The position numbers were made by a program, and so were the translations under genes. Below, piece by piece: positions 1 through 64,000 of a stretch of 64,000 nucleotides of DNA. The notes below the pieces were generated by a model, which saw only the letters and a list, made by a program, of their open reading frames with translations, ran no database searches and had not been told where the DNA came from. Positions within the stretch are counted from its first letter, which is position 1. The number at the start of each line of letters is the position of its first letter. The stretch spans positions 620,001 through 684,000 of the forward strand of contig NZ_SOQX01000001.1 in assembly GCF_004366735.1 (NCBI RefSeq), given 5' to 3'. The stretch is from Thiohalophilus thiocyanatoxydans (GTDB taxonomy: Bacteria > Pseudomonadota > Gammaproteobacteria > UBA6429 > Thiohalophilaceae).

Positions 1-1092
1 GTTGTCCTTGTTCTCTTCGATATTGGTATGGAATTTCTCCGCCAGGGCGTTGAGCGCTTCGTCGTCGGATTTGACGGCGGGGTCCAGCAACATATGGGCA
101 AAATGTTCCAGCACCGGCACGGTCGGATGTTCGGCCCGGCCGTCGTATTCGATCGACATCAGCGCCTTCCACAAATTGCGCAGGCCGGGGAAGGCCTGGA
201 TAGCGTGATATTCAACCCGCGCATCCTCGACCAGGCCGATGAAGAACATTTGTGCCGGGCTCAGTCCTTCGGCGGAAATGCGCGAAGTGGTGTAGCAGAC
301 ATGCGCCGCCAGGTGCGCGGCAATGGCGCGATACAGTTCCAGACCGCTGATCTCGCCGATGGGGTCGACCGCGTCGGGCAGGTGCAGTACGTGGTGTTCG
401 ATATAGGGTTTAAAGCCTTCATGATCGGCCGCCGCCGGGCGCACGAAGAAGTCCCGGCCCCACAGCGCGCGCAGATAGAAGTTCAGCTTGCGCTGGGTAT
501 CGACAAACAGGGTGCCGCGGCGCTCCTTCTGCAGCATGGCCAGACTGTCCTGGGTATCCAGGTTGAAGTAGTTGACCAGGTTGTTAAGATCCTTGCGATA
601 GGCCTCGGCGCCATACAGGGCCCAGCGCTTGAGACCGGAGAGGGTCAGTTTGCTCAGCAGCTCATCGATATGTTGCAGCATCGGACGCAGGCCGCGTGAA
701 GCCTTGGCGGACAACTGATGCAGCAGGCCCAGATAGCCGCGCAGCAGCTCCGGATCGCCCAGGCGCCGCGCCGCGGTAGGGAGGCTGGCGAACATCAGTG
801 AGATCACCTCGCCCGAGGTCATCGAGGAGAGCTTCATGGCGGCGGCGACGATCTCCTGAATCACATCCTCGCCGCACTCCTTGACCACCATGGGCATCTC
901 TTCCAGATAGGAGATGACCACATCCTTGCCCCGGCCCAGGTTGCACAGCCCCTTGGCACCTTCCAGGTAATCACGCAGGCCGGCCGGCGACATGACACGG
1001 GACGCTTCGTGAAACGTGCTTTCGAAGGTGTCCCGCACTTCCGGCGCGGCTTCCTGGAGATATTCTTTGTATTCATCAAGATTAATAGACAT
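1..1092 (-). CDS. cbbO: CbbO, VWA-type RuBisCO activase subunit (partial, 3' end outside window)
   Basis: The reading frame is open from an ATG at 1092 to the window edge (364 codons), so only the N-terminal part is seen. It starts MSINLDEYKEYLQ and is helical and acidic, like the N-terminal region of CbbO/NorD proteins; the C-terminal von Willebrand A domain expected of the family lies beyond position 1. CbbO partners the AAA+ protein CbbQ (3660-4472), and the pair removes inhibitory sugar phosphates from form I RuBisCO. It starts only 5 bases after the SulP gene ends, so it is in the same minus-strand transcript. Family assignment rests mainly on context plus the N-terminal sequence. Confidence 0.85.
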   Translation of the reverse strand, partial: MSINLDEYKEYLQEAAPEVRDTFESTFHEASRVMSPAGLRDYLEGAKGLCNLGRGKDVVISYLEEMPMVVKECGEDVIQEIVAAAMKLSSMTSGEVISLMFASLPTAARRLGDPELLRGYLGLLHQLSAKASRGLRPMLQHIDELLSKLTLSGLKRWALYGAEAYRKDLNNLVNYFNLDTQDSLAMLQKERRGTLFVDTQRKLNFYLRALWGRDFFVRPAAADHEGFKPYIEHHVLHLPDAVDPIGEISGLELYRAIAAHLAAHVCYTTSRISAEGLSPAQMFFIGLVEDARVEYHAIQAFPGLRNLWKALMSIEYDGRAEHPTVPVLEHFAHMLLDPAVKSDDEALNALAEKFHTNIEENKDN

Positions 1093-1097
1093 CGTGC

Positions 1098-2882
1098 TCA
1101 CCCCTCTTTCGGTTCAGGATGAAGGGAGGAAACCGGTTCTTCTTGCGGGACGGTTTCACACTCTTTGAAAATACGTTTGTCGCAACGTGCGCAGATTTTG
1201 TGGTTCAGCTTGCCGAATATATGGCTGATGGCTTCCTGCTTGGTGGCGAAAAAGTGATCCTCGCCGATCTCCTGCAGGAAGTGTCCCTTGCGCAGGAACT
1301 GACAGACCCGGCTCTTGTTGTCGGTAAAGTAGAGACCACCACCACGCTGCATGAGACGCTGGTTTTCCTGCACCAGCATCTCGGCGCCGGCCAGGTCGAT
1401 GAAATTGATTCCGCTGGAAACGATGAGTATATGATTGATCCCTTCCTCATCCGATATCCGGTTCAGCAGGCGCTGGATGTTGGTCAACGAGCCGAAGTAG
1501 ATCGACATATCGATACGGATGATCTTCAGTTGCGGACACTGGGCCAGCGGTTTTTTCTCGACATTGATTAAACTGTGCTTGGGCATGGTGGGATCCGGTG
1601 CCAGGGTGATGACTTCCGGCGTGGAGGTGCGGCTGAGGAAAATCACCAGCGACAGCAGTACACCCAGATAGATGGCAAACTCCAGATGCAGGAACAGCGT
1701 GGCGAAGAAGGTCACCAGCAGGATCGCTGTCTCCGAACGGCTGATTTGCAGGATTTTTTTGATGTGTTGAAAATCGATCAGGTTATAGGCGACCAGCAAA
1801 ATGATCCCGCCCATGGCGGCGATCGGCAGGTAGGCCATCAACGGCGCAATCAGCAATACGATGATCATCAGGCTGATGGCGGCGAAGATCGCCGACAGGG
1901 GTGTTTTCGCCCCGGCCGCATAGTTGATCCCGGAGCGGGTAAAGGACCCCGAACCGGCATAACTGGAGAAGAAACTGCCGACCATGTTGGACAGGCCCTG
2001 GCCGATGAACTCCTGGTTGCCGTCGATCTGCTGATGGGATTTGGCGGCAATGGCCCGGGAGATGGAAACCGCCTCGATCAGGCCGAGCAGGGCGACCGCA
2101 AACGCCTGCGGGGCCAGTTCGCGGATCGCCGTCAATGAAAAGTCCGGCGAAGAGAGCGGCGGCAAATGGCCGGGGATCTCGCCGATCATGGCCAGCCCGG
2201 CCGCTTCGCCGCCGAGGCCGAGCGCGAGCAGACTGCCGGCGATCATGCCCAGCAGCAGATTGGGCCAGGCCGGTAAAAAGCGCTTGAACAATACCGCGAC
2301 GATCAGGGTGAACATCGCCACGCCAAAGACGCGCGGATCCAGCTGTTCCAGGTGGGTGAACAGATCCATCCAGACATGGGCAAAGGATTCGCCACTGGGG
2401 ACATGAATGCCCAGCACATGTTGCATCTGGCTGGTGGCGATCAAAATGGCGGCGCCGGCAGTGAAGCCGATGACCACCGTATGTGAGACAAAATTGACCA
2501 GCGTGCCGAGCCGGGCGACGCCAAAGGCAAACTGATAGACCCCGGCCAAAAAAGTCAGGGTCAGGGCCAGCTGGACGAATTCGGCGCTGCCCGGTTCGGC
2601 ATGACCGCTGAGGCTGCTGAAAACCACAATGGAGATGGCCGTGGTGGGGCCCGAAACCAGATGCCGGGAAGAACCGAACAGGGCGGCGATGATCGGCGTG
2701 ACCATGGCCGTATACAGACCGTACTGCGGCGGCAGGCCGGCGATGGTGGCAAAGGCGACGCCCTGTGGCAAGACGATGACCGCCCCGGTCAGGCCGGCCA
2801 GCAGATCGGCCTTGAGGGTATGCCGACCCACCATGGGCCACCAGAGCAGAAACGGGAAAAATTTGTCGATCAGTTTGCTCAT
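1098..2882 (-). CDS. SulP/SLC26 family anion transporter with STAS domain, candidate bicarbonate transporter
   Basis: A 594-residue protein of typical SulP length. The N-terminal two thirds is strongly hydrophobic with many membrane segments, including the SulP signature stretch around residues 30-60 (LPQGVAFATIAGLPPQYGLY). A cytoplasmic STAS domain follows (about 440-555). The C-terminal tail carries CARCDKRIFKEC, an uncommon Cys-rich ending. SulP proteins carry sulfate, bicarbonate or other anions. Because the gene sits between cbbQ and cbbO, inorganic-carbon uptake is the likely role, but the substrate cannot be read from sequence. It lies 7 bases after the methyltransferase gene and 5 bases before cbbO. 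Confidence 0.88.
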   Translation of the reverse strand: MSKLIDKFFPFLLWWPMVGRHTLKADLLAGLTGAVIVLPQGVAFATIAGLPPQYGLYTAMVTPIIAALFGSSRHLVSGPTTAISIVVFSSLSGHAEPGSAEFVQLALTLTFLAGVYQFAFGVARLGTLVNFVSHTVVIGFTAGAAILIATSQMQHVLGIHVPSGESFAHVWMDLFTHLEQLDPRVFGVAMFTLIVAVLFKRFLPAWPNLLLGMIAGSLLALGLGGEAAGLAMIGEIPGHLPPLSSPDFSLTAIRELAPQAFAVALLGLIEAVSISRAIAAKSHQQIDGNQEFIGQGLSNMVGSFFSSYAGSGSFTRSGINYAAGAKTPLSAIFAAISLMIIVLLIAPLMAYLPIAAMGGIILLVAYNLIDFQHIKKILQISRSETAILLVTFFATLFLHLEFAIYLGVLLSLVIFLSRTSTPEVITLAPDPTMPKHSLINVEKKPLAQCPQLKIIRIDMSIYFGSLTNIQRLLNRISDEEGINHILIVSSGINFIDLAGAEMLVQENQRLMQRGGGLYFTDNKSRVCQFLRKGHFLQEIGEDHFFATKQEAISHIFGKLNHKICARCDKRIFKECETVPQEEPVSSLHPEPKEG

Positions 2883-2889
2883 AGAGTCC

Positions 2890-3471
2890 TTACTTCGTCG
2901 CCATCGCGACAGTATAGTGCTTGCCCTGTTTCAGTTTCTTGTAGTTACCGAATATCTCCTTGAAGTTGCGCTCGATATATTTGCGCAGACCGGTGATGGT
3001 CACGACATAAAAACGGCCGCCGGGATTCAGCTGTTCTCGCGCATCATGCATGAACAGGGTCAGCATTTCGTTGCCCACCTTGGCCGGCAGATTGGAGGCG
3101 ATTACATCAAAGCGACGATCGCGGATCCGATCGAAACCGTTACTCAATAGCGCCTCGGCATTGGTAATCTGGTTAAGCGCAATATTTTTCTGCGCGTAGT
3201 CGATTGCCACGTAATCCCGATCGACCAGGGTCGTATTACCTTGCGGTGCCAGCCTGGCCAGCGTCAGGCCGATGGGTCCGTAACCGCAACCCAGATCCAG
3301 GCAGTCATCCTCCGGATTGATCTTGACGTAATCCAGCATCAACAGCGAGCCTTCGTCCACCTCGCGGGGCGAGAAAGTGCCCCAGGTGGCGTGGAAGGTC
3401 AGTGGCTGTCCGCGCAGGGTAGCATTGAAAACAATGTCCTCGCGCAGTTTGTCGATCGGATCCTTGCTCAT
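2890..3471 (-). CDS. Class I SAM-dependent methyltransferase, small (RsmC/MTS-like)
   Basis: A 193-residue methyltransferase. The SAM-binding motif DLGCGYGPIG is at about residues 59-68. The motif IV region reads SNLPAKVG near 126-133, resembling the N-P-P/N-L-P motif of the MTS-domain (RsmC-like) family that modifies nucleic-acid bases. There is no N-terminal RNA-binding domain. It starts MSKDPIDKLRED and shares an operon with cbbQ, sulP and cbbO on the minus strand. The substrate is unknown; the location invites, but does not prove, a link to carbon fixation. Confidence 0.8.
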   Translation of the reverse strand: MSKDPIDKLREDIVFNATLRGQPLTFHATWGTFSPREVDEGSLLMLDYVKINPEDDCLDLGCGYGPIGLTLARLAPQGNTTLVDRDYVAIDYAQKNIALNQITNAEALLSNGFDRIRDRRFDVIASNLPAKVGNEMLTLFMHDAREQLNPGGRFYVVTITGLRKYIERNFKEIFGNYKKLKQGKHYTVAMATK

Positions 3472-3502
3472 GATATCTCGATTAACGCAGAGGTCGCGGA
3501 GG

Positions 3503-3555
3503 CGTTTATGCCCGTTGTTTGGGTGCAGAGACGTTTATGCCCGTTTTTTGGGTGC
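3503..3555. repeat. Two tandem copies of a 24-base unit within a CGCAGAGG-type array
   Basis: Two near-identical copies (3503-3526 and 3532-3555; one base differs) of a unit beginning CGTTTATGCCCGTT and ending TTGGGTGC. An exact reverse-complement copy of the first lies at 32712-32735 in the trpG-trpD gap. Both loci have 8-base CGCAGAGG/CGCGGAGG repeats alongside, here just upstream at 3485-3502. The gap 3472-3659 holds no gene. Confidence 0.8.
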
Positions 3556-3659
3556 GGAGAAAAAATAAATAATCTCTTCTCGCGCTTCACGTTCTCGCCA
3601 CGGGTAAAAATTGCATTGTATCTCAACAACCGGCACCCATGCCGGGCGTCAATGCCACC

Positions 3660-4472
3660 TTATTTGACAAAGAAGGTGTTGACTGCCGCTTCCAGGGTCT
3701 CACGCATGTCCGGATCGTCGGTCAGCGGGGTAACCAGCGTCATGATACAGGCTGAAACCGGTTCCACGCCCTTGTTGATCAACTGGCCTGCATAAACCAG
3801 CAGACGGGTGGAGATACCTTCGTCGAGGCCGTGCCCCTTGAGGTTACGGGCGCGATGCGCGATCTGCACCAGCTTGCCGGCGGTCTCAACATCAATGCCG
3901 GTCTCCTGCGCGACGATATCGGTTTCGTCCTTTTCCAGCGGATAGTCAAAGTCCAGCGCACCGAAACGCTGCTTGGTGGACTGTTTCAGATCCTTCATCA
4001 GGCTCTGGTAGCCGGGGTTGTAGGAGATCACCAGCTGGAAGTCTTCGTGCGCCTCGATCAGCTCGCCTTTTTTCTCCAGCGGCAGGGTGCGACGATGGTC
4101 GGTCAACGGATGGATAATGACAGTCGTGTCCTGACGGGCTTCGACGATTTCATCCAGGTAGCAGATGGCGCCGATACGGGCGGCCGTGGTCAGGGGGCCG
4201 TCCTGCCACCTGGTGCCGTCCTTGTCGAGCAGGAAACGGCCAACCAGATCCGAAGCGGTCATATCTTCATTACAGGCGACGGTGATAAGCGGTCTTTGCA
4301 GTTTCCAGGCCATGTATTCGACAAAACGGGATTTACCACAACCTGTCGGGCCCTTGAGCATCATCGGCATGCGGGCTTTGTAAGCCGCTTCATAGAGTTC
4401 GACTTCGTCTTCTACGGACTTGTAGAACGGTTCACTGGTGACTTTGTATTGTTCGACATTGTTTTTACTCAT
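3660..4472 (-). CDS. cbbQ: CbbQ, MoxR-family AAA+ ATPase, RuBisCO activase
   Basis: A 270-residue AAA+ protein, full length for CbbQ. Walker A GPTGCGKS is at 41-48 and Walker B ICYLDE ends near 108. CbbQ forms hexamers that use ATP, together with CbbO, to remodel inhibited RuBisCO. It follows cbbS on the minus strand, but 358 bases and a terminator hairpin (4611-4648) lie between, so it may be read at a lower level than cbbLS. The start at 4472 ([10 protein letters not shown]) matches the usual N-terminus of the family. The presence of cbbQ directly after cbbLS points to a form IAq, non-carboxysomal enzyme. Confidence 0.95.
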
Positions 4473-4610
4473 GGCATAACTCCCGAGTTGCGTGTCTTGA
4501 AATAGTATTAACGCGGCATTGCAGGAGCGGGTTGGCCGCGATCATGCTTATCGCGCCACAGATAGTCCTGCCGACTGATTGCCGGGGTAATAATACTTCA
4601 GGTCGTAAAA

Positions 4611-4648
4611 TAAAAAGCCCCTGTCCGCACAAGTCGGGCAGGGGCTTT
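4611..4648 (-). terminator. Rho-independent terminator after cbbS
   Basis: On the minus strand an 11-position GC-rich stem (arms 4617-4627 and 4635-4645, one wobble) is followed by a T-rich run. It should end or attenuate the cbbLS transcript before cbbQ. Confidence 0.8.
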
Positions 4649-4745
4649 ATTCAGGGAGACACTACCTGTTGCCAGCGATAGTGGTTGCGGGCGAATCGTG
4701 CCTCCTGTCATACGCCACTTCAGGCCGTCCACGACCAACATGGCG

Positions 4746-4815
4746 TACCGTACATCCTGTACAGCGCGGCCTCCCGTGCGTCCATGCACCCGCCGCATAC
4801 CGTACATCCTGTACA
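4746..4815. repeat. Pair of exact 18-base direct repeats
   Basis: The 18-base sequence TACCGTACATCCTGTACA occurs at 4746-4763 and 4798-4815, just after the cbbS stop codon. Each copy contains an imperfect TGTACA-centred dyad. Function unknown; it resembles a small REP-like element. Confidence 0.75.
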
Positions 4816-4830
4816 TAACCCTGCCTGTTT

Positions 4831-5190
4831 TTAGCTCTTGATCTCGCCGCGGTAGATAACCATTGACGCACCCTGTGACTGGGCATAGTTGTCATAACCG
4901 ATCAGACGCACGTGATTTTTCGGGTGCGCCTTGTGGCAGGCGTCTGCTTCAGCCAGGATCTTGTCCACATCGGTTTCACCGAACATGGGCAGTTTCCACA
5001 TGTACCAGTAATGGTCAAAGGCATTTTCCGGCTCGGTATGTTCAATAGCCGGGTTCCAGCCCTGGTCGACGATGTACTGAACCTGTTTACGGATCTGATC
5101 CTTGGACAGCTCCGGCAGGTAAGAGAAAGTTTCAAACTTCCGGCTTGAGAAATCACTCAAGCTTGATTTGTAGTCTTGCATTTCGCTCAT
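4831..5190 (-). CDS. cbbS: RuBisCO small subunit, form IA
   Basis: A 119-residue small subunit. It contains the [15 protein letters not shown] region (about 23-37), the [13 protein letters not shown] core and a C-terminal [10 protein letters not shown]...VIYRG segment typical of form IA CbbS. It caps the L8 core to make the L8S8 holoenzyme. It lies 133 bases after cbbL, and that gap contains an inverted GACGAG repeat pair. Co-transcription with cbbL is expected. Confidence 0.97.
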
Positions 5191-5253
5191 GTCTTTATCT
5201 CCAAATTCAGTTTCAAATTCTTAACCGTTCTTTAATGAACGCTCTGGAATTCA

Positions 5254-5323
5254 GTGACGAGTGCCGAGTTACGAGTAACGAGGGGGGATGTCCTCGTCAC
5301 TCGTCCCTCGTGACTCGGCCCTG
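5254..5323. repeat. Inverted GACGAG-type arm pair between cbbL and cbbS
   Basis: The left arm 5254-5283 is a 7-base-period array (GACGAGT/TACGAGT/AACGAGG). The right arm 5292-5323 is its inverse and ends in CGGCCCTG, directly abutting the cbbL stop codon at 5324. Only 8 bases separate the arms, so the transcript can form a long hairpin between the cbbL and cbbS messages. Confidence 0.8.
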
Positions 5324-6742
5324 TTATTTGTGGGAAACATCCAGCTTGTCGACGGTGTCGAATTCGAACTTGATTTCCTTCCAGGTTTCCATCGCCATCT
5401 TGAGTTCCGGGCTGTGCTTGGCGGCTTCGGTAAGAATTTCCTTGCCTTCTTTCTCGATTTCGCGGCCCTGGTTACGGGCTTCAACACAGGCTTCAACGGC
5501 AACACGGTTGGCTGCGGCGCCGGCTGCGTTACCCCAGGGATGACCCAGCGTACCGCCACCGAACTGCAGGACAGAGTCATCGCCGAAGATGGAAACCAGT
5601 GCCGGCATGTGCCAGACGTGGATGCCACCGGAGGCAACAGCCAGTGCACCTGGCATGGAACCCCAGTCCTGGTCGAAGAAGATACCGCGTGAACGGTCTT
5701 CCTTGACGTAGCTTTCGCGCAGCATATCGATCCAGCCGAGGGTGGAGGCGCGGTCGCCTTCCAGCTTGCCGACAACGGTACCGGTGTGCAGGTGGTCACC
5801 GCCGGACAGGCGCAGGATCTTGGTCAGTACGCGGAAGTGGATACCGTGGTGGGGGTTACGGTCGAGTACCGCATGCATGGCACGATGGATGTGCAGCAGC
5901 AGGCCGTTGTCACGACACCACTGTGCCAGACCGGTGTTGGCGCAGAAACCGCCGGTGATGTAGTCGTGCATGATGATCGGCGCGCCCAGTTCCTTGGCAT
6001 ACTCGGCACGTTTGAACATTTCGTCCGGGGTCGGCGCGGTAACGTTCAGATAGTGCCCCTTGCGTTCGCCGGTTTCGGCTTCGGCTTTATGGATCGCTTC
6101 CATAACGAAGTCGAAACGCTGACGCCAGCGCATGAACGGCTGGGAGTTGACGTTTTCATCGTCCTTGGTGAAGTCCAGACCACCGCGCAGACCTTCGTAG
6201 CAGGCGCGGCCGTAGTTCTTGGCAGACAGACCCAGCTTCGGCTTGATGGTGCAGCCCAGCAGCGGACGGCCGTATTTGTTCATGATGTCACGTTCAACCT
6301 GGATACCATGCGGCGGACCGTTACAGGTCATCACGTAGGCAATCGGGAAGCGAACGTCTTCCAGACGCAGGGCGCGCACGGCCTTGAAGCCGAATACGTT
6401 ACCCACCAGCGAGGTGAATACGTTAACCACGGAACCTTCTTCGAACAGATCGATCGGATAGGCGATGAAGGCATAGAAACAGGTGTCGTCACCCGGTACG
6501 TCTTCGATGGCGTAGGCGCGACCTTTATAATGGTCCAGATCGGTCAGCAGGTCGGTCCAGACGGTGGTCCAGGTACCGGTGGAAGATTCGGCAGCAACAG
6601 CGGCGGCAGCTTCTTCGCGCGGAACCCCTTCCTGCGGGGTGATTTTGAATACAGCCAGCAGATCGGTCTCTTTGATCGTGTAGTCCGGCTCCCAATAGGT
6701 TTCGCGGTAGTCTTTTACGCCCGCGCTATAGGTCTTACCCAT
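5324..6742 (-). CDS. cbbL: RuBisCO large subunit, form IA
   Basis: A 472-residue large subunit fixing CO2 onto ribulose-1,5-bisphosphate. Catalytic landmarks are intact: [11 protein letters not shown] (first catalytic lysine), the carbamylated-lysine segment [19 protein letters not shown] with the active-site His, and [11 protein letters not shown] with the loop 6 lysine. The N-terminus [17 protein letters not shown] is characteristic of proteobacterial form IA. A strong AGGAGG ribosome site lies at 6751-6756, 8 bases from the ATG. The gene is divergent from cbbR, which should control it. No carboxysome shell genes are visible next to it. Confidence 0.99.
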
Positions 6743-6898
6743 GAGCAGATCCTCCTAAGTCATTACAAATAATCATTTACGTATGCCGTCATTCGCGACC
6801 GACCATGGTCAAAAAAGCGGACGACAGCGGGTACCATTTGGTCGGGCAAGTATAGACAGCCAAAGTATAAAGTAAACTAAATAATAATGATTAAAAGC

Positions 6899-6914
6899 AT
6901 AAGGTAAAGCTTAT
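6899..6914. promoter_or_regulatory. Probable CbbR operator upstream of cbbL
   Basis: A dyad (ATAAG, 6 bases, CTTAT) with the form TAA-N8-TTA lies in the cbbL/cbbR divergent region. CbbR sites are described as TNA-N7/8-TNA. It lies about 155 bases upstream of the cbbL start. Confidence 0.5.
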
Positions 6915-7059
6915 CCATAAAGGGATCCTCGTAACCCGCTCAACCCGGAGGGCTGTCTGAATCTGAATCGTCTGCGAGAGCAAGAGTGACGGCGACCCTG
7001 ACGAGAGCGAATCGAATAGTGTCACTGGGCGGGAATAATGCTTTATTAATCACGCATTT

Positions 7060-7081
7060 ACTATAATATAAGTATTATAGT
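7060..7081. promoter_or_regulatory. 22-base palindrome just upstream of cbbR, probable CbbR autoregulatory site
   Basis: ACTATAATA and TATTATAGT are perfect inverted arms with a 4-base centre, again containing TAA-N8-TTA. It ends 31 bases before the cbbR start codon, a position suited to LysR-type autorepression and divergent activation. Confidence 0.6.
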
Positions 7082-7112
7082 CATAAGACAGAGCAGCCCA
7101 CGGATCCCCGCT

Positions 7113-8033
7113 ATGCACATCACTTTGCGCCAGTTGAAGGTTTTCGAGGCCGTTGCCCGGCACCTGAATTATACCCAGGCGGCCCAGGAGCTGCATTTGA
7201 CCCAGCCGGCTGTGTCCATGCAAATCAAGCAGTTGGAAGAGTCGGTGGGGCTGCCGTTGTTCGAGCAGATGGGCAAGCAGACCTATCTGACCGAGGCGGG
7301 GCGGGAGATGCACCACTACTGCCGGGCGATCTCCCGCCAGCTGAGCGAGGCCGAGGAGGTGATCGAGCAGCTCAAAGGGGTGCGGCGCGGGCATCTGGAT
7401 ATCTCGGTCGCCAGTACCGCCAACTATTTTGCCACCCGCCTGCTGGCCAGCTTTATCAGCCACTATCCCGAAGTCAGCTTCAGCCTGGATGTGACCAACC
7501 GTGCCACCCTGTTGCGGCAGCTGGAACAGAACGACAAGGATATGGTGATCATGGGCAAGCCGCCCGACGATCAGGGACTGGAGACCGAGGCCTTCATGGA
7601 GAATCCGCTGGTGGTGATCGCGCCGCCGGATCACCCCCTGGCCGGCGAAGCCGGGATTTCCCTCAAGCGTCTTGAGGAAGAGCCCTTCGTGGTGCGCGAA
7701 CCAGGTTCGGGCACCTTCATTGCCATGGAACGTTTTTTTGCCGAACATGGCGTCAACCTCAAAACCGGCATGCAAATGACCAGTAACGAGGCCATTAAGC
7801 AGGCGGTGGAGGCGGGGCTCGGGCTGGGGATCGTCTCCATTCACACCCTCGAACTGGAGCTGGAAACCGGCCGGCTGGTGGTGCTGGATATGGCCGATTT
7901 TCCGATCCTGCGCCACTGGTATGTGGTGCATCGCCAGGGCAAACGCCTCTCGCCGGTAGCCCAGACCTTCAAGGAGTTTGTCCTGAGCCGGGCCAGCAAA
8001 ATGGTCACCCGGTCGCATCTGGAGTCGGCTTGA
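7113..8033 (+). CDS. cbbR: CbbR, LysR-family regulator of the cbb operon
   Basis: A 306-residue LysR protein. The N-terminal winged helix (about 1-60) includes NYTQAAQELHLTQPAVSMQIKQLE, followed by the linker helix and a LysR substrate-binding domain (about 90-300). The start MHITLRQLKVFEAVARH is the standard CbbR N-terminus. It is transcribed divergently from cbbLS, the usual arrangement for the activator that senses Calvin-cycle metabolites. Two operator-like dyads lie in the intergenic region. Confidence 0.96.
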   Translation: MHITLRQLKVFEAVARHLNYTQAAQELHLTQPAVSMQIKQLEESVGLPLFEQMGKQTYLTEAGREMHHYCRAISRQLSEAEEVIEQLKGVRRGHLDISVASTANYFATRLLASFISHYPEVSFSLDVTNRATLLRQLEQNDKDMVIMGKPPDDQGLETEAFMENPLVVIAPPDHPLAGEAGISLKRLEEEPFVVREPGSGTFIAMERFFAEHGVNLKTGMQMTSNEAIKQAVEAGLGLGIVSIHTLELELETGRLVVLDMADFPILRHWYVVHRQGKRLSPVAQTFKEFVLSRASKMVTRSHLESA

Positions 8034-8174
8034 GTCCCACCTGCAGCGCGTTCATAATCGACTCACTTGCCAATATCTAATAATTATTCAGCCCGTTGGG
8101 TTTATCAGCTGTGTCAGACACCGAAAGCTTCAGGTTTTATATTTAATGTGTTGTAAACATGGGAGAACAGGACA

Positions 8175-8735
8175 ATGAAGCAGTTTATTTCTATCGTGCT
8201 GATGGCGATGTTGGCCGGTACAGCGTCAGCCGAACCGAAGTCAGACGACGTCAAGCAGAGCCGTCAGGCGGTCAAGCAGTTTTTCGGGCAACTGAAGGGC
8301 GAGCTGCAAGCGGCGATGAAAGCGGGCGGGCCGGTCAACGCCATCGAGGTGTGCAGTGAAAAGGCGCCGGCGATTGCCCGGGATGTCTCAAAGGAGAAGG
8401 GGCTGCAGATCGGTCGCACCAGTTTGAAACCCCGCAACCCCAACAACACCCCGGATCAATGGGAAGAGGTGGTACTCAGGGAGTTTGAGCAACGCAAAGC
8501 GAACGGTGAGAACCCGAAGAAAATGGAAAAACATGAGATCGTCGAGCAAAACGGCCAGCAACAATTCCGTTATATGAAAGCGATTCCCACCGGCAAGCTC
8601 TGTCTCAAATGCCACGGCAGTGAACTGGACCCGGCGGTCTCCGCCAAGCTGGAAAAACTCTATCCCGAGGACCGTGCGACCGGTTACAGCAAGGGGGATT
8701 TGCGCGGCGCTTTTACGATTATCAAGGATCTTTAA
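8175..8735 (+). CDS. Exported DUF3365 (Tll0287-like) c-haem protein
   Basis: A 186-residue protein with a signal peptide (hydrophobic 4-17, cleavage after TASA). A single haem c attachment motif, C143-L-K-C146-H147, lies in the C-terminal half. The rest matches the DUF3365 fold, known from haem sensor/redox domains. It is expected in the periplasm as a redox or gas sensor-type module; function unknown. An AGGA ribosome site precedes the ATG. It lies alone between cbbR and the copper genes. Confidence 0.8.
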   Translation: MKQFISIVLMAMLAGTASAEPKSDDVKQSRQAVKQFFGQLKGELQAAMKAGGPVNAIEVCSEKAPAIARDVSKEKGLQIGRTSLKPRNPNNTPDQWEEVVLREFEQRKANGENPKKMEKHEIVEQNGQQQFRYMKAIPTGKLCLKCHGSELDPAVSAKLEKLYPEDRATGYSKGDLRGAFTIIKDL

Positions 8736-8800
8736 ACTGACAGGCGAAAATGCCCTGATTTCTGGGGTTATTTTCCACAACAGTTTTGTTAGTATGGAAC

Positions 8801-8833
8801 GACCCCGGGGAACCTGTCGGGTTTGCCGGGGTC
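8801..8833. other. 8-bp GC-rich inverted repeat between the DUF3365 gene and the Cys-rich gene
   Basis: GACCCCGG (8801-8808) pairs with CCGGGGTC (8826-8833). There is no T-run, so this is either a weak terminator or an operator. Confidence 0.35.
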
Positions 8834-8871
8834 AATTAGTGTGTTGAACTGACGTTCAGGCCGATTTGCGC

Positions 8872-9228
8872 ATGACACGAACACGACACGGGCTCGTCCA
8901 CCTGCTGACCCTGGCAATGTTGCTATTGCCGGTACAGGCCCTGTATGCGCAAACCGAGATGCAGGCGCCGTCGCCGAATCATACATGTGAGCACATGCAG
9001 ATGGAGCAGGCGGATTCCTCGCAGGCCGGAACCTGTTGCGAGCAGGATACCGACCGCTGCAACCAGAACTGCCGCGACTGTTTTCAGTGCCAGAGTATCA
9101 ACGCGATTGCCTCCGTGCTGAACACCGAAATCAATAATCCGGAATCGGACTATTCGCTTCCCCTGTACGGGACCCCTGACGGATTACCCCCGACCGGTCA
9201 ATTTCGACCTCCTCGAAACCTCATCTGA
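8872..9228 (+). CDS. Small exported Cys/His/Met-rich protein, probably metal-binding
   Basis: A 118-residue protein with a signal peptide (LLTLAMLLLPVQALYAQ). A metal-ligand-rich middle follows (HTCEHMQMEQ...CCEQDTDRCNQNCRDCFQC), then a proline-rich C-terminus (PPTGQFRPPRNLI). Similar small proteins, often annotated CopL or DUF2946-like, sit upstream of heavy-metal RND operons. The ATG at 8872 is used; an in-frame TTG at 8866 is possible. The next gene is cusC, so a role in periplasmic copper binding or regulation is inferred. Confidence 0.65.
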   Translation: MTRTRHGLVHLLTLAMLLLPVQALYAQTEMQAPSPNHTCEHMQMEQADSSQAGTCCEQDTDRCNQNCRDCFQCQSINAIASVLNTEINNPESDYSLPLYGTPDGLPPTGQFRPPRNLI

Positions 9229-9233
9229 CGTTG

Positions 9234-9250
9234 ACACCCGTCCCGGGTGT
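9234..9250. promoter_or_regulatory. Operator-like dyad overlapping a possible -35 box before cusC
   Basis: ACACCCG and CGGGTGT are separated by 3 bases. TTGACA at 9231-9236 overlaps the left arm. This is compatible with a metal-responsive repressor or MerR-type site, but no regulator gene is adjacent. Confidence 0.4.
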
Positions 9251-9311
9251 ACTTTGCTGTAGTAATGCCGATGCGTGGCGTCGGTACGGAATCAGATGAT
9301 GAGGTATATAC

Positions 9312-10556
9312 ATGTTACGCCTATCTATGTTGTGCGGTGTCGTATTGGCGACACTGACAGCCCAACCGCTATTGGCGGCCTCGACCCTGACACTCGAGGA
9401 GTCGATCCGCCTGGCGCTGGACAATGATCCCGGCTTTCGGATCACCGAGGCCAGAAGCGCGGCTCTGAAGGAACAGGCGGTCGCTGATAAGGCCCTGCCC
9501 GATCCCAAGCTGAAGCTGGGACTGATGAATTTTCCCACCGACACCTTCGAACGGGATCAGGAGGCGATGACCCAGGTACAGGTGGGGATCCAGCAGATGT
9601 TTCCGGCGGGGGATTCGCTCAAATACAAATCAGAACGTTCCCTTTCCCGTTCCCGGGCACAGGATCATCAATCAAAAAATCAACGTCGGAAGCTGGTGCG
9701 CGATGTACGTCAGGCCTGGCTGGAGTGGTATTACTGGCATCGGGCGCAAAAAGTGGTGGAAGAGAATCGGGATCTGTACCGCAACCTGGTGCGGGTAACC
9801 GAATCCCAGTATGCCGCCGGGCGCCAACAGCAGCAGGATGTGATCCGGGCCGAGCTTGAACTGGGCCTGCTGGATGATCGTCTGGAGGACATACGCAACA
9901 AGATGGAGGAGGCCTGGGCGAAACTGGCGCGTTATCTGGGGGACACACCTGACGCCATGATCCCGCCGGAACAGTTCCCGAAACTGCCCCGCCCGCAGCC
10001 GCTTCAACTGGACGATCATCCCATGATTCAGGCCGCCCGCTCCGAGGTGGAGGCCGAGCAAAACAGTGTCTCTCTGGCCCGCCAGTCGTACAAGCCGTCC
10101 TGGATGCTGGATGTGACCTATGGTGGACGCGAAGGAGTGAATCTTGATGGCAGCCAGCGCAGTGACTTTCTCTCCGCCATGGTGCTGATGGATATCCCCC
10201 TGTTTACCGGTAATTATCAGGACCGCAAGGTCGCTGCCGGTAAACAAAAGTTACAAAGTGCGCTTTACAGTCTCAAGGATCGCAAACGGGGATTGAACCG
10301 CCAGTGGGAGGAGAGCCACTCCCGCTGGAACAGTCTGGCCGATCGCCTGGACCGTTATCAGGAACGATTATTACCTATGGCGCGGGAAAACGCCAAAAGC
10401 GCCTTGCAAGGTTATCAAAGTCGTGACGCGGAATTCAGTGCCCTGATGCGAGCCCGCATCATGCAGCTGGATACCGAACTCAAGGCACTACGTCTGCGTA
10501 CCGACCGTGCCAGGGTACAGGCGCAGTTACTCTATATTGCAGGAGTTGCACAATGA
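9312..10556 (+). CDS. cusC: Outer-membrane efflux protein, TolC family (CusC-like)
   Basis: A 414-residue TolC-family protein with a signal peptide (cleavage after LLAAS). Two repeated OEP segments carry long coiled-coil helices, e.g. LTLEESIRLALDNDPGF near the N-terminus. It is the outer-membrane duct of the tripartite efflux pump encoded with the next genes. It is not a lipoprotein, unlike E. coli CusC. Its stop overlaps the start of the adaptor gene by 4 bases (ATGA), showing tight operon organisation. Confidence 0.85.
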   Translation: MLRLSMLCGVVLATLTAQPLLAASTLTLEESIRLALDNDPGFRITEARSAALKEQAVADKALPDPKLKLGLMNFPTDTFERDQEAMTQVQVGIQQMFPAGDSLKYKSERSLSRSRAQDHQSKNQRRKLVRDVRQAWLEWYYWHRAQKVVEENRDLYRNLVRVTESQYAAGRQQQQDVIRAELELGLLDDRLEDIRNKMEEAWAKLARYLGDTPDAMIPPEQFPKLPRPQPLQLDDHPMIQAARSEVEAEQNSVSLARQSYKPSWMLDVTYGGREGVNLDGSQRSDFLSAMVLMDIPLFTGNYQDRKVAAGKQKLQSALYSLKDRKRGLNRQWEESHSRWNSLADRLDRYQERLLPMARENAKSALQGYQSRDAEFSALMRARIMQLDTELKALRLRTDRARVQAQLLYIAGVAQ

Positions 10557-12160
10557 AATTGACAAAAGGGTTAATCATTCTTTGCCTGGGGCTGCTGCTG
10601 GCCGCCTGCAGCGAGGATCAGAGCGCGGCGGACAGCGGTGCTGACAACAGCGGACAACAGGAGACCGCGCTGGAGCATGCCGAGAAGCACACCGATCCGA
10701 ACTATGTCTGCCCAATGCATCCCCAGATCGTTCGCGATGAGCCGGGCACTTGTCCGATCTGTGGCATGGATCTGGTCGAAAAAGAGCAGGAGAGCGATGA
10801 TCAACAGCAGGGTGAGAAAGAGATTCTCTACTATCAACATCCGCACGATCCCTCGATTACCTCAAAAGAGCCCAAGAAGGATGAGATGGGTATGGACTTT
10901 GTGCCGGTGTACGACGATGGCGGCGGCAGTTCGGTGAAAGTCTCGCCGGCAGTAGTTAACAATATGGGCGTACGTACCGCCAAGGCCGAGCGTGACACCC
11001 TGTGGCGCAAGATCGATACAGTCGGGTATGTCGCGTACGACGAAAGCCAGATTTCGCATATTCATCTGCGCACCGAGGGCTGGATAGAGAAACTCTATGT
11101 CGAAGCCGAGGGCGAGCGGGTCGAGAAAGGTGAACTGCTCTACGAAGTTTACGCGCCGGAGTTGGTGAATGCGCAGGAAGAGTATGTTCAGGCTCTGGAG
11201 AGCGGACGTAAATCACTGATTCGGGCCTCCCGGGAGCGCCTTCTGGCACTGGACATTGGTGCCGAACAGATCGACGAGCTGCGCAAAACCCGCCAGGTCA
11301 GTCAGTATGTCAAAGCTTATGCCTCGCAGGACGGCATTGTCGCCAATCTCGGCGTGCGTGAAGGGATGTATGTTATGCCCAAAGCCGAGGTGATGGCGCT
11401 GGCGGATCTCTCTTCTGTCTGGATTCAGGCGGAGGTTTTTGAAAGTCAGGTGGACTGGGTCGAGGCGGGCCAGCCGGCTGACGTCACTCTCTCCTATTTT
11501 CCCGGTCGAACCTGGGAAGGGGAGGTGGAATACGTTTATCCCAACCTTAACCCCAGAACCCGCACTTTGCAGGTTCGTCTGCGCTTTGATAACCCCGATC
11601 AAACCCTCAAGCCCAACATGTTTGCCGATGTCAGCATCTATGGTGGAGCCCGGCGGGATATTGTGATTATTCCGCAAGAGGCGTTGATCCGCGGTGGGGA
11701 AGAAGATCGGGTGATTCTGTCGCTGGAGGAGGGACGGTTCAAACCCCGGACCGTGGTCGCCGGCATGGCGTCGGGTGACTGGGTCGAGATCAAAAACGGA
11801 CTGGAAGCCGGCGATCGGGTCGTGACCTCGGGACAGTTTTTGATCGACTCGGAGGCCAGTCTCAAGGCCAGTATGCAACGGATGACATCGCCGGAAGACG
11901 AGACCACCGCAGAAAATGAAGAGTCCACATCGGCTATCACCGGCACCGGTGTGTTACATGAACTGGATCCGGAAGCAAACAGCGTCAACATGAGCCACGA
12001 CCCAATCCCGGAAATAGACTGGCCGGAAATGACCATGGACTTCAAGGTCAAACCCGACGTCGATCTCGAGGCGTTCAGTCCCGATGATAAAGTCGAATTC
12101 GACCTTGAAAAAGGCGACGACGGCTATGTCATCAAGGCCATGCGAAAACGCAAAGAATAG
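10553..12160 (+). CDS. cusB: RND efflux periplasmic adaptor, CusB-like, with metal-binding N-terminal modules and C-terminal CusF-like domain
   Basis: A 535-residue lipoprotein (lipobox LLAAC near 18). After it comes a heavy-metal-binding module, YVCPMHPQIV...CPICGMDLV (about 50-80), and a second degenerate one ending KKDEMGMDFVPVY (about 100-120). The membrane-fusion core follows (about 140-430). The C-terminal ~80 residues (from GTGVLHELD, with MTMDFKV) resemble the periplasmic copper chaperone CusF, so the chaperone appears fused. It joins CusC to the inner-membrane pump CusA. A repeat cassette with a GxxExxY gene separates it from cusA. Confidence 0.88.
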   Translation: MKLTKGLIILCLGLLLAACSEDQSAADSGADNSGQQETALEHAEKHTDPNYVCPMHPQIVRDEPGTCPICGMDLVEKEQESDDQQQGEKEILYYQHPHDPSITSKEPKKDEMGMDFVPVYDDGGGSSVKVSPAVVNNMGVRTAKAERDTLWRKIDTVGYVAYDESQISHIHLRTEGWIEKLYVEAEGERVEKGELLYEVYAPELVNAQEEYVQALESGRKSLIRASRERLLALDIGAEQIDELRKTRQVSQYVKAYASQDGIVANLGVREGMYVMPKAEVMALADLSSVWIQAEVFESQVDWVEAGQPADVTLSYFPGRTWEGEVEYVYPNLNPRTRTLQVRLRFDNPDQTLKPNMFADVSIYGGARRDIVIIPQEALIRGGEEDRVILSLEEGRFKPRTVVAGMASGDWVEIKNGLEAGDRVVTSGQFLIDSEASLKASMQRMTSPEDETTAENEESTSAITGTGVLHELDPEANSVNMSHDPIPEIDWPEMTMDFKVKPDVDLEAFSPDDKVEFDLEKGDDGYVIKAMRKRKE

Positions 12161-12163
12161 ATT

Positions 12164-12626
12164 TAACCACGAAGTCACGAAGACGCGAAGGAGAGCATGA
12201 TGCTTCGAAAGGAATCATCGTTTGGTAATGAAATTGAAGAAATGGCAGAACATGTCGTTGATTCGGTTTACAAGATACACAGGTCTTTAGGACCCGGCTT
12301 GCTCGAGTCAGCTTATGAGGCATGTTTGAAACATGAGTTAATTAAGCGGGGAATTGACGTGTCATGCCAAATTGAAATGCCAATCATTTATGAGGGCAAG
12401 AAAATCATGCCGGGATTCAGGATGGATATGCTTGTTGGACAGTCGATAATTGTTGAATTGAAATCTGTCGAGCAATTGCTGCCTGTCCATAAGGCTCAGT
12501 TAATGACGTATATGAAGCTCAGCAAGAAAAATCTTGGGTTTTTACTGAACTTTAATGTGCCAGTCATGAAGCAAGGTATTTCCAGAGTTGTTATATAAAC
12601 TTCGCGCCTTCGAGTCTTCGTGGTGA
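12164..12626 (+). mobile_element. Repeat-flanked cassette carrying a GxxExxY gene, inserted between cusB and cusA
   Basis: The left arm 12164-12191 (TTAACCACGAAG, 8-base period) and inverted right arm 12599-12626 (ending TTCGTGGTGAA) enclose a single gene. The right arm begins one base after that gene's stop codon. The cassette starts 3 bases after cusB and ends shortly before the cusA ribosome site, splitting what is normally a continuous cusBA operon. No target-site duplication or transposase was identified. Confidence 0.65.
12197..12598 (+). CDS. GxxExxY protein (PD-(D/E)XK-like family)
   Basis: A 133-residue protein with the family signature GPGLLESAY (residues about 32-40) and an acidic/lysine core DMLVGQSIIVELKSVEQL that resembles a nuclease-fold D-x(n)-E-x-K motif. 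The family is small, often multicopy, and of unknown function; the nuclease-like fold is established only by similarity. Codon and base use is more AT-rich than the flanking cus genes, suggesting transfer. It is enclosed by inverted 8-base-period arms and has a paralogue at 31566-31943. Confidence 0.85.
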   Translation: MMLRKESSFGNEIEEMAEHVVDSVYKIHRSLGPGLLESAYEACLKHELIKRGIDVSCQIEMPIIYEGKKIMPGFRMDMLVGQSIIVELKSVEQLLPVHKAQLMTYMKLSKKNLGFLLNFNVPVMKQGISRVVI

Positions 12627-12644
12627 ATTTTTTGGAGATAGAAC

Positions 12645-15600
12645 ATGATTGAACGAATTATCGACTGGTCGCTGCACAACCGTTTTCTGGTGTTGTTGCT
12701 GACGGTGGTGCTATGCGGCTGGGGCTGGTATGCGGTGAAGAACACGCCGCTGGATGCGATCCCTGATCTGTCAGATGTGCAGGTGATTATCAAGACCACC
12801 TATCCGGGGCAGGCGCCGCGGGTGGTGGAGGATCAGGTGACCTATCCGTTGACCACGGCGATGCTCTCCGTGCCGGGGGCGAAGACGGTGCGCGGTTACT
12901 CCATGTTCGGGGATTCGTTTGTGTATATCCTTTTTGAGGACGGCACCGATCCCTACTGGGCCCGATCACGGGTGCTGGAGTACCTGAGTCAGGTCGAATC
13001 GCGGCTGCCGGAGCAGGCCCGTCCGGCGCTGGGACCCGACGCCACCGGTGTGGGCTGGATCTATGAATATGCCCTGGTGGATCGCACCGGCGAGCATGAT
13101 CTGTCCCAACTACGTTCGCTGCAGGACTGGTTTTTGAAATATGAGCTGCAGACGGTTTCCGGCGTATCGGAAGTGGCGACCGTCGGCGGTATGGTCAAGC
13201 AGTACCAGGTCGTTCTGGATCCGGACAAGTTGCGCGCCTATGACCTGCCGCTGGAAAAGGTGCGCAAGGCAATTCGGGAAGGTAATCAGGAGGCTGGCGG
13301 CTCGGTGATCGAGATGGCCGAAGCTGAATATATGGTGCGGGCAACCGGCTACATCCAGAGCAAGGAGGATCTTGAAAATATTCCGCTGGGCGTCAGTGAT
13401 CAGGGTACACCGTTGTTGCTGGGCGATATAGCCGAGATCCGGCTGGGGCCGCAAATGCGCCGCGGCATCGCGGAGCTGAACGGCGAGGGTGAGGTCGCCG
13501 GCGGTATTGTGGTGATGCGTTACGGGGAAAATGCCCTCAAAACCATCGAGGGCGTCAAGCGCAAACTGGAACAGCTGCAAAACGGCCTGCCAGACGGCGT
13601 GGAGATCGTCGAAACCTATGATCGTTCCAGTCTGATTAATCGGGCTGTCGATAACCTGACCGGCAAACTGCTGGAAGAGTTTCTAATTGTCGCGCTGGTC
13701 TGTCTGGTGTTTCTGTTTCATCTGCGTTCGGCACTGGTCGCGATTATCAGTTTGCCGATCGGGATTCTGGGTGCGTTTGTGGTCATGTATCACCAGGGTA
13801 TTAATGCCAACATCATGTCCCTGGGCGGGATTGCCATTGCCATCGGTGCCATGGTCGATGCGGCGATCGTAATGATCGAAAACGTGCATAAACACATCGA
13901 GCGCGAGCCGCTGAACGATGAAAACCGCTGGCGGATTATCAGTGAAGCGACCCGTGAAGTGGGACCGGCCCTGTTCTTCTCATTGTTGATTATTACCCTC
14001 AGCTTCCTGCCCGTTTTCACCCTGGAGGCTCAGGAAGGGCGGATGTTCGCACCGCTGGCCTTTACCAAGACCTATGCCATGGCCGCGGCGGCCGGGTTGT
14101 CGATCACCCTGGTGCCGGTATTGATGGGTTATTTCATCCGCGGTCGTATCCGATCGGAAGAGAGAAATCCTGTCAATCGGGTTTTGATAAAAGCTTACAA
14201 ACCTTTCATCAATACAGTGCTGAACAAACCCAAAAGCGTGCTTGGTATTGCATTGCTGGTGATACTGATGACGATCTGGCCGGTAATGAACATCGGTTCG
14301 GAATTCATGCCGGATCTGGACGAAGGGGATCTGATGTACATGCCGACAACGTTCCCCGGGCTTTCCATCGGCAAGGCGCAGGAGCTGTTACAACAGACTG
14401 ACAAACTGATCATGAGCGTGCCGGAGGTCAAGCGGGTCTTCGGCAAGATCGGACGGGCCGAAACCGCCACCGATCCGGCGCCATTGACCATGATCGAAAC
14501 CACCATCCAGCTCAAGCCCCGCAGTGAGTGGCGCGAAGGCATGACCACTGAAAAACTCAAGCAGGAGTTAAACGACCGGGTACAATTCCCCGGGTTGACC
14601 AACTCCTGGGTAATGCCGATCAAAACCCGGATCGACATGCTGGCGACCGGGATCAAGACGCCGGTAGGTGTCAAGGTCTCGGGTCCCGATCTGAATGTGA
14701 TCCAGGATCTTGGCCAGCAGGTCGAGGAGGCAGTCATGAAGGTGCCGGGGACGGTCTCGGCCTATTCGGAACGCACGGTCGGCGGACGCTATATCACGGT
14801 GGATATCGACCGCAAGGCGGCTTCTCGGGTTGGTCTGAATATCGTCGATGTACAAAACGTGGTGAGCACGGCGATTGGTGGAATGCAGATCGACCAGACA
14901 GTGGAAGGACTGGAACGGTACCCCATCAATTTGCGCTATCCGCAGGAGGTTCGCGAGTCGGTCGACAAGCTGCGCGATCTGCCCTTGATTACCAAACAGG
15001 GTGCAAGGATCCCACTGTCTGAAGTTTCGGATATCAGGGTTGAAAAGGGTCCGGCTATGATAAAAAGTGAAAACGCACGACCCAATGGCTGGACCTTTGT
15101 TGATATCAAAGATCGGGACCTGGGCTCCTATGTTGAAGAGGCCCGGCGCGTTGTTAATCAGGAGATCGACCTGCCGTCCGGATACTCCCTTGATTGGTCA
15201 GGTCAGTATGAGTATATGGTTCGGGCCAAGGAGCGTCTGAAGGTCGTAGTACCGCTGACACTGGTGATTATCGTGCTCCTGTTATATCTCAACTTCCGAA
15301 ATATTGTCGAAGTGATGATTATCATGGGGACCCTGCCGATGGCACTGGTGGGCGGTTACTGGCTACTTTACGTTCTTGGCTACAATATGTCGGTGGCTGT
15401 CGGTGTCGGCTTTATTGCCCTGGCCGGGGTGGCCGTGGAGATTGGTGTGGTAATGCTGGTCTACCTTAATCAGGCTTATCGCAGTCATATTTCGTACAAA
15501 GAACGCGTGCATGTACCGACTATGGAAGAACTCAAGCAGGCCGTGACCGATGGCGCCCTGTTACGAGTCCGACCTATCATTATGACTGTTGCGGCAATCA

Positions 15601-15794
15601 CCGGCGGTCTGCTCCCGATCATGCTGGGTGGCGGCACCGGCTCGGAGGTGATGCGCCGCATTGCCGCGCCGATGGTCGGCGGTATGATCAGCGCTACCAT
15701 TTTGACATTGGTCGTGATTCCGGCTGTTTATTTTCTGTGGAAGCAATATGAAGTCAAGCGTTGTATTGAACAAGGTAAAATACCGGGGGATTAA
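12645..15794 (+). CDS. cusA: CusA, RND-family Cu(I)/Ag(I) efflux pump
   Basis: A 1049-residue inner-membrane proton-driven RND transporter. The N-terminus ([18 protein letters not shown]), the segment [15 protein letters not shown], and the TM4 region with [20 protein letters not shown] match the CusA/heavy-metal-efflux branch closely. Periplasmic Met residues of the copper-binding type occur (e.g. in APLTMIETT and TRIDMLATG). An SD-like TTTGGAGA precedes the ATG. Works with CusB and CusC to export copper/silver from the periplasm. The next gene starts 1 base after its stop. Confidence 0.95.
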
Positions 15795-15795
15795 G

Positions 15796-16284
15796 ATGCC
15801 AGCGATATACACCATTGTGGTGCTTGGTATTGTTGTCAGTCTGGGACTGGCCGGGTGCGATAACTCGGCCAGTTCCAACAGCCAACCGCAAGCCACCCAA
15901 TCTGCCTCAACGGAAGCCGATATACCGCCACGTAATCAGGATATGCAGCAGATTCTGCGAGGCGGGCGTATCTATCAGCAAAACTGTGCCACCTGTCACG
16001 GCAAGCTGGCACAGGGTGCAGAGAACTGGCGGCAGCGCGACGAGGAGGGTAAATTCCCGCCACCGCCGCTGGATGGGTCGGCGCACACCTGGCATCATCC
16101 GACCGCCCAACTGATCGAGGTTATTAAAAACGGCACCCTGGACCGGGGAGGGAATATGCCGGCCTGGAAAGATCAGCTCAGCGAACAGGATATTGTCGAT
16201 GTGCTGGCCTGGATCAAGGCGCAATGGCCCGATGAGATCTATGCCCGATGGTATCGCAATGATCAACGAGCGAAAAACAGATAG
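15796..16284 (+). CDS. c-type cytochrome lipoprotein
   Basis: A 162-residue mono-haem cytochrome c. N-terminal membrane/lipoprotein signal with lipobox LAGC (Cys21), a flexible linker, the haem motif C64-A-T-C67-H68, and a distal Met candidate (GGNMPAWKDQL) typical of class I cytochromes. It is expected to be anchored in the periplasm. The ATG at 15796 follows the cusA stop by 1 base, so it belongs to the cus transcript. Electron partner unknown; a link to copper redox or to a copper-containing oxidase is inference. Confidence 0.88.
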   Translation: MPAIYTIVVLGIVVSLGLAGCDNSASSNSQPQATQSASTEADIPPRNQDMQQILRGGRIYQQNCATCHGKLAQGAENWRQRDEEGKFPPPPLDGSAHTWHHPTAQLIEVIKNGTLDRGGNMPAWKDQLSEQDIVDVLAWIKAQWPDEIYARWYRNDQRAKNR

Positions 16285-16327
16285 GCAAAAAGGGGCATAG
16301 GATGCAGGGTGAAGTGGCGGCGGGTGG

Positions 16328-16423
16328 TTGTTCGGTCACGGGGGCTTCGGTATCCTGATCTGGAACGTCGTGCTTTTGGCCCTCGTCTGGTTGATATACC
16401 AGATACCAGGTCCTGGGAACTAG
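16328..16423 (+). pseudogene. Possible remnant of a small one-helix membrane protein
   Basis: This frame reads a Gly/aromatic turn (FGHGGFG) followed by one hydrophobic helix (ILIWNVVLLALVWLIYQ), like the small SHOCT-type membrane peptides often seen near metal genes. No ATG or GTG is in frame (only a TTG at 16328), and an in-frame TGA lies at 16310. It is probably a decayed gene or chance. Its stop codon is in a CTAG repeat (TAGTTACTAG). Confidence 0.3.
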
Positions 16424-16510
16424 TTACTAGAACCTGTTTGTTGATAGCAATTTCTGTGTTGTCAGGCACAACTGGCGACGCTGAGAATATTTTTACAGAA
16501 GGAGAGGATT

Positions 16511-16900
16511 ATGTACGGATTTAACACCAAGGTTTCAGGCGGTTTTGATGAGGCGGTTGAGAAAGTCACCGAAGCACTGAAAGAAGAGGGTTTCGGCGTA
16601 TTGACCGAGATTGATGTCAAGGCGGTCATGAAAAAGAAACTGGATATTGATAAAAAACCCTACAAGATACTCGGTGCCTGTAATCCGGAACTGGCCAACC
16701 AGGCCCTGACCGCCGAATCGGATATCGGTTTGTTATTGCCCTGCAACGTAGTCGTGCGCGAGGAAGAGGATGAGTCGATCACGGTGGCGTTCATGGACCC
16801 GCAGGCGGTGCTGGATCTGGTGCAACAACCGGGTATTCATGAGCTGGCCGGGGAGGTCAAGGCACGACTGGAACGGGTACGGGATAGCATCGCCTCCTGA
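16511..16900 (+). CDS. DUF302 domain protein
   Basis: A 129-residue soluble protein of the DUF302 family, recognisable by MYGFNTKVSGGFDEAVEKVTEALK, FGVLTEIDVK and the ...YKILGACNPELANQAL...LLPCNVVV core with two conserved cysteines. A strong AGAAGGAGAGG ribosome site lies at 16497-16507. The family is common in sulfur oxidisers and metal-resistance clusters; its biochemical role is unknown. It follows the cus/cytochrome genes on the same strand. Confidence 0.9.
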   Translation: MYGFNTKVSGGFDEAVEKVTEALKEEGFGVLTEIDVKAVMKKKLDIDKKPYKILGACNPELANQALTAESDIGLLLPCNVVVREEEDESITVAFMDPQAVLDLVQQPGIHELAGEVKARLERVRDSIAS

Positions 16901-16916
16901 AGAATAAATACTTAGT

Positions 16917-16955
16917 ACTTAGTACTTAGTACTTAGTACTTAGTGCTGAGTGTGT
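16917..16955. repeat. 7-base tandem array (AGTACTT)
   Basis: About four AGTACTT units followed by degenerate AGTGCTG/AGTGTGT units, directly downstream of the DUF302 gene. A GGGTGCGT...ACGCACC hairpin, seen again at 25911, 27408 and elsewhere, follows at 16957-16975. Confidence 0.85.
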
Positions 16956-17035
16956 AGGGTGCGTTCTACGCACCAGTAATCCGCCGGCGAAAAATCGTTG
17001 CATGGGAGTACTCTGTGGTGCGTGGCTCATTCCCG

Positions 17036-17701
17036 TCATCGTAATTTATATTCCATTGTATAGTTAAAGGTTCTGTCCGACAGGGATGCCGGCGGTGCCG
17101 GGAGGGGTTGTGCTTTGCGGGCGGCCTGGATGGCCGCCTCGCAAAATAACTCATTGCCTTCAAGACATTCGATGTCGCGTATCTGACCGTCGGTGGCGAT
17201 CATCAGGCGGATCGCGGCCCGACCCTCCAGTTGACGCCGGCGTGCCATAAAGGGGTAATGCTTGTATTGCTCCAGATGACGCAGAAGGCGGCTCTGGTAG
17301 GATTCGTCGGCTGATATTCCGCTGCGGACATCCCCGCGCTGTCTTCGTTGCTGTTCCATCTCTTGCGGACGTGCCTCTTTAAATAGCTTCGTGGGTTTTT
17401 CTTCCGCGGGCACCTCGTCGTCTGGTTTTGTGGGCGTATCCGGTTTTGCGAGAGTTTCCGTTACCGGAGATGGTTTTGTTTGTTGTTTTTCCTGTTTCGT
17501 CTTCGGTTTGGCCGGGTTTTTTGCTAACGGTTCGGACCGGAGTCGGGGGGCCACTACCGGATTCAAGCGGATGTTCAGTCGAGTATTGACCTCCGTCTGA
17601 TGATGTCCCGGCGAGAGCGTGCCGGGCTGAATCATTACCCCGATGTGCAATCCGATTGAGAGCAGCAGCGTCAGTTTAAAGGCAGGGGTAAGTTGCGTCA
17701 T
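17036..17701 (-). CDS. tonB: TonB-like energy transducer
   Basis: A 221-residue protein. One N-terminal membrane anchor (about 9-25), a Lys/Pro/Glu-rich periplasmic spacer (about 55-115), and a C-terminal TonB domain (LLRHLEQYKHYPFMARRRQLEGRAAIRLMIATDGQI). It couples proton motive force to outer-membrane receptors. It is divergent from the copper receptor at 17978, its likely client. ExbB/ExbD are not in the window. Confidence 0.9.
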   Translation of the reverse strand: MTQLTPAFKLTLLLSIGLHIGVMIQPGTLSPGHHQTEVNTRLNIRLNPVVAPRLRSEPLAKNPAKPKTKQEKQQTKPSPVTETLAKPDTPTKPDDEVPAEEKPTKLFKEARPQEMEQQRRQRGDVRSGISADESYQSRLLRHLEQYKHYPFMARRRQLEGRAAIRLMIATDGQIRDIECLEGNELFCEAAIQAARKAQPLPAPPASLSDRTFNYTMEYKLR

Positions 17702-17977
17702 GAAAGGCGGAATCAGTTCGGTGGCTTTTTGGCTTGGGTCGATGAAAGCAAACTTTAACGTAATATCATTCCGGCTCCAATGCGGACTTTAGAATGACCA
17801 GTAAGCTATGTATTTTACAACGGAGTGATGAATCGACTGTCCTGATACAGGGTGTCTGATAACAGACAGTTTCAAGTTTATTTCTCATGCAAGTCGTTGT
17901 TTTGTCGTGACCAGCTCGTGGCACGACATTTGCCTCCCTGATGGTTTTGACGGTTTTTTCAACGGGGAGCAAGCAGT

Positions 17978-20047
17978 ATGCAACGCAGTTACTCTATTTT
18001 GTCCGGCATGATATTGGGCTGGTCGATCATCGGCGGTGTTCAGGCGGAGTCGACTTCGATTATTGACGTCGAAGCGGATCGCCATGCTGGATCGGGACAG
18101 ATGACACAACAGTCGCAGAGTACCGAGCAGGCTCCTCCCGCTGACGGGGGAGAATGGTTGAGGGCTCTGCCGGGTGTTGGTGGTGTCAAGATGGGGGCGC
18201 ATGGCGTCGATCCGGTCATTCGGGGTCAAAAACAGAATCAACTGAATGTATTGCTCGATGGTGCCTATGTCTTTGGTGGCTGTCCCAATCGTATGGATCC
18301 CCCCTCTTCCTACGCCGGTCCGGCAACTTACGATCAGTTGACCGTGATCCGGGGTGTGCAAAGTCTGCTCTATGGCAGCGGCGGTTCCGGAGGAACCGTA
18401 TTGTTCGAAAGAACGGAACCGGTGTTTACGGAGGATAAAAATTATCGTGTTGAGTTGGGGGCAAACTATGCTTCCAATGGTGATGCGAAAGGCGCGCATG
18501 CTGATGTTGCTACCGGCGGTGAATCAGGGTTCGTCCGTGCAATTGTGGATACCAGCTCTGCCAATAGCTATGAGGATGGCGACGGGAACAAGGTACGCTC
18601 CGGTTATGACGAGACGGGTGGCGTTCTGGATCTGGGTTATCGTCCCGATGCAGACAGCAAGTTGTCACTCAGTCTGGAGGCAAGCCGGGGTGAAGATATC
18701 GAATATGCCGGTGCCAACATGGATGCACCGATCAGCGATCATGACCTGATTAAACTGGGGTACGAAAGCCGTACCGGATCGGGACGGTTCAGCGGCTTTG
18801 ACGCCGAGCTGTACAGCTCGGCGGTGGAGCATGTGATGGATAACTATTCCCTGCGCACCAACAATAATATGTGGATGCGGGTGCCGTCAGAATCGGATAC
18901 CACAGGCGGCCGAATCGAGGGGGATTTGCTTCTGGGGAAGGGGCTGTTGACGTTAGGTCTGGATGTGATGAAAAACGACCGCGATGCGACCCGTTACGGT
19001 GGTCCCGCCGGCAACGAACCGACAATGATCAACTCTTATATGTGGCCAGGGGTCAGTATCGAGCAGTGGGGGATGGTGGCCGAATATGCCGCCGAGTTGA
19101 CGCCGGACAAGCGTTATACAGCAGGGTTGCGTATTGATCAGGTGGACGCCTCGGCCAGCAAGGCCGATCTGGAACCGGCGGCGACCTGGGGTGACAGTCC
19201 GAATACGCTCTACAGCGATTATTATGGCAAGACGGCGACACCGAGTGATGAAACCAATGTCGGCGCGTTGTTGCGCTATGAGCAGGATCTGGCTGACCAG
19301 CCTGTTACCCTGTTCACCGGATTGAGCCGCACCGTGCGTACTGCCGATGCCACCGAGCGCTTCATGGCCTCTGATAACATGACCGCCAGTTCTATCTGGG
19401 TCGGCAACCCCGACCTGGAACCCGAGGCACATCATCAGATCGATGCGGGCCTGGATTATCAGGGAGAACGAAGCCGCGGTTCACTGACGATTTACTATGA
19501 TCGGGTCAACGATTACATCCTGCGGGACCGGGCCCGTGGCCAGGATGGTGTGTTGCGCTCGGATCTGGCAACGGTTTATCGGAATGTGGATGCCGAGCTG
19601 TACGGGGTCGATCTGGAAGGATCACATCAGTGGAGTAATCGCTGGTCCAGTGATTTGAGTATTGCCTATGTCCGGGCCACCAACACCACCGAGTCACGAC
19701 CCATTGCCCAGACGCCGCCGCTGGAAGGCACGCTCAGTCTGGAATACCGCAAAACTGACTGGAGACTGGGTGCAGAGCTACGCGCCGTCGCCGAACAGAG
19801 TCGGGTGGAGGATGACATTAACACGGACAGCGGTCTGGACGCGGGTCAGACAGCCGGGTTCACCGTCTATAACCTGTACGGCACTTACCGGCTCAACAAA
19901 CAGAGCAAGATCAACTTCGGTGTGGATAACGTTACCGACAAGACCTACGCCGAACATCTGAACAAGCCCAGTGCCTTCGACACCACCGTGGTCCAGGTCA
20001 ACGAGCCGGGACGATCATACTGGGCCAAAGTCAACGTCGTATTTTGA
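17978..20047 (+). CDS. oprC: TonB-dependent copper receptor (OprC/NosA type)
   Basis: A 689-residue outer-membrane receptor with a signal peptide (cleaved after VQA). The plug domain has LRALPGVGGVKMGAHGVDPVIRG and the family marker GGCPNRMDPPSSYA, which includes the Cys and Met ligands of copper receptors. A long beta-barrel follows, ending WAKVNVVF with a C-terminal Phe. Takes up copper, energised by TonB (divergent gene). Together with CusCBA and CopA it indicates a cell that both acquires and exports copper, consistent with a need for cuproenzymes. Confidence 0.93.
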   Translation: MQRSYSILSGMILGWSIIGGVQAESTSIIDVEADRHAGSGQMTQQSQSTEQAPPADGGEWLRALPGVGGVKMGAHGVDPVIRGQKQNQLNVLLDGAYVFGGCPNRMDPPSSYAGPATYDQLTVIRGVQSLLYGSGGSGGTVLFERTEPVFTEDKNYRVELGANYASNGDAKGAHADVATGGESGFVRAIVDTSSANSYEDGDGNKVRSGYDETGGVLDLGYRPDADSKLSLSLEASRGEDIEYAGANMDAPISDHDLIKLGYESRTGSGRFSGFDAELYSSAVEHVMDNYSLRTNNNMWMRVPSESDTTGGRIEGDLLLGKGLLTLGLDVMKNDRDATRYGGPAGNEPTMINSYMWPGVSIEQWGMVAEYAAELTPDKRYTAGLRIDQVDASASKADLEPAATWGDSPNTLYSDYYGKTATPSDETNVGALLRYEQDLADQPVTLFTGLSRTVRTADATERFMASDNMTASSIWVGNPDLEPEAHHQIDAGLDYQGERSRGSLTIYYDRVNDYILRDRARGQDGVLRSDLATVYRNVDAELYGVDLEGSHQWSNRWSSDLSIAYVRATNTTESRPIAQTPPLEGTLSLEYRKTDWRLGAELRAVAEQSRVEDDINTDSGLDAGQTAGFTVYNLYGTYRLNKQSKINFGVDNVTDKTYAEHLNKPSAFDTTVVQVNEPGRSYWAKVNVVF

Positions 20048-20397
20048 AGAGATAACCACCAAGACGCCAAGACACCAAGTAAAAATTAATTATATAAAAG
20101 CCTGGTGTTCTGGTGTCTTGGTGGTGAGCACTTTTATTTTGTTGCGTATTTTTATGAGGCAGGCCAGAGACGTAGGTCAGGTTGCGCACAGCGCTACCTG
20201 ACATTCCCCATATCGGCAGGGGTGTCACGCCGGCAACGCCGGCGTGACCTGCAGGGTTAGTCAGAGTATAAAGTGGGGATGAGTTTGGAGCAGTCGTTTA
20301 GATTCGCCAGTAACCATTTGAACCACGAAGACTCGAAGTCACGAAATGTTTAAATATTTATTTTCTTGGTGTCTTCGCGTCTTGGTGGTGAGCGCTT
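20048..20397. repeat. Repeat block: two inverted CCAAGACA/CGAAGTCA arm pairs and two REP-like hairpins
   Basis: Holds no gene. Arm pair 1 is at about 20053-20078 and 20107-20127 (ACCACCAAGACG...GTCTTGGTGGT). A REP-like hairpin at 20169-20208 (GTCAGGTTGCGC...GCGCTACCTGAC) recurs inverted at 52108-52147. A perfect 11-bp hairpin lies at 20224-20248 (GTCACGCCGGC, AAC, GCCGGCGTGAC). Arm pair 2 is at about 20320-20345 and 20368-20394. It separates convergent oprC and the sigma-54 regulator gene. Confidence 0.8.
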
Positions 20398-21351
20398 TTA
20401 CTCAATGGCGTATTTTTTTATACGGTAGATCAGCGCGCTGCGGGTGATGCCGAGCAGCCGGGCGGCTTTGCTCTGGTTGCCGGTGACGCGCTCCAGTGCC
20501 TGGCGAATCATGCTCGCTTCCAGGTCATCAAGCTGTACGCCCGTACCGGGCAGTTGCAGTGAATCCTCCTGACCGGGACTGACGGGACGGACAATCTCCG
20601 CCGGGAGGTTGCCGGCATCGAGGCTCTTGCCGGGCAGCAGCACTAACATGCGCTCGCAGAAGTTACGCAGTTCGCGCACGTTGCCGGGCCAGGTGTAAGC
20701 CTGCAGGGCCTCAATGGCGGCAGTGGTATAACGGGGCGCATCCAGGCGATGGTAGATCGCCAGGCGTGCTGTCAGCTTGCCCAGCAGCAGTTCGATATCG
20801 GAAAAACGTTCGCGCAACGGTGGCAGATGCAGCGGTACCACGTTCAGGCGGTAATAGAGATCTTCACGGAACAGACCTTCCTTCACCAGCGTATACAGAT
20901 CCCGGTTACTGGCGGCAATGATTCGCACATCCACCTTTTCTGTCGTGGTCTGACCCAGCGGCTGGATCTCGCCCGATTCGAGAAAACGCAGGAGCTTGAC
21001 CTGTACCGGCAGGGGCAGTTCGGCAACCTCATCCAGAAACAGGGTGCCGCCGTCGGCGGCCTTGAGCTTGCCCGGCTGATCCTGATGGGCATCGGTGAAT
21101 GCGCCGCGCCGGTAACCGAACAGTTCGGTCTCGACCAGGTTATCGGGCAGGGCAGCGCAATTAATATTGATCATCGGCGTGCGGTTGCGCGAGCTCGTCT
21201 GGTGCATGGCCTGCGCCAACAGCTCCTTGCCGGTACCGGTTTCGCCGCTGATCAGGGTGGTGACCTCGGTGGCGGCGATTAACTGTGCCGAGCGCAGGGT
21301 GGCAAGAAAGGCCGGAGCCTGGCCCAGTAGATGTGTGAATGCGTCATTCAT
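20398..21351 (-). CDS. Sigma-54-dependent transcriptional activator without receiver domain
   Basis: A 317-residue enhancer-binding protein: AAA+ domain from about residue 8 (Walker A GETGTGKE, Walker B GGTLFLDEV) and a C-terminal Fis-type helix-turn-helix (NQSKAARLLGITRSALIYRIKKY). There is no N-terminal sensory domain, like PspF. The sigma-54 contact loop reads GAFTDA rather than GAFTGA, a known natural variant. The ATG at 21351 overlaps the stop of the upstream membrane-protein gene (ATGA), so the two are coupled; a longer in-frame start at 21483 would run inside that gene and is rejected. Targets unknown. Confidence 0.85.
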   Translation of the reverse strand: MNDAFTHLLGQAPAFLATLRSAQLIAATEVTTLISGETGTGKELLAQAMHQTSSRNRTPMININCAALPDNLVETELFGYRRGAFTDAHQDQPGKLKAADGGTLFLDEVAELPLPVQVKLLRFLESGEIQPLGQTTTEKVDVRIIAASNRDLYTLVKEGLFREDLYYRLNVVPLHLPPLRERFSDIELLLGKLTARLAIYHRLDAPRYTTAAIEALQAYTWPGNVRELRNFCERMLVLLPGKSLDAGNLPAEIVRPVSPGQEDSLQLPGTGVQLDDLEASMIRQALERVTGNQSKAARLLGITRSALIYRIKKYAIE

Positions 21352-22061
21352 GGCAAATTTCCCACAGCAACATGTTGATGACCGTGCGCCCAGGTCAGAT
21401 AAAAGCTTATGATAGCCAATACTATCAACAGTAAGCCCACGCCGATTTTGACCTGGGTCAAGCGGGACAGCCTTGCTATCCATCCGGTTAATATACCGGC
21501 GGTCATTACCGAAGGCAAAGTCCCGAGACCGAAACTCAACATGAACAGCGCACCGTAACCGGCGTTACCACTGGTACCCGAGATAATCAGTGCGGAATAA
21601 ACCAGTCCGCAGGGCAACCAGCCCCAGATCAGGCCGAACAGCCAGGCATGCCAGGGGGAGCGCACCGGAATCAGTTTCTGCCCCCAGGGTTGCAGGCGGC
21701 TCCACAGCGGCTTACCCAGATGCTCGACCATGGCAAAACGGGGGAACCAGTCGGCCAGATAGAGACCGATACCGACCATTATGGCGCTGGCGATACCTTG
21801 CAGGATCAGGTGCCCGGCATCGGGACTGAGGATATTGAACAGGCTGTCACCCAGCCAGCCCAGCAGGGCACCGGCGGCCGTATAGCTGGTGATACGGCCG
21901 AAGTTATAAGCAAAAATGTAGCGCAACAGCTGCCAGCGATGTTCACGGATCGACGGCGGCAGGCTGAAAGTCAACGCGCCAATGATCCCGCCACACATTC
22001 CCAGGCAATGCAGACTGCTGAACAGCCCGACGATAAAGGCACTGACCAGGGTAATGTCCAT
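21348..22061 (-). CDS. SafE/TauE-like (DsbD_2-type) six-helix membrane protein
   Basis: A 237-residue membrane protein with about six segments. The first helix contains the conserved FSSLHCLGMCGGIIGAL with paired cysteines; a second motif, WGWLPCGLVYSAL, is also family-typical. Usually annotated sulfite exporter TauE/SafE family or cytochrome c biogenesis membrane region. Homologues are often next to copper or cbb3-oxidase assembly genes. A role in copper or thiol transfer across the inner membrane is inference. Translationally coupled to the sigma-54 activator. Confidence 0.85.
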   Translation of the reverse strand: MDITLVSAFIVGLFSSLHCLGMCGGIIGALTFSLPPSIREHRWQLLRYIFAYNFGRITSYTAAGALLGWLGDSLFNILSPDAGHLILQGIASAIMVGIGLYLADWFPRFAMVEHLGKPLWSRLQPWGQKLIPVRSPWHAWLFGLIWGWLPCGLVYSALIISGTSGNAGYGALFMLSFGLGTLPSVMTAGILTGWIARLSRLTQVKIGVGLLLIVLAIISFYLTWAHGHQHVAVGNLP

Positions 22062-22130
22062 TTAAATCAACGCTCGCCCAGGAAATAAAGCCGCATCATA
22101 ACATTACTCGACTGCCGCTACCTGTCGGGA

Positions 22131-22187
22131 GTCGGGAGTCGGAAATCGGAAATCGGAAATCGGAAATCGGAAATCGGAAATCGGAAC
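22131..22187. repeat. 7-base tandem array (GAAATCG)
   Basis: About six GAAATCG units preceded by GGGAGTC variants and followed by ACTCAGCACTCCG. The ACTCAGC end supplies the stop codon and last residues of the HDOD gene (stop at 22188-22190). Confidence 0.9.
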
Positions 22188-23045
22188 TCAGCACTCCGTC
22201 AGTTCCGGGTGCATCGCCTGCAAAACATACTGCAGCGTCTGCCGGGACTCATCGGTCAGGTCATCCCCTTCGCCGGGGTCCAGATCCAGCATGTCCCAGA
22301 TACGGGTATCGACAGGCAGATCGGCATTCGGGCTGATAGGAGCTTCAATGGTGTTACCGATGGCGTTGGCCAGATACACGATAGCGGATTGTCGGATGTC
22401 GTGTTTCGCCAGGGCGGGTTGATGATGAAGGGCTACCGCTTCGATCACCGCTTCGGGCATGCGCCATTGGTGCAGCAAGAGGGCGCCAACTTCGGCATGG
22501 TCCGCACCGAAGAGATCCCGCTCAATGTGGCACAGCCTGTTCTCACCCTGACGGGCCCGGGCCAGAACCTCGCGGGATTTTTCTGGTCCCAGTAAATACA
22601 TCACCAGTTTACCCATATCGTGGAGCAGACCGGCGATAAACAGGCGCTCGGTATTCGCGATCTGCATGCGTTCGCCCACAGTCCGGGCGGCACTGGCCAC
22701 GGCGAGGCTGTGGCGCCAGAATTGTTCTGGGGTGACCACGCCTTCGGGGAACTGGTTGTATTGTCTGATCAGGGCCGTGGCCATGACAATGTCTCTCAAC
22801 CCGTGCGGGCCGACAAGGGTGATGGCCGTGGAAATATCGTCAATCTGTGGTGGCAAGTTATAAAAGGGACTGTTGACGATTTTCAGGATACGGTTTGTCA
22901 GTGTGGTATCTTGCTGAAGTATTCCGGCGATATCCGCGGTACTGCAGGCGAGATCGTTGATCATCGTGTTAAGACGCGCGACGATGCCGGGCAGAGTAAT
23001 CTCTTCCAGGCGGTCATAAAGCCGGGGGTCGATAGCGGGCGCCAT
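22188..23045 (-). CDS. HDOD-domain signalling protein
   Basis: A 285-residue HDOD protein. The HDOD core runs about 15-210, with LPGIVARLNTMINDLACSTADIAGILQQDTTLT, the NSPFYN motif and LFIAGLLHDMGKLVM containing the H-D pair. Lacks GGDEF/EAL domains. HDOD proteins act in signalling and stress regulation; partners unknown. Its C-terminal residues and stop are formed by repeat DNA, suggesting the original 3' end was altered. Confidence 0.9.
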   Translation of the reverse strand: MAPAIDPRLYDRLEEITLPGIVARLNTMINDLACSTADIAGILQQDTTLTNRILKIVNSPFYNLPPQIDDISTAITLVGPHGLRDIVMATALIRQYNQFPEGVVTPEQFWRHSLAVASAARTVGERMQIANTERLFIAGLLHDMGKLVMYLLGPEKSREVLARARQGENRLCHIERDLFGADHAEVGALLLHQWRMPEAVIEAVALHHQPALAKHDIRQSAIVYLANAIGNTIEAPISPNADLPVDTRIWDMLDLDPGEGDDLTDESRQTLQYVLQAMHPELTEC

Positions 23046-23157
23046 GCTGCCGGGGAGTATCCTGTCATTAGTCGATGTGAGCGGGTCCGGATCAGCGTGA
23101 TCCGTCGCGGTCGATTATAAGGGGGATCCACGCTGTGATAATGAGGCCATTGTGTGA

Positions 23158-23180
23158 ATACTTTCACGTTTTCAAAGTAT
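23158..23180. promoter_or_regulatory. Inverted repeat in the HDOD/copA divergent region
   Basis: ATACTTT (23158-23164) and AAAGTAT (23174-23180) with a 9-base spacer, 63 bases before the copA start. Plausible operator for copper-responsive control of copA; no regulator is adjacent. Confidence 0.4.
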
Positions 23181-23243
23181 GGGTTTGAGTCGGGGCAAGT
23201 GGCCCGGTCATTCGGCTCCTGAATTAATCAAGAGGTATTGGCG

Positions 23244-25469
23244 ATGAGTGCGACCCGACTCTCCATCAGTGGTATGAGCTGCGCCGGTTGCGTGACCAGT
23301 GTTGAGCAGGCGCTGCAGGCGGTGCCCGGCGTCGAGCAGGCGGCGGTGAATTTCGCCGAACACACTGCCACGGTCGAGGGCGATGTAAGCGCTGACAAAC
23401 TGGTAGAGGCTGTCAAACAGGCCGGTTACGACGCCGCCGAGATGAAAGGGCAGAATGCCGAGGCCGACAAGGAGGCGGCGGAGATGGCCCACTACCGCCG
23501 CCTGCTGCGCAAGACCGCGGTGGCGGGGCTGCTCGGGGTGCCACTGGTGATCGGCGACATGGGCGGGCTGTTGCCGGCGCTGAATACCAAGCTGGGCCAG
23601 CCGATCTGGCTGCTGCTGGGGCTGCTCACCCTGGGGGTGCTGATCTACGCCGGGGGCCATTTCTTCACCGGTGCCTGGAAGGCCTTTCGGGTCCACAACG
23701 CCAATATGGATACCCTGATCGCGCTGGGTACCGGCTCTGCCTGGGTCTATTCCATGGTGGTGGTGCTGTTCCCCGAGACGGTCCCGACCCTGGCTCAGCA
23801 CGCCTATTTCGAGGCGGCAGTGGTGATCATCGCCCTGGTCAATCTGGGCGGGGCGCTGGAGATGCGCGCCCGGGGCAAGACCTCCGAGGCGATCCGTCGG
23901 CTCATTGGCCTGCAGCCGCGGACCGCGCGGGTGGTGCGCGAGGGCAAGGAACAGGACGTGCCCATCGACGAGGTTGGTCTGGGCGAGACCCTGCGCATCC
24001 GCCCCGGCGAGCGGATCCCGGTGGACGGTGACATGATCGACGGCCACTCCAGTGTCGACGAATCGATGCTCACCGGTGAGCCATTGCCAGTAGCCAAGCA
24101 GGTGGGCGACGAAGTGGTCGCCGGCACCATCAACGTCAGCGGCACCTTCCTGTTCCAGTCCAAACGCATCGGCGCCGACACGGTGCTGGCGCAGATCATC
24201 GAGATGGTGCGCCGCGCCCAGTCGAGCAAACCGGCCATTGGCCGGCTGGTGGACAAGGTCGCGGGGGTGTTCGTGCCGGCGGTGCTGCTGGTCGCGGTGG
24301 CCACGTTCCTGATCTGGTATAACCTGGGAGGACCGGTATTGCTCAGCCATGCCATCGTCGCGACCGTGACGGTGCTGATCATCGCCTGTCCCTGTGCGCT
24401 GGGGCTGGCCACCCCCATCTCCATCATGGTCGGGGTCGGCAAGGCCGCTGAACACGGCATCCTGATCCGTAACGGCGAGGCCCTGCAGCAGGCAGGCAAG
24501 CTGGAGGCGATCGTGCTGGACAAGACCGGTACCGTGACCGTCGGGCGTCCGACCGTGACCCATCTGGTGCCGGCGCCCGATTACAGCGAGGAACAGCTGC
24601 TGCAACTGGCCGCCAGCCTGGAGCAGGGCTCCGAACACCCGCTGGCCCACGCCATTGTCGAGGCGGCAAAACAGCGCGAGATCACCCTCTCCGAGATCCA
24701 GCAGTTCGAGGCGATCACCGGCCAGGGGGTGAGCGCCCGGCTCGATGGTGAGCCGGGCTATCTGGGCAACGCCCGCCTGATGCAGCGCCAGGGCATCGAT
24801 ATCGGCGAACTGGAGGGCCAGGCGCAACAGCTGGCCGGGCAGGCACAAACGCCCATGTACCTGGCCCGGGGTCAGCGGCTGGTCGGCATCGTGGCGGTGG
24901 CCGATCCGATCAAGGCGGACTCGAGTGCAGCGATCCGGCGCCTGCAACAGCTGGGGCTGAAGGTGATCATGCTCACCGGCGACAGCGAGGCGACGGCGCA
25001 GGCGGTGGCCCACCAGGTCGGGATCGACGCGGTGATCGCCGAAGTCCTGCCGCAGGACAAGAACCGGCATATCGAACAACTGCAGCAACAGGGGCAGATC
25101 GTGGCCATGGTGGGCGATGGCATTAACGATGCGCCGGCACTGGCCCAGGCCGATGTCGGTTTCGCCATCGGCAGCGGCACCGACGTGGCCATCGAGAGCG
25201 CCGACGTCACCCTGATGCGCGGCTCACTGCATGGGGTGGCCGACGCCATCGCCATCTCCCACGCTACCCTGCGTAACATCAAGCAGAACCTGTTCGGCGC
25301 GTTTGTCTATAACAGCCTGGGCATCCCGGTGGCCGCCGGGATTCTCTATCCGTTGATGGGGGTCATGCTGAATCCAATGATCGCCGGCGCCGCCATGGCC
25401 ATGTCCTCGGTGACCGTGGTGAGTAACGCCAACCGCCTGCGCTGGTTTAAATCGGGAGCCCAATCATGA
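23244..25469 (+). CDS. copA: Copper-exporting P1B-type ATPase
   Basis: A 741-residue P-type ATPase. One N-terminal HMA domain with metal site GMSCAGC (about 10-16), actuator TGEP motif ([10 protein letters not shown]), membrane metal site C382-P-C384, phosphorylated Asp in DKTGT (D426), the SEHPLAHA motif and hinge [10 protein letters not shown]. These define a Cu(I) exporter. The ATG at 23244 has AGAGG 8 bases upstream; an in-frame TTG two codons earlier is less likely. Overlaps the next gene by 4 bases. Exports cytoplasmic Cu+ for CusCBA to clear from the periplasm. Confidence 0.96.
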
Positions 25470-25828
25470 TCTGGCTGGTTAATCTTCTGGGGCTGGTTCT
25501 GATGCTGGCCATTGTCTGGTGGTTCTGGCTGGCCAAACCCGCCAGCGTGCAACGCCGCGCTGACAGCGACAGCGTCGATATCCTGGTGGACGACGGCGTC
25601 TACACCCCCTCGCGCATTGAAGTCCCCGCCAACCAGCCGATCACCCTGCGCTTTTTACGCAAGGACCCCAGCCCCTGTGCCGAACAGGTGATCTTTTCCG
25701 ATTTCAACATCAGCGCCGAACTGCCGGTGGATCAATACAAAGAGATCACCCTCACGCCACAGGAAAAAGGCGAATACGACTTCACCTGCCAGATGCAAAT
25801 GTACCGTGGTACGCTCGTCGTCACATGA
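25466..25828 (+). CDS. Membrane-anchored cupredoxin-like protein
   Basis: A 120-residue protein: one N-terminal hydrophobic anchor (about 3-22), then a periplasmic cupredoxin_1-type beta domain with [33 protein letters not shown] and C-terminal [15 protein letters not shown] containing Cys and Met ligands. Its start overlaps the copA stop (ATGA), so it is translated with the exporter. It could accept copper leaving CopA or buffer periplasmic copper; the detailed role is inference. Confidence 0.88.
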
Positions 25829-26310
25829 CGACGAAGGGCCGAGTGACGAGGGACGAGTGACGAGGAAAAAACATTTTGTCTGTAGGAGCGCTCCGTCGTG
25901 ACAGGGATAGGGTGCGTTCCACGCACCGTCACCCTGGAATCGTGATCAGGTCGTGAAGTATGGGAAAGTGAACCACTAAGACGCGAAGACACGAAGAAGA
26001 ATATTATTTTATAACTTCGAGACTTCGAGACTTCGAGACTTCGTGTCTTCGTGGTTAAAATGCTTACAGGGGCAGCAGAAAATAGGGGTAGGGTGCGTAC
26101 TATGTACCATCATCTCGGGATCGAGAAGGGGTCGTGAAATAAGGAAAGAGCAAACCACGAAGACACGAAGAATATTATTTTATAACTTCGAGACTTCGTG
26201 GTTAAAATATTGATACAAGCACAACAGAAAATGAGTATGTTTCAGAAAAAATATTATTTGTTGGGGCATTTCCCCTCGTCCCTCGTCACTCGTCCCTCGG
26301 CCCTGTTCTT
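25829..26310. repeat. Nested repeat block between the cupredoxin gene and djlA
   Basis: Outer GACGAG-type arms at 25834-25864 and 26272-26302. Inside are two copies of a composite unit (about 25905-26060 and 26085-26212), each made of a GGGTGCGT hairpin-like part, a GGTCGTGAA stretch and inverted CCACGAAG arms around the same AATATTATTTTATAACTTCG core. A REP-like TGTAGGAGCGC end is at 25881. No gene seen. Confidence 0.8.
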
Positions 26311-27135
26311 ATGAGCTGGTGGGGCAAGGTTGTCGGCGGGGCGTTCGGCTTTATGCTGGGCGGGCCCCTGGGTGCGCTGCTGGGCGGGGTGCTCGGTCAT
26401 CAATTTGATCGCGGCCTGAACTTGCAGAAACAACTCGGTGGCCCGTCTCGCCCGGGTGAGCAGGAGCGGGTGCAGATGGCCTTTTTCACCGCGCTGTTCT
26501 CCACCATGGGGTACGTGGCCAAGGCCGACGGGCGGGTGAGTGAAGACGAGATCGCGATGGCCCGCGGGGTGATGCACCAGATGCGTCTTGATGAGCAGCA
26601 AAAACGCGCTGCCATCGAACTGTTTAATCAGGGGAAACAGCCCGATTTTGATCTCGATGCGGTACTGGAGCAGTTCCGCCAGGAGACACGGCGCCGGCGC
26701 ACCCTGCTGCAAATGTTTCTGGAGGTCCTGACCCATGCCGCCTATGCCGACGGTGTCATGCATCCCAGGGAGCAGAATGTGCTGCGCCATATTGCCCAGC
26801 GGCTGGGCTTCAGTGCGGCGCAATTCGAACAGTTACTCGGGATGGTCCAGGCCCAGCGGCAGTTCCATCAGCAACATACCGGCGCCGGCGCGGGTCGCGG
26901 GCCGAGCGGCCGGCCGACGGCCGATCAGTTAAAGCAGGCGTATGAACTGCTGGGCGTGAGTGAAGAGGCCAGCGATGCCGAGATCAAAAAGGCCTATCGG
27001 CGCCAGATGAACCAGCACCACCCGGACAAACTGGTGTCCCGGGGCATGCCCGAGGAGATGATCAAGATGGCCAACGAAAAGGCCCAGGAGATTAAAGAAG
27101 CCCACGAACTGATCAAAAAATCACGTGAAAGTTAA
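26311..27135 (+). CDS. djlA: DjlA, membrane-anchored DnaJ-like co-chaperone
   Basis: A 274-residue protein. N-terminal Gly-rich membrane dimerisation helix (GGAFGFMLGGPLGALLGGVLGH), a central TerB-like helical domain (about 60-185), and a C-terminal J domain with the HPD motif (NQHHPDKLVSRG). This is the DjlA order. It stimulates DnaK at the inner membrane. The start at 26311 lies 9 bases after a GACGAG repeat arm and has no clear ribosome site of its own. Confidence 0.94.
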   Translation: MSWWGKVVGGAFGFMLGGPLGALLGGVLGHQFDRGLNLQKQLGGPSRPGEQERVQMAFFTALFSTMGYVAKADGRVSEDEIAMARGVMHQMRLDEQQKRAAIELFNQGKQPDFDLDAVLEQFRQETRRRRTLLQMFLEVLTHAAYADGVMHPREQNVLRHIAQRLGFSAAQFEQLLGMVQAQRQFHQQHTGAGAGRGPSGRPTADQLKQAYELLGVSEEASDAEIKKAYRRQMNQHHPDKLVSRGMPEEMIKMANEKAQEIKEAHELIKKSRES

Positions 27136-27556
27136 AAAGCCGGCATATCGTTTTGACATAAAAGCACACCACCAAGACACCAAGGCACAAAGAAAATAAT
27201 AGTTGAATACGTCGGGCATCGAATCTTAGTGGTTAATATCGTTCAGGCAAACCAGCGGTCAGGGTGCAATCCGCGCAACGTCACATCGGAATAGAGTGCG
27301 GTGTGAGGTAGGGAAAAGACAAACAAACCACGAAGTCACGAAGTTTTTATTATTAATTTTTACTTGGTGTCTTTGTGTCTTGGTGGTTAAGCTTTTTCAG
27401 AGAGTAGGGTGCGTTTCACGCACCGTCACTTCGGAATAGAGTGTGGTCGTAAAGCAAGGACGGCAGTTGACGAAGAGACCAATACACGAAGAACGAGTTA
27501 ACAATAAAACCTTCGTGTCCTGGTGTCTTCGTGGTTAAGCTTTTGATGTTTCTCGT
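27136..27556. repeat. Repeat block between djlA and the CopD-like gene
   Basis: Inverted CCAAGACA/CGAAGTCA arms (about 27168-27190 with 27226-27236; 27329-27345 with 27362-27390; 27479-27495 with 27512-27540) and two more copies of the GGGTGCGT...ACGCACC / TCGGAATAGAGTG composite seen at 25905-26212. No gene. Confidence 0.75.
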
Positions 27557-28024
27557 TCAGCCGAAGTAGCGCCCGCCACTGGCAATGGCCACGGTAATCA
27601 CCCCCAGCAGGGTATTGAGTCCCACCAGCATCCGGATCTGCCCGAGTTTCTGGCCGCCGGTCGGCCAGTCTTGCAGCAAGACTGCCTGTTTCAGGCGTCG
27701 ATAAGGCGCAAAGAAGACATGCAGGTAGATCAGGATCATGATAATGCCGATGCCGTTCATCAGGTGGATATAGATCGGGGCGTTGGCAAATCCGCCGAAC
27801 AGGCTAAACAGCATCCAGTAACCGGTCAGCGGCAACAGGATGACACTGGCCCAGACCCAGGGGAAGAACTTGCCGAAGGTGCCGACCCAGAGTGTCAATC
27901 GCACTGGGGGCTCAAGCTGCGTGGCGGCTACAGGGCGCAGGCATACATAGGCAAAAAACATTCCGCCCACCCAGATGACGGCGGAGAGCAAGTGCAGGGC
28001 AATCAAGAGACTGTTCATATTCAT
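27557..28024 (-). CDS. CopD-family membrane protein
   Basis: A 155-residue protein with four membrane segments. The N-terminal helix reads LIALHLLSAVIWVGGMFFAYVCLRP with the conserved His and WxGGM of the CopD/HemJ-like family. Stand-alone copies of this size are annotated CopD family and linked to copper import or haem/copper handling. It lies at the edge of the copper region with no operon partner; repeat block downstream. Confidence 0.85.
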   Translation of the reverse strand: MNMNSLLIALHLLSAVIWVGGMFFAYVCLRPVAATQLEPPVRLTLWVGTFGKFFPWVWASVILLPLTGYWMLFSLFGGFANAPIYIHLMNGIGIIMILIYLHVFFAPYRRLKQAVLLQDWPTGGQKLGQIRMLVGLNTLLGVITVAIASGGRYFG

Positions 28025-28300
28025 AAAACGATTCCTTGGGTTTTTATTATTTCAGCGCAGATACGCCGCAAAGCGCGCACTGCCGGCCCTGGCGACGTGT
28101 GCAGGGGGCTTTTCCCGAGACCTTGTTCAGCTCATACTAATTAATAAGGTGTCATACAACGTCGGCGCCGTAATACCTTGTATTTTAAAGGGTTTATAGG
28201 CCTGTGTCGGCGGCGACCGCTGGCAAAACCAGCCCATATGTTGCCACAAAATGCTGAAAAATCCGAACTGATCAGGTAAAGTCTGCGGTTCATTTTTCCA

Positions 28301-28327
28301 GCCGGCCGCGCCACGGGCGCGGCCGGC
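28301..28327. promoter_or_regulatory. 12-bp GC-rich hairpin in the rpe leader
   Basis: GCCGGCCGCGCC and GGCGCGGCCGGC with a 3-base loop, perfectly paired, 36 bases before the rpe start codon. Without a T-run it is more likely an RNA stability or control element than a clean terminator. Confidence 0.45.
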
Positions 28328-28363
28328 GATATTTTAAATATTATCAAGCGAAGAGGCGAACCC

Positions 28364-29053
28364 ATGGCCGATTATAAAATTGCCCCGTCCATCCTGTCCG
28401 CGGACTTTGCCCGCCTGGGCGAGGAAGTGGTCAACGTACTGAATTCGGGTGCCGACATTGTCCATTTTGATGTGATGGACAACCATTATGTCCCCAACCT
28501 GACCATCGGGCCGCTGGTCTGCGAAGCCCTGCGCAAGCATGGCGTGACCGCGCCTATCGACGTGCACTTGATGGTCAAGCCGGTGGATCGGATTATTCCC
28601 GACTTTGCCGAGGCCGGCGCCACCTACATCACCTTCCACCCGGAAGCCTCCGACCATATCGATCGCTCCCTGCAGCTGGTGCGCGACAGCGGCTGCAAAT
28701 CCGGGCTGGTGTTCAACCCGGCCACCCCGCTGGATTACCTCAAGCATGTCATGGACAAGGTCGACATGATTTTGCTGATGTCGGTCAATCCCGGCTTCGG
28801 CGGCCAGTCCTTCATCCCCGGCACCCTCGACAAACTGCGCGAAGCACGCAAACTGATCGACGAATCCGGTTATGACATCCAGCTGGAAGTCGATGGCGGC
28901 GTCAAAGCCGACAATATCCGCGAAATCGCGGAAGCGGGCGCGGATACCTTTGTCTCCGGCTCGGCAATTTTCGGCAAGGGCCAGGACAGCGATCCCAACG
29001 GTTATGATTCCATCATCAAACAGATGCGGGAAGAACTGGCCAAGGCGGGTTAA
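28364..29053 (+). CDS. rpe: Ribulose-phosphate 3-epimerase
   Basis: A 229-residue TIM-barrel epimerase converting xylulose-5-P and ribulose-5-P, used by the Calvin cycle and the pentose-phosphate path. Metal and catalytic residues are visible in [30 protein letters not shown] and EVDGGVK. An AGAGG site lies 10 bases before the ATG. It heads the conserved gammaproteobacterial order rpe-gph-trpE. Confidence 0.98.
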
Positions 29054-29055
29054 CC

Positions 29056-29180
29056 ATAGGGCGGGAAAGTAACGCGGAGTTCGCGGAGCCGCGGAGACGC
29101 AGAGCAATGAATTGTTTCGGTTTTGATCGGCAAGCATATTGTCTTCTCCGCGCCTCTGCGACTCCGCGTCCTCTGCGTTT
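29056..29180. repeat. Inverted CGCGGAGG/CGCAGAGC arm pair between rpe and gph
   Basis: Left arm about 29071-29105 and right arm about 29143-29180, both 8-base-period arrays, inverted to each other around a 38-base insert. The right arm runs up to the gph ribosome site. Confidence 0.85.
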
Positions 29181-29197
29181 TAATGCAGGAATCTGAA

Positions 29198-29887
29198 ATG
29201 CTGAAAAAACCGGAAATGATCTTGATCGATGTGGACGGCACGCTGGTGGACAGTGTGCCGGATCTTGCTTATTGCGCGAATGAGATGATGAAACGGCTGG
29301 GCATGCCGGAACCCGGCGAGCCGAAGGTCCGTGAATGGGTCGGTAATGGTGTTGAGCGTCTTGTTCGCCGGACGCTGATCGGCCAGCTCGACGGCGAACC
29401 GGACGATGCACTGTTCGATAAGGCCTATCCAGTTTATCTGGAGTTGTATGCCGAGAACACCAGCAAGCGCAGCAAGCCGTATCCGGGCGTCAAGGAAGGG
29501 CTGGAGTATCTCAAACAGGCGGGTTACCGGCTGGGGTGCGTGACCAACAAGGCGGAACAGTTTACCGTTCCGCTGCTCAAGGCGTTCGGTCTGTACGATT
29601 ATTTCGAGATCGTGGTCAGCGGCGACACCTTGCCGAAGAAGAAACCCGATCCCCAGCCGTTGCTGCACGTAGCCGAGTTTTTCGGCGTCGAGCCGTCGCA
29701 GGCACTGATGATTGGCGATTCGGTCAGCGATGTGACCGCCGCGCGGGCCGCCGGGTTCCAGATCGTTTGTATGAGCTACGGCTACAACCACGGCGTGGAT
29801 ATCCGCGAGGCGAATCCCGACGCGGTGATCGACTCCATGGCCGAGCTGCCCGATTTACTCAAACAGGCGGCGCGCGGCGCGGCCTGA
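29198..29887 (+). CDS. gph: Phosphoglycolate phosphatase
   Basis: A 229-residue HAD-family phosphatase with the nucleophile motif DVDGTLVDSVPDL near the N-terminus, VTNKAEQF (motif II), KKKPDPQPLL (motif III lysine) and GDSVSDVTAARAAG (motif IV). Hydrolyses the 2-phosphoglycolate formed when RuBisCO uses oxygen. The ATG at 29198 has AGGA 8 bases upstream; an in-frame ATG at 29183 is less well placed, and longer forms would be read from repeat DNA. Sits between rpe and trpE as in many gammaproteobacteria. Confidence 0.95.
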   Translation: MLKKPEMILIDVDGTLVDSVPDLAYCANEMMKRLGMPEPGEPKVREWVGNGVERLVRRTLIGQLDGEPDDALFDKAYPVYLELYAENTSKRSKPYPGVKEGLEYLKQAGYRLGCVTNKAEQFTVPLLKAFGLYDYFEIVVSGDTLPKKKPDPQPLLHVAEFFGVEPSQALMIGDSVSDVTAARAAGFQIVCMSYGYNHGVDIREANPDAVIDSMAELPDLLKQAARGAA

Positions 29888-29907
29888 ACGACAACTGTGA
29901 CCTGAAG

Positions 29908-29955
29908 ATGCCAAACCTGCTGAACAATACCTCTAACCGATGGCGCCACTGGTGA
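29908..29955 (+). CDS. trpL: Putative trp leader peptide
   Basis: A 15-residue reading frame ending in two tryptophan codons (MPNLLNNTSNRWRHW, TGG at 29941 and 29950), located 53 bases before trpE. A run of five Ts follows at 29970-29974. This is the arrangement of ribosome-mediated attenuation of trp operons. The ribosome site is weak (GAAG) and I could not fold a clean terminator stem by eye, so it is a candidate only. Confidence 0.5.
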   Translation: MPNLLNNTSNRWRHW

Positions 29956-30007
29956 GGCGGTGACTCCGGTTTTTGGTATATGATGGCAACTCTTCAGGTG
30001 ACAGTTT

Positions 30008-31492
30008 ATGAACGAGACACAATTTCAGGCGTACGCCAATCAGGGCTATAACCGCGTCCCGCTGGTGCGGGAGGTGCTGGCCGATCTCGATACCCCCTTA
30101 AGTACCTATCTCAAGCTGGCCGACGGGCCCTACAGCTACCTGTTCGAATCGGTGCAGGGCGGCGAGAAATGGGGCCGTTATTCCATCATCGGCCTGCCCT
30201 GCCAGACGGTCCTGCGCATTCACGGCCACGATATTCGCCTCTACCACAACGGCGAGATCATCGAACAGGAACAGGCCAGCGATCCGCTGGCCTGGATCGA
30301 AGCCTTTTACGCCCGCTACCGGGTCCTCGAGGACGACCGGTTACCGCGCTTCAACGGCGGCCTGGTCGGTTATTTCGGCTATGACACGATCCGGTACATC
30401 GAGCCGCGGCTGGCAACGTGTCCCAACGACGACGCACTGCACCTGCCGGATATCCTGCTGATGGTCTCCGACGAGATCGTGGTGTTCGATAATCTCTCCG
30501 GTAAGCTCTATGTCGTGCTCTATGTCGATCCGGGGCAGAGCGGCGCCTATCAACAGGGACAGGCGCGGCTGGATCAGTTGATTGCCCGCTTGCAGGAAAC
30601 CCCGCCCCGGCCGCCCAAGACGCGCTCGCTGAAGATCCATGAAGACGACTTTGTTTCCGGCTTCACGCAGCAGGGCTTCGAGTCGGCGGTGGAAAAGGCC
30701 AAGCAGTACATTGTGGACGGCGATGTGATGCAGGTCGTGCTGTCTCAACGCCTGTCGATCCCCTACGAGGCGCAGCCGCTGGATCTGTATCGCGCGCTGC
30801 GTAGTCTCAATCCCTCGCCCTACATGTTCTATCTGGATCTGGACGATTTTCACATCGTCGGCTCCTCGCCGGAGATCCTGGTGCGGGTGGAGGACGAGAC
30901 TGTCACCGTACGTCCGATTGCCGGCACCCGCCCGCGCGGCAAGAGCGACGAACAGGATCGGGCCCTGGAAGCCGAACTGCTCGCCGATCCCAAGGAACGG
31001 GCCGAGCACCTGATGCTGATCGATCTGGGGCGCAACGATGTCGGCCGTATTGCCGAGACCGGCAGCGTTCAGGTGACCGAAAACATGGCTGTGGAGCGTT
31101 ATTCCCACGTCATGCATATCGTCTCCAACGTCACCGGCAAGATCAAAGCCGGCATGTCCAACATGGACGTGCTGCGCGCCACCTTCCCGGCCGGCACCGT
31201 ATCCGGCGCGCCCAAGATTCGCGCCATGGAGATCATCGACGAACTCGAACCGGTCAAGCGCGGCGTCTATGCCGGTGCGGTGGGCTACCTCTCCTGGTCC
31301 GGCAACATGGACACCGCCATCGCCATCCGCACTGCTGTGATCAAGGACAAACAACTGCACATCCAGGCCGGCGCCGGCATCGTCCACGACTCCGTTCCAC
31401 GCAACGAATGGGACGAAACCATGAACAAAGGCCGCGCCATCTTCCGCGCCGTCGCCCTCGCCGAAGCCGGCCTGGACGGGGCGCACCGATAG
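30008..31492 (+). CDS. trpE: Anthranilate synthase component I
   Basis: A 494-residue chorismate-using enzyme. The N-terminal half has [18 protein letters not shown], where Trp feedback residues usually lie. The C-terminal chorismate-binding domain has [32 protein letters not shown] and the [11 protein letters not shown] signature. It makes anthranilate with TrpG. A candidate leader peptide precedes it. A GxxExxY repeat cassette separates it from trpG. Confidence 0.97.
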
Positions 31493-31501
31493 GCTGGTAT
31501 A

Positions 31502-31980
31502 TTTAACGCGGAGGACGCAGAGTCGCGGAGGCGCAGAGGAATTAAATAATGCAAAGGAGTTGCATATGCACGAAAATGATCTCGCAGGAGAAATAATCGG
31601 TGCAGCGATAGAGGTACATCGGATACTTGGTCCGGGACTGCTGGAATCGGCATATCATGAATGCCTGAAACATGAATTACGGATTCGAGGTATCGGATAT
31701 GAATCAGAGGTTCCAATTCCCCTGGTATACAAGGGGATCGTGGTTGACCAGGTTTATAGAGCTGACTTTATGGTAGATAACAAGGTGGTTGTCGAGCTGA
31801 AATCGCTAGAGGAAATTAAAGATATACATAAATCTCAGGTTCTAACCTATTTAAAGCTGACAGGCAGGAAACTGGGGTTGCTTATTAATTTCAGGACGTC
31901 ATTGATCAAGAACGGTATATATCGTGTTGCAAATAAATTGTAGTTCTCCGCGTCTCCGCGCCTCCGCGTCCTCTGCGTTT
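31502..31980 (+). mobile_element. Repeat-flanked cassette carrying a GxxExxY gene, between trpE and trpG
   Basis: The left arm 31502-31540 (AACGCGGAGGACGCAGAG, 8-base period) and inverted right arm 31944-31980 enclose one gene. The right arm begins at the base after that gene's stop codon. Same architecture as 12164-12626 but with a different arm family, so the arms are not simply part of one gene's end. Confidence 0.65.
31566..31943 (+). CDS. GxxExxY protein (PD-(D/E)XK-like family), second copy
   Basis: A 125-residue protein with the signature GPGLLESAY and the core DFMVDNKVVVELKSLEEI. It is similar along its length to the copy at 12197 (AYHECLKHEL against AYEACLKHEL; ending LLINFRTSLIKNGIYRV). 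A good AAAGGAG ribosome site precedes the ATG at 31566. The gene is AT-rich compared with trpE and trpG. Function unknown. Confidence 0.85.
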   Translation: MHENDLAGEIIGAAIEVHRILGPGLLESAYHECLKHELRIRGIGYESEVPIPLVYKGIVVDQVYRADFMVDNKVVVELKSLEEIKDIHKSQVLTYLKLTGRKLGLLINFRTSLIKNGIYRVANKL

Positions 31981-31997
31981 TTCGCAGGGAGTATACT

Positions 31998-32585
31998 ATG
32001 TTGCTGATGATAGATAATTACGACTCGTTTACCTACAACCTGGTCCAGTACTTCGGGGAACTGGGTGTGGAGGTGCAGGTTTATCGTAATGATCAAATTG
32101 CGCTGGACAGGATCGCCGAGTTGAAACCGGAGTACCTGGTGATATCGCCGGGCCCCTGCACGCCGAACGAGGCCGGGGTGTCGGTGGAGGCGATTCGCCG
32201 GTTTGCCGGCAAGTTGCCTATTCTTGGCGTTTGTCTCGGCCACCAGGCGATCGGTCAGGCCTTTGGCGGCAAGGTGGTGCATGCGGGCAGTATCATGCAC
32301 GGCAAGACCTCGATGATCTATCATCATGATACCGGGGTATTTAAAGGTCTGGATAATCCCCTTGAAGCGACCCGCTACCATTCGCTGGTCGTCGATAAGG
32401 ATTCGTTGCCCGATTGCCTGGAAGTCACCGCCTGGACCCGACAGGATAACCTCGAGTTGGACGAGATCATGGGCGTACGACACAAAGAGCTGGCCATCGA
32501 GGGGATCCAGTTTCACCCCGAGTCGATCCTGACCGAACACGGTCATGACATGCTGCGAAACTTTCTGGAGCAAAACCGAAGATAA
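31998..32585 (+). CDS. trpG: Anthranilate synthase component II (glutamine amidotransferase)
   Basis: A 195-residue class I amidotransferase: catalytic Cys79 in [16 protein letters not shown] and the His/Glu pair in FHPESIL near the C-terminus. It supplies ammonia to TrpE and probably also to PabB, as TrpG/PabA enzymes often do. The gene begins 18 bases after the cassette's right arm. Confidence 0.95.
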
Positions 32586-32760
32586 ATTTTACCGCAGAGA
32601 TGCGAAGATATAATTTTGAATGTTGAATTTTTAATGATGAATTAAGGTCACGACTTTTAATTCAAAATTCAAAACTTAAAATTCAACATTAAGCGTTATT
32701 TTGCGTCCTCCGCACCCAAACAACGGGCATAAACGCCTTTGCGGTAAATATTAATTAAAA
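32586..32760. repeat. Repeat block between trpG and trpD
   Basis: Contains an inverted pair of 7-base-period ATTCAAA-type arrays (about 32618-32635 and 32658-32690) and, at 32712-32735, an exact inverse copy of the 24-base unit found at 3503-3526. A CGCAGAGA-type half arm flanks it at each end. Confidence 0.8.
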
Positions 32761-32773
32761 ACGGGGCATAGAA

Positions 32774-33790
32774 ATGGAGATGACAGAAGCGATCAAGGCG
32801 GTGACCGAAAACCGCGATCTGACCGGCGAGGAGATGACGCAGGTGATGCGCCTGATTATGACCGGCGAGGCGACGCCGGCGCAGATCGGCGGCTTCCTGG
32901 TGGGGCTGCGCATGAAAGGCGAGACGGTGGATGAGATTGCCGCTGCCGCCGGGGTGATGCGCGAGCTGGCCACGAGAGTCAGCGTCAAGGGTGAACATCT
33001 GGTGGATACCTGCGGGACCGGCGGCGATGCGGCCAGTACGTTTAATATCTCCACCGCCAGCGCCTTTGTGGTGGCGGCGGCCGGCGGCCAGGTGGCCAAG
33101 CACGGCAACCGCTCGGTTTCCAGCCAATGCGGCAGTGCCGATGTCCTCGAAGTCGCGGGCATCAATCTGGACCTGACACCCGATCAGGTGGCGCGCTGTG
33201 TCGAAGAGGTGGGCGTGGGGTTCATGTTTGCGCCCAAACATCACAGCGCGATGAAACACGCCATCGGTCCGCGCCGTGAGATGGGCGTACGCACCATCTT
33301 TAACGTACTCGGCCCGCTTACCAATCCGGCGGGCGCACCGTACCAGGTGTTGGGGGTCTTCTCCGCGCAGTTGCTGGTGCCGCTGGCGGAAGTGCTTAAA
33401 AAGCTGGGCAGTAAACATGTGCTGGTAGTGCATGCCGAGGACGGTATGGATGAGGTGAGCATCGGCGCACCAACCCACGTGGCGGAACTCAAGGATGGCG
33501 AGGTCAGCAGCTATACCATCACCCCGGAACAGTTCGAACTGCAGCGCGCGGAGGTGGCTACACTGAAAGTGGACACTGCCGAGGCGTCGCTGGAGGTAAT
33601 CAAAAATCTGCTCAACAACCAGCCCGGTCCGGCCCGTGACATCGTCCTGCTCAACGCCGGGGCGGCGATCTACGCCGCCGATCTGGTGCCGAGTCTGGAA
33701 GCGGGCGTCAAACGCGCCGCCGAGGTCATCGCCGACGGCTCCGCTGCCGCCAAACTTGATGCCCTGGTCGAACTGTCCAGGTCGTTTTAA
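32774..33790 (+). CDS. trpD: Anthranilate phosphoribosyltransferase
   Basis: A 338-residue enzyme joining anthranilate to PRPP. Conserved motifs seen: [18 protein letters not shown] (PRPP loop), [18 protein letters not shown], and [12 protein letters not shown]. Full length. Repeat blocks lie on both sides, but the trp gene order is kept. Confidence 0.97.
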
Positions 33791-33793
33791 AAG

Positions 33794-33960
33794 AAAATAT
33801 TTCACCGCAGAGGCGCAGAGAACACAGAGGTATAATTTTTAATGTTGAATTTTAAATCGTTAAGCCGGATATAATTCAAAATTCAACACGTTAAGCATTC
33901 TGATTTACTTAGTGTTCTCTGCGCCTCTGCGGTAAAAATTGAATTTTCAGGAACCTGTAA
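33794..33960. repeat. Inverted CGCAGAGA arm pair with nested TTGAATTT arms, between trpD and trpC
   Basis: Outer arms about 33802-33832 and 33911-33938 (ACCGCAGAGGCGCAGAG...CTCTGCGCCTCTGCGGT). Inner inverted pair about 33840-33856 and 33872-33888. Clean nested inverted structure. Confidence 0.85.
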
Positions 33961-33964
33961 TATC

Positions 33965-34762
33965 GTGACAGACACCCCCGACATTTTAAAAAAGATCATC
34001 GACCGCAAGCAGGAGGAAGTTGCCGAGCGCCAGCGGTTAACACCGTTCGTAGCACAACAGAATCGTGCTACCGAGGCACCGCCGGTGCGTGGTTTTGCGA
34101 AGGCGATCGAACAACGCCTGGCGGATAGCCTGCCGGCGGTGATCGCGGAGATCAAAAAAGCTTCACCCAGCAAGGGTGTGATGCGCGATCCGTTTGTCCC
34201 GGCCGACATCGCTCGCTCCTACGAGCAGGGCGGCGCTGCCTGTCTGTCGGTATTGACCGATATTGATTTTTTTCAGGGCAGTGATGAATTTCTGCAGCAG
34301 GCCCGTGAGGCCTGTGCCCTGCCGGTGTTGCGCAAGGATTTCATGATCGATCCATACCAGGTTCACGAGGCCCGCGCCATCGGTGCCGATTGTATTTTGC
34401 TGATCGTGGCCGTGCTTGACGATGCACAAATGCGTGAGCTGCACGATCTGGCGCGTCAGTCAGGGATGGATGTACTGGTGGAAGTGCATGATGCCGAAGA
34501 ACTGCAGCGGGCCCTGGCACTCGAAACACCGTTGGTCGGGATCAATAACCGCGATCTGCGCACCTTTGAAACCCGGCTGGAAACAACACTCGAACTGCTG
34601 GCGTCGATTCCCGACGATCGTATCGTCGTCACCGAAAGCGGCATCCATACCCCCAACGACGTCAAGCGCCTGCGCGATAACGGCGTCCACACCTTCCTTG
34701 TCGGCGAAGCCTTCATGGTCGCCGACGATCCCGGCGCCAGGCTCAAGGATTTGTTTGAGTAG
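33965..34762 (+). CDS. trpC: Indole-3-glycerol phosphate synthase
   Basis: A 265-residue TIM-barrel enzyme: [13 protein letters not shown] start, [45 protein letters not shown] and TESGIHTP are all family signatures. It begins with GTG at 33965 ([11 protein letters not shown]), with GGAA upstream. No TrpF domain is fused. Confidence 0.96.
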
Positions 34763-34777
34763 TAATTATACCGGGAT

Positions 34778-34925
34778 TAACGCGGAGGGCGCGGAGTCGC
34801 AGAGGCGCGGAGAACACAAAGTAATGTTGAATGTTGAATTAAATATAGCTCTGCAATTCAAAACTTAAAATTCAAAATTATACCTCTGCGACTCCGCGCC
34901 TCCGCGACCTCCGCGTTACTTCCCA
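34778..34925. repeat. Inverted CGCGGAGG arm pair with nested ATTCAAA arms, downstream of trpC
   Basis: Outer arms about 34779-34812 and 34883-34918, inner inverted arrays about 34823-34840 and 34856-34879. Same plan as the trpD-trpC block. It separates convergent trpC and the Crp-family gene. Confidence 0.85.
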
Positions 34926-34945
34926 GAGAGCAGGAAAAGCGGCAC

Positions 34946-35584
34946 TCAGCGGGTGCCGTAGACGACGATAGTCTTGCCCTTGACGTAGATCAGTCCCTGT
35001 TCTTCCATGGTTTTGAGGACACGGCCGACCATTTCGCGGGAGCAGCCGACGATGCGGCCGATTTCCTGGCGGGTGATGCGGATCTGCATGCCGTCGGGGT
35101 GGGTCATGGCATCGGGTTGTTTGCACAGGTCCAGCAGGGTGCGGGCGACGCGGCCGGTGACATCCATGAAGGCGAGGTCGCTGACCTTGCGACTGGTGTC
35201 GCGCAGGCGGGTGGCCATTTGCCGGGCCATGGCAAACAGGATGTCGGGTTGATCCTGGTACAGCTGGCGGAACTTGGCGTAGCTGATCTCCGCCACTTCG
35301 CAGGTGGTGCGGGCCCGGACCCAGGCACTGCGGTTGCGCTCCTCGTCGAACAGGCCCATCTCGCCAAAAAAGTCGCCCTTGTTGAGATAGGCGAGGACGA
35401 TTTCGCGCCCCTCTTCATCCTCGATCAGGACAGAGACGGAGCCGTCGACGATGTAATACAGGACTTCCGAGTCGTCTTCCGCATAGATGATGACGCTCTT
35501 GGCCGGATACTGACGCCGGTGGCAGTGCTCGAGGAAACTATCCAGCGAGGGAATACCCGTATTCTCAACCTTGGCCTGAACCAT
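34946..35584 (-). CDS. Crp-family regulator (Crp/Vfr-like)
   Basis: A 212-residue protein: N-terminal cyclic-nucleotide-binding barrel with [22 protein letters not shown] (the cAMP phosphate-binding stretch), dimer helix, and C-terminal winged helix with [26 protein letters not shown]. The length and motif are close to Crp/Vfr of pseudomonads. No Cys cluster, so it is not Fnr. Adjacent to trp genes as vfr is in several gammaproteobacteria. Confidence 0.9.
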
Positions 35585-35800
35585 GTTTTTCCTTAAATAG
35601 AGTTTGCTGACGTCGGTTGCCGCCTATGTTATACCAATAATGCCTATTTACAATAGACGGGGCGGTTCGCATCATTGAATTGAGAAAATCGTCACCCCGC
35701 TGGCGGGTCGCGATGGCAGCGAAATTGCGGCCTGCTTCAGTATAGGAATTTCGAGACCGGTTGCATAGTAAACCAATATAATTTGGAGGGATATAGACTG

Positions 35801-36226
35801 ATGAAGGCGCGGATCAAGTGGGTTGAGGAGGCGACATTTGTCGGCGAGTCGGGCAGTGGCCACGCCGTGGTGATGGACGGGCCTCCGGAGCACGGTGGCC
35901 GAAATCTGGGGGTTCGTCCGATGGAAATGCTCTTGCTCGGTATGGGTGGTTGCACCAGTTTCGATGTGGTGAACATTCTGAAAAAATCGCGTCAGTCAAT
36001 AACCGACTGTTATGCTGAGTTGTATGCCGAGCGCGCCGAATCCGAACCCAAGGTCTTCACCCACATACACGTGCACTTTGTCATCACCGGCAAGGATCTC
36101 AGCGACAAACACGTCAAACGGGCGGTGGAGCTGTCGGCGGAAAAATATTGTTCCGCCTCGATTATGCTTGCCAATGGTGGTGTCGAGATCAGCCACGATT
36201 ATGAAGTAATCGAAACGAACGATTGA
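35801..36226 (+). CDS. OsmC/YhfA-family protein
   Basis: A 141-residue OsmC-like protein. Key parts are the GHAVVMDGPPEHGG segment, the GMGGCTSFDVVNILKK stretch with the conserved Cys, and a C-terminal KYCSASIMLANGG with the second Cys. Family members reduce organic hydroperoxides; the YhfA subgroup has no assigned substrate. A GGAGGG site lies 10 bases before the ATG at 35801. Confidence 0.9.
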   Translation: MKARIKWVEEATFVGESGSGHAVVMDGPPEHGGRNLGVRPMEMLLLGMGGCTSFDVVNILKKSRQSITDCYAELYAERAESEPKVFTHIHVHFVITGKDLSDKHVKRAVELSAEKYCSASIMLANGGVEISHDYEVIETND

Positions 36227-36270
36227 ATACGCACGCCCACCCCGAATGGAAGCGAATGAAAGGAGCAATC

Positions 36271-36384
36271 ATGCCGTCCACAAATGAAGGCGAAACAGTG
36301 CAGATCCCTGCGCCTGATCTGGCTCAGGTTGCCTTTTTCGTACAGCAGCCGGAAACCGAGATTTTGAGTGTCTGTCATGTCTGA
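36271..36384 (+). CDS. Putative 37-residue protein translationally coupled to the DUF885 gene
   Basis: The ATG at 36271 has an AAGGAG site 6-7 bases upstream. The frame (MPSTNEGETVQIPAPDLAQV...) ends in a TGA that overlaps the start region of the DUF885 gene. No family recognised. The good ribosome site and overlap suggest a real small protein or a coupling leader; not certain. Confidence 0.4.
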   Translation: MPSTNEGETVQIPAPDLAQVAFFVQQPETEILSVCHV

Positions 36385-38035
36385 TTTTCCCGGTCTGCTG
36401 CATAGTTACTATCAGGCATGGTTCCGGTTTCATCCCGAGACAGCGGTGGATCTGGGGGTTCGCGGATTTGAGTCGCAACTGACACCGTTCGCCGATGACG
36501 ATATCGGTGCGCTGAATACATTGAATGAAAAACTGATCGACAGTCTTGACGAGATCGAGACATCCAGACTGACCGCGGCCCAGGTCGTTGATCGTGATGT
36601 GATGTACGGCGCGGCGGTCATCGAGTTATCCGAGACAATCGAGCATGACTGGCGCTATTGTGACCCGGCCCGCTATCTGCCTGTCCATGCCATCTATCAG
36701 CTTACCCTGCACAATCTCAAGTTAAACAAACAGCATCTGAAAACCCGCCTGGAAGCGATACCCCGGTATCTGCGTAATGCCCAGGCCAATCTGCATAACG
36801 AACCCGAAGCGATTCCACCACTATGGCTGGAGGCCGCACACACTGAAGCGGTGCAGGGGGCGGAGTATCTGCGCAGCCTGCGCAAGCATCCGATCTTTTT
36901 ACAGCATGCGCTGAACAGCGAGCTGGAACAGGCGGCACATGCCGTGGATGAATTTGCCCGGTTTATGGAGACGGCGCTGCAGCCCCATGCTGCCGGTGAC
37001 TTTGCCTGTGGCAAGACACGCTTTGAACGGCTGTTGCAGCATCGTCACGCCTTGCCGGTTTCAGCAGAGCAGTTACATGCCCTGGGAGAACGTCTGTTCG
37101 AAGAGACCCTGGCCGCCCTGAAGCAGGTCACGTTCGAGCTGCAGGGCAATGACGATATTCAGCAACTGACCGACAGGATCCAGGCCCGCCATCCGACCGC
37201 CGAACAGCTGCAGGAAACATACCGGGAGAACATGCTGGCGGCAAAAGCGTTCGTCGAACAGCAGGATCTGATCAGCCTGCCGGAACCCGAATCGCTCAGG
37301 GTGATCGAGACACCGCCCTTCCTGCGCCACGAGATCCCGTTCGCGGCCTATCTGGAGCCGCCGTTCAACGATCCCGAACAGCAGGGGTACTATTATGTTA
37401 CTCCGGTCGAGAATGCGGCGTCGCTGGGCGAGCACAACTTCGTCAGCCTGCAACACACCTGCGTCCACGAAGCGTGGCCGGGCCACCACCTGCAGTTTGT
37501 TACCGCCAACCGGGGCCGGCGCTCCAGCAGCTTGCCGCGGCTGGTGAATCCGTCTTCCACGTTGTATGAAGGCTGGGCGCTGTATTGTGAGCAGCTGATG
37601 CAGGAGCAGGGATTTCTCGACAGCCCGGAATCCCGGTTTATCCTGCTCAAGGATCGGCTGTGGCGGGCCCTGCGCATCATGCTGGATGTGGAGCTGCACA
37701 CCCGGGGGCTGCCTGTCGAGCGCGCGGCCGAGCGCATGCAGCACTGGCTGGGCTTCACCCGCGCGCAGGCGATGGCCGATCTGGGCTGGTATACCCGCTC
37801 GCCGACGGTCCCCATGGGTTATGCCACCGGCTGGGCACTGATTAATGCGACCCGCGAGCGCCTGAGGCAACTGGAGAAACCGTTTCACCTGAAATCCTTC
37901 CACGATCGGCTGCTGGCCGAGGGCTCTATTGCCCTCTCGCACGGGATACGCGAGCAGTTCGGTCATCCCGTCTGGGAGAGCGTACAGCGTGATGTCTTTG
38001 CCCGGCGCGAGTCCGATTCGGCGGCATCGATCTGA
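36377..38035 (+). CDS. DUF885 family protein, probable M1-like metallopeptidase
   Basis: A 552-residue DUF885 protein. Near the C-terminal third it has HTCVHEAWPGHHLQF (an HExxH-like HEAWPGHH motif) with a downstream EGWALYCEQLM glutamate, the layout of zinc-dependent peptidases of this family. No signal peptide at the ATG, so probably cytoplasmic. The ATG at 36377 is chosen over a GTG at 36368. Substrate unknown. Confidence 0.88.
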   Translation: MSDFPGLLHSYYQAWFRFHPETAVDLGVRGFESQLTPFADDDIGALNTLNEKLIDSLDEIETSRLTAAQVVDRDVMYGAAVIELSETIEHDWRYCDPARYLPVHAIYQLTLHNLKLNKQHLKTRLEAIPRYLRNAQANLHNEPEAIPPLWLEAAHTEAVQGAEYLRSLRKHPIFLQHALNSELEQAAHAVDEFARFMETALQPHAAGDFACGKTRFERLLQHRHALPVSAEQLHALGERLFEETLAALKQVTFELQGNDDIQQLTDRIQARHPTAEQLQETYRENMLAAKAFVEQQDLISLPEPESLRVIETPPFLRHEIPFAAYLEPPFNDPEQQGYYYVTPVENAASLGEHNFVSLQHTCVHEAWPGHHLQFVTANRGRRSSSLPRLVNPSSTLYEGWALYCEQLMQEQGFLDSPESRFILLKDRLWRALRIMLDVELHTRGLPVERAAERMQHWLGFTRAQAMADLGWYTRSPTVPMGYATGWALINATRERLRQLEKPFHLKSFHDRLLAEGSIALSHGIREQFGHPVWESVQRDVFARRESDSAASI

Positions 38036-38182
38036 TTCCCCCCCTGTTCTGAGCGACTGATCGGTCCGGCGCGATGCCGGGGAGCGAGAAGCCTACTCAT
38101 GGCCGGGGTAAAAAGACCTGACGCGCCCCGGCGGTTCGTTTAAAATGGCCGGCTTTCAGCGCCCGGCCACCAGGAGACCACC

Positions 38183-38578
38183 ATGCAACGCCCCGCCGCC
38201 ACCGCCGGATTACGTCATATCGCCCTGTTTGTTCGGGAATTTTCTGCCTGTGAGCAGTTTTATGTCGAGTTGCTGGGCATGAGTGTGGAATGGCGCCCGG
38301 ACAGCAGCAATGTCTATCTCACCTCCGGTAACGATAATCTGGCGCTGCATCGCAGCGAAGACGAATTCAGCGGGCCGCAGCATCTCGATCACCTCGGTTT
38401 TATACTCGACTCCCCCGGGGCGGTGGACGAGTGGTATGAATTTTTACGCGCCAATAAGGTGGAGATGCGCACCCGGCCCAAGACCCACCGGGATGGGGCG
38501 CGCAGCTTTTATTGTTATGATCCCGATGGCAACGTTGTGCAGATGATCTATCACCCGCCACTGGCGAAAGTGCAATGA
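38183..38578 (+). CDS. VOC-superfamily (glyoxalase-like) protein
   Basis: A 131-residue VOC protein with paired beta-alpha-beta modules: [25 protein letters not shown] at the start and [17 protein letters not shown] at the end. His and Glu positions fit a metal site. Substrate unknown. Its stop overlaps the speD start (ATGA), so the two genes are co-translated. Confidence 0.9.
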
Positions 38579-39408
38579 GAGGTAAGCTGTTGGATAAAAA
38601 ACACAGCAGAAAGATTCGTCTGATGGGGTTTAATAACCTCACCAAGACCCTGAGTTTCAATATTTACGATGTCAACTATGCCGATACGGCCGATCAACAG
38701 GCGGCCTATATCGAGTATATCGATGAGGAGTACAATGCCGAGCGCCTGACCAATATACTCACCGAGGTCAGCAACATCATCGGCGCCAATGTCCTTAACG
38801 TGGCGCGTCAGGACTACGAGCCCATGGGGGCCAGCGTCACCATGCTGATCTCCGAAGAGCCGGTCATCCCCGAAGAGGATCTCGACACCAACGCCGCGCC
38901 GGGGCCCCTGCCCGAATCGGTGGTTGGCCATCTCGACAAGAGCCACATCACCGTGCATACCTATCCGGAAAGCCATCCGGATAACGGCATCAGCACCTTT
39001 CGCGCCGATATCGACGTCTCCACCTGCGGACGCATTTCACCCCTGCGCGCATTGAACTACCTGATTCACAGCTTCGAGTCGGATATCGTGATCATGGACT
39101 ACCGCGTGCGCGGCTTCACCCGTGACGTGCGCGGCAAGAAGCATTACATCGATCACAAGATTAACTCGATCCAGAACTTCCTGGCCAAGGATACCAAGAA
39201 CCTCTACCAGATGGTCGACGTCAACATGTACCAGGAAAACATCTTTCACACCAAGATGATCCTCAAGGAATTCGATCTGGACAACTACCTGTTCGACGTC
39301 AACGCCGGGGACCTGCCGGAAAACAAACGCAAACAGCTGCACCAGCGTCTGCAAAAAGAGATGCTGGAAATCTTCTACGCCCAGAATATGCCCAAACTTT
39401 CCAAGTAA
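38575..39408 (+). CDS. speD: S-adenosylmethionine decarboxylase proenzyme (E. coli type)
   Basis: A 277-residue proenzyme. The self-cleavage site lies in [14 protein letters not shown], where Ser123 becomes the pyruvoyl group. Downstream, [30 protein letters not shown] and [15 protein letters not shown] are conserved. Provides aminopropyl groups for spermidine; no speE in the window. Overlaps the VOC gene start-stop. Confidence 0.97.
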
Positions 39409-39856
39409 GGGACGAGGTACGAGGGACGAGTGGCGAGGAAGATCAAAACCCGGGCTTCTCGATCGTAATTCCTATATAAATAAACTAACCACGAAGGCTC
39501 GAAGACACGAAGTTTTTAGTCTTTAATCCTTCGTGCCTTCGTGCCTTCGTGCCTTCGTGCCTTCGTGCCTTCGTGCCTTCGTGTCTTCGTGGTTAAGGGT
39601 TTCCTCGTTACTCGTCCCTCGTCACTCGGCCCTGTGTTTTAGTGGTAGGCCGGACATAGCAAAGCGGTGTCCGGCAACCCGGGAGATGCCCGATACCGCG
39701 TTGCTATATCGGGCCTACCTGCTTGTTCCAGTATAAATAAATCAACCACGAAGACGCGAAGTCACGAAGATTTTCAGTCTTTAATCCTTCGTGTCTTCGA
39801 GCCTTCGTGGTTAAGGTTTTACTCGTTACTCGTCCCTCGTCACTCGGCCCTGTGTT
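39409..39856. repeat. Nested repeat block between speD and coq7
   Basis: Outer GACGAG arms 39410-39438 and 39602-39634, inside which CGAAGACA-type arms lie at about 39487-39512 and 39528-39597 (right arm expanded to six GCCTTCGT units). Then a GTAGGCCGGACATAGC hairpin element (39641-39720), another CGAAG arm pair (39743-39771, 39788-39815) and a second right-hand GACGAG arm (39820-39852) almost identical to the first. It ends next to the coq7 stop codon. Confidence 0.85.
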
Positions 39857-40501
39857 TTAGATCCAATAGGTGGTGCGGGTCATGATCTTCGAGGTGAGCT
39901 GCATGAGCTTTTTGACGGGGAAGGGGAGTTCGGCGCCGCCGGCCTGCAGGGCGGTGGTGGCGTGGTGGCCTTCGTCTTCTTTCATTTGCTCCAGGACGGC
40001 GCGGGATTTGGCGTCGCTTTCATCCAGTTGTTCAAGATGACTGTCGAGATGGCGCACCACCTGGTGTTCGGTTTCGGCAACGAAGCCGAGACTCCACTTG
40101 TCGCCGGCCAGCCCGGCCAGGGCGCCGATACTCACCGAGCCGGCATACCACAGGGGATTGAGATAACTCTTGTGGCCGCCGAGCCGGTTGATGCGCGATT
40201 CGCACCAGGCCAGATGATCGTTCTCCTCCAGCGCGGCACGCTCCATCTTCTCGCGGACATCCGGCAGCCGGGCAGTCAACGCCTGGCCCTGATACAACCC
40301 CTGGGCCGAGACCTCCCCGGCGTGATTAATACGCATCAGCCGTGCCGCCAGAACCTTCTGCTCTTCATCCAGCTCGGCCTCCTCGACCGCATCGGCCGGA
40401 TTCGGCCGCTCGGTCACCACCGGCTTGCCCAGCAGGGTGCGCAGGCCGAGATCGACGTTCATCAGCAGGTGATCGACGGGGCTGTAGTGACGTTTTTCCA
40501 T
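39857..40501 (-). CDS. coq7: 2-octaprenyl-3-methyl-6-methoxy-1,4-benzoquinol hydroxylase
   Basis: A 214-residue di-iron hydroxylase of ubiquinone synthesis. Iron-ligand motifs: [38 protein letters not shown] and EDEGHH. Full length for bacterial Coq7. Presence of ubiquinone fits an aerobic proteobacterium. Repeat DNA directly follows the stop codon. Confidence 0.97.
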
Positions 40502-40564
40502 ATCGGTAAAATACTCCGGTCGGGATGCAGGTTCAAGATTCTGCGTTGATTAAAGGAAAAGCAT

Positions 40565-40786
40565 TCACCGCAGAGACGCAGAGAACACAGAGTAAATCAT
40601 TTTATTTTCATGTTAACGACGGAACGCGATATGCACACCGTGGAGCTGGAATCAAGTACAACATAAAATCAGTAAACCCAGTCTTCAAGGTTACAAATAT
40701 AATGGCCATAGCAACAGTGTTGGTCAGGATGACTCTCTTTCATTTAGCCAAAATCTCTGCGTCCCCTGCGTCTCTGCGGTAAAACA
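40565..40786. repeat. Inverted CGCAGAGA arm pair enclosing about 160 bases
   Basis: Left arm 40565-40594 (TTCACCGCAGAGACGCAGAG) and right arm 40756-40784 (CTCTGCGTCTCTGCGGTAAA) are inverted. The enclosed DNA is not repeat-like and may be a gene fragment (next entry). The right arm ends 3 bases from the stop codon of the gene at 40787. Confidence 0.8.
40597..40755 (+). pseudogene. Possible fragment of an outer-membrane beta-barrel gene trapped between repeat arms
   Basis: One frame reads VNDGTRYAHRGAGIKYNI and, after a one-base frame change near 40685, another reads GYKYNGHSNSVGQDDSLSFSQ. The alternating aromatic/polar pattern resembles C-terminal strands of small outer-membrane proteins. There is no start and the frame is broken, so at most this is a relic. 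Could be chance. Confidence 0.3.
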
Positions 40787-41305
40787 TTAAAAGTAGTACC
40801 CCAGGCTGATGTAATTGATGCCGAAGTCTTCCTCGTCGCTCATCATGCTGTACTCCAGTTCCCAGTAGTTTCCGCTCTCCAGCGGGTAGCCGTAAGCGAT
40901 GCCCCAGCTCAGGCCGCTACCCTCGCGGTGTTCGCTCTCGCCGCCGAGGTCGTAACGCACCTGCCAGTCGATGTAACCGGCCTTGAGTTTAAAATAATGC
41001 CTTGGACCAAGATGCAGTACGCCATACAGGGCGTGGCTGTCCATCTCCCAGTCCTCGAGTCCGGTGCGGGTTTCCCCTTCTATGACCGACGTGCTCAGCT
41101 CGAATTGCAAACCCAGGGCGGCCGAGTCGCCGCGTAACAGCTTGCCGCCGACGGTCAGGCCGACATTCAGCGCCGGCTCATAGGCGGGATCCTCGTGTTC
41201 CAGCACGCCGGCCTTGACCGCAAAGTGCTCCTTGTCCCGCGCCGTCGTCGAGGTGGTCACAGCCAGTAGCAGCAAAAGCCAGGGCAGTTGTTTCAAGGCG
41301 ATCAT
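40787..41305 (-). CDS. Outer-membrane beta-barrel protein of unknown function
   Basis: A 172-residue protein with signal peptide (LPWLLLLLAVTTSTTA) and about eight amphipathic strands ending in INYISLGYYF, with a C-terminal Phe as in outer-membrane barrels. No specific family recognised. Its ATG overlaps the stop of the GlcF-like gene (ATGA), so it is co-translated with it, an unusual pairing. Confidence 0.7.
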   Translation of the reverse strand: MIALKQLPWLLLLLAVTTSTTARDKEHFAVKAGVLEHEDPAYEPALNVGLTVGGKLLRGDSAALGLQFELSTSVIEGETRTGLEDWEMDSHALYGVLHLGPRHYFKLKAGYIDWQVRYDLGGESEHREGSGLSWGIAYGYPLESGNYWELEYSMMSDEEDFGINYISLGYYF

Positions 41306-42534
41306 AGGGTACCCTCGATATATTCACGTAGCAGGGTCAGAGGATGCAGCACGGGCCGTCTGTCATGCTGTTCGATTAACCCCGATTGCAGATGCAGGGC
41401 ACAACCGATGTTGGTGGTCACTACCCGATCCGGTTTCTGTTGAGCAATGGCCTCCAGTTTATGCTGGCGCAATTGATCGGCAAAGAGGGGATAGCGCAGC
41501 AGGTAACTGCCGGCCGCGCCGCAGCAGGTGGCGTTATCAGCCAGGGGGATGACGGTCAGCCCCGGAATCCGTTGTAACAGCCGATAGCTGTCATCGCTGT
41601 TGCGCAACACATTCTGGGCGCTACAGGGTTCATGCACGGCCACGGTTTCTTCCCCGCCGTGCAGCTGCAGCGTCTCGGGCCAGGGCTGTGCGGCAATAAA
41701 ACTGACCGCATCACGCACCGGGGCTCCCGGTTGCATCTCCCGGAGTTGGGCGGCACAGCCGGTGGCCGTGACAATCACCGCGTCGAAGGGCCCGGTGAAG
41801 GCATCGCGATTCTGCGTCGCCAGCGCGTTGGCCCGATCTTGCTGACCACTGTGCGCATGCAGGGCGCCGCAGCACTGCTGGGTCGGGGGAATGACCACCT
41901 CGTAGCCGAAATGGCGCAGTACCTCGAGGGTATCGTGCAGTGTGGTGTGGTCGGCCGCCGCGCTGATACAGCCGGTGAACAGTGCCACCTGGCCCTGGCG
42001 GGTGCCGTAGGCCGGGTAACGCGCTTGAAAAGGGCGCGGCCAGGGCAGCGGCGGCAGGGTCAGGCCGCGGCGCAGCCAGGGCGATAAGCGGCCCAGTCCC
42101 AGTCGGCGGGCCAGCCCCGTCAGCCCGCTACGCTGGGTGAGCACAATGAGCCGGCCAAGCCGGCGCAACCAGCGCGGGCGGGTCACCAGCGCCAGTCCCA
42201 GCCGGGCCGCCCGGCCGGGCCGGCGATCCTGTTCCAGCAACTGCTGGCCCAGATCGAACAGTCGCCCGTATTGCACCCCGGAAGGGCAGACCCGCTCGCA
42301 GCGGCGGCACAGCAGGCAGTGATCGATGTGCTCGCGCAGTTTCTCGCCGGCGTCGAGCTGGCCGTTGGCCAGTGCCTGCAACAGGGCAATGCGCCCGCGC
42401 GGCGACTCGTTCTCGGTCAGATCGGCCTGGTAAGTGGGGCAATGGGGCAGACACAGCCCGCATTTGACGCACTGCTCGGCCAGCTGATCGATCTGTCGGG
42501 AAAGGGGCAAGGGCTCGGAACCATCGGGCTGCAT
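41302..42534 (-). CDS. glcF: Glycolate oxidase iron-sulfur subunit-like protein
   Basis: A 410-residue GlcF/LutA-type protein. Two 4Fe-4S motifs (CVKCGLCLPHCP near 22-33 and CLLCRRCERVCPSG near 73-86) and two CCG domains (CCGALHAHSG and CCGAAGSYLL). It passes electrons from a flavin oxidase subunit. GlcD/GlcE are not here. With Gph in the same window it could finish 2-phosphoglycolate salvage, or serve lactate-type oxidation. Confidence 0.85.
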   Translation of the reverse strand: MQPDGSEPLPLSRQIDQLAEQCVKCGLCLPHCPTYQADLTENESPRGRIALLQALANGQLDAGEKLREHIDHCLLCRRCERVCPSGVQYGRLFDLGQQLLEQDRRPGRAARLGLALVTRPRWLRRLGRLIVLTQRSGLTGLARRLGLGRLSPWLRRGLTLPPLPWPRPFQARYPAYGTRQGQVALFTGCISAAADHTTLHDTLEVLRHFGYEVVIPPTQQCCGALHAHSGQQDRANALATQNRDAFTGPFDAVIVTATGCAAQLREMQPGAPVRDAVSFIAAQPWPETLQLHGGEETVAVHEPCSAQNVLRNSDDSYRLLQRIPGLTVIPLADNATCCGAAGSYLLRYPLFADQLRQHKLEAIAQQKPDRVVTTNIGCALHLQSGLIEQHDRRPVLHPLTLLREYIEGTL

Positions 42535-42601
42535 TATTCGGCAAGTCTACCCTGTTACGCCATCAAGTTTCAGCCCGATATATGGCATAATCTTAAATAA
42601 C

Positions 42602-42813
42602 AGGGACGAGTTACGAGGGGCGAGTGACGAGGTTTTTTTATATTCCCTCCCCCTGACCCCCTCCCTGTGGGAGGGGGAACCGATCTTTGCTGGCAGCAAG
42701 ATTCGTTCCCTCCCCTGAAAGGGGAGCACCCTGAGGGCATAAAGGCCCGGGAGGGGGGATAAAATTCAGCCCCGGCAAAACCCCTGCCCCTCGTAACTCG
42801 TCCCTCGGCCCTG
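42602..42813. repeat. GACGAG-armed composite cassette with inner CCTCCCCCTGACCCCC element
   Basis: Left arm 42602-42632 starts CAGGGACGAG and right arm 42786-42813 ends CTCGGCCCTG; they are inverse 7-base-period arrays. The insert holds paired CCTCCCCCTGACCCCCTCC and CCCTCCCCTGAAAGGGGAG stretches. The same arms plus the same inner element occur inside yqaA (51431-51688). Confidence 0.85.
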
Positions 42814-42828
42814 ATCTCAGGAGTTGTT

Positions 42829-43137
42829 ATGTCCTTTTACAAGCACCACGTCTTTTTCTGCGTCAACCAGCGCGAGGAAGGGGAAACCTGCTGCGCCAAC
42901 TGCGGCGCCCAGCAGATGCGGGATTATGCCAAGCAGCGGGTCAAGGACCTCGGCCTCCACGGCAAGGGCGAGATCCGCATCAACAACGCCGGCTGCCTGG
43001 ATCGCTGCGAGGAGGGGCCGGTCATCGTCGTCTACCCCGACGAGACCTGGTACACCTACGTCGATGAAGAAGACATCGACGAGATCATCGAGGAACATCT
43101 GCTTAACGGCAGAGTCGTGGATCGGTTAAAAATATAG
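42829..43137 (+). CDS. Thioredoxin-like [2Fe-2S] ferredoxin
   Basis: A 102-residue protein with cluster cysteines in FFCVNQREEGETCC and NNAGCLDRCEEGPVIVVYP, the pattern of thioredoxin-fold 2Fe-2S proteins. Likely a soluble electron carrier; partner unknown. A CAGGAG ribosome site (inside the end of the repeat cassette) precedes the ATG. Confidence 0.9.
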   Translation: MSFYKHHVFFCVNQREEGETCCANCGAQQMRDYAKQRVKDLGLHGKGEIRINNAGCLDRCEEGPVIVVYPDETWYTYVDEEDIDEIIEEHLLNGRVVDRLKI

Positions 43138-43680
43138 AAAACAAAGTTGGCAGATGGCAGTTCGCAGTCGGAAGTCGGAAGTCGGAAATCGGAAATCGGA
43201 AATCGGAAATCGGAAATCGGAAATCGGAAATCGGAAATCGGGATGGGAGGAGCGCCTCCGGCGCGAAAGACCGTGCAGCCCGATAGACTGTCGCGGCTGG
43301 GTCGCTCTCGGCTCACTGTAGAACCCCTTCGGGTTTCATTCAGTATTTCCTCGCGTTGCTCAGGTCATGTCTCATAGAACCCCTGTGGGTTTCATTATGA
43401 GTACCCTACCTATCTCCGATAGGTCAGGGCACCATGCCTCCCGCGACAGAGCCCGCCCCGCGAGCAAGGCGAGTGTTTTGGGTGTTAGTACATCCATGTA
43501 CGTCAAGCCCCTCCCACAATGGCCCTGGCTTTGTGGGAGGCGATTACATCGGCGACCGATCGTGCCACACGGCAAGATCTATCACGGCAAAGCTCCTGCG
43601 ATCGATGGGGCCGGGTTTTGATTTTCCTCGTCCCTCGTAACTCGTCCCTCGTCACTGCTGTCCGAACGGGCAAGGATTAT
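43138..43680. repeat. Repeat-rich gap between the ferredoxin gene and the hydrolase gene
   Basis: No gene. Contains a TTGGCAG-type left arm (43147-43165), a GAAATCG array (about 43175-43228), REP-like GGAGCGCC...GGCGCGA hairpins (43240-43300), two AGAACCCC..GGGTTTCAT hairpins (about 43320 and 43377), further GTGGGAGGCGATTAC-type sequence, and one right-hand GACGAG arm (43625-43656). Confidence 0.75.
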
Positions 43681-43682
43681 TC

Positions 43683-44327
43683 ATGAGTCAAAATCAGTTA
43701 ATCGAAGGTCCGGCCGGCAAGCTGGAAATCCGTGTCGAGGAGCCCGACCACCCGGCGCCGGTGGCGGTGCTCTGCCATCCCCATCCGTTGCATGGCGGTA
43801 GCCTGACCAACAAGGTGGTGCATATTCTCGCCTCGACTATGAACCGGCTGGGCGCGAGGGCGGTGCGCTTTAACTTCCGGGGGGTAGGCCGCTCCGAGGG
43901 CCAGTTCGACAACATGGTCGGCGAGCTCGAGGATCTGCGCGCAGTGGTCGACTGGGTGCGGGAACACTATCCCGGTGCACCGCTGTGGCTGGGCGGCTTC
44001 TCCTTCGGCGCCCAGGTGGCGCTCAAGATGCACGCGCAGGTAGGCGCCGAGCGGTTGCTGGTCGCCGCGCCGCCCCTGTCTCTCTACGGCAGCGACGACC
44101 TGCCCGAGATCGCGATCCCCTGGCTGGTCATCCAGGGCAGCGCCGACGAAGTCATCGACGCCGCCCAGGTCCGCGATTGGGCCGCCCGCCAGACCCATAA
44201 CCCGCCCCGGCTCATCTGGCTCGACGGCGCTAGCCACTTCTTTCACGGGCGATTGAACGAGCTGCGCGATGCGGTGATCGAGGCCTGGCCCACGCTGTCG
44301 CCGGGGGCGACAGCTCAGGGCCGATAA
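43683..44327 (+). CDS. Alpha/beta hydrolase
   Basis: A 214-residue hydrolase. Oxyanion region CHPHPLHGGSLTNKVVH, FNFRGVGRSEG, nucleophile elbow GGFSFGAQ (Ser), later VIQGSADEVID (Asp) and GASHFFHG (His) complete a catalytic triad. It matches the small family often annotated alpha/beta hydrolase, YfbB/YcjY-like. Substrate unknown. Confidence 0.88.
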   Translation: MSQNQLIEGPAGKLEIRVEEPDHPAPVAVLCHPHPLHGGSLTNKVVHILASTMNRLGARAVRFNFRGVGRSEGQFDNMVGELEDLRAVVDWVREHYPGAPLWLGGFSFGAQVALKMHAQVGAERLLVAAPPLSLYGSDDLPEIAIPWLVIQGSADEVIDAAQVRDWAARQTHNPPRLIWLDGASHFFHGRLNELRDAVIEAWPTLSPGATAQGR

Positions 44328-44333
44328 TGAAAG

Positions 44334-44686
44334 CTGGCAGTCTGCAGATGGCAGTTCGCAGTTATACGACTTCCAGAGTCCGGAGTCCGGAAGAGCGGCT
44401 TCGCCGCGATGGGCCTTGCCGGGCGGTACGGTCTATCGCGCCGGAGGTGCCCCTACAGCTTTACTGTGCAAGGTGCTTTTCCTCGTCACTCGTTCCTCGC
44501 CCCTCGCCCCTGCGTCCGAAGGACGCCGGGAGGGGCTTTCAGCCGCGACAATCATCGGGCTGTATGGCCTATCGCGCCGGAGGCGCTCCTACAGTTTCCG
44601 GCATGGGGTTATACTTCTGCCAACTGCCAACTGCCAACTGCCAACTGCCAACTGCCAACTGCCAACTGCCAACTGCCAACTCAGCC
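44334..44686. repeat. Inverted TGGCAGT / AACTGCC arm pair with REP-like insert
   Basis: Left arm about 44334-44364, right arm an array of about eight AACTGCC units (44628-44681). Between them are two REP-like GGAGGTGCC/GGAGGCGCTCC elements and a partial GACGAG arm. The array ends 5 bases from the stop of the toxin gene. Confidence 0.85.
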
Positions 44687-44977
44687 CTACCACTGACCAG
44701 GGATCCGTCGAGCCAGATGAAAAACACGTAGTATTTCGATTTGTTGCAATCGTGGGCGAACCCGGTAGGGAATAATGTAGCGGGTGTTGGGAATCAGGAG
44801 CTCCCGGGTGCCGGGAACCCGTCCTACCCGGCCCAGAGCCGGGTTGTCTGCCAGTAGGCTGATGCTGTGTTCGATCCGCTGAACGACGAGTCGGGCCGCC
44901 TCGGGATCCTCATTCGCGATATAAGCGGCTTCCTGTTCGAGATTAATCAGCGCCTTCCGTAGCCACTTTATCCGCAT
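44687..44977 (-). CDS. parE: RelE/ParE-family toxin
   Basis: A 96-residue protein with the ParE/RelE fold signature: MRIKWLRKALINLEQEAAYIANEDPEAARLVV at the start (helical hairpin), NPALGRVGRVPGTREL, and YIIPYRV...IEILRVFHLAR at the end. Follows its antitoxin gene by 3 bases. Toxins of this family block gyrase or cleave mRNA; which one is not determined. Confidence 0.9.
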   Translation of the reverse strand: MRIKWLRKALINLEQEAAYIANEDPEAARLVVQRIEHSISLLADNPALGRVGRVPGTRELLIPNTRYIIPYRVRPRLQQIEILRVFHLARRIPGQW

Positions 44978-44980
44978 GGA

Positions 44981-45217
44981 TTACCTCAACTTGTCGAATA
45001 CCGCTTTGACTTCTTCATCCGGGGCAAAGTCCCCGGCGTCGGCCTCATTAATTGCGGCTTCAGTTTCGCGGATTTGCCATTCGTTCAGTTCGATGAAATC
45101 CCGTACCGCCTCCGTGGCGAGATAGGATTTACTCCGGTGGGTGATTTTGGCAAGCCTGTCCAGACGTGACTTGAGCTCGGCGTCCAGGCGGATGGTCATG
45201 GTGGTGGACTGTGACAT
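44981..45217 (-). CDS. Ribbon-helix-helix antitoxin (CopG/ParD type)
   Basis: A 78-residue protein starting MSQSTTMTIRLDAELKSRLDRLAKI, the ribbon-helix-helix DNA-binding motif, with SKSYLATEAVRDFIE and an acidic C-terminus (ADAGDFAPDEEVKAVFDKL) that would wrap the toxin. Likely represses the pair. Sits directly upstream of the ParE-like gene. Confidence 0.9.
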   Translation of the reverse strand: MSQSTTMTIRLDAELKSRLDRLAKITHRSKSYLATEAVRDFIELNEWQIRETEAAINEADAGDFAPDEEVKAVFDKLR

Positions 45218-45285
45218 GCAGCCTCCTCAGAGGGATGTTCGAGTGTACACATTATAACACAACCCGGTGCGCCCGGCGGGCGCAC

Positions 45286-45459
45286 AGTTACGAGGGGCGA
45301 GTGGCGAGGGACGAGTGAGAGGAAAAGCCTGCTCCAAAAGTCTGTAGGAGCGCCTTCGGCGCGACAGACCGTGCCGCATGGGAAGATATATCGCGGCGCA
45401 GCCGCTTTCAGAAGCGGTTTTGACCTTCCTCGGACCTCGTAACTCGTCCCTCGGCCCTG
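45286..45459. repeat. GACGAG-armed cassette enclosing a REP pair
   Basis: Left arm about 45289-45321, right arm 45429-45459 ending CTCGGCCCTG. The insert is a REP-like pair: TGTAGGAGCGCCTTCGGCGCGACAG (45343-45367) and an inverse GCGGCGCAGCCGC half (45391-45403). Confidence 0.8.
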
Positions 45460-45552
45460 TGCCCGACCAGGCCTGATGCCGTCATGCTGAAAGCTGGTAA
45501 CCCTTGTTTTTTATAGGAAAATTCTCGACTAAAAAAATCGGGCACCTGGGGC

Positions 45553-45581
45553 TTGATCACAGATTAGAGTTCTATTATATT
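45553..45581 (+). promoter_or_regulatory. Sigma-70-type promoter upstream of rplM
   Basis: TTGATC at 45553-45558 and TATATT at 45576-45581 with a 17-base spacer. It would start a transcript near 45588. Confidence 0.6.
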
Positions 45582-45587
45582 AGAAAA

Positions 45588-45669
45588 CACTGAATTACAG
45601 TTTACTCCTCCATCCTCCTTATGGTGGTATTTGTGGCGCGGTTTCCCCCTTTTACCGCGCCTTTTTTTT
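45588..45669 (+). ncRNA. Putative small RNA or attenuated leader upstream of rplM
   Basis: A short transcript is predicted between a good promoter (45553-45581) and a strong intrinsic terminator (45635-45669). It has no reading frame. It contains a CU-rich stretch (ACTCCTCCATCCTCCTTA, 45604-45621) complementary to ribosome-binding sites. Either an independent small RNA or a control leader for rplM-rpsI, whose start is 110 bases beyond the terminator. Confidence 0.45.
45635..45669 (+). terminator. Rho-independent terminator upstream of rplM
   Basis: GGCGCGGT and ACCGCGCC pair with an 11-base loop, followed by eight Ts. No gene on the plus strand ends here, so it ends a short leader or small RNA. 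Confidence 0.85.
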
Positions 45670-45779
45670 GCCCGCAAAAAGTCTGTCCGGGAAACCCCGC
45701 CGGCTCTTGTCAGGGCCCCCCGATTTCTGTAAGATTCCGCCTCTTTTTTGCAGTAGTTCATTAACTTAAGGCTCGAGTG

Positions 45780-46208
45780 ATGAAAACCTTTAGCGCCAAG
45801 CCGGAAACCGTCAAACGCGACTGGTATGTGATTGATGCGACAGACAAAGTTCTGGGTCGCGTCGCCACCGAGATCGCCCGTCGTCTGCGCGGCAAGCACA
45901 AGCCGGAATACACCCCGCACGTCGACGCGGGTGACTATATTATTGTCATCAACGCCGACAAGATCGCGGTGACCGGACAGAAAGAGTGGGACAAGATGTA
46001 CTATCACCACACCGGTTATCCGGGTGGGATCAAGTCCGTCTCCCTGGACAAGCAGCGCGCCAAGCACCCGGAACGGATTATCGAATCCGCCGTGCGCGGC
46101 ATGCTGCCCAAAAACCCGCTGGGCCGGGCCATGTTCCGCAAGCTCAAGGTCTACCGCGGCGCGGAACACAACCACGCGGCTCAACAGCCCAAGGCACTGG
46201 AAATCTAG
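45780..46208 (+). CDS. rplM: 50S ribosomal protein L13
   Basis: A 142-residue ribosomal protein: [38 protein letters not shown], KYEYTPHVDxGD-type core and [15 protein letters not shown] at 45780 is chosen over the adjacent GTG at 45777. Forms the usual operon with rpsI 9 bases downstream. Confidence 0.99.
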
Positions 46209-46217
46209 GCAGAAATC

Positions 46218-46607
46218 ATGGCAGACAAATATTACAGCACCGGCCGCCGCAAGAACGCCACCGCCCGGGTCTACCTGACCCCCGGTAACGGCAGCATCAA
46301 CGTCAACAAGCGTCCCCTGGACGAATACTTCGGCCGCGAAACCGCCCGCATGGTGGTTCGCCAGCCGCTCGAGCTGACCGACCACACCGGCACCTTCGAC
46401 GTCAACGTCTTCGTCAAGGGCGGCGGCAACACCGGCCAGGCCGGCGCCATCCGCCACGGCATCACCCGCGCGCTGATGAAGTACGAAGAGACCCTGCGTC
46501 CCGCCCTGCGCCGCGCCGGCTACGTCACCCGCGACGCCCGTGAAGTCGAACGCAAGAAAGTCGGCCTGCACAAGGCGCGTAAGCGTCCTCAGTACTCGAA
46601 ACGTTAA
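46218..46607 (+). CDS. rpsI: 30S ribosomal protein S9
   Basis: A 129-residue ribosomal protein with [16 protein letters not shown] at the start, [15 protein letters not shown] in the middle, and the conserved basic tail [11 protein letters not shown]. Second gene of the rplM-rpsI operon. Confidence 0.99.
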
Positions 46608-46634
46608 TCCGCTATCGCGGATTCTCGTTTCGAG

Positions 46635-47079
46635 TAGCTTCTAGATGCTAGATACTAGGGGCTAGGAACGACACAAGGAGAGAGTGCATGGAAGCACTTG
46701 AGAACCTCGACGTGTGGAAACGGGCCTGTCGGTTGAGTGTGAGCCTGTATCAGGCTTTTACCCACTCAAAAGAATACGGCTTCAGGGACCAGATTACCCG
46801 CTCGGCGCTTTCCATTCCCTCGAATATTGCAGAAGGCTTTGAGCGGGACTCGCATAAGAGCAAGGTGCAGTATCTGAAAGTGGCCAAAGGCTCGTGCGGC
46901 GAACTCTGGACCCAGTTGCTGATAGGCCGGAAAGCCGGGTTTCTCGACAGCGAGCGGAGCAAGGAGCTCGAACGAGAAGCAAAGGAAATCTCAAAAATGC
47001 TCTACGGCCTGATTATCCACTATCAAAACAGGTCGCAGTCAAAATGAGCTAGCCACTAGTCCCTAGCGGCTAGCCCCTG
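46635..47079 (+). mobile_element. CTAG-armed cassette carrying a four-helix-bundle gene
   Basis: Left arm 46635-46666 (TAGCTTC TAGATGC TAGATAC, 7-base period) and inverted right arm 47048-47079 enclose one gene. The right arm starts at the base after the stop codon. It lies between rpsI and a tRNA gene. Same plan as the two GxxExxY cassettes, with a different cargo and arm family. Confidence 0.6.
46688..47047 (+). CDS. Four-helix-bundle protein (23S rRNA intervening-sequence protein family)
   Basis: A 119-residue helical protein. Starts MEALENLDVWKRACRLSVSLYQ and has SKEYGFRDQITRSALSIPSNIAEGFER, the hallmark of the S23/IVS family related to the Avd accessory protein of diversity-generating retroelements. 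No reverse transcriptase is nearby. Function unknown. An AAGGAGAG site precedes the ATG. Confidence 0.9.
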   Translation: MEALENLDVWKRACRLSVSLYQAFTHSKEYGFRDQITRSALSIPSNIAEGFERDSHKSKVQYLKVAKGSCGELWTQLLIGRKAGFLDSERSKELEREAKEISKMLYGLIIHYQNRSQSK

Positions 47080-47087
47080 ATTTAAAT

Positions 47088-47161
47088 TGGGGACTCGTCT
47101 AATGGCAGGACGACGGACTCTGACTCCGTTAGTCTAGGTTCGAATCCTAGGTCCCCAGCCA
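47088..47161 (+). tRNA. tRNA-Gln (anticodon CTG)
   Basis: A 74-base cloverleaf: acceptor TGGGGAC/GTCCCCA, anticodon arm ACGGA-CTCTGAC-TCCGT with CTG at 34-36, T arm around GGTTCGAATCC, and encoded CCA. Reads the CAG glutamine codon. Followed 4 bases later by a terminator. Confidence 0.95.
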
Positions 47162-47165
47162 TATT

Positions 47166-47192
47166 AAAAAAGCCCCTTTCAGGGGCTTTTTT
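47166..47192 (+). terminator. Terminator after tRNA-Gln
   Basis: AAAAAAGCCCCT, TTC, AGGGGCTTTTTT: a strong symmetric hairpin usable in both directions. Confidence 0.9.
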
Positions 47193-47366
47193 AGTTTCTA
47201 GGTACTAGGGGCTAGTTTCTAGGAACTGCGCAAAGAGTCCCGATTTTTCAGTTTTCGGTCCTGGATTCCAGGAACTCTGATGCAGCGAAGTGATTTTCTA
47301 GCACCTATCACCTAGCACCTAGCACCTAGCACCTAGCACCTAGTAACTAGTAACTAGCCCCTAGTC
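47193..47366. repeat. Inverted CTAG-type arm pair
   Basis: Left arm about 47197-47224, right arm about 47297-47364 with five or more CACCTAG units and AACTAGT variants. The right arm runs into the antitoxin gene: its CTA at 47361-47363 is that gene's stop codon. The 65-base insert holds no gene. Confidence 0.85.
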
Positions 47367-47663
47367 TCTGCCCGAAGGGCCATGAGGTTTGGCGGTCATA
47401 TCCACGCCGATGGCGCGCATAACCGCCAGAAGAGTTTTCAGGGTCGGGTTACCGGTTTCGCTGAAGCTGCGGTAGAGTTGTTCCCGTGACAACCCGGTTT
47501 CCCGGGCCAGTTCGGTCATGCCCCTGGCACGGGCGATAACCCCCAGGGATCGGGCAATATAACGGGCGTCGCCGGTTTCCAGGGCATCTGCCATGAAGGC
47601 GGCGATTGCCTCATTGCTATCAAGATGCTCTGCGGGATCGAAATCGGTAAAGTTCTCAGCCAT
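47361..47663 (-). CDS. Addiction-module antidote protein, HigA-like
   Basis: A 100-residue protein with a helix-turn-helix (LARETGLSREQLYRSFSETGNPTLKTLLAVMRAIGVDM), the downstream-antitoxin type paired with HigB/Gp49-like toxins. ATG at 47663 has GGAG upstream. The stop codon comes from repeat DNA. Overlaps the toxin gene end by 8 bases. Confidence 0.88.
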   Translation of the reverse strand: MAENFTDFDPAEHLDSNEAIAAFMADALETGDARYIARSLGVIARARGMTELARETGLSREQLYRSFSETGNPTLKTLLAVMRAIGVDMTAKPHGPSGRD

Positions 47664-47967
47664 TTTGTCTTCTCCACTCATCGAGTATCTCTCTGGCGAT
47701 TTCAATATCCCGTTTTTGTGTGCCTTTATCGCCGCCGCACAACAAAATGATCAGCGTATTACCCCGCTGGTGAAAATAAACCCGATAACCCGGTCCGTAG
47801 TGAATCCGCAGCTCACTGAGCCCCTGGCCCAGCGGGGTCACATCCGAGGGCAATCCCTCCATCAACCGATGGAGTCGCGCAAGGATGATCCCCTTGCCTT
47901 TCTCATCCTTGAGTCGCTTGATCCAGCGATCGAATCGCCGGGAGGAAATCCGTTTCGTAGGGCGAAT
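47656..47967 (-). pseudogene. HigB/RelE-family toxin gene without a recognisable start codon
   Basis: The frame reads RRFDRWIKRLKDEKGKGIILARL..., then SELRIHYGPGYRVYFHQRG and LLCGGDKGTQKRDIEIA, a complete match to the family of about 100 residues. But no ATG or GTG precedes the conserved region; a TGA lies at 47980-47982 and the first TTG/ATG falls at 47865, about a third of the way in. Either it starts with a rare ATT (47967 or 47949), or the 5' end has decayed. Confidence 0.6.
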
Positions 47968-48029
47968 GTAGTTTATAAATCACAAAAAAGGCAAGAGAGC
48001 AGTACCTGCACATCCGGGTAGTCGGATGT

Positions 48030-48075
48030 TGATCTTCCTCGTCACTCGTACCTCGTCCCTCGGCCCTCCCCGAAG
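48030..48075. repeat. Single right-hand GACGAG arm
   Basis: About 48036-48067: CCTCGTCACTCGTACCTCG and following, ending CTCGGCCCT. No clear left partner nearby, so a solo arm. Confidence 0.75.
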
Positions 48076-48294
48076 GGGAAGGGGAAGGTCCTTCCCGTTG
48101 ACAAAACCGCAAAAAATATGAGAGTATTAGGCAGTTAAACCGATATGTTGCGAAAATACAACATTATTCAGACTATGTTGTATTTATGAAAAAAAATGTT
48201 GCGAGCGCGCCATTGGTGCGTTATAAAACACAACGAGTTTACTTAAGCACAACTCAAAAACAGCTCTCACTATAAAAGAAAGAGGAGTTCATAT

Positions 48295-49350
48295 ATGAAC
48301 AAGAAACTGATTGCACTGGCTGTCGCGGCCGGCCTGGCATCCCCGATGGCCGCCAATGCGGCTCCGACTCTGTACGGTCATCTGCAGGCGGAAATCGCCA
48401 ACGTCGATAACGAAGGTTACGGCGAAAACAACGGTTCCAACGGTGTTGGTCGTACCGAAGTTGCTGACGGTGAATCCGGCCTGAAGATGAAGGACAACAA
48501 GCGCGGTCGTCTGGGCGTGAAAGGCTCCGAAGATCTGGGTGGCGGTCTGTCAGCTCTCTACAACTTCGAATGGCAGGTCAACACCACCACCGGTGGTCTC
48601 ACTGACGGTCAGCGTGTCGGCATGGTTGGTTTGAAGGGTGACTTCGGTACCTTCGAAGCCGGTCGTATTAAGGCGGCCTACAAGTACAGCGGCGGTGTCA
48701 AGTACGATCCCTTTGTAACCACTTATATGGAAGCTCGTCGCAGCGGTGGTATGAGTGGCGGTGCTTTCGGCCACAACAGCTTCTGGAACAACTCCATTGC
48801 CTACAAGAACAACTTCGGCAACATGAGCCTGTGGATCAACTATGGCGTCGATGAAGGTGATGCAGGTCCGGATGCAGCGGGTGATGACGCAACAAGTGCA
48901 GGTAATTCTGGCGACATTTCCGCAGCACTGAAGTACAACTCCGGTAACATCGAAGCATATGTTGCCATGGCTACTGATGATAAAACGTCTAGTGGTGACC
49001 CGGCGACTTACACTGGGGAATCCTATGATGCAGTGAAAGTAGGTGGTCAATGGAAGGCTGGTCCGCACGCTATTTCCGGTCAGTATGAAATGACCGACTC
49101 AGGTGGTGCCAATGGTGAAGCCGACATTATGTTCTTGGGCTACCAGATGAAGATGGGCAAGAACGCCTTTGTCGCTCAGCTCGGTCAGACCGATCATGAT
49201 GTCGACGATAACGATGTCGATTACATGGCTGTAGGTATGATCCATCACTTCTCCAAGAAGACCCGTGCATTTGTCGGTTATCGTAACTCAGATCAGGATA
49301 ATGGCGACGAAATCAGCGCTGTAAGTACTGGTCTGCGCGTTACTTTCTGA
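48295..49350 (+). CDS. Gram-negative general porin
   Basis: A 351-residue porin with signal peptide (MNKKLIALAVAAGLASPMAANA) then APTLYGHLQAEI, the standard first strand. RVGMVGLKGDFGTFEAGR is the family motif after strand 3, and the protein ends TGLRVTF with C-terminal Phe. A trimeric outer-membrane channel. Its acidic loops suit a brackish or saline habitat. AGAGGAG precedes the ATG; the upstream region is AT-rich and long (about 170 bases), as for a highly expressed gene. Confidence 0.95.
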   Translation: MNKKLIALAVAAGLASPMAANAAPTLYGHLQAEIANVDNEGYGENNGSNGVGRTEVADGESGLKMKDNKRGRLGVKGSEDLGGGLSALYNFEWQVNTTTGGLTDGQRVGMVGLKGDFGTFEAGRIKAAYKYSGGVKYDPFVTTYMEARRSGGMSGGAFGHNSFWNNSIAYKNNFGNMSLWINYGVDEGDAGPDAAGDDATSAGNSGDISAALKYNSGNIEAYVAMATDDKTSSGDPATYTGESYDAVKVGGQWKAGPHAISGQYEMTDSGGANGEADIMFLGYQMKMGKNAFVAQLGQTDHDVDDNDVDYMAVGMIHHFSKKTRAFVGYRNSDQDNGDEISAVSTGLRVTF

Positions 49351-49395
49351 GAGATTTGAACTGTCTTAATAATAACAATATCAAGCAGTACTTGG

Positions 49396-49420
49396 ACGGG
49401 GCCTTCGGGCCCCGTTTTTT
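49396..49420 (+). terminator. Terminator after the porin gene
   Basis: ACGGGGCC, TTC, GGGCCCCGT followed by a T-run. Confidence 0.92.
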
Positions 49421-49682
49421 ATGGCGTACAGGAATGTACTCACACCCGGAACACGCAAGTTTTTCGGTGGAATGGTCTTTGTCGCGAGAGGTATGGATGT
49501 CGCAAGCGACGCCGGCCTTTGAACGAAATAAAAGGCGCGGATTACCAGTGAAGGCGGTCGGACCAGGTTGTGCGATAATGCGTTATAATTTCGCAGCCGG
49601 CTAAACTGTTGTCATATGACATGTTGTTCCCGGTGCCCGTCAGATGGGAGGGTGCATGAATGTCGAGGGGAAGGGAGGCGAT

Positions 49683-50852
49683 ATGAAGTTTGTCGTTCTT
49701 GAAAAATTTGAATGCGCAGCCGGTGATTGTCCCGATGACTGCTGTCATGGCTGGCGCATCGATGTGGACCCGTCGACACTGGCCGGCTGGCGGGACCTGC
49801 CGCAGACGGCATTGACCCGCAAGATGCAGGCCGCCTTGCAGGAAGAAGCCGGTGAGTCTTATTTACAACGCCGTGACGATGGCTGCTGCACGTTTCTGGC
49901 TGACGGTTTGTGCGAGATACAGAAGCAGTTTGGCCACGAGACCCTCCCCCGGACCTGCCGTGAATACCCTCGGGTCAGCGTCGGCCGGGCCAGTTCGCCG
50001 GTGGCCTCCGCTTATCTCTCCTGCCCGGAGGTGGTTCGCTTGTTGCTTGAACTGCCACCGGACACAGCGTTATTCACGTCGACGGACTCAACCGCGGAAC
50101 AGGCGACACCATCCCGGTTTGATCCCCACTATGCGGAAAAATTGCTTGATCGGTTTATCGCCACTCTGCTGGACGATTCACAGGTGATGCCGGGCGAAGT
50201 GCTCTATCAGATTGCGATAACCCTGTCCGGGTTGCTGTCCAGAGACACGTTTGACCAGACACTCGGCCAGCTTGAAAAGTTGCAGGACGATGCGGTTGAA
50301 ACGCAAAAACTGGTCGCGAAAACCCGCAAGGCCTTTCGCAACCGTCAACTGAACGTCAATCGGGAACAGGCCGGTCATTTTTGGCATGCCGTGATGACGC
50401 TATGCCGGGTCTGCCGTGAGCCGGACTGGCTGGAGGCGGTAAGTCGGTCCGGGCTGGAACTGACAGGCGGGGAGGCGAATGCCCCGCGAAAGGTTTATGC
50501 CAATGTCACTGAACTGTGGAGACGGTCCAACACGCTGGCACCATCATTGCAGGCCGGAATAAAGCGTTATCTGCAGGTCAAACTGGTCAATCACGGTTTC
50601 CCGATGGCGGTACATCGGAATCAACTGGTCAGCACCTTCCTGGAGTGCGCGATTGCAACAATGCAGATTATCTACCTGTCAAGATTGCACGGATTGGATA
50701 AAGACCCGACCCGGTCGGATCTGAGCCAGATAATCTACAAGGTCGAGCGTGCCATGGTGCATAACGATGTTATCGAAGAGGTTCTGAACCGGCAGCCCGA
50801 GCTGCTGCATTCACTCGGGAGCTATGCGCCGGTATTTCTTGGGGATCATTAG
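49683..50852 (+). CDS. FliB-family (flagellin lysine-N-methylase-like) protein
   Basis: A 389-residue protein starting MKFVVLEKFECAAGDCPDDCCHGWRIDVD, with a further Cys cluster (DDGCCTFLADGLCEIQ, LPRTCREYPR), which is the FliB signature and suggests a metal cluster. The family methylates flagellin lysines, but no flagellar genes are in the window, so another substrate is possible. ATG at 49683 follows GGGAGG; an ATG at 49656 would add 9 unconserved residues. Confidence 0.85.
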   Translation: MKFVVLEKFECAAGDCPDDCCHGWRIDVDPSTLAGWRDLPQTALTRKMQAALQEEAGESYLQRRDDGCCTFLADGLCEIQKQFGHETLPRTCREYPRVSVGRASSPVASAYLSCPEVVRLLLELPPDTALFTSTDSTAEQATPSRFDPHYAEKLLDRFIATLLDDSQVMPGEVLYQIAITLSGLLSRDTFDQTLGQLEKLQDDAVETQKLVAKTRKAFRNRQLNVNREQAGHFWHAVMTLCRVCREPDWLEAVSRSGLELTGGEANAPRKVYANVTELWRRSNTLAPSLQAGIKRYLQVKLVNHGFPMAVHRNQLVSTFLECAIATMQIIYLSRLHGLDKDPTRSDLSQIIYKVERAMVHNDVIEEVLNRQPELLHSLGSYAPVFLGDH

Positions 50853-50919
50853 CATTTCGGGTTACCCGGTTAATAATGCGTGGAACACATCCGGTAGTTG
50901 AAAGGAAAAAGAAGCTGGT

Positions 50920-51215
50920 TTCCAGTCACGAGTAACCAGGGGCCGGGCTTTACTGCTTTGCACTAATCTGTCCAATACCACGCTATCGGATCAAGCAGGT
51001 AGGCCCGATATAGCACCCTTCGGGTAGCAACTCTGCGGTATCGGACCCTTTTCAGGGGTGCCGGACACCGGCTCATAACAGGGACGAGTTACGAGGGCCG
51101 AGTGACGAGGAAAACACAACACATAAGGTGCGGTTCTCGTACCATTGTTCTGCTAACTGCTAACTGCTAACTGCTAACTGCTAACTGCTAACTGCTAACT
51201 GCTAACTGCCAACTG
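50920..51215. repeat. Repeat block upstream of yqaA
   Basis: Partial GACGAG-like arm (50927-50945), a TAGGCCCGATATAGC hairpin element (51000-51065), a left-hand GACGAG arm starting CAGGGACGAG (51080-51110), and a GCTAACT array of about eight units (51150-51210) that runs into the yqaA start codon. The inverse partner arm of 51080-51110 is at about 51938-51967, downstream of yqaA. Confidence 0.85.
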
Positions 51216-51872
51216 ATGACTGATTTAACGTCATGGTCGCTGTTCCTCAGCGCCTTCCTCTCTTCCACACTGCTCCCCGGCGGCTCCGAAGCGGTGCTGG
51301 CGTACCTGACCCGGGCGCAGGGACATGAGCTCTGGTGGCTGCTGGCCGTGGCGTCCGTGGGCAATACGCTGGGCGGGATGACGTCATGGCTGGTGGGGCG
51401 GGTTATCGCGATCCGTTATCCGCCTATTGCCAGTGACGAGGTGCGAGGGACGAGTAACGAGGATTCATCAGATCACCTCCCCCTGACCCCCTCCTTGGAG
51501 GAGGGGGAAAACTCGCCGGGCAGTTCAACCATTCCCTCCCCTTCAAGGGGAGGGTCAGGGTGGGGTGATAAGCATCAAACCGCAGCGACCGATGATTCGG
51601 AGTTGATGGTGCGTGGAACGCACCCTGCCGAAGCGACGGAAGCGCGGGTTTTTCCTCGTCCCTCGCCACTCGTACCTCGTCCCTCACCAAAGGCGTTGGA
51701 ACGGCTTCGCCGCCGGGGCGCGCCGATCCTGTTATTGTCCTGGCTGCCGATCATCGGTGATCCCTTGTGTGTGGCGGCGGGATGGCTGCGGATTCACTGG
51801 CTGCTCAGCCTGGTGTTAATCGGGATCGGCAAGACAGCCCGTTATGCGGTGGTGGTGTTTGTGTTTATGTAG
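51216..51872 (+). CDS. yqaA: YqaA/DedA-like small membrane protein interrupted in frame by a repeat cassette
   Basis: The ends match YqaA (about 140 residues): FLSSTLLPGGSEAVLAY, GNTLGGMTSWLVGR at the start and LERLRRRGAPILLLSWLPIIGDPLCVAAGWLR at the end. Between them, residues about 73-158 are not YqaA-like and are encoded by repeat DNA (51431-51688). The frame is unbroken, giving 218 residues. The insert falls in the loop between membrane segments where E. coli YqaA has a short linker, so the protein may still work. The start codon abuts a GCTAACT array. Confidence 0.85.
   Translation: MTDLTSWSLFLSAFLSSTLLPGGSEAVLAYLTRAQGHELWWLLAVASVGNTLGGMTSWLVGRVIAIRYPPIASDEVRGTSNEDSSDHLPLTPSLEEGENSPGSSTIPSPSRGGSGWGDKHQTAATDDSELMVRGTHPAEATEARVFPRPSPLVPRPSPKALERLRRRGAPILLLSWLPIIGDPLCVAAGWLRIHWLLSLVLIGIGKTARYAVVVFVFM
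51431..51688. mobile_element. GACGAG-armed repeat cassette inserted in frame inside yqaA
   Basis: Left arm 51431-51462 and inverted right arm 51654-51688 enclose paired CCTCCCCCTGACCCCCTCC (51479-51497) and GGGGAGGGTCAGGGTGG (about 51549-51565) stretches and a GTGCGTGGAACGCACC hairpin. The same architecture occurs between genes at 42602-42813. Its position inside a conserved gene shows that such cassettes insert as units. Confidence 0.8.
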
Positions 51873-51879
51873 TGCGGTG

Positions 51880-52345
51880 ATTCGGGGTTGACGGTGCGTG
51901 AGACGCTCCCTACGGCTGATGGGCAGGGATGTTTTACCTCGTCACTCGGCCCTCGTAACTCGTCACTGCCCGTAGTGGTAGGCCGGACTGAGTACCCTTC
52001 GGGCATAAACTCCGCGGTGTCCGGCATCTCGAAAAATGCCCGATACCGCTTCGCTATATCGGGCCTATCTGCTTCGTGTCTTCGTGGTAAGAAATCGTTC
52101 GATAGATAGAATGTCAGGTAGCGCTACGCGCAACCTGACCTACGCTTGCACTCAGCACTCAGCACTCAGCACTCAGCAGCCAGATCGCCGGACACCGCTT
52201 CGCTATGTCCGGCCTACATGTTTTGTTCGAAAGCTGCCAACTGCCATCTGCCGACTGCCAACTTTGTTAATCCATAACCTCCTGAATCCAAGGGCATTAT
52301 GTCCCGATTGCCTGTTACGCCCTCTCCGGGCGCATGTTAGAATAG
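51880..52345. repeat. Repeat-rich gap between yqaA and the DUF3683 oxidoreductase gene
   Basis: No gene. Holds a GTGCGTGAGACGC hairpin, a right-hand GACGAG arm (51938-51967), TAGGCCGGACTGAG/ TATCGGGCCTA hairpin elements (51970-52070 and 52188-52222), a CTTCGTGTCTTCGTGG half arm (52074-52091), a GTCAGGTAGCGC REP-like element (52108-52147, inverse of 20169-20208), an ACTCAGC array (52150-52178) and an AACTGCC array (52232-52262). Confidence 0.8.
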
Positions 52346-52396
52346 GCATCTCCCGCGGTGCACCCGCTCTCTCAAAACCCCTTTAAAATCAATTAT

Positions 52397-55300
52397 ATGA
52401 CTGAACGAATACGCGAGATCCCGTACAACTACACTTCGTTTTCCGATAAAGAAATCGTGATCCGGCTGCTGGGCGAGGAGGCCTGGCAGGTGTTGAACAA
52501 GCTGCGCGCGGAGCGGGTGACCGGTCGCTCGGCGCGAATGCTGTTCGAGATCCTCGGGGATATGTGGGTGGTGACGCGCAATCCGTTCATTCAGGACGAT
52601 CTGTTGACCAACCGCAAGCGTCGTGAGTCGCTGATCCGGGCGCTGTATCATCGCCTTGACGGTATCGCCGAGCGTGCGGCGGGGAATGCGCTGACCGAGG
52701 AGCTGATCGGCAAGACCCGGGCGGCGATCCATGAACTGGAGACGTGGTTTGGGGAGCAGAACAGTCTGCGCAAGAAAGTGTACAAGCGCCTGGTCAAGAT
52801 CACGCACAAGGACAACATCGCCTTCGACGGTCTGGCGCGGGTGTCGCATGTCACCGACGCTTCCGACTGGCGGGTGGAGTACCCGCTGGTGGTGATCAAT
52901 CCCGACAGCGAAGCCGAAGTGCAGCAGGTGGTCGCCGCCTGTCTGGAGCTGGGAGTCGGCATGATTCCGCGCGGCGGCGGCACCGGGTATACCGGTGGGG
53001 CGGTGCCGTTACAGCCCGACTGCGCGGTGATCAATACCGAAAAGCTCGAGGGACTGGGAACGATTGGTTCACAGACGCTCGTCGTCGAAGGTGAGCAGGG
53101 CGAGCAGCCGGTACCGGTGGTGCGCGCCGAGGCCGGGGTGGTGACCAAGCGGGTCTCGGACCTGGCCGAAGCGGGCGGCTATGTGTTCGCGGTGGATCCC
53201 ACCTCGCAGGATGCCTCCTGCATCGGTGGCAACATCGCCATGAACGCCGGCGGCAAGAAGGCCGTCATGTGGGGCACGACCCTGGATAACCTGGTCTCCT
53301 GGCGCATGGTGACGCCGGATGCCAAGTGGCTGGAGGTGCAGCGGCTCAACTTCAACCTGGGCAAGATTCACGAGCAGGAGGAGGTGGCGTTTCGCATCAG
53401 CCGCTTCGAGTGCGACGGCGAGACGCCCTGTGGCGAGCCGGAAGTGTTGCGTATTCGGGGGGAGCATCTGCGCAAGCTGGGCCTCGGCAAGGATGTGACC
53501 AACAAATTTTTGAGCGGTTTGCCGGGCATTCAGAAGGAGGGCTGCGACGGGATCATCACCTCGGCGGTCTTTACCCTGCATCGCATGCCGCAGTTTATCC
53601 GCACCGTCTGCCTGGAGTTCTTCGGCGTGGATCTGCGCAAGGCGGTCCCGGCGATTGTCGAGACCAAGGATTATCTGGACGGTCTGGCGGAAGTGAATCT
53701 GGCCGGCATGGAGCATCTGGATGAGCGCTATGTGCGCGCCGTCAACTACACCACCAAGGCGCCGCGTCAGGATCTGCCCAAGATGGTGTTGTTGATCGAT
53801 GTGGCCGGCAACGACGAGGAGACGGTCGCCCGGGCTGCCTCGCACGTGGTATCACTGGCCAACGCACGCGAGGCCGAAGGCTTTGTCGCGGTCAGTCCCG
53901 AGGCGCGCCGGCGCTTCTGGGCGGATCGGGCGCGCACCGCGGCCATCGCCTCGCACACCAACGCCTTCAAGATTAACGAGGACGTGGTGATCCCGCTGCC
54001 CCGGCTGGCTGAATACAACGACGGCATCGAACGTCTCAACATCGAGCTGTCGACCCGGAACAAGATCCGCATGATCGATGCCGTGCTGGCGTACCTCGAT
54101 TCGGAAATGCCCGAGCTGCATCCGATCCGCGCCGGGGAGGTGCCCGACGCCGAGGAGAGCGAGGAGAGCGAGGCGATCATCGCGGCGAAAAAACATGCCG
54201 CGCGCGAGCTGCTCAGCGAAGTCAAACGCCGCTGGGCGGCGATCCTGACCCATCTGGATGCGCCCGCGCAGGACCACCCCGAGCTGTGGCAGACCCCCAG
54301 GGTTGTCGAGGCCGAGGCCGGGGACACCCTGTTCACCCTGCTGCAGAAGCGGCTGATCCGCATCTCCTATCGCAAGCAGGTGGAGCAGCCGCTCAAGGAT
54401 ATCTTCTCCGGCCACGAGCTGCAGGCGGTGCGCGCGCGACTGGACGAGATTCACAAGGACATCCGCTCCAGCCGCCTGTTTGTCGCCACTCACATGCACG
54501 CCGGCGACGGCAACGTGCATACCAACATACCGGTCAACTCCAACGATTATGTCATGCTGCGCGAGGCCGACGAAGTGGTCGAGCGGATCATGCAGCTGGC
54601 CGGCGATCTGGGCGGGGTGATCTCCGGTGAGCACGGCATCGGCATTACCAAGATGCAGTTTCTCGATAGCAATACGGTCGAGGCGTTTGCCAGTTACAAG
54701 CAGCAGGTCGATCCCGGCTCGGTCTTCAATCCCGGCAAGCTGATGGCCGGCTCGGGGCTGAGCAACGCCTACACGCCGTCACTGCGCCTGGTGGAACAGG
54801 AGGCGTTGATCCTGGAGGCCAGCGATCTGGGCGAGCTCAACACCATGGTCAAGGACTGCCTGCGCTGCGGCAAGTGCAAGCCGGTGTGCAACACCCATAT
54901 CCCGCGCGCCAACATGCTCTATTCGCCGCGCAACAAGATCCTCGCCAGCGGCCTGATTATCGAGGCGTTCCTCTACGAGGAGCAGACCCGGCGCGGGATC
55001 TCCACGCGCCATTTCGACGAGATGAACGACGTGGCCGATCACTGCACCGTCTGTCACAAGTGCCTTAACCCCTGTCCGGTGGACATCGACTTCGGCGATG
55101 TCTCGGTCACCATGCGCAACATTCTGCGCAAGCAGGGCGAGAAGCATTTCAATCCCGGCACCTGGTTCTCGATGATCTTTTTGAACATCACCGATCCCCA
55201 TGCCATCAAGCTGTTTCGCAAGCTGTTCATCGAGTGGGGCTACAAGGCGCAGGCCATCGCCTCGCACCTGGCCCGCAAGCTGCGTATCGACAGTAATAAG

Positions 55301-56266
55301 AAGCTACCGCGCGCCACCACCGGCAAGACCGGCGCTGTGGAACAGGTGGTTCACTTCATGAAAAAACCGATGCCGGGCAACCTGCCGTCGCGCACCACCC
55401 GTGCCATGCTCGGAATCGAGGATGACAAGGTGGTGCCGATCCTGCGCGATCCGCAAAAGCAGGATGACGACAGCGAGGCGGTTTTCTACTTTCCCGGCTG
55501 CGGCTCCGAGCGATTGTTCAGCCAGGTCGGACTGGCGACCCTGGCCATGTTGTATGACACCGGTGTGCAGACCGTGCTGCCGCCCGGTTATCTGTGTTGC
55601 GGTTATCCGCAGACCTCCGGCGGCGACGAGAAGAAGGGGCACGAGATTTCGGTGGACAACCAGGTGCTGTTCCATCGCGTGGCCAACACACTGAACTACC
55701 TGGATATCAAGACGGTGATCGTCTCCTGCGGCACCTGCATGGATCAGCTGCTCAAGTACCAGTTCGAGAAGATCTTCCCCGGCTGCCGCCTGCTGGATAT
55801 TCACGAGTTTCTGATGGAGAAGGGCGTCAAGCTGGAGAACCTCACCGGCAAGCAGTACATGTACCACGACCCGTGCCACACGCCGATGAAACACTACAAC
55901 CCGGTCAAGGTCGCGACCAACCTGATGGGCCAGGACGTGAGCCTCTCAGACCGCTGCTGCGGCGAGGCCGGTACCATGGCCATGGCACGCCCCGACATCT
56001 CCACCCAGGTGCGCTACCGCAAGCAGGAAGAGCTGCAAAACGGTCTCGAGCAGATGATCGGCAAGCGTTACAACGATCAGAGCGAAGTGAAGATGCTCAC
56101 CTCCTGCCCCGCCTGCCAGCAGGGCCTCTCCCGCTACGCCGAGGACACCGGCATCCAGACCGACTATATCGTGGTCGAGATGGCCAACCACCTGCTCGGC
56201 GAGAACTGGCAGGACCAGTTCATCAAACGGGCCACGGATCGGGGGATCGAGCGGGTTCTTCTTTAG
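52397..56266 (+). CDS. DUF3683 / FAD-linked oxidase / GlcF-type Fe-S fusion oxidoreductase
   Basis: A 1289-residue multidomain enzyme. N-terminal DUF3683 ([25 protein letters not shown]), FAD-binding PCMH domain with [11 protein letters not shown] (about 190), FAD-oxidase C domain, two 4Fe-4S motifs ([11 protein letters not shown] near 821, [12 protein letters not shown] near 883) and two CCG domains ([10 protein letters not shown] near 1067, CCGEAGTMA near 1187). It combines the GlcD and GlcF parts in one chain, so it likely oxidises a 2-hydroxyacid such as D-lactate or glycolate and delivers electrons to quinone. ATG at 52397 is the conserved start. Confidence 0.92.
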
Positions 56267-56500
56267 GGCGGAGTTGGCAGTTGGCAGTCGGCAGTTCGCA
56301 GCGTTAGCAGGTAGGCCCGATATAGCGAAGCGGTATCGGGCATTTTTCGCTATAAGGACAAGCGCCTTGGACCGAAGCTCTCCAGAAGCACCTTCGGCGT
56401 GACAGGCTGTGCGGTTGGCAGAAGCCATCGCGGCAAAGCCGCTCCTACCTCATAATTTCACTGCCAACTGCCAACTGCCAACTGCCAACTGCCAACTCGC
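56267..56500. repeat. Inverted TTGGCAG / AACTGCC arm pair
   Basis: Left arm 56272-56301 (AGTTGGCAGTTGGCAG...) and right arm 56461-56497 (five AACTGCC units). The insert carries a TAGGCCCGATATAGC element (56311-56345) and a REP-like pair (56386-56450). Confidence 0.85.
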
Positions 56501-56551
56501 CCCTATCGTCTATACTTTGCGGACAAGCCATCAAAGCAGGAGTCAGGGCGT

Positions 56552-56758
56552 ATGTATCTCAAAGACAGGCGTAACGGTGATCTGGTGGAGATACTCGATC
56601 TGGGGGCGCTGTTCGACCCTTTCGAGGCCAGCGTCAGCGGTCGTTTTCACGCCGGTGAGGAGATGCAGGACACGCAGTCCTTCACCAAGCAGGAACTGAT
56701 CTTTCCCTCCGGCGAGGCGCTGCCCCGATGCTGGGTGGATGCCAACTATAAACAGTGA
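56552..56758 (+). CDS. Small conserved protein of unknown function
   Basis: A 68-residue protein, MYLKDRRNGDLVEILDLGALFDPFEASVSGRFHAGEE..., ending LPRCWVDANYK. It resembles a short conserved gammaproteobacterial family sometimes labelled acetyltransferase without support. Soluble, acidic, single Cys. No function can be given. A repeat cassette follows the stop. Confidence 0.7.
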   Translation: MYLKDRRNGDLVEILDLGALFDPFEASVSGRFHAGEEMQDTQSFTKQELIFPSGEALPRCWVDANYKQ

Positions 56759-57062
56759 CGAGGGACGAGTTACGAGGGACGAGGAAAAGCACTTCATCAC
56801 CACAGGTTGTAGGAGCGCCGTTGGCGCGACAGAAAAAGAAGTGGGCAGATAGCAGTCGCAGTTGGCAGCGTTAGACCGCGAGCAGGCGCTCCCGGCGTCC
56901 TGTGCACGCAGGCCGAGTCACGACGAACGAGAGTGGCGAAGGTTTGTAGGAGGGGCTTTCAGCCGCGACAGGTCTTGCCAAGTAGACAGGGTTATCGCGG
57001 AACAGCCGCGTTCCTGTGGTCTGTCGGACAAGGCCTTCCTCGTTACTCGTCCCTCGGCCCTG
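56757..57062. repeat. GACGAG-armed cassette enclosing REP-like sequences
   Basis: Left arm about 56757-56785 and right arm about 57035-57062 ending CTCGGCCCTG, 4 bases from the anti-sigma gene stop. The insert holds a TGTAGGAGCGCCGTTGGCGCGACAG REP (56811-56832), a TTGGCAG-type arm and a second REP-like stretch (56944-57010). Confidence 0.8.
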
Positions 57063-57066
57063 TTTT

Positions 57067-57795
57067 TTAGATTCTGAGATACGTCCACCCTTCCCGCTGA
57101 CGCAGCAGTGCTTCCTGCATGGCGGAGGGGATGATGTCGACATCGGGCAGTAATTCGATACTCATGCCGTTTTCTTCTTCATAGCGGTTCAGCGCGATGC
57201 GGCAAGCCATGAAACGGACATTCTGGTATTGGCTGTTCAGAGTATTGACGCGCTTGGCGTAGGCCGTATTGTTCTCCTGCAGGAGTTTCAGACCCTCGCC
57301 GTTGGCCATGATCTCGATGCGCAACTTGCGTTCTTTGTTGCGCGAGGTGCGCAGCAGGTATTCCGCCTCGTCCAGTACGGTCTGGAGTCGCGAGGGATCG
57401 TCGGAGTTGACGTGCAGCATCAGCTTCAATTCGTCGTCCGGTTGCGGCTCGGCGGCGACCTGGGCGGACTGGGCCATTTCGAACAGGGAGGCCGGGCGCT
57501 TGAAGGTGTCGTGGCTGAACCAGCCGATACTCAGTCCCAGGCCCAGAATCAGCAGCGCCGAGGCGGTCTGGGCAAAATAGATCGGCCAGCGTCGATGGGC
57601 CTGGCGTGCATCCTGTTCGCTGGCGACATTGTGATAGGCCAGTTGGACCATATCCTGGACTTTTTGCAGTTTGCAGACCCGCTCGGCCAGTTGTTGATCG
57701 CGGCGCAGCTCCTCGAGCAGCAGACTCCGCTCTTCCGAGTCGAGCTGATTATCCAGATAGGCGTTCAGATGCTCGTCGGAAAAACGGGAGTTCAT
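57067..57795 (-). CDS. Membrane anti-sigma factor with periplasmic DsrE-like domain
   Basis: A 242-residue protein. The N-terminal helical anti-sigma part (SDEHLNAYLDNQLDSEERSLL) lacks the usual zinc cysteines. One membrane segment lies at about 71-94. The C-terminal periplasmic domain (about 122-242) reads like DsrE/DsrF: LMLHVNSDDPSRLQTVLDEAEYLL, MANGEGLKLL, VRFMACRIALNRY with conserved Cys198, and IIPSAMQEALLRQREGWTYLRI. Its start overlaps the sigma-factor stop (ATGA). It probably holds the ECF factor inactive and senses a periplasmic thiol or sulfur signal; the sensing idea is inference. Confidence 0.82.
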   Translation of the reverse strand: MNSRFSDEHLNAYLDNQLDSEERSLLLEELRRDQQLAERVCKLQKVQDMVQLAYHNVASEQDARQAHRRWPIYFAQTASALLILGLGLSIGWFSHDTFKRPASLFEMAQSAQVAAEPQPDDELKLMLHVNSDDPSRLQTVLDEAEYLLRTSRNKERKLRIEIMANGEGLKLLQENNTAYAKRVNTLNSQYQNVRFMACRIALNRYEEENGMSIELLPDVDIIPSAMQEALLRQREGWTYLRI

Positions 57796-58343
57796 ACGAC
57801 CCTCCTGATTGAGGTGACGTTGTCGTGGGATTCGGGGTGGAACTCCAGCAGCTTATCGGCCAGGCCCCGGCGTGCCCGACAGAGACGGCTCATGACGGTG
57901 CCGATGGGAATTTCCAGAATCTCGGCGACTTCGGCGTAACTGCAGCCTTCCAGATCGATCAGGGTCAGGACATGACGCTGCCCCTCGGGCAGCTGTGATA
58001 CCGCGCCGCGCACCTTGTCGACGATGTTCTGTTGTTCGTGGTGGTGCTCGGGGGTCTGCTCGTCGGCCAGCACCTGGTTGTCCACGTCGTCCATGTCGCG
58101 GTTACTGCGGTAATGGTCACGCCAGCAGTTACGCAGGATGCCGAAGGACCAGCTTTTCAGCGCCTCGGGATCTTTCAGCTGGGCGACATTTTTCAGGGCC
58201 TTGGCCAGGGCTTCCTGGGTCAGGTCATCGGCCAGGGTCGGATTGCTGGTCCAGGAATAGGCCAGCCGATAAAGCTGCGGGCGCAGGGCTTCCAGCCGTT
58301 CCTTTATATGATGGTGTCGAGAAAAAAAATTCAGCGGATTCAT
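57792..58343 (-). CDS. ECF-family RNA polymerase sigma factor
   Basis: A 183-residue sigma-70-like factor: region 2 (LRPQLYRLAYSWTSNPTLADDLTQEALAKAL...WSFGILRNCWRDHYR) and region 4 (LPEGQRHVLTLIDLEGCSYAEVAEILEIPIGTVMSRLCRAR). ATG at 58343 (MNPLNFFSRHHH) chosen over a TTG eight codons earlier. Co-translated with its anti-sigma factor. A sigma-70 type promoter (TTGCCG, 16 bases, TAGAAT, on the minus strand around 58381-58408) may serve it. Confidence 0.93.
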   Translation of the reverse strand: MNPLNFFSRHHHIKERLEALRPQLYRLAYSWTSNPTLADDLTQEALAKALKNVAQLKDPEALKSWSFGILRNCWRDHYRSNRDMDDVDNQVLADEQTPEHHHEQQNIVDKVRGAVSQLPEGQRHVLTLIDLEGCSYAEVAEILEIPIGTVMSRLCRARRGLADKLLEFHPESHDNVTSIRRVV

Positions 58344-58487
58344 AACAACGTGATTCCGGTTAGGCAAGGGAGGTGGAATTCTAGCATGATGACGAGGAGC
58401 GGCAAATCCTGACGAGCCGTTTTCGCCGGGTTATCAATAGTTTAGAAAAGTCTAATATATTAATGTGAAATTTTTTTGCAATTCGAT

Positions 58488-58514
58488 GGAATAAAACGGG
58501 GCGCGGATCGTCTC
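58488..58514 (+). promoter_or_regulatory. ECF-type promoter pointing away from the sigma-factor gene
   Basis: GGAATAA at 58488-58494 and CGTCTC at 58509-58514, the -35/-10 pattern of many ECF-dependent promoters, preceded by an AT-rich stretch. It is on the plus strand, upstream of no gene. Confidence 0.5.
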
Positions 58515-58519
58515 CTGTA

Positions 58520-58712
58520 TGTGCGTCATCTGATTAAGTGGAGGAGGACGCCAAATCTCCCATGTGAAGCAGGAAGAATAAAAACAACACGGATGCTACA
58601 ACAATAAAGGCAAGGCAGAGTCACGGGGTAGGCAAGGCCCCACGGCTCGAGTTTCTGGGGGCAACCACTGACAGCCTGAATAATCCGCACCGATTGGTCA
58701 GGCTGTCAGTGC
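58520..58712 (+). ncRNA. Putative ECF-controlled structured RNA
   Basis: Downstream of the ECF-type promoter is about 190 bases with no reading frame, but with a GGAGGAGG stretch (58540-58547), a GC-rich central part, and a perfect 14-bp stem (arms 58666-58679 and 58698-58711, 18-base loop). Such a layout fits a stress-sigma-dependent small RNA. No Rfam family could be recognised by eye. Confidence 0.4.
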
Positions 58713-58796
58713 CCAGTATTTCCTATCCCCGCCGGTTTCTCCCGGACTGACTTCAAACTTTTCTCTGATATTTCGTGTACGCTCTATGGTTCCAGT

Positions 58797-59118
58797 TACT
58801 AGGTGCTAGGTGCTAGGTGCTAGGTGCTAGGTTCTAGGTTCTAGTAAAAGCTTGATGGTCGCAAGTCTGTAGGAGCGCCTTTGGCGCGAGAGATCGTGCG
58901 GCCGGCCAGGCTGTCGCGGCTGAAAGCCCCTCCCACGCACTTATCGGACAACGCGGTTATACTTGCCACTCAGCACTCAGCACTCAGCACTCAGCACTCA
59001 GCACTCAGCACTCAGCACTCAGCACGTAGGCCGGACATAGCGAAGCGGTGTCCGGCAACCCGAAAAATGCCCGATACCGCGGAGTTTATGCCCGCAGGGT
59101 GCTATATCGGGCCTACCT
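58797..59118. repeat. Repeat block between the ECF region and the DUF2905 gene
   Basis: A CTAGGTG array (58799-58845), a REP-like pair (58867-58938), an ACTCAGC array of about eight units (58968-59022), then TAGGCCGGACATAGC / TATCGGGCCTA hairpin elements (59025-59118). No gene. A solo CTAG array lies at 59344-59372 after the DUF2905 gene start. Confidence 0.85.
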
Positions 59119-59134
59119 GACGCAGCACTTTGTT

Positions 59135-59335
59135 TTATTTCCTGAAAAACCAGAGAATCACACTGATCACGATACTGATGATGATGGCGCTGGTGACGGG
59201 GAAATAGAACCGCACGTTCTCCTTCTCGACATAAATATCCCCCGGCAACCGGAACAGCCCGAGCCTGGACAACCACGGCCAGAGTATCCCGGCGATGAGC
59301 AGGACAATGCCGATGATGATGAGAGTGCGTTGCAT
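59135..59335 (-). CDS. DUF2905 small membrane protein
   Basis: A 66-residue protein with two membrane helices (TLIIIGIVLLIAGILWPWL and FPVTSAIIISIVISVILWF) joined by the signature LGLFRLPGDIYVEKENVRFYFP, which defines DUF2905. Function unknown; widely conserved in proteobacteria. Confidence 0.92.
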   Translation of the reverse strand: MQRTLIIIGIVLLIAGILWPWLSRLGLFRLPGDIYVEKENVRFYFPVTSAIIISIVISVILWFFRK

Positions 59336-59385
59336 AAACAGATACTAGGTTCTAGCTGCTAGTCGCTAGTAACTGACGATGGAAT

Positions 59386-60042
59386 TTATTCCATCGTCTT
59401 GACGCCATCTTTGGTCCCCAGAAGCAGCACGTCGGCCGGGCGCATGGCGAACAGGCCGTTGGTGACGACGCCGGTGAGGTTGTTGAGGGTCTGCTCCAGC
59501 TTGACGGCTTCCATGATCTCGAGGTTGTGTACATCGAGGATGATGTTGCCGTTGTCGGTGGTAAAGTCCTGGCGCAGTTCCGGTTCGCCGCCGAGTTTGA
59601 CGATCTCGCGGGCCACCAGGCTGCGGGCCATGGGGATCACCTCGACCGGCAGCGGGAAGGCGCCGAGCACACCGACCAGCTTGGATTCGTCGGCGATACA
59701 GACGAATTTCTTGCTGGCGGCAGCGACGATTTTTTCGCGGGTCAGTGCGCCGCCACCGCCTTTGATCAGCTGCAGATGCTCGTTGGCCTCGTCGGCGCCG
59801 TCCACATAGACGGAAATCCCGTCCACGGCATTCAGGTCGTAGACGGGGATGCCGTGTCCCTTGAGCCGTTCGGCGCTGGCCACCGAGCTGGCGACGGTGC
59901 CGTCGATCTTGCCCTTGATTTTGGCCAGCTCGTCGATGAACAAATTGGCGGTCGATCCGGTACCCACCCCGATAATAGTGCCCGGTACCACATATTCGAT
60001 GGCGGCCTGGGCGACGAGTCGTTTCAATTCATCCTGTGTCAT
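59386..60042 (-). CDS. rpiA: Ribose-5-phosphate isomerase A
   Basis: A 218-residue isomerase: [15 protein letters not shown] near 21, [27 protein letters not shown] in the middle and the C-terminal [18 protein letters not shown]. Interconverts ribose-5-P and ribulose-5-P, serving the Calvin cycle and pentose-phosphate path. Divergent from ilvA, the usual gammaproteobacterial arrangement. Confidence 0.97.
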
Positions 60043-60191
60043 CTGTCAATACTCCTTGGGGGCCGTGTTTTCGGACCGGCGACGTTGTTGAACGGGTAAT
60101 AGGTCATTATATTAGGCATTCCGGTCTGGTATCCACAACCGGAGGCCAAAAAGTCACCAGTTTGGTCAGGCCCATAAAACAGCAGAAGACT

Positions 60192-61715
60192 ATGACCCAG
60201 CAATATGTCGACATGATCAATGCCGCGCCGGTTTACGATGTGGCCATCCACTCGCCGCTGGATCCGGCGCCCCGTCTGAGCGAGCGTCTGGCCAATACGG
60301 TGCTGCTCAAGCGCGAGGATCTGCAGCAGGTCTTCTCGTTCAAGCTGCGCGGTGCCTATAACCGGATTATTCACCTCTCCGAGGCGGAGCGCCGCTGCGG
60401 GGTAATCGCCGCTTCCGCCGGAAATCATGCCCAGGGCGTCGCGCTGGCGGCGCAACGTCTGGGTATCGAGGCGACCATCGTCATGCCCAGGACCACGCCG
60501 GAAATCAAGCAGCATGCGGTCAAATCGCTGGGCGCCACGACCGTCTTGCACGGCAATGCCTATGACGACGCCTATCGCCATGCCATGGAGCTGGTCGAGA
60601 AACAGGGTCTGACCTTTATCCATCCCTACGATGACCCGCTGGTGATCGCCGGCCAGGGCACGATTGGCAAAGAGCTGCTGGCCCAGCGCGAATCGATCGA
60701 CGCGATCTTCGTGCCGGTAGGCGGCGGCGGCCTGATCGCCGGGATCGCGGCGTATGTGAAGACCCTGCGTCCGGCGATCAAAATCATTGGCGTGGAACCG
60801 GAAGATGCGCCGAGCATGTTCAGTGCCCTGCGCGATGACGAACGGGTGCGACTCGACCAGGTGGGCATATTCGCCGATGGCGTGGCGGTGCGCCAGGTGG
60901 GTGAGGAGCCGTTTCGTCTGGCGCGCGACTATGTGGACGAGGTAATTCTGGTTACCACCGACGAGATCTGCGCGGCGATCAAGGACATCTTCGATGACAC
61001 CCGCTCGATCACCGAACCGGCCGGCGCCCTGGCGGTGGCCGGGCTGAAAAAGTACGTGGGGGAAAAATCGGTTCAGGGCCAGACCCTGATCGCCGTCGAC
61101 AGCGGGGCCAATATGAACTTCGATCGCCTGCGGCATGTGGCCGAACGGGCCGAACTGGGTGAGCGCCGCGAGCTGCTGTTTGCCGCGACCATTCCCGAGC
61201 GTCCGGGCAGCTTTCGCAAATTCTGCGAGGCGATCGGCACACGGGGCATTACCGAGTTCAACTACCGCTACGCCGATCCGAGCCAGGCGCATATTTTTGT
61301 CGGAGTGCAGCTGCACGGCGGCGAGTCGGAGAAGCAGGCGCTGTTCGGACAACTGGACACGGCCGGCTATCCCTATATGGATATGACCGACAACGAGATG
61401 GCCAAGCTGCACATCCGCTATATGGTCGGCGGCCGGGTCGACGGGGTGGAACACGAGTGCCTCTACCGCTTCGAATTCCCCGAGCGCCCCGGCGCACTGC
61501 TGCGTTTTCTCAATCACATGGGCGCGCACTGGAACATCAGCCTGTTCCACTACCGCAACCACGGTGCCGACTACGGCCGGGTCCTGGTTGGCATGCAGGT
61601 CCCGCCCGACGAGGAGCCCATGCTGCAACGCTTCCTCGACGAGATTGGGTATCGCTACTGGGATGAGACCGATAATCCCGCCAATGCCCTGTTCCTTTCA
61701 GGAACAGGGCAGTGA
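60192..61715 (+). CDS. ilvA: Threonine ammonia-lyase, biosynthetic
   Basis: A 507-residue PLP enzyme making 2-oxobutyrate for isoleucine. PLP lysine K51 in SFKLRGAYN, SAGNHAQGVALAA, and glycine loop VPVGGGGLIAG. Two C-terminal ACT-like regulatory domains (from about 330 and 425) mark the isoleucine-inhibited form. ATG at 60192 is the conserved start. A REP/GACGAG cassette begins at the stop codon. Confidence 0.97.
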   Translation: MTQQYVDMINAAPVYDVAIHSPLDPAPRLSERLANTVLLKREDLQQVFSFKLRGAYNRIIHLSEAERRCGVIAASAGNHAQGVALAAQRLGIEATIVMPRTTPEIKQHAVKSLGATTVLHGNAYDDAYRHAMELVEKQGLTFIHPYDDPLVIAGQGTIGKELLAQRESIDAIFVPVGGGGLIAGIAAYVKTLRPAIKIIGVEPEDAPSMFSALRDDERVRLDQVGIFADGVAVRQVGEEPFRLARDYVDEVILVTTDEICAAIKDIFDDTRSITEPAGALAVAGLKKYVGEKSVQGQTLIAVDSGANMNFDRLRHVAERAELGERRELLFAATIPERPGSFRKFCEAIGTRGITEFNYRYADPSQAHIFVGVQLHGGESEKQALFGQLDTAGYPYMDMTDNEMAKLHIRYMVGGRVDGVEHECLYRFEFPERPGALLRFLNHMGAHWNISLFHYRNHGADYGRVLVGMQVPPDEEPMLQRFLDEIGYRYWDETDNPANALFLSGTGQ

Positions 61716-61868
61716 CGAGGAAAATCGGCACGTAACCTCGTTGATCGTAGGAGCGGCTTTGGCGCGAGAGACTTTGCCAACCGCATGGCCTGTCGCGCCA
61801 AAGGCGCTCCTACAGGTCCTCGATCCAGGGTGATTTTCCTCGTCACTCGTCCCTCGTACCTCGGCCCT
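61708..61868. repeat. GACGAG-armed cassette enclosing a REP pair, after ilvA
   Basis: Short left arm CAGGGCAGTGACGAGG (61706-61721) overlaps the ilvA stop; right arm 61837-61867. The insert is a REP pair: GTAGGAGCGGCTTTGGCGCGAGAG (61748-61771) and inverse GTCGCGCCAAAGGCGCTCCTAC (61792-61813). Confidence 0.85.
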
Positions 61869-61885
61869 TTTTTTGGCCAGCGGCC

Positions 61886-61919
61886 AAAAAAAAGGGGGCT
61901 ACCGTCGCCGGTAACCCCC
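61886..61919 (-). terminator. Terminator of the lysine-rich gene
   Basis: On the minus strand GGGGGTTACCGG and CCGTAGCCCCC-type arms (61894-61919) precede eight Ts. A second small hairpin (GGCC, AGC, GGCC) follows. Confidence 0.85.
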
Positions 61920-61959
61920 GATTTTCCCGGGATTTTTCCCGTTCTACAGCCGATGTCGC

Positions 61960-62322
61960 CTATTTTTTCTTGCGACGGGCTGTTTTCTTCTTGGTTTTTT
62001 TCTTGGCCACCTTCTTCTTGGCGACTTTCTTTTTCGCCTTTTTCTTGGCGACTTTCTTCTTGGCCTTCTTCTTGGCTACCTTCTTCTTAGCCTTTTTCTT
62101 GGCCACCTTCTTCTTGGCCTTCTTCTTGGCTACCTTCTTCTTAGCCTTTTTCTTGGCGACCTTCTTCTTGGCCTTCTTCTTGGCTACCTTCTTCTTAGCC
62201 TTTTTCTTGGCAACCTTCTTCTTGGTTGCGCGTTTCTTAGCGACTTTTTTCTTCGCTACCTTTTTGCGAGAAGCGGTTTTCTTCTTCGCGACTTTCTTCT
62301 TGGCTTTTTTCTTCGTTGCCAT
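61960..62322 (-). CDS. Histone H1-like, lysine-rich repeat protein
   Basis: A 120-residue protein made almost entirely of Lys, Ala and Val, with tandem nine-residue units of the form KKKAKKKVA, more variable at the N-terminus (MATKKKAKKKVAKKKTASRKK). It should bind DNA or RNA non-specifically, like AlgP or bacterial H1-like proteins. The DNA also repeats, with a 54-base period (two 27-base units), so its length may vary. ATG at 62322 is preferred to one nine codons earlier. Confidence 0.85.
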   Translation of the reverse strand: MATKKKAKKKVAKKKTASRKKVAKKKVAKKRATKKKVAKKKAKKKVAKKKAKKKVAKKKAKKKVAKKKAKKKVAKKKAKKKVAKKKAKKKVAKKKAKKKVAKKKVAKKKTKKKTARRKKK

Positions 62323-62349
62323 AGTTAACAACCCTCCAGAGTTGAGCAC

Positions 62350-63068
62350 TGAGTTTAGCAGAGTATAGCCAACTAAAATAAAAATGCTAGTAATGCAATT
62401 AATTTTTTGCCGTTAGCGCTTGTATTGTATGAATTTCAGCTTTGATACGCCAGATTTCCGGTTTGTATAACGGCTGAAGGGAAAATTTTTAGTTGCGGAA
62501 GGAAAATTTTGCCTACGAAGAGGGGGCTTAGGCAAGAATTTTTGTTTTTGTGTTGCGGATCGGTCATTGAAAGCGCTGATCGTGATGCGTTGACCGGCTG
62601 ATACACGTCTCAAACACGATCAAAGCGGTTGTTCGACGTTGTTCAGTGCCAATTTAGCGTTGAATTTTTACAATGGCCCGAAAATTTTGCTTGTGAAAGG
62701 CTCTGACGTGGCTTATGAGTTAAAAAATTTTAGAGATCCTGCCCCACCGTCTGGTGTTAGCAAGCCGTGAGTGACGCTGACACGGCTTCTGAATAAGAAA
62801 ATTTCGCTTTTAACGGCGGATTTTTTGCTCTGGCAGGCATTGAAGCCGATTTGCAGGGCTGATAACGCGATTTCATCGTTATCTTCGTCGTGTCTGCACG
62901 CTTGTCGAGAGCAAAATTCAGCGTTGAAGATGTCTTTGTCGTGATTGAAGATAAAAATTTATTGCATGATGCAATTTTTCAGGGCTATCAGGGGTCGATC
63001 GTGCCTGATTGAGCCTGTCCAGGCGCTTGTGTTCGTTGTCAGCGGCGATGATCGGCCTGCATCAACGC
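62350..63068. other. About 700-base AT-tract-rich region without a recognisable gene
   Basis: No conserved reading frame on either strand. It contains many AAAATTT/AATTTTT tracts (near 62480, 62508, 62537, 62664, 62683, 62728, 62796, 62953, 62978) between GC-normal stretches, unlike the rest of the window, which uses 7/8-base arrays in gaps. The part next to 62322 should include the promoter of the lysine-rich gene. Possibly curved DNA or a nucleoid-protein binding region. Confidence 0.5.
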
Positions 63069-63069
63069 A

Positions 63070-63091
63070 AAAGCGGCCCGCGGGCCGCTTT
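63070..63091 (-). terminator. Hairpin terminator after the EVE-domain gene
   Basis: AAAGCGGCCCG and CGGGCCGCTTT pair perfectly with no unpaired loop beyond the fold; short T-run on the minus strand. Confidence 0.7.
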
Positions 63092-63117
63092 GATGGAGCT
63101 GAATCGGAGCGCTGGCT

Positions 63118-63582
63118 TCAACGTTTTTCCATCTTGAGGATATGTTGCCAGTGTTTTTTCTCCACCGGCATGACTGACAGGCGGTTGCCACGCTGTAGCA
63201 GTTTCATTCCCTCCAGTGCTTTTTCCTGTTTCATCTCCTGCAGGGAGACGGTGCGGTCGAATTTGCGCACGAATTTGATGTTGACCATGTACCAGCGCGG
63301 ATTTTCCGGGTCACTTTTGGGGTCGTAGTATTTGGATTTCGGGTCCCAGGCGGTGTGATCCGGATAACCTTCCTTGACGACCTCGGCGATGCCGACGATG
63401 CCCGGCTCCTTGCAGTTGGAGTGGTAAAAAAAGACCTGATCGCCCTTTTTCATCTCGTCGCGCATCATGTTGCGGGCCTGATAGTTGCGCACCCCGTCCC
63501 AGTGGTCGGTCTTGCGCGGCATGGCGGCCAGGTCGTCGATGCCGAAAACGTCAGGTTCGGATTTCATCAGCCAGTAATTCAT
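63118..63582 (-). CDS. EVE-domain protein
   Basis: A 154-residue EVE/PUA-like protein: MNYWLMKSEPDVFGIDDLAAMPRKTDHWDGVRNYQARNMMRDEMKKGDQVFFYHSNC is the family start, and YMVNIKFVRKFDRTVSLQEMK is typical. EVE domains bind modified bases. The gene downstream of ygfA encodes this family in many gammaproteobacteria. Confidence 0.95.
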   Translation of the reverse strand: MNYWLMKSEPDVFGIDDLAAMPRKTDHWDGVRNYQARNMMRDEMKKGDQVFFYHSNCKEPGIVGIAEVVKEGYPDHTAWDPKSKYYDPKSDPENPRWYMVNIKFVRKFDRTVSLQEMKQEKALEGMKLLQRGNRLSVMPVEKKHWQHILKMEKR

Positions 63583-63738
63583 GCGGATCTCCTCTTGGAA
63601 CGTGGCCGGATTATTTCACAAATTTCGCGCGGGGCGCAGCGTTCACCAGGCAGTGGCGAGAGGTCGCTATATTCACAGGGCGTGCCCGCATGAGCCCTGC
63701 AGGGTATTTTCCTGACGGGCAGGCGACTCTGTGCGCGA

Positions 63739-64000
63739 TCAATCCGGGGTATGTGCAGGGAATCGTTGTATCCCCTGCTCGGTGGCAATACCGTCCAGTG
63801 GCACGTCCCAGACGGCGCGATCGATCTGCCCGACCTGTTGAAAGCCATAGGCGGTGCCCAGCAGCCAGGGCCGCTGCCAGTGACGCCGGTAGCGGCGAAA
63901 ACCGAAGGTGCGATCATAGAATCCGCCGCCCATGCCGACCCGGTTACCCGCGTGATCGAAGGCCACCAGCGGCATGAGTACCAGATCCAGGGACATGGGG
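63739..64000 (-). CDS. ygfA: 5-formyltetrahydrofolate cyclo-ligase (partial, 5' end outside window)
   Basis: The last ~86 codons of the gene. LVLMPLVAFDHAGNRVGMGGGFYDR is the nucleotide-binding signature of the family, followed by GTAYGFQQV. Makes 5,10-methenyl-THF from 5-formyl-THF. In gammaproteobacteria the 6S RNA gene usually lies just upstream of ygfA, which here would be beyond position 64000. Confidence 0.93.
   Translation of the reverse strand, partial: PMSLDLVLMPLVAFDHAGNRVGMGGGFYDRTFGFRRYRRHWQRPWLLGTAYGFQQVGQIDRAVWDVPLDGIATEQGIQRFPAHTPD

Follow-up and report, generated by a model that had tools for sequence, protein, structure and literature searches.

The yqaA gene of Thiohalophilus thiocyanatoxydans (genome G000) carries a lineage-specific composite insert in frame, in which two convergent four-unit GACGAG arrays enclose dispersed palindromes. 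The gene lies in a 64,000-nucleotide stretch of DNA, referred to below as the window. We hold with moderate confidence that the insert is ancestral and tolerated and has been kept in frame by selection in G000, and that the gene was destroyed later in the same-genus genome G001. The initial annotation had described a YqaA-like sequence interrupted by about 85 codons with inverted GACGAG arms, in a frame that stays open to the normal C-terminus, and both points hold. The two arms are 86-88% complementary, the segment missing from homologues corresponds to about residues 72-157, and 84-86 codons (about 51432-51684) are foreign to the gene. Its limits of 51431-51688 are right to one base at the start, but the end runs 3-4 bases into probable YqaA sequence. 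The features of the locus are as follows.

51080..51110 (+): outer 5′ GACGAG arm upstream of yqaA, with a G001 counterpart on the same side
51216..51872 (+): yqaA-like ORF (VTT domain, insert included), 218 amino acids with no internal stop
51216..51431 (+): N-terminal YqaA half, residues 1-72, predicted helices 1-3 (orthologue alignment and model)
51432..51462 (+): 5′ arm, AG followed by the units TGACGAG, GTGCGAG, GGACGAG and TAACGAG and a final G
51472..51509 (+): 5′ half of the inner palindrome (ATCACCTCCCCCTGACCCCCTCC...), one side of an inverted pair, dispersed elsewhere in G000
51532..51569 (+): 3′ half of the inner palindrome (TTCCCTCCCCTTCAAGGGGAGGGTCAGGGTGGGGTGAT), the other side of the pair; most G000 matches cover this part
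51590..51629 (+): third module, likewise dispersed (GATTCGG..GATGGTGCGTGGAACGCACC), with a further copy at 51875-51912 and several in G001
51654..51684 (−): 3′ arm, four heptamers, the inverse of the 5′ arm by inverted-repeat comparison
51685..51872 (+): C-terminal YqaA half, about residues 157-218, predicted helices 4-6 (orthologue alignment)
51937..51968 (−): outer 3′ GACGAG arm downstream of yqaA, nesting with 51080-51110 around the gene

Besides the inner pair within the gene, yqaA is enclosed by the outer convergent arm pair (51080/51937). The inner inverted pair (51472-51509/51532-51569), which is of the CCCTCCCC type, is 82% complementary, and GTSNEDSSDHLPLTPSLEEGENSPGSSTIPSPSR is an example of a peptide that translation of the insert would yield. 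As RNA, the insert is predicted to form one long nested hairpin of −143.6 kcal/mol (z = −9.1), and none of 200 shuffles was as good. An Rfam search returned only chance miRNA-like matches far below gathering scores.

Sequence alignment shows that both YqaA halves are about 60-73% identical to their orthologues. The N-terminal half is 64% identical to the G012 orthologue (G012 residues 4-67), and the C-terminal half is 62% identical to that of G012 and 73% to that of G010. The window protein retains each of the 14 positions that do not vary among 35 homologues. Its Pfam VTT match is weak and split (E 3e-5, below cut-off), as expected of a domain interrupted by the insert, and the conserved core residues and six-helix arrangement seen in the alignment and the AlphaFold model place the protein in the VTT/YqaA family. 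The model, which was built from 36 sequences, predicts helices at residues 4-19, 23-34, 39-67, 158-176, 178-190 and 195-217, with residues 68-157 forming an essentially unstructured excursion between intact helices. The block pLDDT is about 79-94 for the flanking helices and about 48-63 for insert residues 71-150. The insert is located in the short loop connecting predicted helices 3 and 4.

Within the family, 17 other genomes match an uninterrupted YqaA orthologue, and all the intact ones align gap-free. In the class, YqaA orthologues are found in 79 of 274 genomes, uninterrupted save the window's own, that of G185 and some weak or partial matches, and 80 named YqaA loci give normal-length matches, a few partial ones excepted. 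This insert is present in none of the other YqaA sampled among these family, class and named loci. A long variable loop as a general feature of YqaA, which the initial annotation had raised as the competing explanation, was sought among the homologues and is absent, the natural helix 3-4 loop varying by only a few residues across the alignment. Since the orthologues are uninterrupted and the natural loop length is nearly constant, the extra segment is an insertion specific to this lineage and not a family loop.

G185, a distant genome from another family of the class, has about 50 extra residues in frame in the same YqaA loop. They are encoded by two tandem 63-nt copies of a CCCTCCCCCGC..GGGGGAGGG palindrome, which is of the same kind as the CCCTCCCC palindrome inside the window insert and lacks GACGAG arms, and yqaA of the genus-mate G296 is uninterrupted. 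The G185 insert is independent of the window insert. Since a different palindromic insert sits in this loop in G185, the YqaA helix 3-4 loop is evidently permissive. In agreement with this, the proposal that the inserted segment can be tolerated as a protein loop is plausible in view of the modelled excursion between intact helices and of the G185 case. A second copy of the C-terminal end of G185 yqaA lies about 800 bp away and is 91% identical (L096:1251-1343 and 2047-2139).

G001, the only same-genus genome compared, has about 86% aligned identity to G000 in syntenic DNA, and each of the two was sampled as a 400-kb stretch. Its yqaA is broken into an N-terminal piece, 73 bp of the C-terminal end (90% identical) and a third piece about 700 bp further. 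The third piece consists of GCAATTCGCTATCCGCTCATTGC (AIRYPLIA) followed directly by CAGGGACGAGG, which corresponds to the window 5′ junction 51431|51432. This AIRYPLIA-arm junction has 18/24 identity and is the only site with at least 18 matches in 800 kb on both strands besides the window's own; among 339 arm-flank comparisons, the next best reaches 12/24. Since the AIRYPLIA piece of G001 abuts an arm at the same junction base, the insertion is probably older than the G000/G001 split. The uninterrupted yqaA expected in close relatives is found among the family orthologues but not in G001, where the gene is fragmented and apparently shares the 5′ junction.

The middle and C-terminal pieces of yqaA differ between G000 and G001 by 8.5 synonymous and 3.5 non-synonymous changes, giving a dN/dS of 0.12 (P 0.004, or 0.03 under a transition-only null, from 12 changes in only 31 codons). 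The N-terminal piece is more diverged between the two genomes and is not conserved. The mostly synonymous divergence fits selection acting on the interrupted gene. These observations lead to a plausible sequence of events. An arm pair would have entered yqaA before G000 and G001 diverged, and other palindromes would afterwards have accumulated or been exchanged between the arms. Being hydrophilic, variable in length and remote from the conserved core, the loop would tolerate the insert. In the G000 lineage, selection would hold the frame open to produce a VTT protein with a disordered excursion of 85-90 residues, and in G001 a later repeat-linked rearrangement would have destroyed yqaA.

The open frame may instead be a matter of luck, with G000 yqaA already decaying as in G001 and having acquired no stop yet, an unlikely alternative that nevertheless deserves serious weight. 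Openness alone is weak evidence for a tolerated insert, since about 7% of frames are open by chance (4 of 60 orientation-frames among arm-bounded segments of at least 200 bp) and only a third of insertions preserve phase. Almost no stops occur on the CTCGT strand of the arms, and of 126 arm-pair frames 16 are open. Two further points go against tolerance: the insert would place a hairpin of −144 kcal/mol in the yqaA mRNA, and yqaA appears dispensable, having been lost in G001, with a patchy distribution in the family, where it is found in fewer than half of the genomes, some of which are incomplete. However, no invariant YqaA residue has been lost, the G000-G001 differences around the junction and at the C-terminus are mainly synonymous, and an ancestral insertion would mean that the frame remained open along the whole G000 branch.

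It is improbable that the two genomes record independent events, with a recent insertion in G000 and, in G001, an AIRYPLIA-arm junction produced by chance or by a separate insertion at a favoured site. Local re-insertion is conceivable, since arms are concentrated around yqaA in more than one genus (G000, G001, G041 and G023), and the interiors differ, but a junction match of this quality is unique in 800 kb and falls on exactly the same base. The arm-rich neighbourhood may have supplied the yqaA arms by local recombination.

The arm unit follows the pattern [GT]GACGAG, or more broadly [GT][GTA][AC]CGAG, with a period of 7 and about four units per array, those of G041 being longer. Heptamer arrays of at least three units number 49 in 400 kb around the window, compared with 3 in each of three Markov-1 simulations. 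All 27 arm pairs within 500 bp (11 and 16 in two 400-kb stretches) are oriented + then −, and none − then +. Perfect matches to the pattern number 113 in G000, 187 in G001 and 126 in G041. Arms occur in 11 of 40 family genomes and in only 3 of 398 phylum genomes, the window's own included. A literature search with the GACGAG unit returned aptamer papers only. A GACGAG arm pair also lies at 5253-5322, between apparent RuBisCO small and large subunit genes, and occupies the same place in G001. In the 400-kb sample, further arm pairs seemingly inside genes, in ORFs of 832, 820, 719, 302 and 164 amino acids, look antisense or intergenic when the frames are judged by eye, and the intergenic sites behind them include gatA-gatB and cbbL-cbbS.

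The initial annotation took the locus as evidence that such a cassette inserts as a unit, a view that the repeats do not bear out. The whole 255-bp cassette is single-copy across the G000 and G001 stretches sampled, while its arms, inner palindrome and third module each recur separately. Nearly all of the 42 G000 interior matches listed, own site included, are to the palindrome module, many without the rest. Palindromes are enriched within arm pairs, which make up about 0.6% of the G000 stretch but contain 5 of its 18, and about 0.9% of the G001 stretch with 4 of its 7; these fractions are of all DNA and not of intergenic DNA. In two cases, including an orthologous site with arms kept, the same arm site holds another interior in G000 than in G001, and in G041, G009 and G022 each sampled interior is different by eye. 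Since interiors differ while arm sites stay, the arms seem to be a lasting shell and their contents to have come and gone later. At about 44700-45490, an apparent small parDE-type toxin-antitoxin pair accompanied by an arm pair (by eye) is absent at the syntenic G001 site.

A search for empty sites in the G000/G001 chain alignment revealed no clean presence or absence of an arm pair and no target duplication, the gaps being mostly repeat turnover or unrelated indels. The junction had been expected to reveal a target-site duplication; none is visible at the yqaA junctions when the gene is set against its more distant uninterrupted orthologues. In these orthologues, the (R/K)YP motif and the next helix are separated by about 12 residues. 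Since the window keeps only about 7 of these outside the arms, about 5 codons were probably lost at the insertion.

That the insert is a MITE (a non-autonomous transposon) with GACGAG terminal inverted repeats, inserted once and complete, is also improbable. The terminal inverted repeats, defined ends (mostly CAG..CTG), uniform inward polarity, more than 100 arms per genome and patchy taxonomic distribution would suit such an element, but the interior changes among copies (G041, G022) and between orthologous sites, the cassette has no second copy, no target-site duplication is visible, arm lengths range from about 2 to more than 10 units and are independent on the two sides, and Y1 transposase genes are as a rule not associated with arms. 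Y1 transposases, which the transposase look-up covered, were also considered as an arm mobiliser and set aside: they are present in G012 without a perfect arm match and mostly lack nearby arms in G000 and G001. As a long shot, convergent heptamer arrays could be not transposons but scars of a form of end-extension or break repair. If each of the two 3′ ends at a break received the same heptamer, this would account for arms that always face inward, lengths that are independent on the two sides, interiors of any kind and the lack of a visible target duplication.

Xanthomonas genomes carry GGGAATC heptamers in arrays of about four units, dozens to more than 100 per genome and mostly intergenic (Rehm et al. 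2015, PMC4692102); many form inverted convergent pairs, and the pair type is conserved between related species (PMC4692102). The window arms share the period of 7 with about four units and the convergent orientation, but their unit is [GT]GACGAG, not GGGAATC, and has no G-quadruplex motif. Unlike the Xanthomonas pairs, the yqaA pair surrounds further palindromes and sits in frame within a conserved gene. Rickettsia palindromic elements (RPEs) form families of about 150 bp that encode a conserved peptide and lie in frame in many unrelated genes (Ogata et al., PMC10969869). The yqaA insert resembles them as a palindrome in frame in a conserved protein gene, apparently tolerated, but the whole insert is single-copy and is found in one real gene in the 400-kb sample, not in a repeated family. 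Compared with REP/RAYT systems, which are GTAG-tagged (PMC3733652), the same genomes carry GTAGGAGCG palindromes, and such modules also occur within arm pairs, whereas the yqaA palindromes and arms have no GTAG tag and no consistent link to a Y1 transposase. Locus L237 of G001 has a Y1 transposase gene amid a dozen GTAGGAGCG palindromes spaced about 90 bp apart, which is a REP/RAYT array.

A (CTAACTG)n heptamer array at 51153..51215 (+) runs into the yqaA ATG with no obvious Shine-Dalgarno sequence between, and G001 has a similar array at the same place before the yqaA start. It resembles the TAACTGA arrays of Beggiatoaceae and cyanobacteria, which are dispersed and often directly upstream of start codons (MacGregor 2015, PMC4679880); unlike the GACGAG arms, TAACTGA arrays are direct repeats and almost never inverted pairs. 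Other period-7 families in the window are GGAAATC, one base off the Xanthomonas GGGAATC unit, CCAACTG, CTCAGCA and GCTAGGT, with arrays at 22110-22210, 43139-43253, 44620-44677, 52151-52178, 56457-56493, 58797-58830 and 58969-59024. A period-8 CTTCGTGC family is found at 39513-39596, and long imperfect 12/15-nt repeats at 61958-62320 (−) apparently encode a lysine/alanine-rich repeat protein.

This kind of repeat is known from Xanthomonas and in-frame palindromes are known from Rickettsia; what is new is their combination, the nesting, the inferred pre-split age and the parallel case in G185. Overall, the yqaA insert can be described as a palindromic, protein-coding insertion that is RPE-like but new in its anatomy. 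In-frame palindromes in protein genes are best known from Rickettsia, and here they appear in a lineage whose closest named relatives belong to the Gammaproteobacteria. If the break-repair reading of the arms were true, such scars could act as landing shells for other palindromes and become lasting parts of proteins. The yqaA gene gives heptamer-repeat pairs a codon-anchored, datable insertion site, and should the insertion be ancestral, which the evidence favours, a segment of 85 codons derived from repeats has persisted in a membrane protein across one speciation or more.
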